Assembly (NCBI RefSeq): GCF_023195695.1
Contig: NZ_JALPQG010000003.1
Location: 186,001-250,000, forward strand
DNA length: 64,000 bases
Origin: Aliiroseovarius sp. S1339
GTDB lineage: Bacteria; Pseudomonadota; Alphaproteobacteria; Rhodobacterales; Rhodobacteraceae
Direction of reading: 5' to 3'
The position numbers and the translations under genes are program-made. Below the pieces are notes generated by a model. It made no database searches. It was not told the origin of the DNA and worked only from the letters and a program-made list of their open reading frames with translations. Below are positions 1-64,000 of the stretch, piece by piece; within the stretch, counting starts at the first letter, position 1; each line of letters opens with the position of its first letter.

Positions 1-422
1 GCAGGCGTCACCGTCATATGTGGCAGGCCCTCAGGCAATGGGTGCTGGTGAAGGCGCGCCATCAGCTTTGCGACCATCGTCACGTCTCCGCGCCAAAATG
101 CTCCGCTGATATGCTTGTAAACTATGCTTTCACCCAATCTGCTATCCTGGAAGGCCACCAATTCCGGGGCAATTTGAGTTCCGGACAAAGCGCGCAAGGC
201 CAAGGCTTCCCGTGTGCCGTCATTTGCAAATAAGGGTGTTGCACTGTTGAGGGTAAAAAGCTTGCAGACCAAAGTGGTTTGGGCGTCCAGATCGACCTTC
301 CAGATCGGATTGGTCCGCCCACCGGCCAGTGCAGCCCATCTGGCGCCATCGGGGATTACCCCTGCATCAGACCAGATGCGTTTGAGCTGGTCCAGCGCTG
401 ACCGCGTTCGCATAATGTCCAT
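1..422 (-). CDS. Aminoglycoside/choline-kinase-type phosphotransferase, 3' part missing
   Basis: The first 140 residues of a protein that continues past the left edge of the window. Reading from ATG at 422 there is a Gly-rich nucleotide loop (GGRTNPIWKV, residues 34-43), a Lys in an LVCKL strand (residue 54) that should bind ATP, a Glu in REALALRAL (residue 72) that should pair with it, and ARLHQHPLP near 122-130. This is the N-lobe pattern of the APH / choline kinase / thiamine kinase fold. The start is backed by GAAGGG about 12 bases upstream. The catalytic lobe is not visible, so the substrate cannot be given. It lies 65 bases downstream of flgD on the same strand and could be its last cistron; no flagellar role is implied. 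Confidence 0.75.
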   Translation of the reverse strand, partial: MDIMRTRSALDQLKRIWSDAGVIPDGARWAALAGGRTNPIWKVDLDAQTTLVCKLFTLNSATPLFANDGTREALALRALSGTQIAPELVAFQDSRLGESIVYKHISGAFWRGDVTMVAKLMARLHQHPLPEGLPHMTVTP

Positions 423-487
423 TGCGGTGGTACCCTTCGAGAATTGGCGCCAAGCTAGGGCGCGGCAGCGGCAAGGGCAACCGCTGG

Positions 488-1159
488 TTATGGCTCGCGA
501 ATGGCCGAAACGGTTTCGGCCTGAATCTTTTGCCCACTTTCAAGGATCAGCCACAATTTGCCGTCGCTATTCTGGGTTTCGGTGATTTTGCTGTAGGCCT
601 GCACTGGGTCGGTCGAAAGGTGTCGTCCGTTGCCTAAGCTGGTCAGTTCAAACGTGTAAACACCGCGCGGCAACGGCGCGCCGGATTGATCCACGCCCGC
701 CCATTCAACCGGGTCAGTCGTCATTGGTATGACCCTGTTTTCCATCACGTCGCCGGCTGCGTTCTTAACCACCAGCCGTGTTTCATCCGCCCCGTTTGCC
801 GGTTGGGGCACCAGCGTGACCGGGCTTTGATCGAACAAAACGGGGGCTGCGACACGTGCCTCCATCCCGACCCAGCCCGCAATGTCTGACAGGCCCATCA
901 AGCCCAGTTTGGTGCCAAGCCCGTCTAACAGGTCGTTTGTCCGCACCTGCTGTTCGACTCCCGAGAAGGTCGCCAGTTGCACGGCATAGTCAGATGATTC
1001 AATCGGGTTCAGAGGGTCTTGATTTTCCATCTGCGCCGTCAGCATCTTCAAGAACGTCTCGAAATCAGATGAGATCACGGCGTCACCATTTTTGGTGGCT
1101 TGCGTGTATTGGGCGGGGCCAGCCGTTAAAGCGGCGGGCATGTTCTGCGAAATCTCCAT
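488..1159 (-). CDS. flgD: Flagellar hook capping protein FlgD
   Basis: FlgD caps the growing hook and lets hook subunits (FlgE) add one by one; it is exported and discarded when the hook is complete. At 223 aa it has the usual length. The conserved N-terminal segment is clear: FETFLKMLTAQMENQDPLNP near residues 34-53, followed by SSDYAVQLATFSGVEQQ, the family signature. The C-terminal part contains the Ig-like/tudor region ending in a GRHLSTDPVQAYSKI stretch. It follows fliK with 12 bases between them, so the two hook-assembly genes are probably cotranscribed. ATG at 1159 has a purine-rich AAGGAG upstream. Identification is firm. Confidence 0.95.
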   Translation of the reverse strand: MEISQNMPAALTAGPAQYTQATKNGDAVISSDFETFLKMLTAQMENQDPLNPIESSDYAVQLATFSGVEQQVRTNDLLDGLGTKLGLMGLSDIAGWVGMEARVAAPVLFDQSPVTLVPQPANGADETRLVVKNAAGDVMENRVIPMTTDPVEWAGVDQSGAPLPRGVYTFELTSLGNGRHLSTDPVQAYSKITETQNSDGKLWLILESGQKIQAETVSAIREP

Positions 1160-1171
1160 TTGGGGAACTCC

Positions 1172-2296
1172 TTAAATTCTGATGTCCATGCCGGCATTTT
1201 CGCCAACGCTGATTTGCACAACATCCTGCACCGGTTGGTGGGCAAAGCCATTGGAACGGCCCGCTTGGTTTGGTTGTGCATCGCCTTTGGATTGCCCATC
1301 GGCGGGTGGGTCCCCCTGCTGGTGGAACGTGAAACTGACATCGTCATAGCCGAGCTCATGCATATCCTGCGCCAGCTGTTCGATATGGCGGCGCATCAGG
1401 TCCAATGTTTCGGGTCGTTCAACCTGCAAGATGACGTTCATTGAGGATGCGTCAGTTCGGAACGTTAATCGCAGACGCCCAAGTTCCTCGGGGTTCAGGG
1501 TCAGTTCCACCGGCTTGTCGGGATTGGAACGCGCCACCTCGGCCAGTTGCGCGGAGACGATGCGTGGCATGTCTGGTGTCGTGCGAAGCGGTTGGGTCTG
1601 CTGACCCGCATCGCGGAACTGTGGGGCGGCAAACTCTAACGGTGCCTCCTCCGATTTCGTGAAGACCTCCTGAAAGGCAGGGTCTTTGACAACTAGCTGT
1701 CGGGCTTGCAGCGTTGCGGTCGCCTGAATGGGTAAGGATGTGGGGGGTGGTGGCGTCAAAGTCGACGGTGCCGTTGTTGCGGTGTCACGCGGTCCCTGTG
1801 CATCCTTGCCCGGCGTGGCGAGAGCTCTGCTGTCGTTCGACAACTCGACCGTGCGGCGCGGCCTTGCCGGTTGCGGTTGAACGTCGCGCGCCGGACTGAA
1901 AGGCGACGCTTCACCCGCCCATCCTTTTGGAATGGCTTGCGCCTGCGGTCCATCAGCGGGCCGGTCGCCCTGCGTAGATGCAGGCGGCGTGTTTCCTAAC
2001 GCTTGGGATGACATCACGGGACCCGCCGCCACCTCGCCCTTCGTCTTTACTGACGCATCGACTGCGCTTACGCCTTCTTGCTCCGGAACGCTTTCGGGTT
2101 GGCCATGGCGGGGTAGTCCCAGTTGCGCGTTCCGAATGGGTTCGATCTTTGCGGGCACAAGTTCCGCTGCAAGCGAGAACACCGCATCGCTGGCGGTGGT
2201 GCCAACCTCATCCGTTTGCGCGTTGGCCGGTTGGTTATTCTGGCGATTGTCTGCATCGCTTAGCCCAGCGATAAGAGCGGTCTGATTGATCTGCAT
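1172..2296 (-). CDS. fliK: Flagellar hook-length control protein FliK
   Basis: FliK measures hook length and switches the export apparatus from hook to filament substrates. The 374-aa protein has the expected build: a long, low-complexity N-terminal two thirds rich in Pro, Ala, Gln and Thr, and a compact C-terminal domain (about residues 245-330) with PVELTLNPEELGRLRLTF and the Flg_hook motif LQVERPETLDLMRRHIEQL. The terminal FHQQ-type glutamine-rich tail also fits. It starts at ATG 2296, and the divergent rod-binding gene begins 114 bases away, so 2297-2410 should hold both promoters. Only the C-terminal domain is conserved enough to carry the call. Confidence 0.92.
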   Translation of the reverse strand: MQINQTALIAGLSDADNRQNNQPANAQTDEVGTTASDAVFSLAAELVPAKIEPIRNAQLGLPRHGQPESVPEQEGVSAVDASVKTKGEVAAGPVMSSQALGNTPPASTQGDRPADGPQAQAIPKGWAGEASPFSPARDVQPQPARPRRTVELSNDSRALATPGKDAQGPRDTATTAPSTLTPPPPTSLPIQATATLQARQLVVKDPAFQEVFTKSEEAPLEFAAPQFRDAGQQTQPLRTTPDMPRIVSAQLAEVARSNPDKPVELTLNPEELGRLRLTFRTDASSMNVILQVERPETLDLMRRHIEQLAQDMHELGYDDVSFTFHQQGDPPADGQSKGDAQPNQAGRSNGFAHQPVQDVVQISVGENAGMDIRI

Positions 2297-2410
2297 TCAT
2301 ATATCCGGGTGTTCTGACTCCGATGTACTGACCATTGCAGACCCGGGTTACCAGTTCTTTACCGCTTGATGAGATAACCAAGAAAATTGTTCTAAAAAGA
2401 GAGGGTCGAA

Positions 2411-2710
2411 ATGGATCCTATTGGTAATGCCAAGATGGCCGTCGCAACGCCAAATACCGGCCTAAAAGGGCCGGACGACGCCCGTCTGATGGACGTGGCC
2501 CGAAAGCTGGAAGCCAGTTTCTTGTCGGAGATGCTGAAATCCGCTGGCGTTGGCAAAACACCCGACAGCTTTGGCGGCGGCGCTGGGGAAGACCAGTTCT
2601 CATCGTTTCTTCGTCAAGCTCAGGCTGATGAAATGGTCAAGGCGGGCGGCATAGGGCTGGCCCAATCTCTGTTTGAAGCGTTGAAGGAGCAAGATCATGG
2701 CACACGCTAA
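2411..2710 (+). CDS. FlgJ N-terminal-type rod-binding protein (no muramidase domain)
   Basis: A 99-aa protein matching the N-terminal rod-binding domain of FlgJ: LMDVARKLEASFLSEMLKSA, then GEDQFSSFLRQAQADEMVKAGGIGLAQSLFEAL. FlgJ helps rod subunits assemble in the periplasm. Here the peptidoglycan-hydrolase half found in gammaproteobacterial FlgJ is absent, as is usual in alphaproteobacteria, so another enzyme must open the wall. GAGGG sits 5 bases before the ATG. The last 14 bases overlap the next gene, which implies translational coupling. It is transcribed away from fliK. Confidence 0.88.
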   Translation: MDPIGNAKMAVATPNTGLKGPDDARLMDVARKLEASFLSEMLKSAGVGKTPDSFGGGAGEDQFSSFLRQAQADEMVKAGGIGLAQSLFEALKEQDHGTR

Positions 2711-3050
2711 CTCCCGTGCGGTTTTGAATGCACTTGAGGACCTGCTGGAGGGGGAACGCACGCAGATTCTGGCGGGCGAGATTGAGAAACTCTCCCGGCT
2801 GCTCCCCGAAAAAGAACGGCTGCTGAACGCCCTGAAAGCGTCGGATGAAGACTTTCCGCTGCTTGAGCGACTGCGTGACCAAGTTGACCGAAATCAGCAA
2901 CTTCTGGCGGCGGCGGCCCGTGGCATTCGGTCAGTAAAGCAACGCCTTGATGCCCTAAAAACCAGCCAGACCGAGCTGCGTACCTATAGCCAAGCGGGGC
3001 GCCCACAGGATCTGTCCAAGCAGGAATCGCGCTTCGAGCGAAAGGCCTGA
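2697..3050 (+). CDS. FlgN-like flagellar export chaperone
   Basis: A 117-aa, strongly helical and charged protein (LEDLLEGERTQILAGEIEKL, LLPEKERLLNAL, then a second amphipathic helix with QVDRNQQLLAAAARGI). This fits FlgN, the chaperone that holds the hook-filament junction proteins FlgK and FlgL before export. The family is poorly conserved, so the call rests on length, helical heptads, the ERLLNAL-type motif and its place between a rod-binding protein and flagellin. Its ATG lies inside the preceding gene (14-base overlap). Confidence 0.7.
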   Translation: MAHANSRAVLNALEDLLEGERTQILAGEIEKLSRLLPEKERLLNALKASDEDFPLLERLRDQVDRNQQLLAAAARGIRSVKQRLDALKTSQTELRTYSQAGRPQDLSKQESRFERKA

Positions 3051-3260
3051 CAATGTCTGAGTTGTCTCAAATTGAATGCAAACGAGGCGCGGCGATTCAG
3101 ATTTCCTTTAGAGAATTCGTACCATCCTTTTTCTGCATCCTGAGGGGATGGCGCGTGCCGTAATTTCGGCATCGCAACGGTCAGAATGGCTTTGAAACCC
3201 TGCCACGACAGGCGGATATGAAATCTGGCGCAAAGCGCCAATGACTTAAGGAAATACTCA
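3051..3260 (+). promoter_or_regulatory. Flagellin upstream region with leader hairpin
   Basis: This 210-base gap precedes flagellin. Two short perfect hairpins are present: TGCCG-TAATTT-CGGCA at 3156-3171 and TGGCGC-AAA-GCGCCA at 3226-3240. The second ends 7 bases before the AAGGAA ribosome site (3248-3253) of flagellin. In Caulobacter, FlbT acts on the 5' untranslated region of a flagellin mRNA, and flbT lies two genes downstream here, so a structured leader as a control point is plausible. No convincing sigma-28 or sigma-54 promoter could be recognised; a TTGAAA...TATGAA pair at 3192-3222 has a poor spacer. Confidence 0.4.
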
Positions 3261-4535
3261 ATGTCCAGTATTCTGACGAACAACAGCGCAATGGTCGCGC
3301 TTCAGACACTGAAATCCATCAACTCCAACCTCGCTGGCACGCAGGCTGAAATTTCGACGGGAAAAGCCATCGGGTCAGCCAAAGACAATGCCGCTGTTTG
3401 GGCAATTTCAAAGGTGATGGAAGCGGACGTGAAAGGCTTCAAAGGCATCTCGGATAGCTTGTCCTTGGGCGAAAGCACCGTTGCGGTTGCCCGCCAAGCG
3501 TCAGAGACCGTGACCGATCTGCTGACTGAAATCAAATCAAAGATCGTCGCTGCCCAGGAAGACAACGTTGATCGCGGCAAAATCCAAACCGATATTGTCG
3601 CGTTGCGTAACCAAATCACTTCGGTGGTTGGTGCGGCGCAGTTCAACGGTCTGAACTTGGTGGACGGATCGCAAACAGATACCAATTCCAATGGGAATAC
3701 GGGTGTGGATGTTCTGTCCTCACTTGACCGTAAGGCTGATGGTTCTGTCAGCACCAGCTCGATTGGTGTCGACGCGCAAAACCTGTCGCTGACAGCCGGA
3801 GTGGCGTTGGGTGCGGCAGCGGCGTCGGTCGGGATCGATGGCGGGACTGCCGGTATGATTGACGCCAATGATGGCGGCACAGCAGATTTCATCACAATGG
3901 ACACCTTCGCGTTCCTTGGTGGTGGGGCGGCAGTGAAGCCGAATACTGCCGGTATCAACAATGCTGACCCGGCGGGGCTGCTTGTCGGTGACCAGCTTTC
4001 GCTGACAATCGGAAGCGTTCAAGGCACCTATGTCGTCAAGGAAGGCGATACCGCGCAAGCGCTCGTTGCGGGTATGAAGAACGCTCTTATATCTCAAGGG
4101 CTGGACAGCAACAGCTTCAGCATGGATGCCGACACCAACACCGGCCACCTTACGATCACCAATGAAACCAATGCGGATGCGGCCTTCTCGTTCAGCGCAT
4201 CGCGCGGATCGGGTGGACTGGCTGGTCTGGCCAACCTGGATGTTTCGACCAGTGGTGGCGCAGATACGGCGCTTGGTGCCATCGAGAACATGATCCAGAC
4301 GTCGATCGACGCCGCCGCAACTTTCGGTACGGTCGAAGGCCGGATCGAGATTCAGTCCGACTTCGTAGGTAAGCTCACGGATTCGCTGAAGGCCGGTATC
4401 GGCGCAATGGTTGACGCCGATATGGAAGCAGCATCTGCAAGGCTTCAAGCCCTTCAGGTTCAGCAGCAGCTTGGCACACAAGCCCTGTCGATCGCGAACC
4501 AGGCTCCGCAGAACGTCCTGTCGCTGTTCCGCTAG
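3261..4535 (+). CDS. fliC: Flagellin
   Basis: Filament subunit, 424 aa. The N-terminal D0/D1 region (MSSILTNNSAMVALQTL, later GIQ-type coiled coil with QFNGLNLVDG near residue 135) and the C-terminal D0/D1 region (ASARLQALQVQQQLGTQALS ending NVLSLFR) are diagnostic. The central 200 residues are glycine-, alanine- and aspartate-rich and form the variable, surface-exposed part. AAGGAA lies 7 bases before the ATG. A strong hairpin follows the stop codon, then flaF and flbT, the usual alphaproteobacterial order of filament subunit, export helper and post-transcriptional regulator. It is called fliC here; flaA would be an equal label. Confidence 0.95.
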   Translation: MSSILTNNSAMVALQTLKSINSNLAGTQAEISTGKAIGSAKDNAAVWAISKVMEADVKGFKGISDSLSLGESTVAVARQASETVTDLLTEIKSKIVAAQEDNVDRGKIQTDIVALRNQITSVVGAAQFNGLNLVDGSQTDTNSNGNTGVDVLSSLDRKADGSVSTSSIGVDAQNLSLTAGVALGAAAASVGIDGGTAGMIDANDGGTADFITMDTFAFLGGGAAVKPNTAGINNADPAGLLVGDQLSLTIGSVQGTYVVKEGDTAQALVAGMKNALISQGLDSNSFSMDADTNTGHLTITNETNADAAFSFSASRGSGGLAGLANLDVSTSGGADTALGAIENMIQTSIDAAATFGTVEGRIEIQSDFVGKLTDSLKAGIGAMVDADMEAASARLQALQVQQQLGTQALSIANQAPQNVLSLFR

Positions 4536-4543
4536 AACCTAAC

Positions 4544-4566
4544 GAGGGCGCCAAAATGGCGCCCTC
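4544..4566 (+). terminator. Hairpin between flagellin and flaF
   Basis: A perfect 9-bp stem, GAGGGCGCC (4544-4552), loop AAAAT, GGCGCCCTC (4558-4566), beginning 8 bases after the flagellin stop. It is not followed by a clean T run (ACCCTAGCC follows), so it may be a partial terminator or an mRNA-stabilising 3' hairpin that leaves abundant flagellin message and less flaF/flbT message. Confidence 0.65.
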
Positions 4567-4609
4567 ACCCTAGCCCCATTTAGTTTCTCGTCACTGGAAG
4601 GAAATCCCT

Positions 4610-4981
4610 GTGAACGCTGTTGCCTTGGCCAAAACGGCCTATAATTCCTCGTCCCGCGCCCCGCTGCGCACCTCTCGCGGCACCGAATATGAAGCCTTTG
4701 CAAAGGTTACTCACCAACTGGGTCGGGCGCGAACGTCAAGCTTTGCCGATTTGGCACAAGCTCTTCACGAAAACCGACGGCTATGGACCTTGCTGGCGGC
4801 TGATGTGGCCGATGATGGAAATGGTCTACCCGATGATCTTCGCGCACGCGTATTTTATCTTGCCGAGTTTACCGCGGATCACAGCCGCAAAATTTTGTCG
4901 GGCGACGAAGATGCCACTGTGCTGGTCGACATCAACACGGCCGTCATGCGCGGTTTGCGCCAGTCGGAGGGCGCACCATGA
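4610..4981 (+). CDS. flaF: Flagellar biosynthesis regulator FlaF
   Basis: FlaF is a small alphaproteobacterial protein needed for flagellin synthesis or secretion and works against FlbT in flagellin control. The 123-aa product has the family opening (AKTAY at residues 7-11, then RGTEYEAFAKVTHQL) and a mid-section with LHENRRLWTLLAADVADDGN, LPDDLRARVFYLAEFT and HSRKIL. The start is GTG at 4610, preceded by GGAAGGAAA. Its last 4 bases overlap flbT (ATGA), so the two regulators are translated together. Confidence 0.9.
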   Translation: MNAVALAKTAYNSSSRAPLRTSRGTEYEAFAKVTHQLGRARTSSFADLAQALHENRRLWTLLAADVADDGNGLPDDLRARVFYLAEFTADHSRKILSGDEDATVLVDINTAVMRGLRQSEGAP

Positions 4982-5382
4982 GCGGTCTTGTCTTGAAGCT
5001 GGGTCCGAAAGAACGCGTTCTGATTAACGGGGCTGTCATCGAAAATGGAGACCGCCGTTCGCGCCTGTCTATCGTGACACCGAACGCCAACATCCTGCGT
5101 TTGCGGGATGCGATCCATCCCGAAACTGCCAACACACCGGTGCGGAGGGTTTGTTATATCGCCCAGCTTGTGCTGTCGGGTGACATCATGAAAGACGAGG
5201 CAAGATTGCAGCTTTTGCGTGGAATTGAACAGTTGAGCCAGGTTTTGACCGATGATGACAGCCGCGACTTACTATCCAAGTCGACAAGCGCAGTGTTAGA
5301 GGATCAGTATTATCTCGCGCTGAAGCAACTTCGGGCGCTGTTGCCGCGCGAAGAACGTCTATTGGGTGCGCGACTGTCATGA
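4978..5382 (+). CDS. flbT: Flagellin post-transcriptional regulator FlbT
   Basis: In Caulobacter FlbT binds flagellin mRNA near the 5' end and promotes its decay when hook assembly is incomplete. This 134-aa protein shows the family pattern: LVLKLGPKERVLINGAVIEN at the N terminus, then NANILRLRDAI, a Cys-Tyr-Ile-Ala-Gln helix (CYIAQLVLSGD), and YYLALKQLRALLPREERLL near the end. It overlaps flaF by 4 bases and the DUF1217 gene by 4 bases, giving a tight three-gene unit after flagellin. Confidence 0.92.
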   Translation: MSGLVLKLGPKERVLINGAVIENGDRRSRLSIVTPNANILRLRDAIHPETANTPVRRVCYIAQLVLSGDIMKDEARLQLLRGIEQLSQVLTDDDSRDLLSKSTSAVLEDQYYLALKQLRALLPREERLLGARLS

Positions 5383-6173
5383 GCTACCAGCCAGTTATCC
5401 CAATGGGAGGTGCTGCGGGCTGGGCGTTTTTACAAAGAACACAGGCGGCGCAACAGAAAGCATTTGATGCGTCGCCAGAAATCCAGCGTGATACGAAGTA
5501 CTTCGAAAGTAAAATCGCCAGTGTGCAAACCAGCGATGATCTAATGGATGATCGTCGCTTGCTGCGTGTCGCCTTGGGGGCTTATGGTCTGGGCGATGAC
5601 ATCAACAGCACGTATTTCGTCAAGAAGGTGCTGGATGATGGCACGCTCGACCCGAGCGATCTTGCCAACAAACTTTCTGACAAACGGTATCTCCAGTTTG
5701 CCAAGGATTTTGGGTTTGGTGACTATGAGATCCCGCGCACTCAGATTTCGGATTTTGGCTCAAATATTACAGCCGCCTACAAGTCGAAACAATTCGAGAT
5801 TGCAGTCGGTCAGCAGGATTCGAATATGCGGTTGGCGATGACGCTGGATAATGAACTGTCCGATATCGTTCGGGGTTCGGGGTCTGATGAAACCAAGTGG
5901 TACAAGATTATGGGAGACCCGCCCCTGCGCGAGGTTTTCCAGACTGCGTTTGGCCTGCCCAGCGCGTTTGGGGCGGTCGATATTGACCAACAACTCACCA
6001 CCTTTCGAAATAAGGCCGATCGCTATTTCGGGGACAACACCGTCGATCAGTTTTCGGATCAGAGCAAGAAGGACGAGCTTAACAGGTTGTTCCTTGTACG
6101 GGCGCAGATCGCGTCAGGCGCTGCGTCCATGTCCAGCGGCGCGATTGCTTTGAGTTTGTTGCAAAACATCTAG
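5379..6173 (+). CDS. DUF1217 flagellar-locus protein
   Basis: A 264-aa protein of the DUF1217 family, found in alphaproteobacterial flagellar loci. Recognisable pieces are TKYFESKIASVQTSDDLMDD (residues 34-53), RRLLRVALGAYGLGDDINS, FVKKVLDDGTLDPSDLANKL and a repeated AFGLPSAFGAVDIDQQL block near 190. No signal peptide or membrane segment is seen. The repeated short helical modules suggest a structural or export-associated role, but none is established. It overlaps flbT by ATGA and ends 18 bases from the converging fliI stop. Confidence 0.8.
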   Translation: MSYQPVIPMGGAAGWAFLQRTQAAQQKAFDASPEIQRDTKYFESKIASVQTSDDLMDDRRLLRVALGAYGLGDDINSTYFVKKVLDDGTLDPSDLANKLSDKRYLQFAKDFGFGDYEIPRTQISDFGSNITAAYKSKQFEIAVGQQDSNMRLAMTLDNELSDIVRGSGSDETKWYKIMGDPPLREVFQTAFGLPSAFGAVDIDQQLTTFRNKADRYFGDNTVDQFSDQSKKDELNRLFLVRAQIASGAASMSSGAIALSLLQNI

Positions 6174-6191
6174 GTTCAGGCCGACAGGGAC

Positions 6192-7505
6192 CTAAGGCAA
6201 CATGCAACTCGCGAGGCGATGAAAGCTCGCGGCGCTATCCTTCGCTTCAGTTTCGGTCAGGAAGGCGTCAAGCCCGGGCCATGCGGCGATGGCTTCATCC
6301 AACGCTTGATCGGAGCCTGCCGCATAAAGCCCCGACTGGATCATCATCTCTGATCGACTGTATTGACCAAGCAGTCTGCGACCCTTCGAGATCAGCGCAT
6401 TTTCTTCGTCCGTGGCGGCTTCCGGCAATGCGCGGGACACGGATCGCAACAGATCAATCGCGGGGAATCGCCCTCGCTCAGCGATGTTACGATCCAGAAC
6501 AACATGTCCGTCCAACACACCACGCAGGATATCTGCGACAGGTTCTTCCATATCCGACCCTGCCACCAAAACCGAAAAAATCGCGGTGATGTCACCCGCT
6601 GCGCCCGATCCCGGTCCGGCGCGTTCGCAAAGGGTTGTGATCTGTTGTGCAGTTGATGGCGGAAACCCCCGCAGATTGCCCCCTTCACCAGAGGCCAGTG
6701 CAATTTCGCGATGCGCCTCGGCATAGCGGGTGACGCTATCGGCCAGGAACAACACCTGTCGACCCTGATCACGGAAATGTTCGGCGACCGTCATCGCGGC
6801 CCACCCACATCTGCGGCGCACCATTGGCGATTGGTCCGAAGTCGCCGCGACCACCACAGCGCGTTTCATTCCTTCAGGGCCCAGCACGCGATCGACAAAT
6901 TCTTTCACTTCTCGTCCCCGTTCGCCGATCATGGCGATCACCACAACGTCGGCTTGAACACCGCGGGCGAGCTTGGCCAGCAAAGTCGATTTACCGACCC
7001 CCGAACCTGCAAAAAGCCCGATTCTCTGCCCCCGGACAATCGGCAGGAAAGTGTTGAACGCAGCCAACCCGGTTTCCAGCCGTGTGCCCAGTGCCCGACG
7101 TTCGGTGGGGTTCTTTATCTGGCCCCGCAGTGGCGACACATGCGCGCCCCGCAGAATCGGGCGACCATCCAGCGCTTGGCCCATCGGGTCGATAACGCGC
7201 CCGATCCAACTGTCGTTCGGCGCAATTTCGGCACGGCCTTGCAGGAAAACCTGATCGCCGATTTGAAGCCCTTCTACGTCCCCGTCAGGCAAGATTGTTA
7301 CCGTCTCGGCCGACAAGTTCAGGATTTCACCCATCCGCGTGCGCCCAGTTTTTGGCCGAATCTCGACCAGATCGGCCTGTGCAGCGACGGATGATAGGCC
7401 CCGAACCTGCAGGGTGCCTCGTCCGATTTCCACAATGCGTCCAACGTCAGCGACGGGTCGCACCGAGGATATCTCTGCGGCCAATTGTTCAAATCCGATC
7501 TGCAT
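6192..7505 (-). CDS. fliI: Flagellum-specific ATPase FliI
   Basis: Cytoplasmic ATPase of the flagellar type III export apparatus, 437 aa, related to the F1 beta subunit. The Walker A loop GSGVGKST is at residues 167-174, preceded by GLFA, and the Walker B/catalytic region reads QVLFLADSVTRYAEAHREIA, followed by SGEGGNLRGFPPS, the FliI/YscN signature. ATG at 7505 was chosen over longer in-frame extensions because GGAGG lies 6 bases upstream and the N terminus then has normal length. It diverges from flgB; 85 bases separate the two starts. Confidence 0.95.
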   Translation of the reverse strand: MQIGFEQLAAEISSVRPVADVGRIVEIGRGTLQVRGLSSVAAQADLVEIRPKTGRTRMGEILNLSAETVTILPDGDVEGLQIGDQVFLQGRAEIAPNDSWIGRVIDPMGQALDGRPILRGAHVSPLRGQIKNPTERRALGTRLETGLAAFNTFLPIVRGQRIGLFAGSGVGKSTLLAKLARGVQADVVVIAMIGERGREVKEFVDRVLGPEGMKRAVVVAATSDQSPMVRRRCGWAAMTVAEHFRDQGRQVLFLADSVTRYAEAHREIALASGEGGNLRGFPPSTAQQITTLCERAGPGSGAAGDITAIFSVLVAGSDMEEPVADILRGVLDGHVVLDRNIAERGRFPAIDLLRSVSRALPEAATDEENALISKGRRLLGQYSRSEMMIQSGLYAAGSDQALDEAIAAWPGLDAFLTETEAKDSAASFHRLASCMLP

Positions 7506-7590
7506 CACGCGCCTCCATTCGATCTCTGAAACCCTTTCTAAAGGAATCAGGGTTAAGCCTTGGTTGAAGCCAATCGAGGGAGAAGCCCCG

Positions 7591-7986
7591 ATGTTCGAAA
7601 AAATGGATATCTTGACCAAAGCCGTGGGGCTGGCGAAACATGCCGCCGCACGCCAGTCGGTGATCGCGCAGAATGTTGCGAATGCCGACACACCCGGATA
7701 CCGGGCGAAAGACCTCGCGTCTTTTGCCGACACGTTCCACATGGATGATGGCGGGGCGATGCGTACCACGCGTGCGCGTCATATGATCGGTGGGACAACC
7801 GCCGCACACAGCGACACTGAACCTCGTACAGTTTACCGCGCCGGGGCGATGTCGCCCAACGGCAACTCGGTCGCGCTTGAGACCGAGATGATGGCCGCCG
7901 CTGAGGCAAAAAGCGACCACCACTTAGCGCTGACCGTTTACAAAACATCACTTGGCATCATGCGCAGCGCGCTGGGCCGCAGGTGA
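7591..7986 (+). CDS. flgB: Flagellar proximal rod protein FlgB
   Basis: Rod subunit, 131 aa. The rod/hook signature is near the N terminus: AARQSVIAQNVANADTPGYRAKDL (split here as AARQSVIAQNVANADTPGY, residues 19-37). The C-terminal helix with LALTVYKTSLGIMRSALG matches FlgB. ATG 7591 has GAGGGAGAA upstream; a longer in-frame reading to 7339 would run through the divergent fliI promoter and start and is not credible. It heads a nine-gene operon in which spacing never exceeds about 17 bases. Confidence 0.95.
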   Translation: MFEKMDILTKAVGLAKHAAARQSVIAQNVANADTPGYRAKDLASFADTFHMDDGGAMRTTRARHMIGGTTAAHSDTEPRTVYRAGAMSPNGNSVALETEMMAAAEAKSDHHLALTVYKTSLGIMRSALGRR

Positions 7987-7997
7987 GGTGAAAACAG

Positions 7998-8390
7998 ATG
8001 AATGATCTCAAAGCCTCTGTCGCTGCCGCCGCATCTGGCATGCAAAGTCAGGCAAACCGCCTGCGTCATGTTTCGGAAAACATCGCCAATACCGATACCC
8101 CGGGTTACCGCCGGAAATTGGCCAGTTTTGAGGCCGTCATGGACGGCGGACAGGCCACTGGCACCGTGCGCTCGGGCAGGGTGTCGCTGGACCAAACCGC
8201 TTTGCCGATGATCTATGACCCCGCGCATCCGATGGCCGATGAAACGGGTCATTATCAGGGGTCCAACGTCGATCTTGTGATCGAAATAGCGGACGCTCGC
8301 GAAGCGCAACGCAGCTATGACGCCAACTTGAAAATGTTCGATCAGGCCCGACAGATGTCGCGCAGCCTTCTTGAACTTCTGCGCCGATAG
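7998..8390 (+). CDS. flgC: Flagellar proximal rod protein FlgC
   Basis: Rod subunit, 130 aa. The N-terminal heptad segment AASGMQSQANRLRHVSENIA is followed by NTDTPGYRRKLASFE, and the C terminus carries the paired signature SNVDLVIEIADAREAQRSYDAN, both typical of FlgC. It follows flgB by 11 bases and precedes fliE by 11 bases, the conserved flgBC-fliE order of proximal rod assembly. Confidence 0.95.
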   Translation: MNDLKASVAAAASGMQSQANRLRHVSENIANTDTPGYRRKLASFEAVMDGGQATGTVRSGRVSLDQTALPMIYDPAHPMADETGHYQGSNVDLVIEIADAREAQRSYDANLKMFDQARQMSRSLLELLRR

Positions 8391-8401
8391 GAGCCCGCGC
8401 C

Positions 8402-8692
8402 ATGGACATCAGATCATCCCTTGCATCGCAACAATATGCGGCATCCAAACAAGCGGCGACGCCAACGCCGAAAAATGAACAAAGCGCGAACCCATTTTCG
8501 ACTGCAGCGACAAGTTTCGCGGACACTGTGCAGCAGGGTGAGAAAACTGCGCTGGCTGCCCTGTCTGGCAACGCAGACCCGCATGCGCTGGTGCAAGCTC
8601 TCGCGCAGACCGAGTTGGCGGTCGAAACTGCCGTCACCGTGCGAAATAAAGTCGTCGAGGCCTATCAGGAAATCCTAAGGATGCCGGTCTGA
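8402..8692 (+). CDS. fliE: Flagellar hook-basal body protein FliE
   Basis: FliE joins the MS ring to the rod. The 96-aa product has a variable polar N terminus and the conserved C-terminal half: FADTVQQGEKTALAALSG, VQALAQTELAVETAVTVRNK and VVEAYQEILRMPV, the last being the hallmark end of the family. Its stop codon overlaps the fliQ start (TGATG). Confidence 0.95.
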   Translation: MDIRSSLASQQYAASKQAATPTPKNEQSANPFSTAATSFADTVQQGEKTALAALSGNADPHALVQALAQTELAVETAVTVRNKVVEAYQEILRMPV

Positions 8693-8961
8693 TGATGGAT
8701 GAGTTTATTTTCTACGACACGTTGCGGGCCGGCCTTTGGATCGCGGTCATGATCTCGCTTCCAATCCTGACGGTTGCGCTTTTGTCGGGTCTGATTGTTG
8801 GCTTGTTCCAGGCACTCACCTCGATCCAAGAGATGACGCTGACCTTCGTTCCGAAGCTGATCGCAATCCTCGTCGTGTTCTGGGGCAGCATGGGTTTCAT
8901 GACGGAAACGCTTGTCAGCTTCTTCCACGTGCGGGTCATTCCGCTGATCGCAGGGGGCTAG
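8692..8961 (+). CDS. fliQ: Flagellar export gate protein FliQ
   Basis: Inner-membrane component of the flagellar type III export gate, 89 aa with two predicted transmembrane helices (about residues 14-38 and 52-75). The family motif GLFQALTSIQEMTLTFVPKL lies between them. Two ATG codons (8692 and 8695) are possible; the first overlaps the fliE stop. fliP and fliR, its usual partners in the gate, are not in this window. Confidence 0.93.
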   Translation: MMDEFIFYDTLRAGLWIAVMISLPILTVALLSGLIVGLFQALTSIQEMTLTFVPKLIAILVVFWGSMGFMTETLVSFFHVRVIPLIAGG

Positions 8962-8964
8962 GGC

Positions 8965-9684
8965 ATGGACAATATCGGATACACATCGCTGACGCGCCAA
9001 TCAGGCTTGATGCGTGAAATCCAGGCCGTCGCCAACAACATCGCCAATGCGTCAACCACCGGGTTTCGGCGCGAGGGGGTTGTCTTTTCTGAATATGTAC
9101 ACGCGCTTGAACCGGGTGATCCATCACTTTCGATGGCAACGGCCAACGCGCGCGCGCTTGACCTTCAGCAAGGTGCGCTGACCCAAACGGGCGGGACATT
9201 TGACTTTGCAATTGAAGGCGATGGGTTTTTCATGATCGATGGTCCCGCGGGCCAGTTCTTGACGCGGGCCGGGTCGTTTACGCCGTCAGCTGAAGGCGAG
9301 CTGTCAACTGCAGACGGCTATCGTTTGCTGGATGGCGGCGGTGCACCGGTCTTTGTCCCGCCTGATGCAAATGCAGTTTCCGTAGCGGCAGATGGCACCT
9401 TGTCGGTTGACGGTCGGGCCGTTGCGCAATTGGGGCTCTATTCGCCGATTGATCAGAATGACCTTCTGCATCGCGATGGTGTCCGCTTTGAAGCACCGGG
9501 TGGTGTTGAAGCCGCTCTTGGCGAGGCCGCGATTTTGCAGGGCTATGTCGAAGGGTCTAACGTCGACCCGATCGCCGAGGTCGCGCGCATGATCGAAGTC
9601 CAACGCAGTTACGAACTGGGTCAGAAGTTTCTTGAAAAAGAGGATGAGCGCATTCGCGCAGTCCTGAAAACAGTAGCTGGATAA
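8965..9684 (+). CDS. flgF: Flagellar basal-body rod protein FlgF
   Basis: Proximal rod subunit, 239 aa. Starts MDNIGYTSLTRQSGLMREIQ, then AVANNIANASTTGFRREGV (rod signature), with a central beta domain carrying FAIEGDGFFMIDGPAGQFLT and TRAGSFTPSAEGEL. The C terminus has YVEGSNVDPIAEVARMIEVQ and RSYELGQKFLEKEDERI. The DNIGY opening and shorter length distinguish it from the FlgG that follows 12 bases later. Confidence 0.93.
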   Translation: MDNIGYTSLTRQSGLMREIQAVANNIANASTTGFRREGVVFSEYVHALEPGDPSLSMATANARALDLQQGALTQTGGTFDFAIEGDGFFMIDGPAGQFLTRAGSFTPSAEGELSTADGYRLLDGGGAPVFVPPDANAVSVAADGTLSVDGRAVAQLGLYSPIDQNDLLHRDGVRFEAPGGVEAALGEAAILQGYVEGSNVDPIAEVARMIEVQRSYELGQKFLEKEDERIRAVLKTVAG

Positions 9685-9696
9685 AGGAGGTTCATC

Positions 9697-10482
9697 ATGC
9701 GTGCATTGGACATCGCAGCAACAGGTATGCTGGCACAACAGATGCGGGTTGAAACGATTTCGAACAACCTCGCCAACATGTCGACCACGGGTTACAACGC
9801 GCGGCGTGCCGAATTCGCGGACCTGCATTACCAACAGATGGCGCGCGCTGGCACCATCAACGCTTCTGACGGCACGGTGCTGCCGACCGGTATCCAACTG
9901 GGTTTGGGGGTGCGGCCCACGTCGGTTTCGATGTTGGTTCAGCAGGGCACTCTGACACAAACCAATGGCAATCTGGACCTTGCGATCGAAGGCAAGGGCT
10001 ATCTAGAGGTGACGCTGCCGTCGGGCGGGTCGGGCTATACCCGTGACGGCGGGCTGAAACTGTCCGGTGACGGTCTGATCGTTACGTCGGATGGCTATGC
10101 GGTTGCGCCCGAAATCACGATTCCCAGCGACGCCCGCTCGATTTCCATCAACGCAGACGGCGAGGTGTATGCCTATTTCGACGATGCGGTCGAACCTGAG
10201 CTGATGGGCGCCTTCACCCTTGCGGGTTTCACCAATGAAAAGGGGCTTGAGGCGATTGGGTCGAACCTGTTTCGTGAAACGTCCGCTTCTGGCCCCGCGT
10301 TCGTTGGCGCACCCGGAGAGGATGGGCGCGGGACGTTGCGTCAGGGTTATCTGGAGAACAGCACAGTTGACGCTGTGCGCGAGGTTACCGAACTGATCGA
10401 AGCACAGCGTGGTTACGAGCTGAATTCAAAAGTCATCACCGCAGCCGATCAGATGCTGGCTGCAACGACACAGGTGCGGTGA
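9697..10482 (+). CDS. flgG: Flagellar distal rod protein FlgG
   Basis: Distal rod subunit, exactly 261 aa as usual for FlgG. Opens MRALDIAATGMLAQQMRVET, then ISNNLANMSTTGYNARRAEF. The FlgG-specific stretch with PTGIQLGLGVRPTSVSMLVQ and QGTLTQTNGNLDLAIEGKGY is clear, as is the C-terminal YLENSTVDAVREVTELIEAQ. AAAGGAGG lies 7 bases before the ATG, the strongest ribosome site in the operon. Its stop overlaps flgA. Confidence 0.97.
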   Translation: MRALDIAATGMLAQQMRVETISNNLANMSTTGYNARRAEFADLHYQQMARAGTINASDGTVLPTGIQLGLGVRPTSVSMLVQQGTLTQTNGNLDLAIEGKGYLEVTLPSGGSGYTRDGGLKLSGDGLIVTSDGYAVAPEITIPSDARSISINADGEVYAYFDDAVEPELMGAFTLAGFTNEKGLEAIGSNLFRETSASGPAFVGAPGEDGRGTLRQGYLENSTVDAVREVTELIEAQRGYELNSKVITAADQMLAATTQVR

Positions 10483-10913
10483 TGAAAGTCATTTTCGGCA
10501 TCATCCTGTTCATCGCAACCGCCAGCGCAGCCACCGCCGATACAGTGGTGGCCGCCCGGAACATTCGCGCCAACGTGTTGGTCACCGCCACGGACCTCAA
10601 ACTTGTTGTGTCCGATCTGGCGGGCGGGTTCCAGGCGATCCAAGACGTGGTTGGGCAGGAAACGCGCGTGGTCCTGTATGCTGGTAGGCCCGTTATGGTC
10701 AACGACATCGGACCGCCGGCGTTGGTCGAGCGCAACCAGATCGTGACCTTGGCCTATGTCGCCGGTCCGCTAACGATTTTGGCAGAAGGCCGCAGCCTTG
10801 GACGCGCAGGGGTCGGTGACCGCGTGCGCATTCTGAACCTGTCATCGCGCACCACAGTGACCGGATCCGTCGAAGCCGACGGTACGGTCTCCGTCTCAAA
10901 CACTCGTTTTTAA
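10482..10913 (+). CDS. flgA: Flagellar P-ring assembly chaperone FlgA
   Basis: Periplasmic chaperone for assembly of the P ring (FlgI), about 143 aa. A Sec signal peptide covers the first 20 residues (IFGIILFIATASAATA, cleavage after ATA/ADT). The mature part shows the SAF-domain pattern: RNIRANVLVTATDLKLV, GQETRVVLYAGRPVMVNDIG, and the C-terminal GVGDRVRILNLSSRTTVTGSV. ATG 10482 overlaps the flgG stop (TGATG); a GTG at 10479 in the same frame is an alternative start. flgI itself is not in the window. Confidence 0.9.
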   Translation: MKVIFGIILFIATASAATADTVVAARNIRANVLVTATDLKLVVSDLAGGFQAIQDVVGQETRVVLYAGRPVMVNDIGPPALVERNQIVTLAYVAGPLTILAEGRSLGRAGVGDRVRILNLSSRTTVTGSVEADGTVSVSNTRF

Positions 10914-10929
10914 GCCCGAAGGAAGCCAC

Positions 10930-11658
10930 ATGCACCCATTAGTTTTTGCCGTTCTCACCATTTTGGCCGTCTCGGCCTGCGCCCGGATGAAAGATGTCGG
11001 TAAGGCGCCGGACCTAAACCCGGTTGAGATGGGCGCTGAGCACGTTGCGATGAACGCCTCGGCCCTGCCGCGCACTGCGCCCCCGAAAAACTCGCCCGTG
11101 CGGGCGTCGCTTTGGAGTGGTGGACGACAATCACTGCTGGGTGACAGACGCGCGCAGGCGGCTGGCGACATCATGACCGTGGTTATTGAAATTGACGATA
11201 GGGCCGAGTTCTCGAACAGCTCAAAACGCGCGCGCGGTGCGTCCGAAGAAATGGGTGTTCCGAACTTCTTTGGCCTGCCGCAATCCATTGACAAAGACCT
11301 GACGGAAGGCGCGTCGATGGCAAATGCCGTTGGCTTGTCATCGAGCAGTTCGTCCAACGGCAACGGGTCGGTAAAGCGCAACGAGAAGTTAGAACTGCGC
11401 GTTGCCGCCACGGTGATCGGCACCCTGCCAAACGGAGTTCTGAAGATTCAAGGCACGCAAGAAGTGCGGGTAAATTTCGAGCTGCGCGAACTTCTGGTCA
11501 CAGGGTTTGTGCGGCCGGAAGACATCTCGCGTCAGAACGAAATCTCGTATGACAAAATCGCCTCGGCCCGCATTTCATATGGGGGACGTGGGCAGATCAG
11601 TGACGTTCAGCAGCCACGCTATGGCCAGCAGGTCACCGACATCATACTGCCGTTCTGA
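10930..11658 (+). CDS. flgH: Flagellar L-ring lipoprotein FlgH
   Basis: Outer-membrane L-ring subunit, 242 aa. A lipoprotein signal ends in VSACAR, with the lipidated Cys at residue 17. Family segments include RASLWSGGRQSLLGDRRAQA, GDIMTVVIEIDDRAEFSNSS, GVLKIQGTQEVRVNFELREL, and SYDKIASARISYGGRG near the C terminus. It starts 16 bases after flgA. Confidence 0.95.
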   Translation: MHPLVFAVLTILAVSACARMKDVGKAPDLNPVEMGAEHVAMNASALPRTAPPKNSPVRASLWSGGRQSLLGDRRAQAAGDIMTVVIEIDDRAEFSNSSKRARGASEEMGVPNFFGLPQSIDKDLTEGASMANAVGLSSSSSSNGNGSVKRNEKLELRVAATVIGTLPNGVLKIQGTQEVRVNFELRELLVTGFVRPEDISRQNEISYDKIASARISYGGRGQISDVQQPRYGQQVTDIILPF

Positions 11659-11669
11659 AAGGTCAGGTT

Positions 11670-12164
11670 ATGGGAAAGGTTTTTCCAGTTTTGCTTGCGT
11701 TGTTGGGGTTGGTCGCAGGCGGTGGTGCGGGTTATTTCCTGAAGCCGGCACCAGAGCCTGCGATGGTTGATCCGAGCGGCGATGCCAATGGTGAGCCGAA
11801 CCACATCAATGCGCCGCCTGCCGAGCCTGAGGTCAATCCCGACAGCGAGTTTGTCAAGATAAACAACCAGTTCGTAATTCCAGTCGTGCGGGACGAAAAG
11901 GTGGTGGCCCTTGTCGTGCTGTCCTTGAGTCTTGAAGTCACAACAGGAAGCCGCGAGGCTGTTTACCTGCGCGAACCCAAACTAAGGGATGAATTCCTGC
12001 AGGTCATGTTCAATCACGCGAATAGCGGCGGGTTTGATGGCGTATTCACCCAGACCAGTAAGTTGACCAACCTGCGTCGTGCGTTACGCGAAGTTGCAAC
12101 CAGTATTCTGGGGACCGTTGTTCATGACGTGCTTGTCACGAACATCATGCGGCAGGATCATTAG
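11670..12164 (+). CDS. fliL: FliL-like flagellar basal-body-associated protein
   Basis: A 164-aa single-pass inner-membrane protein: one N-terminal transmembrane helix (about residues 4-24, LLALLGLVAGGGAGYFL), a Pro-rich linker, then a periplasmic domain with VKINNQFVIPVVRDEKVVAL, LSLEVTTGSREAVYLREPKL, and a helix with LRRALREVATSILGTVVHDV. This fits FliL, which forms a ring round the stator units. It is the last gene of the operon and ends 20 bases from the converging oxidoreductase stop. FliL is divergent, so the call is slightly less certain than for the rod proteins. Confidence 0.85.
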   Translation: MGKVFPVLLALLGLVAGGGAGYFLKPAPEPAMVDPSGDANGEPNHINAPPAEPEVNPDSEFVKINNQFVIPVVRDEKVVALVVLSLSLEVTTGSREAVYLREPKLRDEFLQVMFNHANSGGFDGVFTQTSKLTNLRRALREVATSILGTVVHDVLVTNIMRQDH

Positions 12165-12184
12165 TCGTCGCGGAGGGTTCGCCG

Positions 12185-13432
12185 TCAGAACCTTGCGGCG
12201 ACGAAGGGCGACAGGTCTATTGCCGGTTTGGTTCGCGCGGCGAGGTCGGCAACCAGTTCTGCCGTCCCAGCCGATTGGGTCAATCCCACATGCCCATGGC
12301 CGAACGCATAGATAATCTGGTCGCCCGCACCCGACGGACCAATGACCGGTAGGCTGTCGGGCAGCGACGGACGATATCCCATCCATTGGGTGCCGTCGGT
12401 CAGATCCACCCCCGGCATGAACGCTTTTGCTTTATCCACTAATACCTCTGCGCGGCGGTAATTGGGGGGTAGATCAAGGCCGCCTAGTTCCACCGCACCC
12501 CCGATGCGCAGCCCAGATCCAATCTTTGATATGACAAAACCATGCGCCGAGAATGTCAGGTGCGTTTTTAGCTCGACCGAGGCGTTGGCGAAGGTAGTGT
12601 TATAGCCGCGTTCGGTTTCAAGCGGGATGGTGTCGCCGATCTTTGCGGCCAGCTTGTGGGACCATGCTCCAGCGCAGATGACAACTTGCTTGGCGGCCAG
12701 TGACCCACGGTCCGAGATGATCTCAACGCGGTTGGACGTTGTTGTGATATCGTGGATGTCACGGTCTTGATACGCGCCGCCTTGGTCCAGATACCTGCGC
12801 GCCAAGCTTTCTGCCCACTTCTGCGGGTCGGTGGTGTTGAACCAACCGGGGGTAAAACCGGCATGGGTGAACTTTCGACTAAGGCCCGGTTGTATCTTGG
12901 CGATCTGATCGGGGTCCTGAAGCAGTTCGACCGCGATGCCAAGATCTGCCCGTCGTTGCCATTTCGGCCTTGCGCGTTCAAAGTCTTGCGCGCCCTCATA
13001 CAGTTCCAACTGTCCTTCACGGCGGATCATTTTGGGGTCACCAAACCGGGCAAGCTGTCGTTCAAACGCTGCTTCGCAGTGCTGCATCAGGCGCGTTTGC
13101 GCCGCAACCGCATCATCATACCGATCGGCCCAGCTTGCACGCCAGAATTTCAGCATCCAAGGCGCGATCTTCAGGGCATAGGCGGGTGGGATGGACAGCG
13201 GGCCAAGCGGATCGAGCAGCCATTTCGGCGCACGCCGCATGATACCGGGCGTGGCAAGCGGCTCGACCTCGGAAAATGCGAACGCGCCAGCGTTACCACG
13301 CGAGGTTTCGGCAGCGATGCCTTTGCGGTCAATCAGCAGCGGCGTGCGACCTCGCGCCTGAAGTTCAAGCGCAGCGCTAACGCCGATGATGCCTGCGCCA
13401 ATAACGACGATGTCGAAAACCTGCTTTGCCAT
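12185..13432 (-). CDS. FAD-dependent D-amino-acid dehydrogenase (DadA-like)
   Basis: A 415-aa flavoprotein of the DAO/DadA family. The FAD-binding loop VVIGAGIIGVSAALELQARG sits at residues 9-28, followed by an acidic strand end (LLIDRKG). The C-terminal GYRPSLPDSLPVIGPSGAGD and YAFGHGHVGLTQSAGTAELV stretches are typical of DadA. Members oxidise D-amino acids to imino acids and pass electrons to the respiratory chain. The gene lies 49 bases downstream of a hydroxyproline-epimerase-type gene on the same strand, so cis-4-hydroxy-D-proline is a reasonable inferred substrate; D-proline or another D-amino acid cannot be excluded. Confidence 0.85.
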   Translation of the reverse strand: MAKQVFDIVVIGAGIIGVSAALELQARGRTPLLIDRKGIAAETSRGNAGAFAFSEVEPLATPGIMRRAPKWLLDPLGPLSIPPAYALKIAPWMLKFWRASWADRYDDAVAAQTRLMQHCEAAFERQLARFGDPKMIRREGQLELYEGAQDFERARPKWQRRADLGIAVELLQDPDQIAKIQPGLSRKFTHAGFTPGWFNTTDPQKWAESLARRYLDQGGAYQDRDIHDITTTSNRVEIISDRGSLAAKQVVICAGAWSHKLAAKIGDTIPLETERGYNTTFANASVELKTHLTFSAHGFVISKIGSGLRIGGAVELGGLDLPPNYRRAEVLVDKAKAFMPGVDLTDGTQWMGYRPSLPDSLPVIGPSGAGDQIIYAFGHGHVGLTQSAGTAELVADLAARTKPAIDLSPFVAARF

Positions 13433-13481
13433 TCATTTTCCTAGCCGAGGCGGTGAAGCCATCCAGATTATAGGTCCAGTT

Positions 13482-14423
13482 TCAGCGGCCATCGTTGCGA
13501 ATACCACCCCGAAACGGATCGCCTTCATCAAACAGCAAAGTAGCTTCCGATGTGATGAACGCCCGCCCTTGGATAGTGGCGACAACACCGCCAGACGGGT
13601 GACCCACGAAGCTGCAATCATATGCGCTGCCAATTACGCTTTCCTGTCGCCAGATTTTTCGAGCGGCCAGTTTGCCGTCAGCGGCAAGGCAGGCCAGCTT
13701 TGCAGAACAGCCCGTGCCGCAGGGCGAGCGGTCGTAAGCGCCACCGGGACACAGCACGAAATTTCGACCATGCCCAGCCGTGGTCTTTGGTGCGCCGAAA
13801 AGCTCGATATGATCAATCTCGGCCCCATCTGCTCCGGTCACGCCTGCTTGCTGCAAAGCAATGCGGATGTTTTTGGCGGCCGCGGTCAACGCTGCGACGT
13901 TGTCAAGGCACAGGTCGATCTGGTCAAAATCAGTCAGGAAGAACCAATTGCCGCCCCATGCAACATCGCCGGTGACGGGGCCGATACCGGCAACATCGAC
14001 GGTAATGCCTTTTTGATGGCGATAGCTTTCGACATTGGTGACACGCACGGTGTTGCGATCCAGAAGTTGGCTGGAGACAACACCGACTGGCGTTTCAATT
14101 TTGTGGGTTCCGGGTGTCAGCCGCCCCAGATGCGCCAGAACGGCGGTCAGCCCAATGGTCGCGTGGCCGCACATCCCCAAGTTTCCAACCGTGTTGTAAT
14201 AGATCACCCCGGCAACGCATGACGGGTCAGTCGGCGGCACCAGAAGCGCGCCAACCATGGCATCGTGCCCGCGCGGCTCGGCCAGGGTTGCGGCATATAT
14301 CCAGCTGTGGTCGTCGCGAAGGCGCTGGGCGCGATCTGCAACACTGCCGGTGCCAAGGTCTGGACCGCCGTCAATAATGACGCGGGTCGGCTCGCCCTCA
14401 GTATGGCTGTCGATCACGCGCAT
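13482..14423 (-). CDS. Proline racemase family: probable 4-hydroxyproline 2-epimerase
   Basis: A 313-aa enzyme with the two-cysteine active site of the family: NLGMCGHATIG (first Cys, about residue 89) and DRSPCGTGCSAK (second Cys, about residue 236). Both Cys are present, which points to an epimerase or racemase and away from the dehydratase subgroup, where one is replaced by Thr. The N-terminal RVIDSHTEGEPTRVIIDGGP is also characteristic. With the adjacent D-amino-acid dehydrogenase it would form the first two steps of hydroxyproline breakdown; the later deaminase and semialdehyde dehydrogenase are not in this window. Substrate specificity is inferred. Confidence 0.85.
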   Translation of the reverse strand: MRVIDSHTEGEPTRVIIDGGPDLGTGSVADRAQRLRDDHSWIYAATLAEPRGHDAMVGALLVPPTDPSCVAGVIYYNTVGNLGMCGHATIGLTAVLAHLGRLTPGTHKIETPVGVVSSQLLDRNTVRVTNVESYRHQKGITVDVAGIGPVTGDVAWGGNWFFLTDFDQIDLCLDNVAALTAAAKNIRIALQQAGVTGADGAEIDHIELFGAPKTTAGHGRNFVLCPGGAYDRSPCGTGCSAKLACLAADGKLAARKIWRQESVIGSAYDCSFVGHPSGGVVATIQGRAFITSEATLLFDEGDPFRGGIRNDGR

Positions 14424-14664
14424 TTAGATATGACGCCTTTGCGTTGCGACCACGCTGCCTGTGAAGAGGGTGTTGTTCATCAAGGTTTCCTGAATGGTTG
14501 GATGCAGGCGGCCAGAAATCAGTGCGGGCGTCAAGAGTTTGGGCATGGTCCGTCATATTGTGAATTAAATCCAATATGCAATAAGTATATTCAAACAGCG
14601 CCGGCTGTCGCGAACATCTTGGTGCGCGCGACAACCCAATCCTGCAGATGTCGTCGATTGGAGA
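14424..14664 (-). promoter_or_regulatory. Putative operator and promoter region upstream of the hydroxyproline genes
   Basis: This 240-base AT-richer gap separates the epimerase gene from the FAH-family gene on the same strand. It holds an inverted repeat CATATTG (14554-14560), 11-base spacer, CAATATG (14572-14578), 130-155 bases upstream of the epimerase start, of a size suited to a GntR- or LysR-type dimer. No regulator gene is adjacent. No other coding sequence is supported here; a short reading frame on the minus strand looks spurious. Confidence 0.4.
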
Positions 14665-15363
14665 CTAGCCCCTTGCTTGCCCTATCCGGGTGGTCAACCG
14701 GCCCAACCCTTCGATCTCGACCACGCAGACATCGCCCGGCATTACCGGGCCGACGCCCTCGGGCGTTCCTGTGAAAATAAGGTCACCGGGTGCAAGCGTG
14801 ATCAGGGACGACAGGTAAGCAATCACATCAGCGACGGACCAGATCAGGTCAGAAAGGTCCGAGGATTGTCGCACCTCGTCATTCACCGTCAACTGAATTT
14901 TGCCCGTGCCAATGTGTCCGGTCTTTGATGCGGGGTGAAGCGGGCCGCACGGGGCAGAGTGATCAAAGCCCTTTGCCATATCCCATGGCCGCCCAACTTT
15001 CTTGGCGGCAGCCTGAAGGTCACGGCGGGTCAGATCATTGCCGATGGCGTAACCCCAGACGTGATCCAGCGCCGTTTCAACCGGAATGTTCGCCCCACCG
15101 ATGCCGATGGCCACGACCAGCTCGGCCTCGTGATGCAGGTTGTCCGTGCCGGGCGGGTAAGGCACCGTTGCCCCATCCGCGACCAGCGCATCAGCGGGTT
15201 TTGAGAAAAAGAACGGTGGGTCCTGATCCGGGTTCGACCCCATTTCACGCGCATGGGCCGCGTAGTTCTGGCCGATGCAATAGATGCGGCGCACGGGAAA
15301 GCGGTCGTCAGACCCAACGATGGCCAGCGACGGCTGCGGGGGGCAGGGAATGGCCCAAGTCAT
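14665..15363 (-). CDS. Fumarylacetoacetate hydrolase (FAH) family protein
   Basis: A 232-aa FAH-fold enzyme, close to fumarylpyruvate hydrolase and acylpyruvase in length. Diagnostic segments: RRIYCIGQNYAAHAREMG, FFFSKPADALVADG, HHEAELVVAIG with the metal-binding Glu pair, VWGYAIGNDLTRRDLQ, and the C-terminal GDLIFTGTPEGVGPVMPGD. These enzymes split C-C bonds in acylpyruvates or decarboxylate oxaloacetate. ATG 15363 overlaps the upstream stop as ATGA, with GAGG 8 bases before it, so it belongs to the peptide-transporter operon. The substrate is unknown. Confidence 0.85.
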   Translation of the reverse strand: MTWAIPCPPQPSLAIVGSDDRFPVRRIYCIGQNYAAHAREMGSNPDQDPPFFFSKPADALVADGATVPYPPGTDNLHHEAELVVAIGIGGANIPVETALDHVWGYAIGNDLTRRDLQAAAKKVGRPWDMAKGFDHSAPCGPLHPASKTGHIGTGKIQLTVNDEVRQSSDLSDLIWSVADVIAYLSSLITLAPGDLIFTGTPEGVGPVMPGDVCVVEIEGLGRLTTRIGQARG

Positions 15364-16196
15364 GTCAAAAATACCTCGGCTTTCATGGTGTCGGGGATCG
15401 GCGCGCCCAATCGCGACAGGATCGTGGGGGCGAGTTGTAGCTGGCACAGGCGGTCGTCGAAATCGGGGCCAGCGGCGGGTCCGAAATAGTAAAGCGCCGC
15501 GTCCTGCTGCAAATCTTCGCGCCCGCCATGGTGGCCGCGGTCGGTTTGGCCGTGATCGGCGGTCACGATGATCTCATACCCATCTGCGCGCCACCGGTTG
15601 ATGAACAGCGCCAACTGTTCGTCCGCTTGAAAGCAGGCGTGGTCCATTTCCTGACAGTCGTGCCCGAACCGATGGCCCATGCTGTCCAGCGTGCAAGTGT
15701 GCAGGATGCCATAGTTCAGGTTGAACCGTTCACACAGCATGGTCAGCGTCGCGAACAAGTCGATGTCAGCAGGAGTTGTCTGGTTGATCAACCCATATCC
15801 GGTCATCGTGTGAAATCGACCGTGGTTGATCGAGGTGCTGTCGGGCTCGTCGTATTCGATATCGCGCACCAGATCGAAGGGCGCGCGGTTGAAGAACTCG
15901 GACCAGAAACTGTGGGTGACAGCGCCCGTGACACCACCGGCCTTGCGCACCTGACTGAAGATATCGGGCTGAGCCAGGCGGAACACGTTGTTGTTGCCGG
16001 TGCAGCCATGGTCTTGCGGCGCAACGCCCGTGTGGATCGAGGCATAGCAACTGGCCGATGTCGACGGCAGCACCGAGCGCATTTTCCAGCGCTGTGCATC
16101 GCCACTGTCCACCCAGCCTTCCAGATTGCCAAACAACCTGCGCCAGTTTCGCCAAGGCACGCCATCGAGAATGATCAGAAGAAGTTTTCGGTCCAT
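15360..16196 (-). CDS. Type I phosphodiesterase / alkaline-phosphatase-superfamily hydrolase
   Basis: A 278-aa metal-dependent hydrolase. Zinc-ligand regions can be placed: LLLIILDGVP at the N terminus (first Asp), a nucleophile region SVLPSTSASCYASIHTGVAP, HTCTLDSMGHRFGHD (Asp and His ligands) and VTADHGQTDRGHHGG (Asp-His pair). This is the nucleotide pyrophosphatase/phosphodiesterase arrangement. No signal peptide is seen, so it acts in the cytoplasm. It lies between an oligopeptide-type ABC transporter and an FAH-family hydrolase, which suggests that the transporter imports a phosphorylated or phosphonate-bearing compound; this is inference. A GTG at 16205 is an alternative start. Confidence 0.8.
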   Translation of the reverse strand: MDRKLLLIILDGVPWRNWRRLFGNLEGWVDSGDAQRWKMRSVLPSTSASCYASIHTGVAPQDHGCTGNNNVFRLAQPDIFSQVRKAGGVTGAVTHSFWSEFFNRAPFDLVRDIEYDEPDSTSINHGRFHTMTGYGLINQTTPADIDLFATLTMLCERFNLNYGILHTCTLDSMGHRFGHDCQEMDHACFQADEQLALFINRWRADGYEIIVTADHGQTDRGHHGGREDLQQDAALYYFGPAAGPDFDDRLCQLQLAPTILSRLGAPIPDTMKAEVFLT

Positions 16197-16225
16197 GATG
16201 CCCACATCTCAGCAATGGCCAACTA

Positions 16226-17863
16226 TCAGTTCCCTGCGCTTTCCATCTTGCGATGTTCGACGACTTCTTCAAGCCACCCCAACCGCATTTCCGGCACCGA
16301 GCTGAGCAGAAGATCGGTATAGTCGTCAAACGGCGGCGACAGCACCTCGGCCTTTGTGCCATAGCGCACGACGCGCCCCTGATACATCACCGCGATGCTG
16401 TCCGCGATGGCGCGCACCGTGGCAAGGTCGTGGGTGATGAACAGATAGGCGACCTGTTCGCGCTTCTGAAGGTTATGCAGAAGCTTCAGAATGTCCTCGG
16501 CGACGAGCGGGTCCAGCGCCGATGTCACCTCGTCGCAGATGATGATCTTGGGCTTCGCGGCCAAGGCGCGCGCAATGCAGACACGCTGCTTTTGCCCGCC
16601 CGAAAGCTCGGCAGGATAGCGGTCTTTGAACTCGGCTCCCATCTCGATATCGTCAAGAAGCTCGTCGATGCGCTTGTGCTTCTCAGCGCCGCGCATTCCG
16701 AAATAGAACTCGAGTGGTCGACCAATAATCGTGCCGACGGTCTGGCGCGGGTTCATCGCGACATCCGCCATCTGATAGATCATCTGAATTTCGCGCAGAT
16801 CGTCGCGCGCGCGCCCTTTAAGATCGGCGGACAACACCCGATCTTCGAAAACGATCTGCCCATCACGCGCGGGCAACAGCCCTGTCATAACGCGAGCCGT
16901 GGTTGACTTACCCGACCCGCTTTCGCCGACAACGGCCAGCGTTTGACCGGCGTGCAACTCCATCGACACGTCATGCAGCACATCAAAGTTGGTGCCTTTA
17001 TAGCGCGCAGTGACGTGCTCAATGGTCAAAACCGGGTTGTCTGAAGGCGGCTTGCCTTCGTGCTTTCGCGACCGCACCGACACCAGATCGCTGGTATACT
17101 CTTCTTTTGGCGCGTTGATGATCTGGTCGGTGGTGCCATGTTCGACCATGTCGCCCATGCGCAGCACCATGATTTCATCCGAGACTTGGGCGACAACGGC
17201 AAGATCGTGCGTGATATAAAGCGCTGCAACACCTGTGTCGCGGATCGCTTTCTTGATCGCCATCAACACGTCGATTTGCGTGGTGACATCCAGCGCCGTG
17301 GTGGGTTCATCAAAGACCACCAGATCGGGTTCCGGGCACAGGGCCAATGCAGTCATGCAGCGCTGCAACTGCCCGCCAGAGACTTGGTGCGGATAGCGGT
17401 CGCCAATGGTTTCAGGGTCGGGCAGGCCTAACCTGGTGAACAGATCAATCGCGCGGGCCTCGGCATCTTTCTTCGAGAACTTGCTAGCGTGGATCGATGC
17501 CTCGATCACTTGCTCCATGATCTTCTTGGCGGGGTTAAAACTGGCCGCTGCCGATTGAGAGACATATGTGACCTCGGTCCCGCGCAGTTTGCGCAGGTCC
17601 TTAAGGCTGGTGCCAAGGATTTCGCGCCCATTGACCCAAACCTCGCCGCCAGTGATTTCGACGCCGCCGCGCCCATAGGCCATCGTCGCAAGCCCGATGG
17701 TCGATTTACCGGCCCCGCTTTCACCGATCAGGCCAAGAACTTTGCCCTTTTCAAGGTCGAACGACACGCCATGTACGATATCAATATCACGCGGCTTTTC
17801 GCCCGGTGGATAGACGCGCGCGCCGATCTTCAGGTCGCGGACTTTCAAAAGCGCGTCGCTCAT
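16226..17863 (-). CDS. Peptide-type ABC transporter, fused double ATPase (DppD-DppF)
   Basis: A 545-aa protein with two complete ATPase domains in tandem. Walker A loops: GESGAGKST (about residue 43) and GESGSGKST (about 315). ABC signatures: VSGGQLQR and LSGGQKQR; Walker B: DLVVFDEPTTALD and IIICDEVTSALD. The first domain ends in an oligopeptide-type extension with the Pro-rich region before the second. In Dpp/Opp systems these are normally two proteins; fusion is common in alphaproteobacteria. It energises uptake with the two permeases immediately upstream (4-base overlap). Confidence 0.93.
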   Translation of the reverse strand: MSDALLKVRDLKIGARVYPPGEKPRDIDIVHGVSFDLEKGKVLGLIGESGAGKSTIGLATMAYGRGGVEITGGEVWVNGREILGTSLKDLRKLRGTEVTYVSQSAAASFNPAKKIMEQVIEASIHASKFSKKDAEARAIDLFTRLGLPDPETIGDRYPHQVSGGQLQRCMTALALCPEPDLVVFDEPTTALDVTTQIDVLMAIKKAIRDTGVAALYITHDLAVVAQVSDEIMVLRMGDMVEHGTTDQIINAPKEEYTSDLVSVRSRKHEGKPPSDNPVLTIEHVTARYKGTNFDVLHDVSMELHAGQTLAVVGESGSGKSTTARVMTGLLPARDGQIVFEDRVLSADLKGRARDDLREIQMIYQMADVAMNPRQTVGTIIGRPLEFYFGMRGAEKHKRIDELLDDIEMGAEFKDRYPAELSGGQKQRVCIARALAAKPKIIICDEVTSALDPLVAEDILKLLHNLQKREQVAYLFITHDLATVRAIADSIAVMYQGRVVRYGTKAEVLSPPFDDYTDLLLSSVPEMRLGWLEEVVEHRKMESAGN

Positions 17864-18675
17864 CCGCGGCCTCCTTTCAGGCTGGTGGTTCGGTTCAACA
17901 CCCAGTCGGCCACTAGGTTCACGGAAATGGCAAGCGTCGCGATGGCGACCGCGGGAACAAGCGCTGCCGCGATGCCATAGATGATGCCGTCCTTGTTTTC
18001 CTTCACGATGCCGCCCCAGTCTGCATTGGGTGGTTGGACTCCAAGTCCAAGGAAGGACAGGGTCGAGACGAACAGAACCGCAAAGATGAACCGAAGGCCC
18101 ATTTCGGCCACAAGCGGCGACAGCGCGTTGGGCAGGATTTCACGGAAGATGATCCAAATCCGGCCTTCACCGCGCAGCTTGGCGGCTTCGACAAAATCCA
18201 TCACGTTGATATCCACTGCGACTGCGCGTGCCAGTCGATAGACGCGGGTGGCATCCAGAAGGCCCATGACAAGGATCAGGATCGTCAGTGTGACCGGCAT
18301 GACCGACAAAACGACAAGCGCGAAGATCAGGGTCGGGATCGACATGATCAGATCGACAAAGCGGCTCATGACCTGATCGACCCAACCGCCGATAACGGCG
18401 GCCGTGAAGCCAAGGATCGATCCGGTGGTGAAACTGATGAATGTGGCCGCAGTCGCGATAAAGATGGTCGTGCGCCCGCCATAGATCATCCGGCTTAGCA
18501 GATCGCGGCCAATATTGTCGGTGCCGATCCAGTGGTCGGCCGACCACGGCTCCCAGACATCGCCAACGATTTCTGTCATCGAATAGGGCGCGATCCATGG
18601 TGCGAGGATTGCCATCAGGAAATATAGGCTGGTGAAGAACAGGCCGAACAAAGCGGCCGGGGGAATTCTTGTCAT
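17860..18675 (-). CDS. Peptide-type ABC transporter permease, DppC-like
   Basis: Inner-membrane permease, 271 aa, with about six transmembrane helices. An N-terminal helix (residues 7-30) is followed by a loop with HWIGTDNIGRDLLSRMIYGG, the DppC/OppC hallmark, and the cytoplasmic EAA loop with ARAVAVDINVMDFVEAAKLR near residue 170. It overlaps dppB by 4 bases and the ATPase gene by 4 bases. Confidence 0.92.
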   Translation of the reverse strand: MTRIPPAALFGLFFTSLYFLMAILAPWIAPYSMTEIVGDVWEPWSADHWIGTDNIGRDLLSRMIYGGRTTIFIATAATFISFTTGSILGFTAAVIGGWVDQVMSRFVDLIMSIPTLIFALVVLSVMPVTLTILILVMGLLDATRVYRLARAVAVDINVMDFVEAAKLRGEGRIWIIFREILPNALSPLVAEMGLRFIFAVLFVSTLSFLGLGVQPPNADWGGIVKENKDGIIYGIAAALVPAVAIATLAISVNLVADWVLNRTTSLKGGRG

Positions 18676-19628
18676 TTCGGATGCCTCAGCCTTGGGTTGG
18701 CAAGGATCGACACGATATCCGCCACCATGTTGAGCCCGATATAGACCGCCGCGAAGATCAATCCGCAGGCCTGCACCACCGGCACGTCACGTTTGGATAC
18801 GTGATCCACCAGATATTGCCCCATGCCGGGATAGGTGAACACGACTTCGACCACCACGACCCCGACGACGAGATAGGCAAGGTTCAACATCACCACATTC
18901 ACGATTGGCGCAATCGAGTTGGGAAGGGCGTGGCGGGCGATAACTTGAAAGCTGGTCAGTCCCTTCAATTCGGCCGTTTCGATATAGGCCGATTGCATCA
19001 CGTTCAAAATGGCGGCCCGCGTCATACGCATCATATGGGCCAGCACGACCATGGTCAGCACGGCGACAGGCAGGGCGATGGAACTCAACTTCTGCCCCAG
19101 GCTCATTCCGTCATGGATCATTGACACGGTGGGTGCCCATCCCAGCTTAACGCCGACGAAATACATCAGGATATAGCCGATTAGGAACTCCGGAACGGAG
19201 ATCGAGGCCAGTGTGACGGCCGAGATAAGCTTGTCCGGCCAGCGTTCGCGGTACCGGACGGCCAGCAGGCCCAGAAAGATTGCCAGCGGCACGGCGACCA
19301 CCGCGGCCCAGAAGGCAAGAAACAGGGTGTTTTTCAGGCGCGAGCCAAGGCTGGCAGCGATATCCTGTCCAGAGGTGAGCGCAGTGCCCAGATCGCCCTG
19401 AACAAGCCCGCCCAGCCAGTCGAAATAACGGCTTAGCGCAGGTTCGTTCAGACCCAGTTCTTCGCGAATGTTGGCAAGTGCCTCGGGTGTGGCGGACTGG
19501 CCCAGAATGGATTGTGCCACATCCCCCGGCAGGATGTTGGTGCCCCAGAATATCAGGCCCGACACCGTTAGTAGAAGGAGCAGGCCCAGCGCAATGCGCT
19601 GGACCAGAAGTTTGAGCAATAATGGCAT
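18672..19628 (-). CDS. Peptide-type ABC transporter permease, DppB-like
   Basis: Inner-membrane permease, 318 aa. N-terminal RIALGLLLLLTVSGLIFWGT and LPGDVAQSILGQSATPEAL are typical of DppB/OppB. The EAA loop region RAAILNVMQSAYIETAELKG lies near residue 210. About six transmembrane helices can be read. Starts 1 base after the substrate-binding protein stop and overlaps the DppC-like gene by 4 bases. Confidence 0.92.
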   Translation of the reverse strand: MPLLLKLLVQRIALGLLLLLTVSGLIFWGTNILPGDVAQSILGQSATPEALANIREELGLNEPALSRYFDWLGGLVQGDLGTALTSGQDIAASLGSRLKNTLFLAFWAAVVAVPLAIFLGLLAVRYRERWPDKLISAVTLASISVPEFLIGYILMYFVGVKLGWAPTVSMIHDGMSLGQKLSSIALPVAVLTMVVLAHMMRMTRAAILNVMQSAYIETAELKGLTSFQVIARHALPNSIAPIVNVVMLNLAYLVVGVVVVEVVFTYPGMGQYLVDHVSKRDVPVVQACGLIFAAVYIGLNMVADIVSILANPRLRHPK

Positions 19629-19629
19629 A

Positions 19630-21213
19630 TCAGCCGGCGACCCACATTTTCATCGGGGCATAGAAGTTCATCAGGTCGAAGCCCTTGTGACCTTCGACCC
19701 AGCCGGCGACCCGGTTGGTCGTGCCATCAATGAAGTCGTTGAACATCGGGCAAACCAGCCCGCCTTCGTTGTGAAGCAGCGTGCCCATATCGCCATACAT
19801 CTGAGTCCGCTTCGCCTCGTCCAGCTCGCCCCGTGCCGTCAGCAGCATCTGGTCGAACTGATCGTTGAAGAACCGTGTGTCGTTCCAGTCCGCCGATGAC
19901 AGATAGGCGGTGGAATACATCTGGTCCTGCGTCGGTCGCCCGCTCCAGTAGCTGGTGCAGAAGGGCTGAGCGTTCCAGACCTCGGACCAGTAACCGTCGT
20001 TGGGTTCGCGCTTGATCTCAAGGTCGATCCCAGCGGTTGCCAGCGACTGCTGGAACAGCGCCGATGCATCCGGTGCGCCAGGGAAGCTGTTGTCAGACGT
20101 GCGCAGAAGGATCGGACCTTCGTGCCCTGACTTGTCGAAGTGGAACTTGGCCTTGTCAGGATCGTAGGTGCGCTGCTCCATCTCGGTGAACAGCGGGTAG
20201 GAACTGTTGATCGGAATGTCGTTCCCGATCGAGCCGTAGCCAAACAGGATCTTTTCGACCATTTCTTCGCGGTTAATGCCGTGTTTCAGCGCCAGTCGCA
20301 GGTCGTTGTTGTCAAACGGCGCGGTGTTGCAATGGGCGATGAACACGTAATGGCCCGGCCCTGGGGTTGAGTAGACATTGATGTTGGGCGCGCGGGCCAC
20401 GAGATCTGCGGTCCGTGGTGGAACACGCCCGACCATATCGACCTGGCCAGACTGAATTGCCGCCATACGCGCGGTGTCGTCGTTGATCACCACAACCTCG
20501 ATCGTGTCGGCATGGCCCAGATCGCCCCAGTAATTGGGGTTCTTTTCGGCCACGAAACGCACACCCATATCCACTTCTTTCAGGATATAGGGGCCGGTGC
20601 CGATCGCCGCTGCCGGGTCATCCTTGCCGCCATTGGGCTGGATCATCAGGTGATAGTCGGTCATAAGGTAAGGCAGGTCGGCGTTCGGGGTTTCCAGTTC
20701 GACGATAAACTTGTCGCCATCAACACTCATCGCCGAGATGCCGCGCATGATGCCCAGTGCGCCGGACTTTGTGTCTTCGCCCGCGTGACGTTCCATCGTC
20801 GCCAGCACGTCATCGGCGGTCAGGGGCTTGCCATTCGAAAACTCGACGCCCGAGCGGATCTTGAACGTCCACACCTTGGCATCTGCCGAGGCCGACACTT
20901 CTTCTGCCAGCTTGTTTTCAAGCCCGCCTTGCGGCGCAAGTTCGACCAGTGGTTCACCCCAGAAGCGGCTGACCATGGTGCCGGTCGAGTTGGTCGTGGT
21001 CGCCGGATCAAGGCTGTCGGTGGTCGAGCCACCCGGAAGGCCGACGCGGATGGTTCCGCCTTTGACTGGCGTTTGGGCGTAACCGGCTGAAGACAGCAGC
21101 GTGTTCGCGCCTGCGGCGGTCAAGCCAAGTGCAGCGGCCCGTCCCATGAAGTGACGGCGCGACAGTCTGCGCGAGGCGACCTGCTTAGAAAGATATTCGA
21201 GTTCGTTGGACAT
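19630..21213 (-). CDS. Peptide-type ABC transporter substrate-binding protein (SBP family 5)
   Basis: Periplasmic binding protein, 527 aa. A twin-arginine-type signal is at the N terminus (LSRRHFMGRAAALGLTAAG, ending near SSAGYAQ at about residue 47). The mature protein shows the SBP_bac_5 pattern: GGTIRVGLPGGSTTDSLDPA, FKIRSGVEFSNGKPLTADDV, and the long C-terminal lobe with LRLALKHGINREEMVEKILF. ATG 21213 was chosen because AGGGAG precedes it; a frame extension to 21339 lacks support. The substrate is not established: the family covers dipeptides, opines, nickel and more. Confidence 0.9.
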   Translation of the reverse strand: MSNELEYLSKQVASRRLSRRHFMGRAAALGLTAAGANTLLSSAGYAQTPVKGGTIRVGLPGGSTTDSLDPATTTNSTGTMVSRFWGEPLVELAPQGGLENKLAEEVSASADAKVWTFKIRSGVEFSNGKPLTADDVLATMERHAGEDTKSGALGIMRGISAMSVDGDKFIVELETPNADLPYLMTDYHLMIQPNGGKDDPAAAIGTGPYILKEVDMGVRFVAEKNPNYWGDLGHADTIEVVVINDDTARMAAIQSGQVDMVGRVPPRTADLVARAPNINVYSTPGPGHYVFIAHCNTAPFDNNDLRLALKHGINREEMVEKILFGYGSIGNDIPINSSYPLFTEMEQRTYDPDKAKFHFDKSGHEGPILLRTSDNSFPGAPDASALFQQSLATAGIDLEIKREPNDGYWSEVWNAQPFCTSYWSGRPTQDQMYSTAYLSSADWNDTRFFNDQFDQMLLTARGELDEAKRTQMYGDMGTLLHNEGGLVCPMFNDFIDGTTNRVAGWVEGHKGFDLMNFYAPMKMWVAG

Positions 21214-21306
21214 TGAGGGCTCCCTGAGTGAAATATGTGGGCCTTTTGGCCGCTTTTTTCTGGATTGACTGACAGAGTTGACCAGATGGCCGGGTTTCGC
21301 AAGGTT

Positions 21307-21325
21307 TGATACCGACCGAGTATCA
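21307..21325. promoter_or_regulatory. Inverted repeat upstream of the peptide ABC operon
   Basis: TGATAC, 7-base spacer, GTATCA: a perfect 6-bp inverted repeat 94-112 bases upstream of the binding-protein ATG. Size and position suit a dimeric transcription factor. Nothing else explains the 21214-21382 gap. Confidence 0.35.
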
Positions 21326-21382
21326 TCGATTTCCGACACTATGTTACGTCACGCGGCAGAAAGCTACCCTTCGCGGCAAACA

Positions 21383-21413
21383 AAAAAGGGCCGAGGTTGC
21401 CCCGGCCCTTTTT
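21383..21413 (-). terminator. Rho-independent terminator of the TRAP transporter operon
   Basis: Perfect 11-bp arms AAAAAGGGCCG (21383-21393) and CGGCCCTTTTT (21403-21413) round a 9-base loop. It lies 19 bases past the DctM-like stop on the minus strand, with a T run on both strands. Confidence 0.85.
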
Positions 21414-21431
21414 CCAGCGATTGAAAATCTT

Positions 21432-24086
21432 CTAGAAATTCAACGAGATATCGCGATGGCGCGCAGAACATGACGCCATTGCCAAAGCCTGTTCACGGGT
21501 AAAGCGATCTTGAACACGGATGCCCAGCGAGCCTCGGATCACGTCCAGATAGGTGGCGAGCTGTGGCCGCAGTTTTGCGTCCGCTTTCGCACGCCAAGCC
21601 ATCTGAGAATCGAATTCGGCAACCGCGTCCTCATAGGCCTCCATCGCCTCCGCGCGGTCCGGTTCTTTTGCTTTCAGCGCCTTCGCGGCCTTGCTCAGCG
21701 CACTTTTGACGTCGCCCGCGCCGTCGATCTTACCGAAGGCCTTGGACAGTTCGCTTGCAAGATCTTCTGCCTCGGCTTCAGGCATGTTCTGGACCGTTGC
21801 TTTCAAGGCGCGCAATTGCGACTCCATCGCTGCAAAGTCAGCGGTTGCATCCAGAACCTCCAACACTTCAAGCGAATCCTCATAGGCCGAGTCCGCCGCC
21901 CGGCGATATTTCGTGCGGGCAGAGTTTTCGGCGTTGGTCAGCTCAATGAACGTATCGTGCGCGCCGGTCCAGCTTTCCGGGATCTGTTCGCGCAGATGCT
22001 CGACCTCGGAGCTTAGGGTGGCGACGTTACCTTCAAGCACCGTGCGCGCCGATGCCTGACTTTCGTCACGCATCCGACCGATCCGCACTTTCAGCTTGTC
22101 GATTTCTTCAGTGCGGCTGCGGATTTTCTTTTCGAGCCCGCGCACCAGTCGCAATTGTGGCCGATAATCATCGGCGGCCGCTTCGACCTGTCCGGCGGCA
22201 TCAAATGCGGCCTCAAGTTCTGCGATGGCGTTGTCGGCGGTATCCAAGCTGTCGGTCAAATCGCCTGCCAGGTCTTCGGGCAGGATCGACAGGTCCAGCG
22301 CACGCGCGGCAACAATTGCATCTTGCGTTTCCGTGCTTTGCGACAGCCGCTGGCCCACATATTCCTCAAGACATAGTTGCAGTCTTGGGTTGCGTGGCGG
22401 TGGGCTGGTTTCCGACAGGAAGCTGACCCGGTTGGGAAGATAGTTCACCAGCGGGGGATAGGCCCCCACAATTGCCAGCGCCGTAAGTTGCAGCAGAATA
22501 AAGGCGATGACGCCCTTATACATCTGCACAGTCTTAACGATGGCTGGTGCCACGCCGCGCAAGTAAAACAGCGCGAAGCCGAAAGGTGGTGTCAGGAAAC
22601 TGGTCTGAATGTTCAGGCCAATCATCACGCCCAACCAAACAGCAGTAATATTGGCTTCGGGGTCAGCCAGCAGGATCGGGGCCACGATTGGCACCACGAC
22701 CACGGCGATCTCGATAAAGTCGAGGAAGAACCCGAGGATGAAGATCACCAGCATCACGATTACGAACTGAGTCCAGAACCCGCCGGGCAGGCCCAACAGG
22801 AATTCCCGGACCAACTCTTCCCCGCCAAAGGCACGGAAGGCGGCGGTCAGCATGGCAGCACCCAGAAGGATGATGAAGACAAGCGATGTCGTCTTGGCGG
22901 TTTCCAACATGACGCCTGCCAACGTGTCTTCAATCTTGAAAATGCGCCAACAGGACCAGCCAAGCGCAACCAACAGCATGATCGTTGCGATGACGCCCAG
23001 CGTGATACCAAGCCTGTCGGTGCTGTCGGTTATGCCTTTAATGTTCATTTCGAAATTCGAAAGCGCGTAGCCGACAAGGAACAACGCAGCGATAGCCAGA
23101 AGCGCCGGGTAATATAGTGTTTTACCGGGCTTTGGCAGACGATAGCCCGCCATGATCATCGCGCCGGCGGCACCAATGGCGCCCGCTTGGTTCACCGTCG
23201 CAATACCTGCGATGATCGACCCCAGAACCATAAAGATCAGGGCAAGGGGCGGGACCAGAGTGATCAGAACGTTTTTCAGGAAGTCTAAGTTATACGCGCC
23301 GTCATAGTGAACGGCGGGCGCGTTGTTCGGACGCAGGATCGCGTAGAACAGAATGTACAGCATATACAGCCCAACCAGCACCATACCGGGAATGAACGCG
23401 CCCAAGAACATTTCGCCAGCCGAGGTCGACACGACGTCGAACATGGACGGCATGGACAGCTCGCCGGTTGCTTCCTTGTGCAGGATCTTGCGTGCGGTTC
23501 CGGCTTGGTCCGTGGCAGATGCCAACTGGTCCGCCAGAATGATCAGCACGATTGACGGAGGAATGATTTGCCCCAACGTGCCCGATGCGGCGATTGTACC
23601 GGTGGCCAGCGACTGCGAATAGTTGTTGCGCAGCATGGCAGGCAGTGAAATCAGGCCCATCGCCACAACGGTTGCGCCAACGATCCCTGTGGTTGCGGCA
23701 AGCAATGCGCCCACAAACACGACCGAGATGCCAAGCCCGCCGGGAACGGGGCCGAACAGGCGGGCCATGGTGACCAGCAAATCCTCAGCAATTTTGGATC
23801 GCTGCAGCATGATGCCCATGAAGATGAATAGCGGGATGGCGATCAGCGTGTCTCGCTCAACCTCCCAATACACCCCCCTGAGGTTCGTGACCCCCGCTGA
23901 CAGCCATTGATTTGGGCCGCCGCTGTGGAAATAAACGTCGGTTGAACCGGTCATCACATAGCCCGCGCCAGCGGCAAGGCCGATGGTGATGATCGCCGCA
24001 CCGGGCAGCGCGAAGGCAACCGGATAGCCCGACCCCAACGCGCCCGCCATGATCACGATGAGCAGGAAAAGAAAGAAAAGCTCCAT
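21432..24086 (-). CDS. TRAP transporter large permease (DctM) with long C-terminal coiled-coil-like tail
   Basis: The transport subunit of a TRAP system, 884 aa; a standard DctM is about 430 aa. Residues 1-550 are the membrane part: IAIPLFIFMGIMLQRSKIAE, VGALLAATTGIVGATVVAMG, IAASGTLGQIIPPSIVLIIL and, near 500, NIQTSFLTPPFGFALFYLRG, all DctM motifs, with an insert of extra helices in the middle. From about residue 551 (base 22437 downward) come 335 soluble, helical residues rich in Ala, Glu, Asp and Arg with heptad-like runs such as GLEKKIRSRTEEIDKLKVRI and VATLSSEVEHLREQI. No domain was recognised there. The start has TRAP small-subunit stop 10 bases upstream; the operon ends in a terminator. 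Confidence 0.9.
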   Translation of the reverse strand: MELFFLFLLIVIMAGALGSGYPVAFALPGAAIITIGLAAGAGYVMTGSTDVYFHSGGPNQWLSAGVTNLRGVYWEVERDTLIAIPLFIFMGIMLQRSKIAEDLLVTMARLFGPVPGGLGISVVFVGALLAATTGIVGATVVAMGLISLPAMLRNNYSQSLATGTIAASGTLGQIIPPSIVLIILADQLASATDQAGTARKILHKEATGELSMPSMFDVVSTSAGEMFLGAFIPGMVLVGLYMLYILFYAILRPNNAPAVHYDGAYNLDFLKNVLITLVPPLALIFMVLGSIIAGIATVNQAGAIGAAGAMIMAGYRLPKPGKTLYYPALLAIAALFLVGYALSNFEMNIKGITDSTDRLGITLGVIATIMLLVALGWSCWRIFKIEDTLAGVMLETAKTTSLVFIILLGAAMLTAAFRAFGGEELVREFLLGLPGGFWTQFVIVMLVIFILGFFLDFIEIAVVVVPIVAPILLADPEANITAVWLGVMIGLNIQTSFLTPPFGFALFYLRGVAPAIVKTVQMYKGVIAFILLQLTALAIVGAYPPLVNYLPNRVSFLSETSPPPRNPRLQLCLEEYVGQRLSQSTETQDAIVAARALDLSILPEDLAGDLTDSLDTADNAIAELEAAFDAAGQVEAAADDYRPQLRLVRGLEKKIRSRTEEIDKLKVRIGRMRDESQASARTVLEGNVATLSSEVEHLREQIPESWTGAHDTFIELTNAENSARTKYRRAADSAYEDSLEVLEVLDATADFAAMESQLRALKATVQNMPEAEAEDLASELSKAFGKIDGAGDVKSALSKAAKALKAKEPDRAEAMEAYEDAVAEFDSQMAWRAKADAKLRPQLATYLDVIRGSLGIRVQDRFTREQALAMASCSARHRDISLNF

Positions 24087-24096
24087 AGGTCAGACC

Positions 24097-25095
24097 TCAG
24101 TGCGCAGAAGGTTGCATGATTTCGCGAAATCCGGGCTCGTCGCGTTTGTCTGCAACGGCCTGGAGGAAATAACTGACGAATTGGATCAGCATGGTGATGG
24201 CGAACAGGCCAATAAAGGCGGCCATCTGATATTTTGTGTACAGGCCAAACGGGCCGGCTTGTGAAATCTCGAAGCTGGTGATCGGCGCGTTGATGATGGA
24301 CTGTTTGCCACCAAACCCAACCGCCAGCACAACCCAAGTGGTGGTCATTCCAAGCAGGATCGTGCCGATACCATTTACGATGCCGCGGGTCGTTCTGCCG
24401 AAGCCTGCGTAAAGAACGTCCACCCGAACATGGCCTTCGTCAAATAACGTATAGGCTGACGAAAACAGAAACAGCGCGGCATACCAGTAACGCACAAGAT
24501 CGCCCATCAGCGCTTGTTCATAGCTGAACACAAAGCGTGAGATCACGATCAGAAGCTCGGCGATGACGATCAGGAAGGCCAGCCAGAAGAAACCGAGGGT
24601 CCGGGTGACCATCGCAATGCCGAAAGCGATCACGATCAGCGGGATGTGCACCCATGATCCGATCCAGCTTGGGCGGCTGAACAGCTGGGCGGTTGTCGAG
24701 CCAAGCAGCGGCCTGATAAGGTCTTCAGCCCGCATAAATGCGATTGTGGCGTCTGTTATACCGATCAGGAAGACCGCCCAGAACAGCGCGCGTATCAGAT
24801 AGACATTGAACATATGGATACGGTGGGCGTCCCATCGCAACGAGATCGTTCGATCGTGCAGCACCACGGCCACTGCCACGGCAATCGCCACGACATACAG
24901 CACCACATGCACCCAACCGCTGGGCGCCGCGCCGCTTAGAAAGGCTTGCGTGCCGGAATAGCCGAACCCGACCACCAACACGTTGTTGATCAGAAACGCT
25001 GCCAGCACGGTAAGCGTGCACCAACCGAAAAGCCGCGCAAGGATTGCGGGGTCTCCGTGGCGTGGAATGTCTGGATGGGTGCTGTCGTTAGCCAT
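24097..25095 (-). CDS. TRAP transporter small permease (DctQ), double-length form
   Basis: A 332-aa membrane protein; ordinary DctQ is about 170 aa. The C-terminal half carries the DctQ pattern (IAELLIVISRFVFSYEQALM, DLVRYWYAALFLFSSAYTLF, DEGHVRVDVLYAGFGRTTRG). The N-terminal half adds about four more transmembrane helices. Such long forms accompany TakP-type TRAP systems. ATG 25095 has GGGAGG 5 bases upstream, which decides it over an extension to 25125. DctQ and DctM form the membrane complex for the binding protein encoded 107 bases upstream. Confidence 0.85.
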   Translation of the reverse strand: MANDSTHPDIPRHGDPAILARLFGWCTLTVLAAFLINNVLVVGFGYSGTQAFLSGAAPSGWVHVVLYVVAIAVAVAVVLHDRTISLRWDAHRIHMFNVYLIRALFWAVFLIGITDATIAFMRAEDLIRPLLGSTTAQLFSRPSWIGSWVHIPLIVIAFGIAMVTRTLGFFWLAFLIVIAELLIVISRFVFSYEQALMGDLVRYWYAALFLFSSAYTLFDEGHVRVDVLYAGFGRTTRGIVNGIGTILLGMTTTWVVLAVGFGGKQSIINAPITSFEISQAGPFGLYTKYQMAAFIGLFAITMLIQFVSYFLQAVADKRDEPGFREIMQPSAH

Positions 25096-25147
25096 GTCGC
25101 CTCCCGAAAGGCATATTAGGGTCAATTCTTGCGTGACCCTTTGGAAA

Positions 25148-25173
25148 AAGGACGGGGAGCCTTCCCCGTCCTT
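25148..25173 (-). terminator. Terminator or attenuator between the TRAP binding protein and its permeases
   Basis: Perfect 10-bp stem AAGGACGGGG (25148-25157), loop AGCCTT, CCCCGTCCTT (25164-25173), with T runs on both strands. It lies 29 bases beyond the binding-protein stop on the minus strand, so most transcripts probably stop here and some read through to the permease genes. This would give excess binding protein over permease. Confidence 0.8.
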
Positions 25174-25201
25174 GGTTTTTTAGGTCTACAACCGGACTGG
25201 A

Positions 25202-26284
25202 TTACAGATCCAGGATCCGGTTACGCTGGTTCACGAACTGACCTTCAAAGAGCGAGATACCGCGACCGATTTCGCGCATTTTGGCCTGAACTGCGTCGTT
25301 CACTTCGGCTGCCAATGCGTCATAGCTTGCGGTTTCTTCGAACACTTCCTGAGCGGCTTCGCCCATTGCGTCCCAAGTGTCGTCGTCGAAGCTGCGTACT
25401 TCAACGCCTTGCTCGTCCACGAGCTTGGTCAGGTATTCACCATTCAGAGCCATGGATTCAAAGTATGAGTTCGAGTTTTCTTCAAGGGCCGCAGCGGTGA
25501 TCACCGCACGTTCCCAATCCGACAGGCTCGACCACCACGATTTGTTCGAGGTCAGCGAAAGCTGTGCGCCCGGCTCGTGCATGCCGCCAGTATAGTAGTA
25601 TTTGGCAGCCTCGTAGAACTTCATGAAATAGTCGTTATAGGGACCAACCCACTCCGTCGCGTCGATGGTGCCGGAGACGAGATTTTCATAGATCTGACCG
25701 CCGGGAAGCGACACAGTCGATGCGCCCAGCTTGGCCAGAACCTGACCGCCCAGGCCCGGAATACGCATTTTCAGACCTTTGAAGTCATCTGCGCTTTCGA
25801 TTTCTTTGTTGAACCAGCCGCCAGCTTGGGTGCCGGTGTTACCAGCGGGAAGGCCTTTCAGGCCGAACTGGTCTTGCACCCTGTCCCAGATTTCCATGCC
25901 GCCGCCATACAGGACCCATGCATTGATCTCGGCGAAGGACATGCCGAAGGGCACCGCTGTGAAATAGGCCAGTGCAGGGTGCTTGCCGGTCCAATAGTAG
26001 TCGGCGCCAATATAGGCTTGGCTGTTGCCGGATGCGACTTCGTCAAATACGTCCAATGCGCCGACGCGTTCGCCTGCTGCAAAATACTCAACCTTCAGCG
26101 CGCCTTCCGAAAGCTCGCCAATACGTGCGGCCAAGCGTTGTGCCGAGACACCCAGACCCGGGAAGTCGCGCGGCCAGGTCGACACGATGGTCATTGTCTT
26201 GCCACCTTGCGCCAGTGCCGGTGTGGCCAGTGCCGTTGCGCCTGCGCCAATTGCGGCGCCTTTCAGAAACTTACGTCGTTCCAT
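25202..26284 (-). CDS. TRAP transporter substrate-binding protein, TakP-like
   Basis: Periplasmic TRAP binding protein, 360 aa. A Tat-like signal occupies the first 26 residues (ERRKFLKGAAIGAGATALAT, ending PALAQ). Family landmarks: LKMRIPGLGGQVLAKLGAST, with the conserved Arg that binds a carboxylate, and SGTIDATEWVGPYNDYFMKF, where the Glu-Trp pair matches the ligand and metal site known in TakP. A 2-oxo acid is therefore the likely ligand, by inference. ATG 26284 has a GGAGGAGG site upstream; a longer frame to 26551 would cross the promoter palindrome and is rejected. Confidence 0.88.
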   Translation of the reverse strand: MERRKFLKGAAIGAGATALATPALAQGGKTMTIVSTWPRDFPGLGVSAQRLAARIGELSEGALKVEYFAAGERVGALDVFDEVASGNSQAYIGADYYWTGKHPALAYFTAVPFGMSFAEINAWVLYGGGMEIWDRVQDQFGLKGLPAGNTGTQAGGWFNKEIESADDFKGLKMRIPGLGGQVLAKLGASTVSLPGGQIYENLVSGTIDATEWVGPYNDYFMKFYEAAKYYYTGGMHEPGAQLSLTSNKSWWSSLSDWERAVITAAALEENSNSYFESMALNGEYLTKLVDEQGVEVRSFDDDTWDAMGEAAQEVFEETASYDALAAEVNDAVQAKMREIGRGISLFEGQFVNQRNRILDL

Positions 26285-26642
26285 GTATGATATTCCTCCT
26301 CCGAGTTTTCGATATTTTCTTGTTCGAACGTGGGCCGACCAAGGGTCAGCTTTGCGCTGCCACGCAATTACTACGTAGATAAATCCAGATTTCAAATGGT
26401 TTTTCTCAAACTGGTAACATTTCTTTACCAATTTGAGAAAAGCACGCTGTCTGGCCGCTGCGAATGCGCGCGGTGATTTGAAGCTAACCCGCTGATGATT
26501 GCCGAGTAATTTCTGCGAAGCAACGTAAAGTCTTGGCTTACGTTGGGACAACCCGCATAAGTGGATGACGTCAGGCGGTGATGCATCCTAATGGGTATGT
26601 TTTTACTTTCCCCTCTGGATATTTCGAAAAATGAAGCTTATC
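26285..26642. promoter_or_regulatory. Divergent intergenic region with 17-bp inverted repeat
   Basis: A 358-base non-coding stretch between the TRAP binding protein (minus) and the MarR regulator (plus). Its main feature is an inverted repeat at 26401-26441: TTTTCTCAAACTGGTAA, a 7-base loop, then TTACCAATTTGAGAAAA, with 16 of 17 positions paired. The repeat lies 117-157 bases upstream of the TRAP start and 233-273 upstream of MarR. It could be a large operator (the TGGTAA...TTACCA core resembles GntR-type sites) or a terminator-like hairpin. No other gene is seen; the region is AT-richer than its surroundings. Confidence 0.55.
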
Positions 26643-26653
26643 AAGGAGGCGTT

Positions 26654-26677
26654 ATGACTCGAAAGCTGCCCCAATGA
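26654..26677 (+). CDS. Seven-codon leader mini-ORF overlapping the MarR start
   Basis: ATG at 26654 follows a near-perfect Shine-Dalgarno AAGGAGG (26643-26649) at 4-base spacing and encodes MTRKLPQ. Its TGA overlaps the regulator's ATG at 26674 as ATGA. The regulator itself has no separate ribosome site: the bases just before 26674 are pyrimidine- and C-rich. Ribosomes ending on the mini-ORF could restart on the regulator, so this may be a translational coupling or leader-peptide device. Whether the peptide has a function is unknown. Confidence 0.5.
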   Translation: MTRKLPQ

Positions 26678-27135
26678 TCCAGTCGCACGACTCAACCATC
26701 GACACATTGATCGAACCAGAGCTTGGCGCTTTGCTGGGGGTGTTCGCGCTGCACAACTTTATCGAATCGTTGATGGACGACATCGACAGCGGCATCGACG
26801 TGCCCCATTTCGAGCGAAAGATTGTGGTCTGGCTGGACCGCCCCAAGCGCATCGGCGCGCTCGCGCGCGAAATGAATGTGTTGCCATCGACGATGACCAC
26901 CGCCGCCGACCAGTTGGAAAGCCGTGGCTTGGTGGTGCGCGAACGCGACCCAGATGATCGGCGCGCGTGGCTGTTGAAGCTGACCCAGACCGGTGCCGAT
27001 CTGCGGTCGGCGTTGGTTGTCATGGCGCGCACTTTACTTTGCGAAACGCTGGATCTGTCAGCCGACGAACTGAACAGCTTCGCCAGAACATCTTTGAAAA
27101 TTCACGCCAACATCCAGAAACACACGACCTGTTAG
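26674..27135 (+). CDS. MarR family transcriptional regulator
   Basis: A 153-aa winged-helix regulator. The DNA-binding part is IGALAREMNVLPSTMTTAAD followed by QLESRGLVVRERDPDDRRAW, the MarR recognition helix and wing with the DxRxx motif. It is followed after 9 bases by an RND efflux pump, the usual arrangement of a repressor that governs the pump and responds to a small molecule or drug. Translation probably depends on the overlapping mini-ORF. Confidence 0.88.
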   Translation: MIQSHDSTIDTLIEPELGALLGVFALHNFIESLMDDIDSGIDVPHFERKIVVWLDRPKRIGALAREMNVLPSTMTTAADQLESRGLVVRERDPDDRRAWLLKLTQTGADLRSALVVMARTLLCETLDLSADELNSFARTSLKIHANIQKHTTC

Positions 27136-27144
27136 GGACATCCC

Positions 27145-28194
27145 ATGCCTTTCATCACACGCTTATTGACCGCTGCGACGTTCGCTCTGATCGCCGCCAG
27201 CACAATCGCAATTGCCGAGGACGCGGCAAAGCCTGTCAAGCTTTTGACAGTCACGGCGAATGACGAAACTTTCAGCCGTGTTTTCTTCGGCAAGGTCGTT
27301 GCGCGCCAAAGTGTCGACATGGCGTTTCAGGTGGGCGGACAGATCGTCGAATTTCCGGTGATCGAAGGGCAAGTTGTGTCGGAAGGGGACATGATCGTTC
27401 AGCTGGAACAGGAACAGTTCTCATTGGCGCTGGAACAAGCGGTTGTGCAAAAGGATCTGGCCGAACGCACGTTGGAGCGGCTGACAAAGCTGCGGGGCAA
27501 TACCGTCAGCCAGGTGGCTCTGGATGACGCCACAACACAAGTGAATCTGGCAGACATCGCGTTAAGGCAATCCGAACGGAACCTGAATAATGCGACGCTA
27601 TATGCACCGTTCGACGGGCTTATCGCCACGCGCAACGTCGATAATTTCGTCACCGTCAGCCCGGGCACCCCTGTCGTTCGCTTGCATGACATGAGCGAAA
27701 TTCGGATCGCGATCGACGTGCCGGAAATCCTGTTCCAGACCGCCTCAAAGGAACAGAACGTGCAGTTCATGGCCGAGTTTCCGGCACATGATGAACCGCT
27801 GCCTGTCGAGTTGCGCGAATTCAGCGCTGAGGCGGCGAGCGCCGGTCAGACCTATCGCCTGACTCTCGGGATGGCGCCGCGTGACGACCTGCGTGTTTTA
27901 CCGGGGTCCTCTGTGAATGTGCGCGTGTCAGCGACCCATGAAAATCCCGGTATCCTGATCCCATCCACCGCAATTGTCGCCGCGCCCGACGGCACTTTGT
28001 CTGCCATGCGCTTCGTTGCGGGTGAAGGCGACACTGGCACAATCGCCGCTGTGCCGATCACAGTCAAACCCGCCGCAAATGGTGACTTTCTACTGCTGTC
28101 GGGCCTGTCCGCAGGTGACGAGATTGTCGCCGCTGGTGCGTCGGCTGTGCGCGATGGTGAAACGGTCCGCCGGTTCACCGGCTTCACGAACTGA
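27145..28194 (+). CDS. RND efflux pump periplasmic adaptor (membrane fusion protein)
   Basis: A 349-aa adaptor of the HlyD/AcrA type linking an inner-membrane pump to an outer-membrane channel. A Sec signal occupies residues 1-24 (ending in IAIA). Lipoyl halves are VGGQIVEFPVIEGQVVSEGD and ATLYAPFDGLIATRNVDNF; a helical hairpin lies between (LEQAVVQKDLAERTLERLTK). The beta-barrel region follows. No Cys is present at the signal cleavage site, so it is not a lipoprotein. No outer-membrane TolC-like gene is adjacent; the pump must use one encoded elsewhere. Confidence 0.92.
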   Translation: MPFITRLLTAATFALIAASTIAIAEDAAKPVKLLTVTANDETFSRVFFGKVVARQSVDMAFQVGGQIVEFPVIEGQVVSEGDMIVQLEQEQFSLALEQAVVQKDLAERTLERLTKLRGNTVSQVALDDATTQVNLADIALRQSERNLNNATLYAPFDGLIATRNVDNFVTVSPGTPVVRLHDMSEIRIAIDVPEILFQTASKEQNVQFMAEFPAHDEPLPVELREFSAEAASAGQTYRLTLGMAPRDDLRVLPGSSVNVRVSATHENPGILIPSTAIVAAPDGTLSAMRFVAGEGDTGTIAAVPITVKPAANGDFLLLSGLSAGDEIVAAGASAVRDGETVRRFTGFTN

Positions 28195-28205
28195 AGGGGG
28201 CGGTT

Positions 28206-31200
28206 ATGCTCAATATCGCACGCGCCTCGATCGAGAAGCCGCTTTATACGTGGCTGATCATCCTTACCATGCTGCTGGGCGGCATCTGGGGCTTCTTCAA
28301 TCTTGGTCGCTTGGAAGACCCGGCTTTTACGATCAAGCAAGCGGTCGTGGTGACCCAGTATCCCGGCGCCAGTGCGGCGCAAGTGGCGACGGAAGTGTCT
28401 GAACCGCTGGAAAGCGCGCTTCAGAAGATGGAAGAGGTCGACAAGATCACCTCGACCAACCGCCCCGGCGAAAGTCGGATCGATATTGAGATCAAGTCAA
28501 CCTATCCAGCCGACGCACTGCCCGACATCTGGACCCGATTGCGCGCGCGGGTGCGTGACACGTCGCGTCAACTGCCAGACAATGCGCGCCCACCTTTCGT
28601 GAATGACAGTTTCGGTGATGTGTTCGGACTGTATTACGCCGTGACCGCTCCGGGGTTTACGGACGCTGAGAAATACGAGCTTGGCACCTTCTTGCGCCGC
28701 GAACTTTTGGCGGTCGAGGGGGTCGCCGGTGTGGACCTGTCCGGCATCCCGGAAGAGGCAATTTACATCGAACCCAACATGACCCTGTCGGTCAATCAGG
28801 GCATTCCCCCTAACGCGATCATCGGCGCGGTGTCGGAAGCGAATTCGGTGTCGTTAGCCGGGGCGCTGAACAAAGACGGCGCGCGGATCATGTTTCAGGC
28901 ACCCGAAGGGTCGGAAACCGTGTCCGACATCGCGTCGCTTAGTATTGGGGTGAATGGCCAGCTATTTAACGTGGCTGACGTGGCGCATGTAAGCCGTGGG
29001 CGCGTTGCAACCCCGGATCAGATCATTCGCTTCAATGGACAAGAGGCGTTCACCATCGGCATTGCCGGGCTGGACACCGAGGATATCGTCAAGGTCGGCC
29101 ACCGTGTCGATGCACGTCTGGCCCACCTGTCTGTCGATATTCCGCACGGGATCGAACTGCACCCGATCTATCAACAACACATGGTGGTCGAGCAAAGCTC
29201 GAACGACTTCCTGAAAAATCTCGCGATGTCGGTCGGGATCGTGATCATCGTTCTGGGCGCCTTTATGGGGTGGCGGGCCGCCGTTGTTATCGGGTCGACG
29301 CTTCTGCTGACCGTGGTCGGAACGCTGCTGTTCATGTCCATATTCTCGATCGAGATGGAGCGTATTTCGCTGGGTGCCTTGATCATCGCCATGGGCATGT
29401 TGGTGGACAACGCGATTGTCGTGGCGGAAGGGATGCAGATTTCAATGCAGCGGGGACGACCATCGCTTGATGCCGCCGACGACGCCGCGAAGAAAACCCA
29501 GATCCCGCTTCTGGGGGCGACGGTGATCGGGATCATGGCGTTCGCAGGCATCGGGCTGTCGCCGGATTCCACCGGCGAATTCCTGTTCTCGCTTTTCGCT
29601 GTGATTGGGATTTCGCTGTTGTTGTCGTGGGTGCTGGCGCTGACGGTCACGCCTTTGTTGGGCCATTACTTGTTCAAGCTGGGCAATCAGGACGCGGATG
29701 ATGCCTATTCCGGCAAATTCTTCGTGCTTTACAAGAAAGTCTTGGACAAATCCCTAACATTCCGCTGGCCGGTCATTGCCGGTCTTGTTGCGATCACCAT
29801 GGCCTGCTTTGTCGGGTTTGGATCGGTAAAGCAGCAGTTCTTCCCCAACTCGAACACGCCGCTGTTCTTTGTTTACTATAAACTTCCGCAGGGCAGTGCG
29901 ATCCAGCAGATCTCGGATGACCTTAGGGTCATGGAAGACTGGTTGCTGAAAGAAGAGAACGTCACCACGGTCGCGTCCTATGCGGGACGGGGTGCGGTGC
30001 GATTTATGCTGACCTATGATGGCGGCAAGGACAATCAAAGCTATGGCCACCTGATCATTCGCACAAACGAATTGGACGCGATCCCGGACATTCACGCGCG
30101 CCTTGAAGCGTTCGGAAAGGCAAACTTTCCCGAGGCTGAATTCCGCGTGCAGCGGTTGGTGTTTGGCCCCGGTGGCGGTGATCCCATTCAGGCGCGTTTT
30201 TCCGGCAGTGACCCGGCTGTGCTGCGTGGTCTGGCAGATCAGGCGATGCAGGTTATGGCCGACAGTTCGGACAATCTTTTGAACCTGCGCACCGATTGGC
30301 GCGAGCAGGAATTGGTGATCGAGCCCGTCTATGCCACCCAACGCGCCCAAACGGCAGGGGTGAACCGCGATGATATCGCAAGCTCGCTTTTGTTTGCGAC
30401 CGATGGCCTTCGCGCTGGCGTGTATCGCGAACGCGAGCGGCAGATCCCGATCATCATGCGTCGTCCCCTGCCCGAGCAATTTAGCCTGACCGACCAGCTC
30501 GTGTTCTCGCCTGTGGCGGGCACTTATCTGCCGATAGAACAGCTGACCGATGGTTTCAAATACCGGGTTGAGGATACGCTGGTTCAGCGGCGCAACCGCG
30601 TGCCAACCATATCGGTCGGGGCCGATGTCGCAACCGACGTGACCCCCGCCCAAGCCCACGGCGAAATCCGCGCTGCTGTTGAGGCGATATCGCTTCCGGC
30701 TGGCTATTCGGTGGAATGGGGCGGCGAGTTTGAAAACGCATCTAAAGCGCAGGCCAGCCTTGGCGCACAACTGCCGCTAAGTGTGTTGATCATGGTGATG
30801 ATCTCGGTCCTGCTGTTTAATGCGATCCGTCAGCCGATCATCATCTGGCTGTTGGTGCCAATGTCGGTGAACGGTGTCGTTATCGGCCTTCTGGGCACAG
30901 GGCTTCCGTTCAGCTTTACCGCGCTTCTTGGGTTGCTGAGCCTGTCGGGCATGTTGATCAAGAACGGCATCGTTTTGGTCGAGGAAATCGACCTGGTACG
31001 CGCCGAAGGGGTGCCTCTGCGCAAAGCGATTATCGAGGCGTCGGCTTCACGGGTCCGGCCAGTTGTTCTGGCGGCCATTACCACGATCCTTGGTATGGCG
31101 CCGCTTCTAACGGACGCGTTCTTCGTGTCGATGTCAGTCACGATCATGGGCGGGCTGGCTTTTGCCTCGGTCCTGACCTTGGTGGCCGCGCCGGTCTTCT

Positions 31201-31256
31201 ACTACGTCTTCTTCAAAGGGGACGAGAAGAAAGAGCAAGCCGCGGCAATCGCGTGA
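28206..31256 (+). CDS. RND family inner-membrane efflux transporter
   Basis: A 1016-aa AcrB-family proton-driven exporter of usual length with 12 transmembrane helices in two halves. The central helix motif reads GALIIAMGMLVDNAIVVAEG (helix 4, with the two acidic residues replaced in part; the Asp of VDNAIV is kept), and the second-half partner is SLSGMLIKNGIVLVEEI. It opens with IEKPLYTWLIILTMLLGG. The sequence is nearer to the less-studied alphaproteobacterial branch than to AcrB itself, so substrates cannot be given. It follows the adaptor by 11 bases and ends before a strong terminator. Confidence 0.93.
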   Translation: MLNIARASIEKPLYTWLIILTMLLGGIWGFFNLGRLEDPAFTIKQAVVVTQYPGASAAQVATEVSEPLESALQKMEEVDKITSTNRPGESRIDIEIKSTYPADALPDIWTRLRARVRDTSRQLPDNARPPFVNDSFGDVFGLYYAVTAPGFTDAEKYELGTFLRRELLAVEGVAGVDLSGIPEEAIYIEPNMTLSVNQGIPPNAIIGAVSEANSVSLAGALNKDGARIMFQAPEGSETVSDIASLSIGVNGQLFNVADVAHVSRGRVATPDQIIRFNGQEAFTIGIAGLDTEDIVKVGHRVDARLAHLSVDIPHGIELHPIYQQHMVVEQSSNDFLKNLAMSVGIVIIVLGAFMGWRAAVVIGSTLLLTVVGTLLFMSIFSIEMERISLGALIIAMGMLVDNAIVVAEGMQISMQRGRPSLDAADDAAKKTQIPLLGATVIGIMAFAGIGLSPDSTGEFLFSLFAVIGISLLLSWVLALTVTPLLGHYLFKLGNQDADDAYSGKFFVLYKKVLDKSLTFRWPVIAGLVAITMACFVGFGSVKQQFFPNSNTPLFFVYYKLPQGSAIQQISDDLRVMEDWLLKEENVTTVASYAGRGAVRFMLTYDGGKDNQSYGHLIIRTNELDAIPDIHARLEAFGKANFPEAEFRVQRLVFGPGGGDPIQARFSGSDPAVLRGLADQAMQVMADSSDNLLNLRTDWREQELVIEPVYATQRAQTAGVNRDDIASSLLFATDGLRAGVYRERERQIPIIMRRPLPEQFSLTDQLVFSPVAGTYLPIEQLTDGFKYRVEDTLVQRRNRVPTISVGADVATDVTPAQAHGEIRAAVEAISLPAGYSVEWGGEFENASKAQASLGAQLPLSVLIMVMISVLLFNAIRQPIIIWLLVPMSVNGVVIGLLGTGLPFSFTALLGLLSLSGMLIKNGIVLVEEIDLVRAEGVPLRKAIIEASASRVRPVVLAAITTILGMAPLLTDAFFVSMSVTIMGGLAFASVLTLVAAPVFYYVFFKGDEKKEQAAAIA

Positions 31257-31272
31257 TCCCGACCAACCAACG

Positions 31273-31301
31273 AAAAAGCCGCCTCAATCGGGCGGCTTTT
31301 T
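31273..31301 (+). terminator. Terminator of the MarR-RND operon
   Basis: Perfect 11-bp arms AAAAAGCCGCC (31273-31283) and GGCGGCTTTTT (31291-31301) with a 7-base loop, T run continuing to 31302, 16 bases past the pump stop. Confidence 0.9.
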
Positions 31302-31361
31302 TCCTCAAGTACCTGCGGTTTCGCCTGAATTAATCCGGGAAACGAATGAGGCTAAATTATC

Positions 31362-31435
31362 TGGAGCGGGCGGCGGGAATCGAACCCGCGTCATTAGCTT
31401 GGAAGGCTAAGGTCTTACCACTACACAACGCCCGC
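31362..31435 (-). tRNA. tRNA-Gly (UCC anticodon)
   Basis: 74 bases including an encoded CCA. On the minus strand the acceptor arm GCGGGCG pairs with CGCCCGC, the T arm contains GGTTCGATTCC and the anticodon arm is TTAGC-CTTCCAA-GCTAA, giving anticodon UCC, which reads GGA and GGG glycine codons. Confidence 0.95.
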
Positions 31436-31448
31436 CCAGTGGAATTAC

Positions 31449-31477
31449 GACATATTTCATGCGCTTCTGGGCGTCAA
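31449..31477 (-). promoter_or_regulatory. Promoter of tRNA-Gly
   Basis: On the minus strand TTGACG (31477-31472) and TATGTC (31454-31449) are separated by 17 bases, with the tRNA beginning 13 bases further on. The same layout is found in front of tRNA-Leu in this window. Confidence 0.55.
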
Positions 31478-31546
31478 GGCCGCACGGCGAGGGATTCCAG
31501 TAGGTTTGATGGCCGCGCTCTTAAATGGTTCCTGAAAACCCCTCGT

Positions 31547-35172
<3,626 letters not shown>

Positions 35173-35186
<14 letters not shown>

Positions 35187-37284
35187 GGGTTGCCCCGTCG
35201 GATATTACAACAAAGGCAACGACGGATTGAGGCGCAATGACCGCCGTGTCCGACTCCGGCCTAGGATATGCGTTTTGCACGGCAGTATCTGTGTCGATGC
35301 CGCGCACCCAATGCTGCCCATTTGGTGGCTTTGGCAAATTTACGGAAAGCTGCTCGTCCGTTCGATTGAAGGCTATGAACACGAGGTCATGATCCGGCTC
35401 GTATTCAGGCGCTTCGGCCGAGCATCGCACGGTCAGGCAAAAATTTGACAAGCCGGGGTCGCGCCAGCCCAGTGGGCCGCCATCAAAATCAGTCCACTCC
35501 ACATCGAGCAGTCCATCGCTTGCTCGTTTGGCACCGTGAAGAAATCTTGTTTGACGCAGGCATGGATGTGCCTGACGGAACGCCGAAAGGGCCGCAACAA
35601 ACGCCTGCAAATCCAGATCGGCCTGATCCCAGTTTAGCCAACCGATCTTGTTGTCCTGACAATAGGCGTTGTTGTTGCCATCCTGAGAATTGCCAAACTC
35701 ATCACCTGCCAAAAGCATCGGCGTACCCTGCGACATGAACAACGTGGCAAGCATGTTGCGTTGCCGCCGCGAACGCTTGGCGCGGATTTCTGGGTCGTCG
35801 CTATCGCCTTCTTCGCCGCAATTGTCACTATAATTCGTGTGATGCCCATCGCGGTTGTTTTCGGTGTTGGCCTGATTGTGCCGCTTCTCGTATCGGGTCG
35901 TGTCTGCCAAGGTGAAACCATCATGGCTGGCCAGAAAATTCACCGAAGATGAGCTGCGCCGCCCGGCGCGGTCAAATTTGTCAGCCGAGCCCAGCAATCG
36001 CGCACCCAGTTCCTGCGCACTATGCGCATCGCCGCGCCAATATCGCCGCGCGGTGTCGCGGTAGGCGTCATTCCATTCCAGAAATTCATGTGGAAATCCA
36101 CCAAGCTGATAGCCGCCGGGGCCGATATCCCATGGCTCGGCGATCATTCGTGCGCCAGACAAGACCGGATCTTGGCGCAGGGCATCAAAAAAGCCGCCCC
36201 AAGGGTCAAACCCGTGTGCTTCACGCCCAAGCGTTGTGGCAAGATCAAAACGGAACCCATCAACCCCCATGCACTCGACCCAAAACCGTAAGCTGTCCAG
36301 CACCATGCGCAACACATAGGGATGGGCAACATTCAACGTGTTTCCACAGCCGGTATCATTGGCATAGTAACGCGGCTGCCCTGCGTTCAGGCGATAATAC
36401 GACGCATTGTCGAGCCCGCGAAACGAAAGCGTCGGGCCTCTTTGGTCGCCTTCGGCAGTATGGTTGTAAACCACGTCAAGGATCACCTCGATGCCCGCTT
36501 CATGGAACCGTTCGACCATCTTGCGAAATCCGGTCAAGCCATTGGGACCAAAATATCTGGCCTCCACTGCAAAAAAGCCGATCGAGTTATAACCCCAGTA
36601 ATTCGTCAGCCCGCGGTCCAACAGAAACGCGTCGTCGATAAAGCTGTGCACAGGCAACAATTCAATCGCGCCGACACCGAGGCTTTGAAGGTGTTCAATC
36701 ACGGCGTCACTGGCGAGCCCCTCATAGGTCCCGCGCAATGCCTCAGGCACATCAGGGTTGGATTGGGTCAGGCCTTTGACATGGGCTTCATAGATCAGGT
36801 CTTTTGAGGGCTGTTTGCGGTTGCCAGGTTTGGCGGCTTGAAACAACGCGGGGTCCGAGATGACAGATTTTGGCACATAGGGCGCGCTGTCCGCCTCGTC
36901 GAACGAGATGTCTTCGCGGGCGGAACCTTCATCATAGCCAAGCGTTGCGGGGTGATTTTCGAACTGACCGTGAAGTTCGCGCGTGTAAGGGTCAACGAGC
37001 AGCTTATTGGGGTTAAACCGGTGGCCTTGTTCGGGTGCGTAGCTGCCGTGGACGCGGTAGCCATACAGGCTGCCAATCGCCAAACCCTCGACATATCCGT
37101 GCCAGACTGGGCCGGTGCGTTCGGGCAATTTGATCCGCGCAGTTTCCGTTTTGCCATCGGGTGAAAACAAGCACAGCTCTATCGCTGATGCATTTTCTGA
37201 AAACACAGCGAAGTTGACGCCATTTCCGTCGTGATGTGCACCAAGCCGGGTGGCTGTGCCGCTTGATATCTGAGGGGTGTTCAT
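35173..37284 (-). CDS. glgX: Glycogen debranching enzyme
   Basis: Hydrolyses alpha-1,6 branches of phosphorylase-limit glycogen. The 703-aa GH13 enzyme has the N-terminal CBM48-type beta domain (GNGVNFAVFSENASAIELCL) and GH13 motifs: VILDVVYNHTAEGD, VDGFRFDLATTLG (nucleophile), MIAEPWDIGPGGYQ (acid/base) and FLASHDGFTL. The opening YRVHGSYAPEQGHRFNPNKL is also typical of GlgX. ATG 37284 is preferred to TTG 37287. It begins 12 bases after glgA. Confidence 0.95.
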
Positions 37285-37296
37285 CAATACGCGCCC

Positions 37297-38739
37297 CTAA
37301 TCGCGCCGCTCAATCAAAGATGCGTAGATCGCTTGATAGGCCGCTGCTGATTGGTCCCACCCAACAGGGTGACGCATCGCACGTCGCATCATTGCGGTCC
37401 ATATCTTGGGTTGGCGATACGTATGACAAGCACGTGCAATCGCTTGGCCCAGCATGGTGGCGTTGATTGGGGCAAACTGAAAACCCGTTGCGCAATCGGC
37501 GACCAACGCGGCCTCGTTGGCATCAATGATGGTATCTGCCAGACCGCCGGTGCGGGCTACAACCGGCAGGGTGCCGTATCGCAGACCGTAAAGCTGAGTC
37601 AGACCGCAAGGTTCAAACCGCGACGGGATCAAGATCGCGTCGCTGCCGCCTTGCAACAAATGCGACAGTGCTTCGTCATAGTCGATAATCACACCGACCG
37701 AGCCGGCATATCGATTTGAGGCTTCGACAAATGCGCGCTCTAAGTTTGTCTCGCCGGTGCCCAACACTGCCAGCTTGCCACCGTGGGCCACGAGGTCGGG
37801 CAAACAGTCCAGCAACATGTCCAGACCTTTTTGCGAGGTCAGACGGCTGACAACGCAAAACAAGGGGCCATCACCGGTGGTCAAGCCAAACCGTGCCTCA
37901 ACCTCTGCCTTGTTCGCTGCCTTCTTTTTCAGACTGCGTGCGCTGTAGGTCGCCGGCAGGTGCGGGTCGGTTTCCGGGTTCCAAACATCCAGATCGATCC
38001 CGTTCAGGATACCGCTTAGGTCGGAGCGGCGGGCTTGCAAAAGCCCTTCCATCCCCATGCCGAAATCTGGTGTCAGCAACTCGCAGGCGTAGCTGGGGCT
38101 GACGGTTGTGATCGCGTCTGACAAGGCAAGCCCAGCTTTGAGAAAACTGATTTTGCCGAAGTATTCCACCCCATCTTGGGTGAACATTTTCGACTTTAGC
38201 CATAGGTCGGCCAGACGCGTGGCGTCAAACACGCCCTGAAACGCGATGTTGTGAATGGTCATGACCACCGGTGGGCAAGCCTTGCCCGTTTGACGCAAGT
38301 AAGCAGGCACGAGCCCTGCCTGCCAATCATGTGCATTGACGACCTCGGGCATCCAGCCCCCAACACCGTCCGTTGCAACCTTAGCACCGGCGAATGACAA
38401 CGCGGCAAAGCGCAAATCATTGTCCGACCAGTCCTGGCCATTAGGGCCCAGATAAATGCCGCCCGCGCGGTCATAAAGATGCGGTGCGACCAGCAAAAGC
38501 AGGTCAATCCCGGTTGCGGTCACTTCAACAATCTCAGCCGGACCGCCGAACAGGTCATCAAATTGGACCACCGTTTTTGCGTCCGACACCAAGGGGGCCA
38601 ATTCAGGATAGGCCGGGATCAATACTTTGACGTTTGCGCCCGAATTGGCCAACACTTTTGGCACCGCACCGATTACATCGGCAAGGCCTCCGGTCTTGAT
38701 GAACGGCGCGCATTCAGAGGCAACGAAAAGAATGTTCAC
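37297..38739 (-). CDS. glgA: Glycogen synthase (ADP-glucose)
   Basis: Extends alpha-1,4-glucan using ADP-glucose from GlgC. 480 aa with NILFVASECAPFIKTGGLAD at the N terminus (KTGGL binds ADP-glucose, Lys at residue 15) and the GT5 C-terminal motif IPSRFEPCGLTQLYGLRYGT. The start is taken as GTG 38739, one base after the glgC stop, because it gives the canonical N terminus; a TTG at 38760 would add seven unlikely residues overlapping glgC. Confidence 0.93.
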   Translation of the reverse strand: MNILFVASECAPFIKTGGLADVIGAVPKVLANSGANVKVLIPAYPELAPLVSDAKTVVQFDDLFGGPAEIVEVTATGIDLLLLVAPHLYDRAGGIYLGPNGQDWSDNDLRFAALSFAGAKVATDGVGGWMPEVVNAHDWQAGLVPAYLRQTGKACPPVVMTIHNIAFQGVFDATRLADLWLKSKMFTQDGVEYFGKISFLKAGLALSDAITTVSPSYACELLTPDFGMGMEGLLQARRSDLSGILNGIDLDVWNPETDPHLPATYSARSLKKKAANKAEVEARFGLTTGDGPLFCVVSRLTSQKGLDMLLDCLPDLVAHGGKLAVLGTGETNLERAFVEASNRYAGSVGVIIDYDEALSHLLQGGSDAILIPSRFEPCGLTQLYGLRYGTLPVVARTGGLADTIIDANEAALVADCATGFQFAPINATMLGQAIARACHTYRQPKIWTAMMRRAMRHPVGWDQSAAAYQAIYASLIERRD

Positions 38740-38740
38740 A

Positions 38741-40000
38741 TCACAGGTCCAGTTTATCAATCATCGGTTGGGTTATCAGGCAAACGCCATTCTGGGATCG
38801 CCGGAACCGCTTTGCATCCAGTTCGGCATCTTCACCAACAACCAAGTCACTAGGGATGATCACACCGCGATCAATCACAACGTTGCGCAGGCGCGCCTTT
38901 CGGTTGATTTCGACATAAGGCATGGCGACCACCCCTTCGAGCTGCGAAAACGAATGTGTGCGCACGCCGGTAAACATCAGACACCGATCAAGGGTGGAGC
39001 CGGAAATGATACAGCCGCCAGAGACCATGGACGATACCGCATGGCCGCGCCGCCCTTCTTCATTGTGAATGAACTTCGCGGGAGCGGTCAGTTCCGAATA
39101 GGTCCAGATCGGCCAAGTCGTATCATAAAGGTCCAGTTCCGGCTCGAAATCGGTCAGATCGATATTCGCCTGCCAAAACGCATCAATCGTCCCCACATCG
39201 CGCCAATAGGCTTGTTCCTCCATATCCGACCGCACGCACGAGCGGCTGAAGGGATGGGCGATGGCCTTGCCTTCTTTCACGATTTTGGGGATCACATCGC
39301 CGCCAAAATCATGACCGTAACCCGGCGTGGCCGCGCATTCTGCAAGCAGCTTAAAAAGGTATTCCGTCTCAAATACGTAGATGCCCATGCTTGCCAGCGC
39401 CATATCTGGGTGACCGGGCATCGCGGGCGGGTCGGCTGGTTTTTCGACGAAATCAAGGATGCGATCTTCGGTGTCGACCTTCATCACACCAAAACCGCTT
39501 GCCTCGGCGCGTGGAACTTCAATACAGCCGACCGTCACATCCGCACCACTTTCGACATGATGGTTGATCATCAGCGAATAGTCCTGCTTGTAGATATGGT
39601 CGCCCGCAAGGATCACGATGTATTTGGGCGCATAGCCCTTGATGATGTCTTCGTTTTGGGTGACCGCATCGGCGGTGCCCTTGTACCAATTCTCGTTATC
39701 GAGCTGTTGCGATGCCGGTAGAATGTCCAGAGATTCATTGCGCTCTTCGCGAAAGAAGCTCCAGCCGCGCTGCAAGTGCCGGATCAACGAATGGGCCTTG
39801 TACTGGGTCGCCACGCCGATGCGTCGGATACCCGAGTTGACGGCATTGGACAGCGGAAAGTCTATGATCCGACTTTTCCCACCAAAATACATCGCCGGCT
39901 TCGCGCGCCTGTCCGTCAGTTCGTAAAGTCGACTGCCGCGCCCTCCCGCCAAGACAAAGGCCATCGATTGTTGCGCCAGTCGCTGAGACTCTCGGTCCAT
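38741..40000 (-). CDS. glgC: Glucose-1-phosphate adenylyltransferase
   Basis: Makes ADP-glucose, the committed and regulated step of bacterial glycogen synthesis. 419 aa. The N-terminal nucleotide loop is [20 protein letters not shown], followed by [40 protein letters not shown] gives the catalytic Asp region, and [12 protein letters not shown] the sugar-phosphate site. The C-terminal left-handed beta-helix ([14 protein letters not shown]-type repeats) mediates allostery. Located between glgB and glgA with 36 and 1 base gaps. Confidence 0.96.
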
Positions 40001-40036
40001 GGTTTCCCTCCCGGTAAACAGTAAGAATAGTGTCGA

Positions 40037-42235
40037 TCACTCGTCCTTTTTCAGCTCGAAAAATAGCGTTGATAGTGGCGGCAACGTCAAAGAAATGGAA
40101 TGTGCGCGGCCTGATGCGGCGATTTGTTCGCTGTCGGCGGACCCCATGTTGCCCCGATCCCCACCACCGTAAATCGCGGCGTCGGTATTCAATCGTTCGA
40201 TCCAATGCCCGGCTTGGGGAACCCCAATGCGCCGCCCTTGGCGTTCGACGGGGGTGAAGTTGCCGACCACCAGAACGGGCGGCGCATCCTTTGTCCCGTG
40301 TCGCACCCACGCGAGTATTGACTCGTCCGCCGCGCCGTCCTCGATCCATTCAAACCCCTCGGGTTTGCAATCCAGTTGGTGCAGGCCGGGGGTGCTGCGA
40401 TAAAGTGTGTTCAAATCGCGGACCAATCGCTGCATCCCGCCATGCAGATCATTTTCGATCAGATGCCAGTCAAGTGACGCATCGTGGTTCCACTCTACCC
40501 CCTGCGCAAACTCGCATCCCATAAAGAGCAATTTTTTGCCGGGATGCCCCCACATGAACCCGTAATAGGCCCGCAGGTTGGCGAATTTTTCCAACCCATC
40601 GCCGGGCATCTTTTCGATCATCGACCCTTTGCCATGCACAACTTCGTCGTGGCTGATTGGCAGGATGAAATTTTCCGAAAAGGCATAGTGCAGCCCAAAG
40701 GTCATTTTGTGGTGATGATATTTGCGATGGATGGGGTCTTCGCTCATGTATGACAGCGTGTCGTTCATCCAGCCCATATTCCACTTATACCCAAAGCCAA
40801 GCCCGCCTTGGTCCGCCGGGCCGCTGACACCGGGAAAGGCTGTGCTTTCTTCTGCAATGGTCATGATGCCCGGCATTTCGCCATAGGCCACCGTGTTGGT
40901 ACGTTGCAAAAACGCGATCGCTTCAAGGTTTTCGCGCCCGCCGTCCTTGTTAGGGACCCATTCGCCATCTTTACGTGAATAGTCCCGGTAAAGCATCGAG
41001 GCCACGGCATCCACGCGCAGACCATCGATGTGATGTTCTTTCAGCCAATAAAGACCATTTGCGACAAGATAGTTTGAGACTTCTCGCCGACCATAATTAT
41101 AGACCAGCGTGTTCCAATCCGGGTGAAAGCCTTCCCGGCGATCTTGGTGTTCATAAAGCGGCGTGCCGTCAAACTTGCCCAAGCCATGTTGATCTTCCGG
41201 AAAATGGCCCGGAACCCAATCCAGGATCACGCCCAGATCGGCGGCGTGGCAGGCTTCAACGAACGCACGAAACTCTTCCAGTGTTCCGTGGCGAATGGTG
41301 GGCGCGTAAAGCCCGACCGGCTGATACCCCCACGAGCCGTCAAAGGGATATTCGGACACTGGCATCAGTTCGATATGGGTGAACCCCATGTCCTTTGCAT
41401 ATGCCACCAATTGTTCGGCATGTTCCTGATATGACAGCGGTCGATTGCCGTCGTCAGGTACGCGCCGCCAAGACCCAAGATGCACCTCATAGACAGAAAT
41501 GGGTTGGTCAATGCGATGTAAAGCTTCGCGCTTGGTCATCCATTTCTTATCCGACCATTTGTGACCTTCGAGCGTGCGCACCACTGATGCGGTCTTTGGG
41601 GGGTGTTCTGCGCCAAACCCAAAGGGATCAGCCTTTTGGGGCAATAGATGACCGCTGGCGTCATGCAGTTCGTATTTGTACGGTTCGCCTTCGCCGATGT
41701 TCGGAACGAAGATTTCCCAAACCCCGGTCTGCCCGCGCTTGCGCATTGGATTGCGCCGACCGTCCCAGCCGTTGAAATCGCCAACAACCGCGACGCGTTT
41801 GGCATTGGGCGCCCAGACGGCAAAATGTGTGCCTAACGTTCCCTCATGGGTCATGACATGTGCGCCCAACACCTTCCAAAGGTTCAGATGCGCGCCTTCG
41901 CCAATCAGGTATTCGTCCATCTCGCCCAAAACAGGCCCATAGCGGTAGGGGTCGCCAGCCACCCAGCTGTGCCCGTCTTTGGTAATCCGCAGAACATAGG
42001 CAAACGCCTTTTTGCGCCGGGCCGCCTGCCCGACAAACACATCGGGCGCGTTTTCAGCGGGGGTCAGCGACATGATTTTGCGGTTGGTTTTGGCGTCCAG
42101 AACCTCGATCTTGGACGCGCCGGGGACAAAGGCGCGCACGACGAACTTGCCGTCGACCTCGTGCAGCCCCAAAACAGAGAACGGGTCGGAATGTTCACCG
42201 TCGTTGATTAGCTTTGCGTCAACTGGATCGATCAT
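40037..42235 (-). CDS. glgB: 1,4-alpha-glucan branching enzyme
   Basis: Introduces alpha-1,6 branches. 732 aa, the normal size of the long bacterial form with an N1 domain (VVRAFVPGASKIEVLDAKTN) plus CBM48 (GTHFAVWAPNAKRVAVVGDF). GH13 motifs: VILDWVPGHFPEDQHGL, HIDGLRVDAVASMLYRDYSR (nucleophile), TIAEESTAFPGVSGP (acid/base) and ILPISHDEVVHGKGSM. ATG 42235 is chosen from GGAAAGGGC upstream; a long in-frame extension would overlap glgP. Confidence 0.96.
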   Translation of the reverse strand: MIDPVDAKLINDGEHSDPFSVLGLHEVDGKFVVRAFVPGASKIEVLDAKTNRKIMSLTPAENAPDVFVGQAARRKKAFAYVLRITKDGHSWVAGDPYRYGPVLGEMDEYLIGEGAHLNLWKVLGAHVMTHEGTLGTHFAVWAPNAKRVAVVGDFNGWDGRRNPMRKRGQTGVWEIFVPNIGEGEPYKYELHDASGHLLPQKADPFGFGAEHPPKTASVVRTLEGHKWSDKKWMTKREALHRIDQPISVYEVHLGSWRRVPDDGNRPLSYQEHAEQLVAYAKDMGFTHIELMPVSEYPFDGSWGYQPVGLYAPTIRHGTLEEFRAFVEACHAADLGVILDWVPGHFPEDQHGLGKFDGTPLYEHQDRREGFHPDWNTLVYNYGRREVSNYLVANGLYWLKEHHIDGLRVDAVASMLYRDYSRKDGEWVPNKDGGRENLEAIAFLQRTNTVAYGEMPGIMTIAEESTAFPGVSGPADQGGLGFGYKWNMGWMNDTLSYMSEDPIHRKYHHHKMTFGLHYAFSENFILPISHDEVVHGKGSMIEKMPGDGLEKFANLRAYYGFMWGHPGKKLLFMGCEFAQGVEWNHDASLDWHLIENDLHGGMQRLVRDLNTLYRSTPGLHQLDCKPEGFEWIEDGAADESILAWVRHGTKDAPPVLVVGNFTPVERQGRRIGVPQAGHWIERLNTDAAIYGGGDRGNMGSADSEQIAASGRAHSISLTLPPLSTLFFELKKDE

Positions 42236-42279
42236 TGTGACAGCCCTTTCCGGAACTGGACCGCAGGTGTTGGTCAGTT

Positions 42280-44673
42280 TTACTTTAGCGACGTGACGTT
42301 CCAAATGTCCTTTGCATATCCAAGGATCGTGCGATCCGACGAAAACCACCCCATGCCGGCGGTGTTCAGCGCGGCCATCTTGGTCCAGCCTTCAACATCC
42401 TGATAGGCGGTATCAACCTTGCGCTGAGCGTCGAAATAGCTGTCGTAATCACAGGTCACTAGGAAATAGTCGTGATCATACAAGTTGCGCAGCAGGCCTT
42501 GATAGCGGTCCCTGTCACCGCCAGAAAACACACCGTCGGCGATTTGACCCAGAACGCGGGTCAAACCGGGGCTTGCCTGAATGGCTTTGCGTGCGAAGTC
42601 AGGTTGTTTGCGGCGCTTCACCACCTCTTCTGCGGTTAGGCCAAACAGGAAGAAGTTGTCAGCCCCGACATGTTCACGAATTTCGACATTTGCGCCATCA
42701 AGCGTACCAATTGTCGGGCTGCCGTTCAGGGACAGCTTCATGTTGCCCGTGCCTGACGCTTCTTTCCCGGCCGTCGATATCTGCTCTGACAGATCAGAGG
42801 CTGGAATAAGCATCTCTGCCATTGAGACGTTGTAGTTCTCAGGAAAAACCACCTGTAGATAGTCGCGGGTTACCTTGTCAGTATTGATCGTCTTGGCCAC
42901 ATCGTTGATCAAATGGATGATGGATTTGGCCATCACATATCCCGGCGCCGCCTTGCCGCCGAACAGTTTGACCCTTGGGGTCCAGTTGCCATGCGGATTG
43001 TCGCGGATGTCATTCCACAAGGCGACCGTTTCCAGAATGTTCAAAAGTTGGCGCTTGTATTCATGGATGCGCTTAATCTGCACGTCGAACATGGCGTTGG
43101 GGTCAATAACCGTGCCGTCGCGGGTCTTCAGCCATGCCGCAAGTTGTTGCTTGTTTTGGGCCTTCGCCGCACGGAAACGTTCTTGAAAACTGGCGTCATT
43201 CACATGGTCGCGCAATTCGGTCAGTCGTTCCAGATCATCTGGCCACCCGTCGCCGATTGTCTCGTTGATCAGATTGCGCAGCGGGGGGTTGCACGAATAC
43301 AGCCAGCGGCGCGGCGTAACACCATTGGTCTGATTGATGATCCGGCCCGGATAGACTTTGTTCAGATCAGAAAACACCGTCTTCTTGACCAGATCAGAGT
43401 GAAGCGCTGAAACGCCATTGACGCAATGGGCCATGATAAACGCCAGCTCGCCCATCTTCACTTCGCCATCTTCGATGATCCGAATGTTGCTTCCGGAGAC
43501 AAAGGCGTGGGTGTCCTGGATCATCTCGATAATCCGGTGGTGGCGCGGCAGGATGCGGGCGAACAACCCCTCTGGCCAGCGCTCAAGCGCTTCGGGCAAA
43601 AGCGTGTGATTGGTAAACCCAAGGCAGGCGCGTGCCGTTTCAATCGCCTTGTCCATCGGCATGGCGTGAACATCGGCCAGAAGCCGCACCAGTTCAGGCC
43701 CCGCAATGGCCGGATGGGTGTCGTTCAGTTGGATCGCAACATGATCCGCCAGATCGTCCAGCGCATAGCCTTCAGAAATCAGACGCCGCAACACGTCCTG
43801 AATGGATGCGGAGGTGAAAAAATACTCCTGCTTCAGCCGAAGCTCTTTGCCTTTGTCGGTGGTATCATCAGGATAAAGCACGCGCGAGATTGTACGGGCG
43901 AGGCTTTCTGGGGCATTCGCCGCCAGATAGTCACCTCTGTTAAAGCTCTCAAGATCAAAGAGTTTTTGCGGTTTTGCCGCCCAAAGTCGCAAGGTATTGG
44001 CCCATTTGCCTTTCCAGCCAATGATCGGCGTATCATAGGCCGAGGCAAGGACGGTTTCGTCTGGATGCCAAATGGTTTTGCCCTTTGTCTCGCTGACATA
44101 GCCGCCAAATCCAATCGGATACGAAACCTCTGGACGCTCGAATTCCCACGCGTGGCGTTGTGACAGCCAACCCTCAGCAGCTTCGACCTGTTCGCCGTCC
44201 TTAAAATGTTGCTCAAATAACCCGTGCTCATATCGGATGCCATAGCCATAGGCCGGGATCGCGAGCGTTGACATGCTATCAAGAAAACACGCTGCAAGGC
44301 GGCCCAGCCCACCATTGCCCAAGGCGGCGTCCGGTTCATCTGCCACGACCCGCTCGTAGTCTTGCCCCAACGCTTCCATTGCGTCGCGTGCCAGATCTTC
44401 AATGCCCAGATTGATGGCAACATCTTCGATCAAGCGCCCGATCAGGAACTCCATCGAAAGGTAATAGACCCGCTTTGAGTTACGGTCATAGGTTTCGCGG
44501 GTCGAGGCGAACCAGGGATCAACCACCAGATCCCTCATTGTCAGCGACAAGGACATGCGCCAGTCATAGACCGAGGCATGTTCGGCGTCCTTGCCGAGCG
44601 AGGTCTTCAGGTGGCGGCAAATGCTGTCTTTGAACACATTTACATCGACATTTGTCAGGGCGTCTTTCGGCAT
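42280..44673 (-). CDS. glgP: Glycogen phosphorylase
   Basis: Releases glucose 1-phosphate from glycogen chain ends. 797 aa. The pyridoxal-phosphate lysine lies in EASGTGNMKLSLNGSPTIGT near residue 640; MEFLIGRLIEDVAINLGIED and GNGGLGRLAACFLDSMSTLA near the N terminus are hallmark segments. ATG 44673 gives the normal N terminus, with a weak purine stretch upstream; a frame extension to 44832 would reach into the kinase gene and has no support. It is followed by glgB after 44 bases. Confidence 0.96.
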   Translation of the reverse strand: MPKDALTNVDVNVFKDSICRHLKTSLGKDAEHASVYDWRMSLSLTMRDLVVDPWFASTRETYDRNSKRVYYLSMEFLIGRLIEDVAINLGIEDLARDAMEALGQDYERVVADEPDAALGNGGLGRLAACFLDSMSTLAIPAYGYGIRYEHGLFEQHFKDGEQVEAAEGWLSQRHAWEFERPEVSYPIGFGGYVSETKGKTIWHPDETVLASAYDTPIIGWKGKWANTLRLWAAKPQKLFDLESFNRGDYLAANAPESLARTISRVLYPDDTTDKGKELRLKQEYFFTSASIQDVLRRLISEGYALDDLADHVAIQLNDTHPAIAGPELVRLLADVHAMPMDKAIETARACLGFTNHTLLPEALERWPEGLFARILPRHHRIIEMIQDTHAFVSGSNIRIIEDGEVKMGELAFIMAHCVNGVSALHSDLVKKTVFSDLNKVYPGRIINQTNGVTPRRWLYSCNPPLRNLINETIGDGWPDDLERLTELRDHVNDASFQERFRAAKAQNKQQLAAWLKTRDGTVIDPNAMFDVQIKRIHEYKRQLLNILETVALWNDIRDNPHGNWTPRVKLFGGKAAPGYVMAKSIIHLINDVAKTINTDKVTRDYLQVVFPENYNVSMAEMLIPASDLSEQISTAGKEASGTGNMKLSLNGSPTIGTLDGANVEIREHVGADNFFLFGLTAEEVVKRRKQPDFARKAIQASPGLTRVLGQIADGVFSGGDRDRYQGLLRNLYDHDYFLVTCDYDSYFDAQRKVDTAYQDVEGWTKMAALNTAGMGWFSSDRTILGYAKDIWNVTSLK

Positions 44674-44752
44674 CACTATCGCTTTTCTGGGTTTTGGCAG
44701 CCTTACCATAAGGCGGCTACCAGGCGTCGGGTTGCAACTGCTTATTCTAGTG

Positions 44753-45682
44753 TCATTCGATCTCGTGCGCCCAAGGCGGGTTAGCGCCGGGTCGTGACAC
44801 GGTAATTGCGGCCACTTTGGCACCATGTTCAAGCGCGCGTGTCAGATCGCCTGCCTCTATTGTCTTGATGCGGCTTCGGTCCAGCAGATGATTGTTCGCC
44901 AGGTCCGCCAAAAATCCGGCGTTGAACGTGTCGCCAGCACCAACTGTATCCGCGACTTTGACCTTTTTAACCGCAACTTCCACCATTTTATCATCGCCAA
45001 AAAAGGCGCAAGCCCCGGCGCTTCCGCGTGTCAGAACCACCACTTCTGGTCCTCTTTCGCGCAAAGCCTTTGCTTTCTCGATCTGGGTCAGGGGTCCGGG
45101 AACGATCCAATCCAGATCCTCGTCGGATACTTTTAGGATGTCGACGCAGGCGATCAAGTTATCAAGCCGTGCGCGATATCGCTTTTCGTTCGAAATGAAG
45201 TTTGCCCGAATATTCGGGTCAGCAACGATGACACGGCGACGGGATTCGCGCATTGCGAGGGCAAGATAGAAATCTGCGGCAGGTTCATTGATCAGGCTGA
45301 TGCCACCAAAATACATCGCCTTCGCGGCCTGTGGGATGGTCGGCAAATCATTTGGGTCCAGCATTCTGCCAGCGGTGTTTTCGTCATAGAATACATACGT
45401 GGCATGCCCATCGGTCAGTTCGACGAAAGCCAAGGTCGTCGGGCGGTCAGAGAGTTGCACGAGGTCGGTGGCGACGTTACTTTTGTGCAGCTCGCCCAGA
45501 AGGATTTTTCCGAATAAGTCCGTCGAAATGCCGGATAAGAAGTCAGACCGAACGCCAAGGCGGCCCAGCGCAATGGCTGTGTTGAACACTGCCCCACCGG
45601 CATGCGGTTTGAAGGTTTGTTCGCCTGACCGATCAAGCGACGGGATCATATCAATCAAGGCTTCGCCACAACACACAATCAT
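44753..45682 (-). CDS. PfkB family carbohydrate kinase, probable fructokinase
   Basis: A 309-aa ribokinase-fold sugar kinase. N-terminal CGEALIDMIPS and KPHAGGAVFNTAIALGRLG match fructokinases of this family, and the C-terminal signature VADTVGAGDTFNAGFLADLA contains the catalytic Asp (residue 251) and anion hole. It heads the glycogen operon, 79 bases before glgP. A fructokinase there would feed hexose phosphate to the Pgm/GlgC route; the exact sugar is inferred and could be another hexose. Confidence 0.82.
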   Translation of the reverse strand: MIVCCGEALIDMIPSLDRSGEQTFKPHAGGAVFNTAIALGRLGVRSDFLSGISTDLFGKILLGELHKSNVATDLVQLSDRPTTLAFVELTDGHATYVFYDENTAGRMLDPNDLPTIPQAAKAMYFGGISLINEPAADFYLALAMRESRRRVIVADPNIRANFISNEKRYRARLDNLIACVDILKVSDEDLDWIVPGPLTQIEKAKALRERGPEVVVLTRGSAGACAFFGDDKMVEVAVKKVKVADTVGAGDTFNAGFLADLANNHLLDRSRIKTIEAGDLTRALEHGAKVAAITVSRPGANPPWAHEIE

Positions 45683-46026
45683 ATTGTTGTCTTCCGTTTT
45701 TCAACCCAAAAGTCGGGCAGTTCCAGTCTCACAAGTGCGCGACGTATGCAGCGTCTGTGGATCAACGATCCAAGTTAATTTCTACAGGCGGCCTCTGTCC
45801 CGCGCTCCGGACCAAGCGAGGCCGAAGCTCAAAACTATCGGCAAAGGCGCGATTTGGCAAAGGCCGCCTTAGGATATCCGCGGCGCGGGCCAATTCATTC
45901 GAGAGCGACCTGCTTAAAGTCAAATGCAGGGCATCCACAACAGGATATCCCTAGTCCGCTTGCTGATTTGTGTTCTGAGCAACTAACCACTACTAGGAAT
46001 ACCTAAATTCCTTCAGGGCTCGACAC
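45683..46026. promoter_or_regulatory. Divergent promoter region between the glycogen and cyanophycin loci
   Basis: A 344-base non-coding stretch between the divergent kinase and iadA starts. Two copies of the palindromic 9-mer AGGATATCC occur at 45871-45879 and 45942-45950, and an inverted pair AGGCGGCCT/AGGCCGCCT lies at 45786-45794 and 45861-45869. Either may be an operator. No recognisable sigma-70 or sigma-54 promoter was identified with confidence and no gene is supported here. Confidence 0.4.
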
Positions 46027-47193
46027 GTGCTTACACTTCTAAAAAACGCTCACATTTTTGCTCCAACCCCTATGGGGCTTGGTCATATTCTAACTGCTGG
46101 CGAAAAAATCGTCTATCTGGGTGCCGAACTGCCAGAGCTGGCGGCGCCCTTGGATGTTGCCGTGCATGACGTGGCCGGGGCAGCCGTTGTGCCGGGTTTC
46201 ATCGACGGTCACGCCCATATTACCGGGGGTGGCGGCGAAACCGGGCCGTCAAGCCGTGTACCGCCGATGGTTCTGTCGTCCTTCACGCGTGCGGGCGTGA
46301 CCTCGGTGGTTGGGGTGCTAGGAACCGACGACCTGACGCGCAACACGCAAACGCTGGTCACGCAGGCCTATGGTCTGCGCGAAGAAGGGTTGTCGGCGTG
46401 GTGTCATACGGGCGGCTATCACGTGCCTTTGACCACGCTGACGGGCTCAGCGCGCGGCGATATCGTCTTTCTGGATCCGGTGATCGGCGTGGGGGAGCTT
46501 GCGATCAGTGACCATCGCTCTAGCCAGCCGACGCTGGACGAGTTCATGCGCATCGCCAGTGAAGCGCATGTGGCGGGTCTGATGACCGGTAAGGCGGGGA
46601 TTGTGCATTGCCATATGGGTGATGGCGACCGTGGGCTGGCGATGTTGGAGCAGACGATCAAAACCTGCGAAATTCCGGCCCGTGTGTTCAACCCGACCCA
46701 TGTGAATCGCAACAAGCCGCTGTTTGATCAGGCTGTCGCGTTGGCGCGGCACGGCTGCTATATTGACGCGACCGCGTTTCCAGATGGGCATGTCGAACCC
46801 GGCATTTCTGCCGCTGACGCTTATTTGCAGTTCAAAGCTGCGGGTTGCCGGACGGATCGTTTCACCATCAGCTCTGACGGTGGCGGCTGTCTGCCCGCCT
46901 TTGATCGCGACGGCAATCTGACCCGTTTTGGTGTCGGCTTGTCACAAACATTGCCAGATACGTTGGCAGAGTTGGCGCGCGCAGGCGTTGAGTTGGGCGA
47001 AGCCCTAGCACCGCTGACCAGCAACGTGGCCGACCTGCTGAAGCTGCGCCAAAAAGGTCGACTGGCGGTCGGTATGGACGCCGATATTCTTGTGCTTGAA
47101 GCTGATCTGCGTGTGCGCGATGTCATGGCGCGCGGCGCATGGCATGTCCGCGACCACAATGCGGTTCGCTTGGGCACCTACGAAGAAATGTAA
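46027..47193 (+). CDS. iadA: Isoaspartyl dipeptidase (IadA family)
   Basis: Cuts beta-aspartyl dipeptides; next to cyanophycinase it would split beta-Asp-Arg, the product of cyanophycin breakdown, into Asp and Arg. The 388-aa amidohydrolase has metal ligands DGHAH (His62, His64), VHCHMGD (His196), NPTHVNR (His225) and SSDGGG (Asp284), plus GGGGETGPSSR with the substrate-binding Glu71 and Tyr131. Where the E. coli enzyme has a carbamylated Lys (GVK before AISDHR), this one has Glu157 (GVGELAISDHR). GTG 46027 is the start, with AGGG upstream. It is the first gene of the cyanophycin operon. Confidence 0.88.
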   Translation: MLTLLKNAHIFAPTPMGLGHILTAGEKIVYLGAELPELAAPLDVAVHDVAGAAVVPGFIDGHAHITGGGGETGPSSRVPPMVLSSFTRAGVTSVVGVLGTDDLTRNTQTLVTQAYGLREEGLSAWCHTGGYHVPLTTLTGSARGDIVFLDPVIGVGELAISDHRSSQPTLDEFMRIASEAHVAGLMTGKAGIVHCHMGDGDRGLAMLEQTIKTCEIPARVFNPTHVNRNKPLFDQAVALARHGCYIDATAFPDGHVEPGISAADAYLQFKAAGCRTDRFTISSDGGGCLPAFDRDGNLTRFGVGLSQTLPDTLAELARAGVELGEALAPLTSNVADLLKLRQKGRLAVGMDADILVLEADLRVRDVMARGAWHVRDHNAVRLGTYEEM

Positions 47194-47238
47194 GCCCCTT
47201 CGGGTCACGATAAAAATTAGAAAAGAAAGAACAGCAAC

Positions 47239-48114
47239 ATGTGCCCAGCACCAGTGTCAGAGGATTTAGACCGCGGATACATCATTCCCATTGGCGGGGG
47301 CGAGGATCGGGTCAAGGAAATGCAAATCCACCGGAAGTTCGTTGAGCTTTCGGGCGGAGAGGACGCGGATATTGTGGTCATTCCCACGGCCTCTATGCTG
47401 GAGAAAACAGGCCCGGACTATCACCGGATATTTTCTGATCTGGGGGCGGGTCAGGTCGAGTTCTTGCCAATCTCGCGCCGGGCAGACTGTGACAACCCTG
47501 ATTTTGCCGGGATGCTGGACCGGGCGACCGGCATATTCATGACCGGGGGTAATCAATTACGTCTGTCCGCCATTCTGGGCGGCACGCTGGTGGCGCAAAA
47601 GATTCGTCGTCGCAATGCAGAGGGCGTTCCGATTGCAGGCACCTCGGCCGGGGCATCGATCATGTCCGAGCACATGATCGCAGGGGGCAGCAGCAATTCG
47701 GGGCCAGCTGAAGGAAATATCACCTTGGCGCCCGGAATGGGGCTGACCAATGCGGTGATTATCGACCAGCACTTTACCCAGCGCAATCGGCTTGGCCGCT
47801 TGTTAACCGCCTCGTCTTACAACCCTTTTCTGATCGGGCTTGGGGTCGACGAAGATACGGCGGCCTTCATCGGGCCCGACAATGTGTTGGAGGTTGTGGG
47901 CAGCGGAACCGTGACGGTTGTTGATGCCAACCACCTGACTCATTCCTCAATGTGGGACGCGCGCGAGGGCGAGGCGATTAGCCTTCTGGGCCTTCGCCTT
48001 GACGTTCTTGGTGAAGGATGCCGTTATGATCTGATTGGACGCCTTGCTTATCCGCCGGATGAACACGTGGCGTTCTGCACCCTTCCGGTGCCAAATGACG
48101 CAGATAGCGCGTGA
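47239..48114 (+). CDS. cphB: Cyanophycinase
   Basis: Intracellular serine peptidase that degrades cyanophycin to beta-Asp-Arg dipeptides. 291 aa. GYIIPIGGGEDR near the N terminus, MTGGNQLRLSAILGGT at about 101-116, and the nucleophile elbow GTSAGAS (Ser136) are the family signatures; IDQHFTQRNRLGRLLTA follows. There is no signal peptide, unlike extracellular CphE. A weak AAGAAAGA ribosome site precedes the ATG. Gap of 45 bases from iadA and 37 bases to cphA. Confidence 0.93.
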   Translation: MCPAPVSEDLDRGYIIPIGGGEDRVKEMQIHRKFVELSGGEDADIVVIPTASMLEKTGPDYHRIFSDLGAGQVEFLPISRRADCDNPDFAGMLDRATGIFMTGGNQLRLSAILGGTLVAQKIRRRNAEGVPIAGTSAGASIMSEHMIAGGSSNSGPAEGNITLAPGMGLTNAVIIDQHFTQRNRLGRLLTASSYNPFLIGLGVDEDTAAFIGPDNVLEVVGSGTVTVVDANHLTHSSMWDAREGEAISLLGLRLDVLGEGCRYDLIGRLAYPPDEHVAFCTLPVPNDADSA

Positions 48115-48151
48115 GCCGGGGGAAATAACAAGCTTTCGAACGGGGGAACGC

Positions 48152-50953
48152 ATGAAGATAATCTCAACCAATGTATTTGTCGGCCCAAATGTCTGGGCAA
48201 GCTTTCCGGTCATCCGACACGTCATTGATTTGGGATTTCTCGAAAACTGGCCGTCGGCGAAAATCGGGCCCGACTATATTGATCACTTGGTCGAGGCGCT
48301 ACCCGGCCTAGAAGAACATGGCTGTTCCTATCGCGAGCCGGGAGGATTTATTCGCCGCCTGCGCGAGGATGAGGGCACTTGGCTGGGCCACGTTCTGGAA
48401 CATTGCGCGCTGGAAATTCAGGGCGTCGCCGGAACCGATGTGTCGTTCGGCCGTACCCGTTCGACCGGCGAGCCGGGCCACTACAACATGGTTTACCAAT
48501 ACCGCCAGCGCGATGTTGGGCTGGCTGCCGGGGAATTGGCGATCCGCCTGTTGATGCATCTGCTGCCGCAATCGCTGAAAGATCAGGCCGACTATAAATT
48601 CGATCCCGATTTCGACTGGGAAGATGAATTGCGCACCTTCGTCTTGCGTGCGCAGCGCAAGGAATTTGGCCCTTCAACCGGGTCGCTGGTCAAGGCCGCC
48701 GAAGAACGCGACATTCCGTGGATTCGCCTGAACGAACATTCATTGGTTCAGTTCGGCCATGGCAAATACCAAAAGCGTATTCAGGCCACGATCACCTCGG
48801 AAACCAAGCATATCGCCGTCGAGATTTCCTGCGACAAGGAAGACACCCACAACCTTCTGAACGATCTTGGCCTGCCCGTACCGCTTCAACGCATGGTCTA
48901 TAGCGAACGCGAAGCGATCCGCGCCGCGCGCAGCATTGGCCACCCGGTTGTCGTGAAGCCGCTGGACGCCAATCACGGACGCGGCGTGTCGATCAACCTC
49001 AATACCGACGAAGAAGTCGCCGCAGGCTTTGAAGAAGCCAAGCTGCATTCCAAAAGCCGCGCAATTCTGGTCGAAAGCTTTGTCACCGGGTTTGACCACC
49101 GGATGCTCGTGGTGAACAACAAGCTAGAAGCGGTTGCCAAGCGCGTTCCGGGCCACGTCATCGGAGATGGCAAAAACACAATCGCCGGGCTGGTCGATAT
49201 CGTAAACGAAGACCCGCGACGCGGTATTGGTCACGAAAAAGTACTGACCCATCTTGAGCTGGACACCCAGGCCAACAGGCTGCTGGCTGAGGCTGGGCAT
49301 GACGCCGAAACCGTGTTGCCCAAGGGCGAGGTGTTTTTCCTGCGTTCGACCGCCAACCTGTCAACTGGCGGCACCGCTATCGATATGACCGATGTGGTGC
49401 ATCCCGACAACCGCGACATGGCCGAACGTGCGATCAAAGCGGTCGGTCTGGATGTTGGCGGCGTCGATTTTCTGATTGATGACATCACCAAATCCTACAA
49501 GGAAATCGGCGGCGCGATCGTCGAGGTGAACGCAGCCCCCGGCTTCCGTATGCACGTGGCACCTTCAGAAGGGCAGCCGCGCGATGTCTCGGGCCGGGTG
49601 ATCGACATGTTGTTCCCGGTTGGCGAAGAAAGCCGCATTCCGATTGCTGCGATCACCGGGACCAACGGGAAAACGACGACCGCGCGGATGCTGGGCCATA
49701 TCATGAAGACCAGCGGAAAGGTCGTTGGCATGACCTCGACCGATGGGGTTTATGTGGACGGTAAACTGAGTGTCAAAGGTGACATGACCGGCCCGAAATC
49801 GGCGCAGATTGTATTGCGCGATCCATCGGTGGATTTTGCGGTGATGGAAACCGCGCGCGGCGGGTTGGTGCGGGCCGGGCTTGGATACAATCGCTCGGAC
49901 GTGGCGGCCTGTTTGAACGTGTCTGCTGATCACCTTGGTCTGGGCGGGATCGACACCGTCGAAGATCTGGCGGTCGTGAAACGCGTGGTGGTGGAAAGTG
50001 CCACTGACACGGCGGTCTTGAACGCAGACGATATCAACTGTTTGAAGATGGCCGATTATGCCGATGTCGAGACGATTTTCTACGTCACCACCAACCCGGC
50101 CCACACGCTTGTAAAAGAACACATCAAGGCCGGGGGCAAGGCGATCGTGCTGGAAAGCGGCATGAATGGCGACATGCTGACGATCTACGACCACGGGTTG
50201 CATATGCCCGTTCTGTGGTCGCATCTGATTCCCGCGGCGCTGGAAGGCAAGGCGATGTTCAACGTGCAAAACGCGATGTTCGCCGCCGCGATGGCCTATA
50301 GTTTTGGCGTTGATCTGGACAATATCCGTCATGGGTTGCGGACATTTGACACCAGCTATTTCCAAGCGCCGGGCCGAATGAACGTCTATGACGAATATCC
50401 GTTCAAGGTCATTCTGGACTACGCCCATAACCCGGCGGCGATCGGGGCTATGACCGGGTTGTCCGACCAACTTGACGTGAAGAACCGCCGTATTGTCGTG
50501 GCCGCCATGCCGGGGGATCGGCGTGACGAAGATATCATCGACAGCGCCCGGATATTGGCTGGACACTTTGACCACTACATCTGCAAGGCGGATGACCGAC
50601 GTCGCGGGCGCGGACCTGACGAAGTGCCCCAGATGATCAAGGCCGAACTGATGCGTCAAGGCGTGGCCGAAAGCGCGATCAGTGTCATTCCGGACGAGGT
50701 TGAAGCGGTGGACACCGGGCTTGAGATGGCTGAACCGGGCGATCTTTTGGTGATCCTTGGCGATGACAGCGCGCGGTGTTGGAAGCAGATCATCTATCAC
50801 AATGCGGACGAAGCCGGTGATGAGACGCACGCGACCACCACAACGCCGGCGACAGCGATAGAATTTGAAGAGATGTTCGAAACCCAACAAAAGCTGGTCC
50901 GCGATGAACGCGGCGTGCGCTTGGCGCGCGAAGTCTCCGAAGACGCTGATTGA
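48152..50953 (+). CDS. cphA: Cyanophycin synthetase (CphA1 type)
   Basis: Builds multi-L-arginyl-poly-L-aspartate without a ribosome. 933 aa in three parts: an N-terminal domain with LGHVLEHCALEIQ (His80, Glu83, His84), an ATP-grasp domain (about 220-490, HPVVVKPLDANHGRGVSI, VDFLIDDITKSYKEIGGAIV) that adds Asp, and a Mur-ligase domain (P-loop GTNGKTTT near residue 505, ETARGGLVR, SADHLG, DYAHNP) that adds Arg. Both ATP sites look intact, unlike CphA2. The His-x-x-Glu-His group matches the primer-making hydrolytic site reported for some CphA1. ATG 48152 has GGGGGAA upstream; the longer frame from 48035 would overlap cphB. Confidence 0.94.
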   Translation: MKIISTNVFVGPNVWASFPVIRHVIDLGFLENWPSAKIGPDYIDHLVEALPGLEEHGCSYREPGGFIRRLREDEGTWLGHVLEHCALEIQGVAGTDVSFGRTRSTGEPGHYNMVYQYRQRDVGLAAGELAIRLLMHLLPQSLKDQADYKFDPDFDWEDELRTFVLRAQRKEFGPSTGSLVKAAEERDIPWIRLNEHSLVQFGHGKYQKRIQATITSETKHIAVEISCDKEDTHNLLNDLGLPVPLQRMVYSEREAIRAARSIGHPVVVKPLDANHGRGVSINLNTDEEVAAGFEEAKLHSKSRAILVESFVTGFDHRMLVVNNKLEAVAKRVPGHVIGDGKNTIAGLVDIVNEDPRRGIGHEKVLTHLELDTQANRLLAEAGHDAETVLPKGEVFFLRSTANLSTGGTAIDMTDVVHPDNRDMAERAIKAVGLDVGGVDFLIDDITKSYKEIGGAIVEVNAAPGFRMHVAPSEGQPRDVSGRVIDMLFPVGEESRIPIAAITGTNGKTTTARMLGHIMKTSGKVVGMTSTDGVYVDGKLSVKGDMTGPKSAQIVLRDPSVDFAVMETARGGLVRAGLGYNRSDVAACLNVSADHLGLGGIDTVEDLAVVKRVVVESATDTAVLNADDINCLKMADYADVETIFYVTTNPAHTLVKEHIKAGGKAIVLESGMNGDMLTIYDHGLHMPVLWSHLIPAALEGKAMFNVQNAMFAAAMAYSFGVDLDNIRHGLRTFDTSYFQAPGRMNVYDEYPFKVILDYAHNPAAIGAMTGLSDQLDVKNRRIVVAAMPGDRRDEDIIDSARILAGHFDHYICKADDRRRGRGPDEVPQMIKAELMRQGVAESAISVIPDEVEAVDTGLEMAEPGDLLVILGDDSARCWKQIIYHNADEAGDETHATTTTPATAIEFEEMFETQQKLVRDERGVRLAREVSEDAD

Positions 50954-50967
50954 TCGGGGGGCGGGCG

Positions 50968-52701
50968 ATGGACCGGATCGAAGAACTGGAAAACGCGCTT
51001 GATATTCCCTGCGCGCAGTCGGACCATATTCGCGTGGATGATGTCCGCCGCCTGACCGGGCCGGGGCTTTTGTGGGATTATCCCGGCGCAGTGATCGACA
51101 TATTCTTTGAGGATGACAGCGGCGACCGCATCGTCGCTTTGTGGCAAACCCATGCCCGACGGGTGCTGGACGCGCTGGGCTGGCAAGCGCAACACCTCAC
51201 CTCGCGCCGGTTTCAGGGGGGCGTTAACCTCGCCATATCGGCGCCGATGGATCAGTTATATTCCTCAATCTTCGCGGCGCAGACGGCTTGGCATTTCTGC
51301 GCCGCTGATCTGCTGGGCGAGGCGCCCGGCGATTTCGACAGCAGGATCGCCGATGTCGCCGCCGTGATGGAGAAAGAGAAGAACCCGCCATTGATCGCGC
51401 TGATCGCCGCGGCGGATGCGCATGGTGTGGATATCCTGTGTGATGACGACGAAATTTCGATAGGGCATGGCATCGGTAGCAAGGTCTGGCCTGTGGATGC
51501 CCTGCCGCAACCAGATCAAGTCGATTGGGCCGCACTTCACGACGTGCCGATCGCGTTTATCACTGGCACCAATGGCAAAACTACGACCACCCGGCTGTGC
51601 GCCGCCATAGTCAAAGCGGCTGGCAAGGTTGGCGGCCTGACCTCGACCGATTTTGTGCGGGTGGGTGATGATATTCTGGATCGCGGGGATTATTCCGGGC
51701 CCGGCGGCGCGCGCATGTTGTTGCGCGACCCGCGGCTCGAGGTCGCCTGTCTTGAGGTGGCACGCGGCGGCATACTGCGCCGCGGATTGCCAACCAGACG
51801 CGCCCGCGTGGCCGTCGTGACAAATGTCGCCAATGACCATCTGGGGCAATACGGCGTGAACACGGTTCCGGAACTGGCGCAGGCGAAGTTTGCGGTGCAC
51901 AGGACGTTGGCCGAGGATGGTGTGCTGGTTCTGAACGCCGACGACGCCTTTGTCGTTGCTGAAGCCGCCAACACGGCGGCGACAATCTGGTGGGTGTCCT
52001 TGGACTCCGAAAACCTGCAGGTGAAAAGCGCCCGAGACAATGGCGATCCCTGCGCCTATTTGCGCGACGACGCGTTGGTATTCTTTGACGGACAGTCGGA
52101 ACAGGCGATGATTTCTGTGGCGGAGGTGCCGATCACGATGAACGGGGCCGCGAAATACAATGTCTCGAACGTGTTGGAAGCGATCTGTGCCGCGAAAGCA
52201 ATGGACCTGTCGGACGATGCCATCTGCAAGGGTTTGTCAACTTTCAGGCCTGATCCGAAGGACAACCCCGGTCGTTGCAACGAATTTGCACATAACGGCG
52301 CACGGGTGTTCGTGGATTTCGCCCACAACCCGCATTCGATTGCAGCGGTCTGCGAGGCCTTGTCGAGCCTGCCCGCCAAGCGCCGCTTCATCATGCTCAG
52401 CCACGCTGGCGACAGGTCGGATCAGGACATACAGGACCTGACTTTGACGGCCTTGCAATTTCAGCCAGACATTGTGGTTACCGCCGAACTGGCGGGCTAT
52501 CTGCGCGGTCGTGAACTGGGCGACGTGCCCAACTTGATTGAAAAAGCCGCCATTGGGGCGGGGTTAAGCGCGGACCAAATGCAAGGCGCCGATAGCCCAA
52601 CGCAGGGCGTGCGCATGATCATGGATCAGTTGCAACCAGGAGATCTGGCGTTGTTGCTTGTCTTGTCGGAACGCGATGAGGTGTTCGAACTTCTGGCATA
52701 G
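50968..52701 (+). CDS. Mur-ligase-domain protein related to CphA, lacking ATP-grasp
   Basis: A 577-aa protein 14 bases after cphA. Residues 1-190 form an unrecognised domain (EELENALDIPCAQSDHIRVD, PGLLWDYPGAVIDIFFEDDS, DDEISIGHGIGSKVWPVDAL). From 193 it is a Mur-ligase module close to that of CphA: P-loop GTNGKTTTTRL (200-210), GLTSTDFVR, LEVARGGILRRGL, VANDHLGQYGVN, DNPGRCNEF, VDFAHNPHSIAAV. All catalytic signatures are kept, so it is probably an active amide-bond ligase. The ATP-grasp domain that adds Asp is missing. It may add an amino acid to cyanophycin or to a related peptide; nothing in the sequence fixes the substrate. ATG 50968 is preferred over TTG 50950. Confidence 0.85.
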   Translation: MDRIEELENALDIPCAQSDHIRVDDVRRLTGPGLLWDYPGAVIDIFFEDDSGDRIVALWQTHARRVLDALGWQAQHLTSRRFQGGVNLAISAPMDQLYSSIFAAQTAWHFCAADLLGEAPGDFDSRIADVAAVMEKEKNPPLIALIAAADAHGVDILCDDDEISIGHGIGSKVWPVDALPQPDQVDWAALHDVPIAFITGTNGKTTTTRLCAAIVKAAGKVGGLTSTDFVRVGDDILDRGDYSGPGGARMLLRDPRLEVACLEVARGGILRRGLPTRRARVAVVTNVANDHLGQYGVNTVPELAQAKFAVHRTLAEDGVLVLNADDAFVVAEAANTAATIWWVSLDSENLQVKSARDNGDPCAYLRDDALVFFDGQSEQAMISVAEVPITMNGAAKYNVSNVLEAICAAKAMDLSDDAICKGLSTFRPDPKDNPGRCNEFAHNGARVFVDFAHNPHSIAAVCEALSSLPAKRRFIMLSHAGDRSDQDIQDLTLTALQFQPDIVVTAELAGYLRGRELGDVPNLIEKAAIGAGLSADQMQGADSPTQGVRMIMDQLQPGDLALLLVLSERDEVFELLA

Positions 52702-52731
52702 TCGGTTGCCGTCCGACCGACCCGGCGCATC

Positions 52732-53562
52732 TTACCCGTCCAGAAATGCTCCGATAGTCACGCCCACATCGTGCCGTTGCGTGTACATCAGCAGGTGGCC
52801 AGCCGAATATACCTCTAACCGGGCGGATTGCATCATATTGGCCAACAAGATTTGGTTGGTGATCGGGATCAACGCGTCGTACTTCCCCGCAATGATCAGT
52901 GCTTTCTGCGGCAGGCTACGCAGCCATGGCAGACTGGTCCAGCTGCACATCGCGCGCACTTGCGAGAAATAGCCCTCTGGGCTGGGCGCGATGGCATGCT
53001 TGGAATACTCGCGGAAGTCGTCGGGCGCGAAGATCGCTTCGCCACCATACATCAGGGGGCCGATAAAGTTACCATAGGCTTTGCTCATATACCGCATGGG
53101 GAACATGATTTCGGACAGGGCGATCGGAGTGCCCCACCAACTGCCAATTCCGCCGGCCGAGGTGATGGCAAGCACCAGTTTGCGCACCCGGTCTGGTGCA
53201 TCAAAAGCCATTTGTTGCGCCAGTGAGCCGCCCCATGAAATGCCCAGGATGTCGAAACGGTCTATCTTGAGCTGATCCATAATCTGCATCGCGAAGGCAG
53301 CATAATCCGGGATCGTGGAGATGTCGTCGACCATCGGTGTGCGCCCGATACCCGGCATGTCAAACGCGACGACAGTGCGATCTTCCAACTCGTCAATCAG
53401 CGGCAAAAGCACTTCCATCGACTGGCCAAGCCCGTTGCAGACCAGCAAGGGCGGCTCGTCATTCGAGCCTTCGCGCAGCAGATACCGCACGAGCGTGTTG
53501 CCGATCTTGATGGCTTGAAATGTTATTTCGGGGTGCGGATTTTTGACGTTCAGATCTTTCAT
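52732..53562 (-). CDS. phaZ: Alpha/beta hydrolase, probable intracellular PHA depolymerase
   Basis: A 276-aa alpha/beta hydrolase that resembles the medium-chain-length PhaZ of pseudomonads: LLVCNGLGQSMEVLLPLIDE, VVAFDMPGIGRTP, DILGISWGGSLAQQMAFDAP (nucleophile Ser in GISWG), GPLMYGGEA, AMCSWTSLPWLRSLPQKALI, GKYDALIPITNQILL with the catalytic Asp, and a late His (SAGHLLMY). It starts 3 bases after phaC and is clearly cotranscribed with it. The PHA link rests on this similarity and context; other esterase roles remain possible. Confidence 0.8.
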   Translation of the reverse strand: MKDLNVKNPHPEITFQAIKIGNTLVRYLLREGSNDEPPLLVCNGLGQSMEVLLPLIDELEDRTVVAFDMPGIGRTPMVDDISTIPDYAAFAMQIMDQLKIDRFDILGISWGGSLAQQMAFDAPDRVRKLVLAITSAGGIGSWWGTPIALSEIMFPMRYMSKAYGNFIGPLMYGGEAIFAPDDFREYSKHAIAPSPEGYFSQVRAMCSWTSLPWLRSLPQKALIIAGKYDALIPITNQILLANMMQSARLEVYSAGHLLMYTQRHDVGVTIGAFLDG

Positions 53563-53565
53563 ATC

Positions 53566-55188
53566 CTACACGCCCTCCAGCACATAGGTGCCGGGTGCCG
53601 GGTCCATTGGCGTATAGGTTTTGTTGCCAAGCGCCTTCGGTTTGGGGCCGCGTTCGGCGGCGTTGTGGGTGTCGAGCCAGTCCAGCCAATGCGGCCACCA
53701 GCTGCCATCGGTCAGCTTAGCCGTCTCGTGCCAGTTGTCCGCATCCCCACCTGTTTTGCCGCCGGTCCAGAATTTGCGGCGGGTCTTAGCGGGGTGGTTG
53801 ATCACCGTGCCGGACACGTGCCCGCCGGTGGTCAGCACGAACTCGGTCGGGCCGGACACCAGCTTGGTCGCTGTAAAGGACGTTTTCCACGGCACGATAT
53901 GGTCGCCGTCGGCGGCAAGGAAATAGCACGGCAGGTCGATGTTATGCGTATCAACCGGGACGCCGCACAAGGTAAGCGCTCCGGGCTTTTTCAGCTTGTT
54001 CGCGATATACATTTCTTCAACGAAATAGCTGTACCATTTCGCCGGCAGGTTCGAGGTATCGGCGTTCCAATACAGCACATCGAACGGCGCAGGCGATTTG
54101 CCCATCAGGTAATTGGAGACGACGAAGTTCCAGATCGACTCGTTCACATGCAGCATCGCCATCGCATTGGCAATGTCGCGGCCCGGTGCGACTTTCTCGG
54201 CTTTCAGGCGTTGGTTATAGGCTTCGACCTGCGGCTGGTCGATGAACACCTTGATCTGACCCGGATCGGAAAAGTCGATCAGCGATGACAGGAATGTCGC
54301 GGTGCCCAGCTTGGCTTTCAGGTCCTTGGGCATCACCGCAAGGGCCGCCGTCAACATCGTGCCGCCATTGCACCAGCCCAAAATGTCGATCGCGTTGGAT
54401 TTGCTGACCGCGGATGTAACCTTCACCGCTTCAAATATCCCGTCTTCGATGTAATCATCCCAGCTGTGATCGCCCATCTCTGGCCCCGGATTGCGCCATG
54501 CGATGGTGTAAACGCTCTGCCCTTGTTCCAGCAGATAGCGGATCATCGACTTCTTTTCGTTCAGGTCAAAGATGTAGAATTTGTTGACGCAGGGTGGCAC
54601 GATCAGGATCGGCGCTTTGCGCGTCTTGGCAGTCATCGGCTCGTATTGGATCAGCTCGATCAATTCGTTGCGGAAGATCACCGAACCGGGGGTTGTGGCA
54701 AGGTTCTTGCCCACCTCGAACGCTTCTTCGTCGGTGGTGGAGATATAGCCCTTCTCAAGGTCCGCCAGAAGGTTTTGATAGCCATCAAGCAGGCTCTGCC
54801 CACCGGTTTCCTTGGCAAGCTGCTGGGCTTCGGGGTTGGTCAGTAGAAAGTTGGACGGCGCCATGTTGTCTGCTGCAACGCGGGCATAAAAGCTTAGTTT
54901 TTGCTGTTCTTGATCTGGCAAATTCGCCTTATCGGCCATATCAACCATGGCTTTGGCGGTCAGCTCGTAAGAATGGCGCAGGATTGGGAAAATCCCTTCA
55001 TCCCATGCCTCGGCCCCGAACCGGCGATCGCGCGTCTCATCGGCGGCGTCTTCACCATGCAGCGCAGTGCCCAGCCAAAGCTTTGCCATGTCGCTTTGGT
55101 ATCTCAGCATCGTGTTCGTCCACTCTGCAAAGGCGGGGCCTTCGGTTTTACTCATAGCTTCAAACAGCTTGAAGAGATCTTTGGACAT
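53566..55188 (-). CDS. phaC: Polyhydroxyalkanoate synthase, class I type
   Basis: Polymerises (R)-3-hydroxyacyl-CoA into storage polyester. 540 aa with the synthase signature DILGWCNGGTMLTAALAV (nucleophile Cys273 in G-W-C-N-G-G), FIDQPQVEAYNQ, NFVVSNYLMGK and the C-terminal GGHVSGTVINHPAKTRRKFW containing the catalytic His. The N-terminal half with VNKFYIFDLNEKKSMIRYLL and EQGQSVYTIAWRNPG is typical. The start ATG 55188 follows GGAAAGG. phaC and phaZ in one operon is less usual than the divergent or separate pattern. Confidence 0.94.
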   Translation of the reverse strand: MSKDLFKLFEAMSKTEGPAFAEWTNTMLRYQSDMAKLWLGTALHGEDAADETRDRRFGAEAWDEGIFPILRHSYELTAKAMVDMADKANLPDQEQQKLSFYARVAADNMAPSNFLLTNPEAQQLAKETGGQSLLDGYQNLLADLEKGYISTTDEEAFEVGKNLATTPGSVIFRNELIELIQYEPMTAKTRKAPILIVPPCVNKFYIFDLNEKKSMIRYLLEQGQSVYTIAWRNPGPEMGDHSWDDYIEDGIFEAVKVTSAVSKSNAIDILGWCNGGTMLTAALAVMPKDLKAKLGTATFLSSLIDFSDPGQIKVFIDQPQVEAYNQRLKAEKVAPGRDIANAMAMLHVNESIWNFVVSNYLMGKSPAPFDVLYWNADTSNLPAKWYSYFVEEMYIANKLKKPGALTLCGVPVDTHNIDLPCYFLAADGDHIVPWKTSFTATKLVSGPTEFVLTTGGHVSGTVINHPAKTRRKFWTGGKTGGDADNWHETAKLTDGSWWPHWLDWLDTHNAAERGPKPKALGNKTYTPMDPAPGTYVLEGV

Positions 55189-55382
55189 GTTCCGCGCCTT
55201 TCCGGTTTCGAAGCGTTCGCGTGCGACCCTCTCAGCGAAATGCTTCACGAATTTTGCAAGCACCGCGATTGCACGCAGTTTTTTGTAGCAGTGGAAGGGA
55301 AAATAAAGAAGCAGGTCGCACAAATAGTGCGGTGCTGCCTGACCTGACGTCGGCGCAAAGGTGTTGCGATATTTGAGAGAAA

Positions 55383-55470
55383 TGGTGCCCAGAAGAGGAC
55401 TCGAACCTCCACGTCCATACGGACACTAGCACCTGAAGCTAGCGCGTCTACCAATTCCGCCATCTGGGCA
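55383..55470 (-). tRNA. tRNA-Leu (CAG anticodon)
   Basis: 88 bases including encoded CCA. The anticodon arm is CTAGC-TTCAGGT-GCTAG with anticodon CAG, which reads CUG. The long variable arm (GTGTCCGTATGGACGT) and GGTTCGAGTCC T arm fit the class II leucine type. Confidence 0.96.
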
Positions 55471-55486
55471 CGGTTGGTCAGGCCGC

Positions 55487-55515
55487 GATGTAAAGTGACC
55501 TGCTGGGACTGTCAA
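55487..55515 (-). promoter_or_regulatory. Promoter of tRNA-Leu
   Basis: On the minus strand TTGACA (55515-55510) and TACATC (55492-55487) with a 17-base spacer; the tRNA begins 16 bases after the -10. It mirrors the layout of the tRNA-Gly promoter. Confidence 0.6.
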
Positions 55516-55610
55516 CTGCAATCCGCGGGGTTTTCAAGAATTCGGTTTGCACCTTGCTCTGAGCGCCGCGGAAAGCTATTCAAACCATAAGGTTTTCAAG
55601 GAGAGCTACC

Positions 55611-56597
55611 ATGTCCAAGCTTGTCACCATCTATGGCGGTTCTGGCTTTGTCGGGCGCTATATTGCGCGCCGCATGGCCATGCAGGGGTGGCGTGTGCGC
55701 GTCGCTGTTCGCCGGCCAAACGAAGCCCTGTTCGTGCGACCCTATGGCGTCGTCGGGCAGGTCGAGCCGGTTTTGTGCAACATCCGCGATGACGCGTCGG
55801 TGCGCGATGCGATGATCGGTGCGGATGCGGTGGTCAACTGCGTTGGTGTCCTGAACTCAATCGGCAAAAACAACTTTGACGCCGTTCACCATGAAGGTGC
55901 TGAGCGTATCGCACGGATTGCAGCGGAGCAGGGCGTGGGGCAGTTGGTCCAACTGTCGGCGATTGGTGCGGATGCAGACAGCAACAGCGAATATGCGCAG
56001 ACCAAAGCGCAGGGCGAAGCAGGCGTTTTGGCTGCGTTTCCCGATGCCGTTATCCTGCGCCCCTCGGTGATCTTTGGTCACGAGGACGAGTTCTTTAACC
56101 GCTTTGCTGGCATGACCCGCTTTGGGCCGATCCTTCCTATTACCGGTGGCGACACGCGTTTTCAGCCGGTTTTTGTGGATGATGTGGCCGCCGCCGCCGA
56201 AAAAGCCGTTCTTGGGGAAGCTAAGCCGGGCATTTACGAGCTTGGCGGGCCGGAAGTCGAAACCCTGCGTGAATCGATTGACCGGATGCTGGACGTGGTT
56301 CAGCGTCGTCGGGCTGTGATCAACCTGCCCTTTGGGATTGCCAAGTTGCAGGCTGCGATCTTTGATTTCATTCAATGGATTTCAGGCGGCTTGATCAAAT
56401 CGCCACTGACGCGCGATCAGGTGCGCTCGCTGGCGCATGACAACGTCGTCGCGGATGACGCCAAAGGGTTCGCTGATCTGGGGATTACCCCGACGGCGAT
56501 GGAGGCGATCTTACCGGATTACCTCTGGCGCTTCCGTCACAATGGTCAGTTCGCGGCCATTCAGGATTCGGCAAAGAACCTGCGCACCAACGGTTAG
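55611..56597 (+). CDS. NAD(P)-binding protein, complex I NDUFA9-like
   Basis: A 328-aa extended short-chain dehydrogenase/epimerase. The dinucleotide loop is YGGSGFVGRYIARRM at residues 8-22, followed by CNIRDDASVRDAMIGADAVV, VVNCVGVL and LVQLSAIGADADSNSEYAQTK; FQPVFVDDVAAAAEKAV and PGIYELGGPEVETLRESI complete the pattern of the NDUFA9 branch. This branch is an atypical SDR family, often found in alphaproteobacteria, whose mammalian member is a complex I accessory subunit; the bacterial role is not settled. AAGGAGAG lies 6 bases before the ATG. Preceded by the tRNA-Leu region and transcribed alone. Confidence 0.85.
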   Translation: MSKLVTIYGGSGFVGRYIARRMAMQGWRVRVAVRRPNEALFVRPYGVVGQVEPVLCNIRDDASVRDAMIGADAVVNCVGVLNSIGKNNFDAVHHEGAERIARIAAEQGVGQLVQLSAIGADADSNSEYAQTKAQGEAGVLAAFPDAVILRPSVIFGHEDEFFNRFAGMTRFGPILPITGGDTRFQPVFVDDVAAAAEKAVLGEAKPGIYELGGPEVETLRESIDRMLDVVQRRRAVINLPFGIAKLQAAIFDFIQWISGGLIKSPLTRDQVRSLAHDNVVADDAKGFADLGITPTAMEAILPDYLWRFRHNGQFAAIQDSAKNLRTNG

Positions 56598-56618
56598 GCT
56601 CGGTTGCGCGAGGTCGGG

Positions 56619-56644
56619 AAAGGCGCGGCATCGACCGCGCCTTT
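56619..56644. terminator. Bidirectional terminator between converging genes
   Basis: Stem AAAGGCGCGG (56619-56628), loop CATCGA, CCGCGCCTTT (56635-56644), with T run. It lies between the ends of the NDUFA9-like gene and uppP and could serve both. Confidence 0.8.
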
Positions 56645-56645
56645 T

Positions 56646-57449
56646 TCATAAATAGGCAATGCCCAACAGCACGACGCCCAAGGCGATTCGATAGATCACG
56701 TAGGGCGTGAAGCTGACGGACCGCAGCAAGCGCATCATCAGGCTGAGCGCCAAAAGCGCCGACACAAAGGCCAGCACCGCAGCAATGGCACCGTCCTTGG
56801 CAACTTGAAGGTTGGCGGTTGCCGCGACCTCGGCCCCCAGCAGGACACCGGATGCGAAGATGGTGGGGATCGACATGAGCATGGACAGCTTTGCCGCGTC
56901 AGGACGTTCGTATCCAAGCGCGCGGGCACCCGAAATCGTGGCACCCGACCGTGATGTGCCGGGAATCAGCGCCAGCGCTTGCCAAAGCCCCATGATAATC
57001 GCGTCGCGCAGCATCCAGTCATCGGCTCTTTTTTCGGCCGGGCCTTTCTGGTCGACCCAATACAGGACCAGCCCGAACAAGATCATGGTCCATGCAATGA
57101 CCTTGACCGACCGCATGGCATCATCCAGCCCCGAAAGTTTCAGCAGAAGGCCAAATCCAATCGCCGGTATGGTCGCAATTGCCAGCAGGAAGGCGAGCTT
57201 CGCGCCGGGCGTGTCGATCCGCCCGGTCAACATGCGTGGAATACCGGCCAGCCCCATGCGGACGTCGGCCCAAAAGAACAGCACCACCGCGCCCAACGTC
57301 CCCAAATGCACGGCCACGTCGATGGTTTGCCCTTGATCCGGCAGGCCGGTCAGGTGGGGAATCAAGGCAAGGTGTCCAGAGGATGAAACCGGCAGAAACT
57401 CGGTGATTCCCTGTATCACTGCGACAAGAAACAGATGGGCAAGGGTCAT
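56646..57449 (-). CDS. uppP: Undecaprenyl-diphosphatase
   Basis: Recycles undecaprenyl pyrophosphate to the monophosphate lipid carrier used in peptidoglycan and polysaccharide synthesis. 267 aa, about eight transmembrane helices. Both active-site regions are present: VIQGITEFLPVSSSGHLALI (residues 10-29) and ALIPGTSRSGATISGARALG (around 160-180). Resistance to bacitracin is associated with the family. Its ATG is divergent from gltD across a 220-base gap. Confidence 0.95.
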   Translation of the reverse strand: MTLAHLFLVAVIQGITEFLPVSSSGHLALIPHLTGLPDQGQTIDVAVHLGTLGAVVLFFWADVRMGLAGIPRMLTGRIDTPGAKLAFLLAIATIPAIGFGLLLKLSGLDDAMRSVKVIAWTMILFGLVLYWVDQKGPAEKRADDWMLRDAIIMGLWQALALIPGTSRSGATISGARALGYERPDAAKLSMLMSIPTIFASGVLLGAEVAATANLQVAKDGAIAAVLAFVSALLALSLMMRLLRSVSFTPYVIYRIALGVVLLGIAYL

Positions 57450-57550
57450 GTGCGGCTTTCTAAAATGGGTTGCTGGGCAAGCTAAACCAGCGGTCTGGAA
57501 AGGGAAGAGCGATAAAGGGGAAGTATATATGACCTAAAAATTGAAAATAA

Positions 57551-57580
57551 TTGCGCATCGGGGAGGTTTTCTGTTATATA
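57551..57580 (+). promoter_or_regulatory. Possible promoter of the gltD operon
   Basis: In the AT-rich uppP-gltD gap, TTGCGC (57551-57556) and TATATA (57575-57580) are separated by 18 bases, about 90 bases before the gltD ATG. The -35 is poor and the -10 good. Nitrogen-responsive sites (NtrC-type TGCACC...GGTGCA) were looked for and not seen. Confidence 0.35.
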
Positions 57581-57669
57581 AACTACATAAAGGTCAGATA
57601 TACTGTCTTTTATTTCGTCCAAACCCCAATTAGAAGCTCAGGTTCGAGCTAATTTGACGGAGAGCCAGG

Positions 57670-59103
57670 ATGGCAAAGCAGCCGATGTTGAAATTCGTGA
57701 GTGTCGAGCGGGATATGCCCGAAAAACGCGCCGCCGAGGCGCGGCGTGAAGACTTCCACGAAATCTATGCCGAATATGCCGCCCAAAAGGCCGCCGAGCA
57801 AGCCAGCCGGTGCAGCCAATGTGGTGTGCCATATTGCCAGTCGCACTGCCCGTTGCACAACAATATTCCCGACTGGTTGCACATGACAGCCACAGGCCGT
57901 CTGAAAGAAGCTTATGAACTGAGCCAATCCACCAACACCTTTCCGGAAATCTGTGGTCGCATCTGCCCGCAGGACCGTCTGTGCGAAGGCAATTGTGTGA
58001 TCGAACAATCAGGACATGGCACTGTCACCATCGGCGCGGTTGAAAAATATATCACTGACACGGCGTGGGACAATGGATGGGTCGAACCGATCACACCCTC
58101 TGCCGCGCGCGACGAAAGTGTTGCGATCATCGGCTCGGGGCCGGGTGGTTTGGCCGCCGCCGATGTTCTGGTGCGCGCCGGGGTCAAGGTAACGGTCTAT
58201 GATCGTCACGACCGCGCGGGTGGTTTGATGACCTATGGCATTCCCGGCTTTAAATTAGAAAAAGACATCGTCATGCGGCGCGTCAAGTTGCTAGAAGATG
58301 CAGGCGTTGAATTCGTTTTGAATTGCAATGTTGGCGAAGACCTCAGCTTTCAGGATATCCGCGCAAAACACGATGCGGTCCTGCTGGCAACCGGAGTTTA
58401 CAAAGGCCGTGATCTGTCCGGTCCGGGCGCGGGTGGCAAAGGGATCGTCCCGGCGCTTGACTACCTGACATGTTCGAACAAGCTAAGCTTCGGCGACACT
58501 GTGCCAGAATTCGAAAGCGGAGAGCTGAACGCAGAGGGCAAAGAAGTCGTTGTCATCGGTGGTGGCGACACCGCGATGGACTGCGTGCGCACAGCGATCC
58601 GTCAGGGCGCGAAATCGGTCAAATGCCTTTATCGGCGTGACCGCGCGAATATGCCCGGATCGCAACGTGAAACACAAAACGCCGAAGAAGAGGGTGTGGA
58701 ATTCGTCTGGCTCACCGCCCCGAAGGGTTTTGTCGGCGACCCCGTCACCGACGTGATGGTGCAGAAAATGCGCCTTGGTGCGCCCGATGCCACGGGCCGT
58801 CGCAGCCCAGAAGTGATCGAAGGTGCGGATTACACCGAAAACGCTGATCTGGTCATCAAAGCACTTGGGTTTGAGCCCGAAGACCTGCCCACGCTTTGGG
58901 GCGAAAAGGACCTTGTCGTGACCCGCTGGGGCACGGTCAAAGCCGCATTCGAGACACATCAGACCGATCTGGATGGCGTCTGGGCCGTAGGTGACATCGT
59001 GCGCGGTGCGTCGCTGGTCGTTTGGGCCATTCGCGACGGGCGGGAAGCCGGGGCGAACATTTTGGAACATCTGAGCCTGGCGGCTCGGATCGCAGCGGAG
59101 TAA
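57670..59103 (+). CDS. gltD: Glutamate synthase small subunit (NADPH)
   Basis: Supplies electrons from NADPH to the large subunit during glutamine-dependent glutamate synthesis. 477 aa. The N-terminal iron-sulfur part has CSQCGVPYCQSHCPLHNNIP and a second Cys group (CGRICPQDRLCEGNC). FAD loop VAIIGSGPGGLAAADVLVRA is near residue 155; the NADPH loop VVVIGGGDTAMDCVRTAIRQ is near 300. It is the first gene of the operon, followed after 4 bases by a GFA-domain gene and then gltB. Confidence 0.96.
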   Translation: MAKQPMLKFVSVERDMPEKRAAEARREDFHEIYAEYAAQKAAEQASRCSQCGVPYCQSHCPLHNNIPDWLHMTATGRLKEAYELSQSTNTFPEICGRICPQDRLCEGNCVIEQSGHGTVTIGAVEKYITDTAWDNGWVEPITPSAARDESVAIIGSGPGGLAAADVLVRAGVKVTVYDRHDRAGGLMTYGIPGFKLEKDIVMRRVKLLEDAGVEFVLNCNVGEDLSFQDIRAKHDAVLLATGVYKGRDLSGPGAGGKGIVPALDYLTCSNKLSFGDTVPEFESGELNAEGKEVVVIGGGDTAMDCVRTAIRQGAKSVKCLYRRDRANMPGSQRETQNAEEEGVEFVWLTAPKGFVGDPVTDVMVQKMRLGAPDATGRRSPEVIEGADYTENADLVIKALGFEPEDLPTLWGEKDLVVTRWGTVKAAFETHQTDLDGVWAVGDIVRGASLVVWAIRDGREAGANILEHLSLAARIAAE

Positions 59104-59107
59104 AGCG

Positions 59108-59536
59108 ATGAACGGACATTGCCTATGCGGAGCGGTTCAGCTTTCGTTTGAGCCAAAAGCCCCGGAACTTCATGCCTGCCACTGCGATATGTGTCGCCGC
59201 TGGGCTGGCTCTGCCTTTGTCGAAATTGATGTCGAACCCGGCACGCTTGAAGTCGAGGGCCCGGTGAAAGCGTTTGCGTCATCCGATTGGGCAGAACGCG
59301 CGTGGTGCGACACCTGCGGCACAACGCTTTGGTATCATCTGACCTTGCCGGGACATGACGATTTTTATGCCATCTCGGCAGGGTTGGTCGACGACATGGG
59401 CGGTCTGTCGATGACGAAAGAAATTTACATAGATCGAAAGCCAGACGGGTTTGCCTTTGCGGGCAATCACGTCACGCAAACAAAAGCCGAAGTAGAGGCA
59501 CAATTTGCCTCCTTCGCGGAAGGAGAACCGGAATGA
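59108..59536 (+). CDS. GFA/CENP-V domain protein
   Basis: A 142-aa protein of the GFA (glutathione-dependent formaldehyde-activating, CENP-V) family. Zinc-binding cysteines: GHCLCGAVQLSF (two Cys), HACHCDMCRRWAGSAFVEID (three Cys) and WCDTCGTTLWY (two Cys). Despite the family name, few members have a demonstrated formaldehyde function. It lies inside the glutamate synthase operon with an ATGA overlap to gltB, so it is cotranslated, but no role in glutamate synthesis is known. Confidence 0.9.
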   Translation: MNGHCLCGAVQLSFEPKAPELHACHCDMCRRWAGSAFVEIDVEPGTLEVEGPVKAFASSDWAERAWCDTCGTTLWYHLTLPGHDDFYAISAGLVDDMGGLSMTKEIYIDRKPDGFAFAGNHVTQTKAEVEAQFASFAEGEPE

Positions 59537-62500
59537 CGAAATATGATGCCGATTGGGTCCGCCGCGAGGAAGCCAAACGCAAGTTCATGAGCGAACACAG
59601 CCTGTATCGCGAAGAAGACGAACACAGCTCGTGTGGTGTTGGTCTGGTCGTGTCGATTGAAGGCAAGGCGTCGCGCGCTGTTGTCGAGGCAGGGATCGCC
59701 GCGCTGAAGGCCATCTGGCACCGTGGCGCTGTTGACGCAGACGGCAAGACGGGTGACGGTGCGGGTATCCATGTTCAGATCCCGGTTCCGTTCTTCCATG
59801 ACCAGATCCGTCGCACTGGGCACGAGCCGCGTGAAGATCAGTTGATTGCCGTTGGCCAAGTGTTCCTGCCACGCACCGATTTCGGCGCGCAAGAAGCGTG
59901 TCGGACCATTGTTGAATCCGAAATTCTGCGTTTGGGCTATCACATCTATGGCTGGCGCCACGTCCCGGTGGACATCACCTGCCTTGGTGAAAAAGCCAAC
60001 GCCACACGGCCCGAGATTGAACAGATCATGATCTCGAACTCGAAAGGCGTGGACGAAGACACGTTCGAACGCGAGCTTTACGTGATCCGCCGTCGGATCG
60101 AAAAAGCCGTGGCAAGCGCACATATCAACGGGCTTTATATTGCGTCGCTCAGCTGCCGCTCGATCATCTATAAAGGCATGATGCTGGCCGAGCAGGTGGC
60201 CGAATTTTACCCCGATTTGATGGACGAACGGTTCACGTCGACCTTCGCGATTTATCACCAGCGTTATTCGACCAACACGTTCCCCCAATGGTGGTTGGCG
60301 CAGCCGTTCCGGATGCTGGCCCATAACGGCGAGATCAATACGCTTAAGGGCAACCTGAACTGGATGAAAAGCCACGAGATCCGCATGGCCTCCAGCGCCT
60401 TTGGTGATCTGGCGGAAGATATCAAACCGATCGTTCCGGGTGGGTCGTCAGACTCGGCGGCTTTGGATGCAGTGTTTGAGGTGCTTGTGCGCGCAGGCCG
60501 CTCGGCCCCGATGGCGAAAACCATGCTGGTGCCGGAAAGCTGGTCCAAGCAGGCGGTCGAACTGCCCGAGGCCTGGAAAGACATGTATTCCTATTGCAAC
60601 TCGGTGATGGAGCCGTGGGACGGCCCCGCCGCTTTGGCGATGACAGATGGTCGTTGGGTCTGTGCGGGGCTTGACCGCAACGGCTTGCGCCCTATGCGTT
60701 ATGTTGTGACAGGCGACGGTCTTGTGATTGCTGGTTCCGAGGCTGGCATGGTGCCGATTGACGAAGCAGGTATTGTGGAAAAAGGCGCGCTTGGGCCGGG
60801 GCAACTTCTGGCTGTCGATACGGTTGACGGCAAGCTGTATCACGATACCGAAATTAAGAACAAATTGGCGGATTCGCGACCCTTTGGCGAATGGGTCGGC
60901 AAGATCAATGATCTGGGCGAAGGCTTTACCGAGGTCGAAGAAAAGCCGGTCTATTCCGGTGACGAACTGCGTCGCCGTCAGTTGGCCGCCGGCTATACCT
61001 TGGAAGAGCTGGAACAGATCCTTGCGCCGATGGCCGAGGATGGGAAAGAAGCGCTGGCCTCAATGGGTGATGATACGCCCTCGGCTGTTCTTTCGACGAA
61101 ATACCGCCCGCTTAGCCATTTTTTCCGCCAGAATTTCAGTCAGGTGACAAACCCGCCCATCGACTCGTTGCGCGAGTTCCGCGTGATGTCGTTGAAGACT
61201 CGGTTTGGCAACCTGAAGAACGTGCTGGACGAAAGCAGCGCACAGACCGAGATTATCGTGCTGGAAAGCCCCTTTGTTGGCAACGAACAGTTCGCAAAGA
61301 TGACCGAAGTGTTCAACGCGCAGATGGTCGAGATTGACTGCACTTTCCCGGTTGGTGGTGACGAAGGCGCTTTGCGTATCGCGCTGGGCGAAATCCGTGC
61401 CAAAGCCGAAGATGCGGTGCGTTCGGGCGCCGGGCACCTTGTGCTTACCGATCAGGCTCAAGGCGAAAACCGTATCGCGATGCCGATGATCCTTGCGACA
61501 TCCGCTGTCCACAGCTGGCTGGTCAAGAAAGGCCTGCGCACGTTCTGTTCGATCAATATCCGTTCGGCCGAATGTCTGGACCCGCATTATTTTGCTGTGC
61601 TTGTTGGCTGTGGCGCAACCACGGTGAACGCCTATCTGGCCGAGGATTCGCTGGCGGACCGGATTGATCGCGGTCTGTTGGACTGCACGTTGACCCAAGC
61701 TGTGCGCCGCTATCGCGAAGCGATTGATCAGGGTCTTTTGAAGATCATGGCGAAGATGGGAATCTCGGTCATCTCGTCCTATCGTGGCGGGCTGAACTTT
61801 GAAGCCGTTGGGCTAAGCCGCGCCACGGTTGCCGAATATTTCCCCGGTATGACCTCGCGTATTTCGGGCATTGGTGTGAACGGCATCCAAAAGAAATTGG
61901 AAGAAGTGCACGCCGCAGGTTTTGGCGGTGGTAATCAGGTCCTGCCGGTAGGTGGTTTCTATAAAGCCCGCCGGTCAGGTGAGACACACGCATGGGAAGC
62001 GCAGACCATGCACCTGTTGCAATCTGCCTGTGACAGTGCGTCGTTTCAGATGTGGAAGCAGTATTCAGCGCGGATGCGGGCCAATCCTCCGATCCATTTG
62101 CGCGATTTGCTGGACATCAAACCGTTGGGCAAGGAAGTCCCGATTGAAGAGGTCGAAAGCATTAACGCGATCCGCAAACGGTTCGTGACACCCGGCATGT
62201 CGCTGGGCGCGTTGTCGCCCGAGGCGCATAAGACGCTGAATGTTGCGATGAACCGCATCGGCGCCAAGTCGGATTCGGGCGAGGGCGGCGAAGACCCCGC
62301 ACACTTCCATCCGGAACCGAATGGTGACAACCCGTCAGCCAAGATCAAGCAGGTGGCGTCGGGCCGTTTCGGTGTGACCGCCGAATATCTGAACCAGTGT
62401 GAAGAGTTGGAAATCAAGGTCGCCCAAGGTGCCAAACCCGGCGAGGGCGGGCAGTTGCCCGGCATGAAGGTCACGGACCTGATTGCGCGTCTGCGCCATT

Positions 62501-64000
62501 CGACCAAGGGTGTAACTCTGATTTCACCGCCGCCGCACCACGATATCTATTCGATCGAGGATCTGGCCCAGTTGATCTATGACCTCAAGCAGATCAACCC
62601 GCGCTGCAAGGTGACGGTGAAGCTGGTTGCGGCCTCGGGCGTTGGTACGATTGCCGCGGGTGTGGCGAAGGCCAAGGCCGACGTGATCCTGATTTCGGGC
62701 CACAATGGTGGCACAGGCGCGTCGCCGGCGACCTCGATCAAATTCGCGGGACTGCCGTGGGAAATGGGTCTGACCGAAGCGCACCAAGTGTTGGCGATGA
62801 ACAACCTGCGCGACCGTGTGACGTTGCGCACCGATGGTGGTCTGCGCACCGGTCGTGACATCGTCATGGCTGCGATGATGGGGGCTGAGGAATACGGCAT
62901 CGGCACCGCCGCCCTGATCGCGATGGGCTGTATCATGGTGCGTCAGTGCCAGTCGAACACCTGCCCCGTGGGCGTCTGCACGCAGGATGAAGACCTACGC
63001 AAGAAGTTCACCGGCAGCGCGGACAAGGTGGTCAACCTGATCACCTTCTATGCGCAGGAAGTGCGCGAGATCCTCGCCTCGATCGGTGCGCGGTCGCTGG
63101 ATGAGGTGATCGGGCGTGCTGATCTGCTGAGCCAGGTCAGCCGTGGTTCGGCACATCTGGATGACCTTGACCTGAACCCGCTTCTGCTGGTCGTCGATGG
63201 CGCGGATAAGATTGTGTACAACCGCAATCGCGACCGGAATCCGGTGCCTGATACGCTGGATGCAGAAATCGTGCGCGACGCGCATCGCTTCCTTGAAGAT
63301 GGCGAGAAGATGCAGCTTTCCTATACGGTGCAGAATACGCACCGGACGGTCGGCACGCGCATTTCTAGCCATATCGTTAAACGGTTTGGCATGCGCAACA
63401 GCCTGCAACCTGACCACCTGACGGTGAAGCTGCAAGGCTCGGCCGGACAGTCTCTGGGGGCGTTCGCCGCTCCGGGCTTGAAGATCGAGGTGTCGGGCGA
63501 CGCCAACGATTATGTCGGCAAAGGCCTGTCTGGTGGCACGATTGTGGTGCGCCCGCCGCTGTCCAGCCCGTTAGTGGCCTGTGAAAATACGATCATCGGC
63601 AACACGGTGCTTTATGGTGCAACGGACGGCTACCTGTTTGCCGCTGGGCGTGCGGGCGAACGTTTCGCCGTGCGAAACTCTGGCGCGCATGTGGTGATCG
63701 AAGGCTGTGGCTCGAACGGGTGCGAGTATATGACCGGCGGTGTCGCGGTGATCCTTGGGTCCATCGGGTCCAACTTTGGCGCGGGTATGACGGGCGGCAT
63801 GGCCTATCTGTATGACCCCGATGGCGTTGCGCAGAAATACATGAACATGGAAAGCCTTGTGACCAACCCGGTCACAGTCGACCATTGGGAAGCCCAGCTA
63901 AAATCGCTGATCGAACGCCACGCCGAAGAAACCCGCAGCCTGTTGGCGACGGAAATCCTGCGGCATTGGGATCTTGAGAAAGGTAACTTCCTTCAGGTCT
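59533..64000 (+). CDS. gltB: Glutamate synthase large subunit, 3' end missing
   Basis: Large subunit that releases ammonia from glutamine and reductively aminates 2-oxoglutarate. 1489 residues are seen to the edge of the window; a full GltB is about 1500-1520 aa, so only the last few tens of bases are missing. The propeptide is short: the N-terminal nucleophile would be Cys34 (HSSCGVGLVVSIEG). The FMN-synthase domain has SGHNGGTGASPATSIKFAGL and the 3Fe-4S cluster cysteines CIMVRQCQSNTCPVGVCTQD. It starts at ATG 59533, overlapping the GFA gene by 4 bases. Confidence 0.97.
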   Translation, partial: MTKYDADWVRREEAKRKFMSEHSLYREEDEHSSCGVGLVVSIEGKASRAVVEAGIAALKAIWHRGAVDADGKTGDGAGIHVQIPVPFFHDQIRRTGHEPREDQLIAVGQVFLPRTDFGAQEACRTIVESEILRLGYHIYGWRHVPVDITCLGEKANATRPEIEQIMISNSKGVDEDTFERELYVIRRRIEKAVASAHINGLYIASLSCRSIIYKGMMLAEQVAEFYPDLMDERFTSTFAIYHQRYSTNTFPQWWLAQPFRMLAHNGEINTLKGNLNWMKSHEIRMASSAFGDLAEDIKPIVPGGSSDSAALDAVFEVLVRAGRSAPMAKTMLVPESWSKQAVELPEAWKDMYSYCNSVMEPWDGPAALAMTDGRWVCAGLDRNGLRPMRYVVTGDGLVIAGSEAGMVPIDEAGIVEKGALGPGQLLAVDTVDGKLYHDTEIKNKLADSRPFGEWVGKINDLGEGFTEVEEKPVYSGDELRRRQLAAGYTLEELEQILAPMAEDGKEALASMGDDTPSAVLSTKYRPLSHFFRQNFSQVTNPPIDSLREFRVMSLKTRFGNLKNVLDESSAQTEIIVLESPFVGNEQFAKMTEVFNAQMVEIDCTFPVGGDEGALRIALGEIRAKAEDAVRSGAGHLVLTDQAQGENRIAMPMILATSAVHSWLVKKGLRTFCSINIRSAECLDPHYFAVLVGCGATTVNAYLAEDSLADRIDRGLLDCTLTQAVRRYREAIDQGLLKIMAKMGISVISSYRGGLNFEAVGLSRATVAEYFPGMTSRISGIGVNGIQKKLEEVHAAGFGGGNQVLPVGGFYKARRSGETHAWEAQTMHLLQSACDSASFQMWKQYSARMRANPPIHLRDLLDIKPLGKEVPIEEVESINAIRKRFVTPGMSLGALSPEAHKTLNVAMNRIGAKSDSGEGGEDPAHFHPEPNGDNPSAKIKQVASGRFGVTAEYLNQCEELEIKVAQGAKPGEGGQLPGMKVTDLIARLRHSTKGVTLISPPPHHDIYSIEDLAQLIYDLKQINPRCKVTVKLVAASGVGTIAAGVAKAKADVILISGHNGGTGASPATSIKFAGLPWEMGLTEAHQVLAMNNLRDRVTLRTDGGLRTGRDIVMAAMMGAEEYGIGTAALIAMGCIMVRQCQSNTCPVGVCTQDEDLRKKFTGSADKVVNLITFYAQEVREILASIGARSLDEVIGRADLLSQVSRGSAHLDDLDLNPLLLVVDGADKIVYNRNRDRNPVPDTLDAEIVRDAHRFLEDGEKMQLSYTVQNTHRTVGTRISSHIVKRFGMRNSLQPDHLTVKLQGSAGQSLGAFAAPGLKIEVSGDANDYVGKGLSGGTIVVRPPLSSPLVACENTIIGNTVLYGATDGYLFAAGRAGERFAVRNSGAHVVIEGCGSNGCEYMTGGVAVILGSIGSNFGAGMTGGMAYLYDPDGVAQKYMNMESLVTNPVTVDHWEAQLKSLIERHAEETRSLLATEILRHWDLEKGNFLQV

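Follow-up and report, generated by a model that had tools for sequence, protein, structure and literature searches.

The last gene of an apparent iadA-cphB-cphA-mur operon in the window (the whole 64,000-nucleotide stretch of DNA analysed here) is predicted to code for a Mur-type ligase with a complete set of catalytic residues that belongs to the cyanophycin synthetase (CphA) lineage, a prediction supported by family matches and by its conserved residues. The CphA encoded just upstream, its partner, ends in a conserved Asp-terminated tail, suggesting that the acceptor of this second protein, hereafter the helper, is CphA itself. The tail is a new observation, missed in the preliminary description of this DNA. 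We propose tentatively, and at somewhat less than an even chance, that the helper attaches an amino acid (probably Arg) to the terminal Asp of this tail, thereby yielding a protein-bound primer.

The way in which cyanophycin chains are initiated is still under discussion, and in a widespread group of Proteobacteria CphA has a tail with a nearly invariant last residue and a second, predicted ATP-dependent protein encoded beside it. If the tail is a substrate, it would make CphA a primed and possibly polymer-bound synthetase, would represent a new protein modification, and could offer a means of anchoring or adjusting a biopolymer. If the proposal holds, a non-ribosomal polypeptide would be started in the manner of glycogenin, and a Mur-fold enzyme would have a protein as its substrate. 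Should the helper work on the polymer instead, it may account for the composition of the side chains. In both cases, a gene named only 'Mur ligase family protein' gains a testable role.

Architecture, relatives and active site of the helper

The helper is a CphA paralogue made of N and M domains and devoid of the G (ATP-grasp) domain (Table 1). Translation of its open reading frame gave 577 residues followed by a stop codon and revealed the motifs GTNGKTTT (residues 200-207), VARGGILRR (264-272), NDHLG (289-293) and DFAHNP (450-455). Pfam placed Mur_ligase_M at residues 198-409 and Mur_ligase_C at 435-563, and no ATP-grasp family matched anywhere over the 577 residues. Translation and Pfam together thus confirm the length, the motifs and the missing ATP-grasp half read earlier from the sequence alone. 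The 14 bases counted between the two genes are likewise present in the DNA, where the cphA stop codon occupies 50951-50953 and the helper ATG begins at 50968; this gap contains a G-rich Shine-Dalgarno-like stretch. Three storage-polymer systems, for glycogen, cyanophycin and PHA, lie side by side at 42280-55323.

Table 1. Features of the cyanophycin operon and of neighbouring storage-polymer genes (positions in the window).
Feature	Position	Strand	Basis
Glycogen-type phosphorylase	42280-44832	-	
iadA, isoaspartyl dipeptidase, first operon gene	46027-47193	+	TIGR01975, 401.8 bits (cut-off 331.25)
cphB, cyanophycinase	47239-48114	+	TIGR02069, 255.8 bits (cut-off 126.6)
cphA, partner cyanophycin synthetase, 933 aa, full N-G-M	48152-50953	+	TIGR02068, 1132 bits (cut-off 850)
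cphA tail motif RDERGVRLAR, CphA residues 917-926	50900-50929	+	
cphA C-terminal E-D-A-D; Asp933 (GAT, 50948-50950) is the proposed acceptor	50939-50950	+	
Helper gene, Mur-only CphA paralogue, 577 aa	50968-52701	+	
Helper N region, residues 21-196: CphA-type N domain and start of G domain, without Cx19HxxEH	51028-51555	+	hhalign, structure alignment
Helper Mur ligase (M) domain, residues 197-577	51556-52698	+	Pfam, invariant residues in 87 relatives
PHA depolymerase-like gene	52732-53562	-	match below curated cut-off
PHA synthase-like gene	53566-55323	-	match below curated cut-off

The top NCBIfam match of the helper was the cyanophycin synthetase model TIGR02068 (354.7 bits, E = 9.5e-106, residues 191-565), which it matched over profile positions 477-848 only and below the curated cut-off of 850 bits, compared to 96.8 bits for the best non-CphA model. 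A search against PDB sequences returned CphA1 chains as the top five matches (E = 3.5e-57 to 4.5e-54), followed by MurF at 2.3e-13. In the structure alignment, the core of the CphA1 G domain had no counterpart in the helper, whose 577 residues align with chains of about 870 residues across a single large gap. The idea of a housekeeping ligase (MurE, MurF or FolC) that has moved to this locus can draw on the common Mur fold and on weak matches to the corresponding models, all of them under their curated cut-offs (murE, 93.3 versus 257.3 bits; murF, 63.8 versus 288.6; folC, 47.1 versus 162.65). However, the scores rule out such an assignment, the N domain of MurE and other Mur ligases is different, the source genome contains seven Mur_ligase_M loci, of which five remain besides cphA and the helper, and the helper is always tied to cphA, so that we give this explanation practically no weight. 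A close match to an enzyme with an unrelated role, which the preliminary description had singled out as evidence against its reading, did not occur, MurE, FolC and others scoring far lower.

Alignment of 87 helper relatives revealed 62 invariant columns, including N202, K204, E263, D290, H291, K307, R436 and H453. Invariant residues of the helper align with Asn497, Lys499, Glu558, Arg731 and His748 of TeCphA1, which hold ATP or Mg (PMC9427784), and with D585/H586 of SuCphA1, whose change renders the M domain inactive (PMC9262961). We also compared the donor sites of M domains from 104 helpers, 74 partners and 35 other proteins. The GDRRD donor loop of CphA reads GDRSD in the helper, and positions constant in helpers differ from those constant in CphA (S484 for R791, P500 for D807, P544 for E849 and F451 for Y757). 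Furthermore, the helper has GDYSGPGGAR where CphA1 has GD.[ST]GP..A. Because of the GDRSD loop and the prolines at the positions of D807 and E849, the donor of the helper may differ from Arg.

The first 190 residues had been described as an unrecognised domain. Pfam indeed finds nothing there, and searches with the N region alone against Pfam and PDB sequences gave nothing useful; by sequence, PF18921 matched none of 21 helper N regions, one of which matched DUF4938 (6.8e-6). However, profile-profile comparison with the N regions of non-partner CphAs using hhalign gave a global probability of 93.4 (P = 3.7e-8), against at most 3.4 for controls, the CphB control profile being made of 16 sequences, and the structure alignment with CphA begins at helper residue 21. 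Both comparisons identify this segment as the N domain of CphA followed by the beginning of the G domain, ruling out a new domain. The metallopeptidase-like motif Cx19HxxEH of most CphA1s is missing, as no HxxEH occurs within helper residues 1-196 nor is one conserved in its relatives. The N region is strongly acidic, with a mean net charge of -16.7 over 103 relatives.

Distribution and pairing with cphA

Within the genus, 4 of 21 genomes had full-length helper-type matches, the source genome among them, as did 4 of 387, 21 of 390 and 7 of 397 genomes of the class, order and phylum samples, respectively, these three samples overlapping one another. Scanning named genomes yielded at least 551 stretches encoding helper-type matches, and we surveyed the best 80 of these loci. 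They belong to Alphaproteobacteria (e.g. Ruegeria, Roseovarius, Kordiimonas, Sphingomonadaceae and Mesorhizobium) and Gammaproteobacteria (Halieaceae, Shewanella, Paraglaciecola and others), a few records being titled only Proteobacteria or Pseudomonadota. Among these best 80 of at least 551 loci, 79 have cphA directly upstream of the helper, 74 contain cphB and 23 contain iadA. The single locus lacking cphA is a contig of 3,260 bases. The absence of co-occurrence outside the source species, raised earlier as a possible objection, was therefore not seen.

In the order sample, the 21 helper genomes are exactly the 21 top-scoring of the 34 genomes with CphA; we read the tails of 9 of the 13 CphA genomes without helper. 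Among plasmids, the helper occurs in 4 of 20 CphA records, precisely those in which the CphA alignment extends to residue 933; in the other 16 it ends at residue 884 or before. RefSeq names these plasmid copies 'Mur ligase family protein'. A Deinococcus protein of the same name on plasmid NZ_CP083456.1 (H24) matches CphA residues 416-884 only and is perhaps another shortened relative. Helper and CphA distances are correlated (r = 0.90, 65 pairs, with 0 of 1000 permutations as high), a value for which shared descent alone suffices. In the order of genome G1103, partner-type CphA was found in 59 of 170 genomes, and the helper sits just downstream in 29 of the 30 loci read from these 59 genomes (G1103 and G1082 are also part of the tail set described below). 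The remaining genome, G1277, carries its helper on another contig; a NUDIX-like frame, recognised by eye, directly follows its cphA (L241), and the tail is still Asp-ended.

Of 31 loci examined, 28 closed ORFs were kept, the inclusion criteria eliminating L012, L023 and L025. A tree of 74 M domains, including 18 from helpers and 18 from partner CphAs, grouped all 18 helpers in one clade (100/99) and the 18 partners, together with L198 and L199, in another (100/97). The two clades are not sisters, and the deeper join is weak (89/36) with long branches flagged. A recent duplication of the partner cphA is thus not supported, and the pairing of helper and cphA is old. Since the tailed CphAs all belong to one clade, counts of tails and helpers correspond to few independent events. 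A second, different pair exists in G106 (C8, L212:3939-8244), where a 660-aa frame has as its neighbour an early-ending CphA-like frame of 829 aa. The 660-aa frame codes for an N region resembling that of CphA and for an M domain with TTRGG in place of ARGG, and its product clusters with CphA L029 in the M-domain tree, apart from the helper clade.

The Asp-ended tail of the partner CphA

The C-terminal arm of the partner CphA consists of a linker, the motif RDERGVRLAR and a terminal E-[D/E]-[A/G/S]-Asp-COOH. From 113 loci, we retained 108 after removal of L104, which lacks a cphA ORF, and of L107, L135, L140 and L146, which lack a helper ORF, leaving 93 distinct tails. Asp is the last residue in 92 of the 93 (GAT in 56, GAC in 36), Glu occupies position -4 in 91, an RGVRL-type motif is present in 92, and 79 show an RG-to-end distance of 14. 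The sole tail without terminal Asp, L139, stems from a cphA frame that contains a run of N and has an abnormal end. Over 92 tails, entropy is 0.00 bits at position -1, 0.09 at -4 and 0.6-1.0 at -9 to -14 and at -16, compared to mostly more than 3 bits in the linker, which spans 37 to 65 residues. In the same loci, Asp comes last in only 8 of 88 helpers and 7 of 76 CphB proteins. Likewise, 29 of the 30 loci read in the order of G1103 have the Asp end, the exception being L240, where E-E-A-D is followed by GGA in place of a stop codon. An overlapping ribosome-binding site is unlikely to lie behind the conserved E-D-A-D, given the G-rich stretch in the 14-base gap and the use of both Asp codons. 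The terminal Asp is also kept in all 8 loci in which the gap is at least 25 bases, L139 excepted.

CphA frames without a helper differ: 1 of 41 ends in Asp (L207, from Deinococcus, without the motif), and the motif is found in 2 of 41 (L198 and L199). These two motif-bearing, helper-less CphAs, from genomes G755 and G1125 of one genus, lack the terminal Asp, the former genome's ending in TSDERGVRLVPDV and the latter in VSDDRGVRLVATG; a whole-genome profile search for the helper in these two genomes found only the M domain of CphA. Since the RGVRL motif persists in the absence of the helper, it does not serve the helper alone. In these two genomes (L177/L198 and L199), the place of the helper after cphA is taken up by a frame that looks cyanophycinase-like by eye.

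The AlphaFold model of the partner CphA is poor (pLDDT 72.2, pTM 0.54), with pLDDT below 50 for linker residues 872-909 and the last six residues and near 70 for the motif region. The linker is thus predicted to be disordered, in a model too weak to place the tail.

Possible functions of the helper

We hypothesize that the helper cooperates with the CphA of the gene directly before it. In an ATP-driven reaction, the Mur site of the helper would activate a C-terminal Asp at its side-chain carboxylate and join an amino acid to it, as the M domain of CphA1 does, and the most likely acceptor would be the C-terminal Asp of the partner's own tail. According to PMC9427784, the M domain of CphA1 binds a chain whose C-terminal Asp still lacks Arg; since a protein with a free C-terminal Asp is chemically an acceptor for an M domain, loading of the tail would be the most likely reaction. 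The acidic N region of the helper would hold RDERGVRLAR, a basic motif whose charge suits such docking, and the E-[D/E]-[A/G/S]-Asp end would reach the active site. If Arg is the donor, as is probable, this would leave a beta-Asp-Arg unit on the protein, to which the G domain of CphA would add Asp. The resulting protein-(beta-Asp-Arg)-Asp would correspond to the smallest primer, (beta-Asp-Arg)-Asp, given in PMC9262961. That CphA would then grow cyanophycin on its own tail once the Mur ligase has modified the tail Asp, i.e., a protein-primed storage polypeptide, is possible though doubtful. The published answer for the chain start (PMC9262961) is that an N-domain peptidase cuts primers, and the partner CphAs keep the metallopeptidase-like residues C58, H80, E83 and H84 in 65 of 65 cases, so that a second source of primer looks unnecessary. 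The terminal Asp could also be bound but left unmodified.

Among known systems, CphA1 (SuCphA1, 7LGQ; TeCphA1, 7WAE) shares with the helper the N and M folds, the catalytic residues of the M domain and an operon with cphB; unlike CphA1, the helper has no G domain, no Cx19HxxEH and a GDRSD loop, and would work beside a full CphA. The cyanobacterial CphA2, considered here from its description, resembles the helper as a CphA relative relying on one ligase site, and repolymerises beta-Asp-Arg with its single (G) site (PMC10206079). CphA2 keeps the G site with an inactive M domain, whereas the helper has lost G and retains an intact M, and this opposite make-up, already pointed out in the preliminary description, holds as far as PMC10206079 and PMC9262961 go. 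The open PMC literature, which leaves subscription papers mostly outside, yielded no description of the helper gene or of the tail; the gene may stand under another name in Fueser and Steinbuechel 2007 or in PMC3646047, which has a supplementary tree of 'cyanophycin ligase-like proteins'.

The proposed model also has distant analogies. Glycogenin is the self-priming starter of glycogen, and as in our proposal a protein residue would carry the first unit of a storage polymer; however, the protein and the chemistry are unrelated, and in our model the polymerase would receive the start of its chain, at its own C-terminus, from a separate ligase. RimK-type ligases, which are ATP-grasp enzymes, extend protein C-termini by addition to the alpha-carboxylate. 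They would resemble the helper in adding amino acids at a C-terminal residue at the expense of ATP, but the helper has a Mur fold and would target a side-chain carboxylate.

Alternatively, the helper could be a second side-chain ligase that docks on the tail and adds Arg or another residue such as Lys to growing cyanophycin, altering its rate of synthesis or its composition, the tail Asp serving as an anchoring pseudo-substrate. We regard this reading, close to the addition of Arg or another residue to a CphA-made backbone suggested in the preliminary description, as a real possibility, though less likely than not. The intact CphA-type M and N domains are consistent with it, the acidic N region would suit Arg-rich ligands, and residues S484, P500 and P544, constant yet unlike those of CphA, are expected for another donor. 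Nevertheless, the M domain of the partner CphA is itself complete, and docking alone explains neither the near-invariance of the last Asp nor its absence from the two helper-less tailed CphAs.

The fixed pairing, the correlated divergence and the conserved motif behind a disordered linker would also fit a mainly structural or regulatory helper, bound to the tail in or beside the CphA tetramer and acting on assembly, granule attachment or activity, with ATP as a switch. This is unlikely, as the invariant columns cover the whole ATP-binding and catalytic set, which a scaffold would not need, and CphA2 shows that a half no longer in use was lost in another member of the family (PMC10206079). Finally, the helper might act on a separate small peptide, for example in beta-Asp-Arg recycling, or on some other substrate, the tail being an unrelated trait of the clade. 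Tail and helper do occur within one CphA clade, where descent could give much of the correlation, and cphB and iadA are often present in the best 80 of at least 551 loci. We consider this quite improbable, because G755 and G1125 keep the motif but have lost the terminal Asp along with the helper, and because the last residue of the tail does not vary whereas the linker does.
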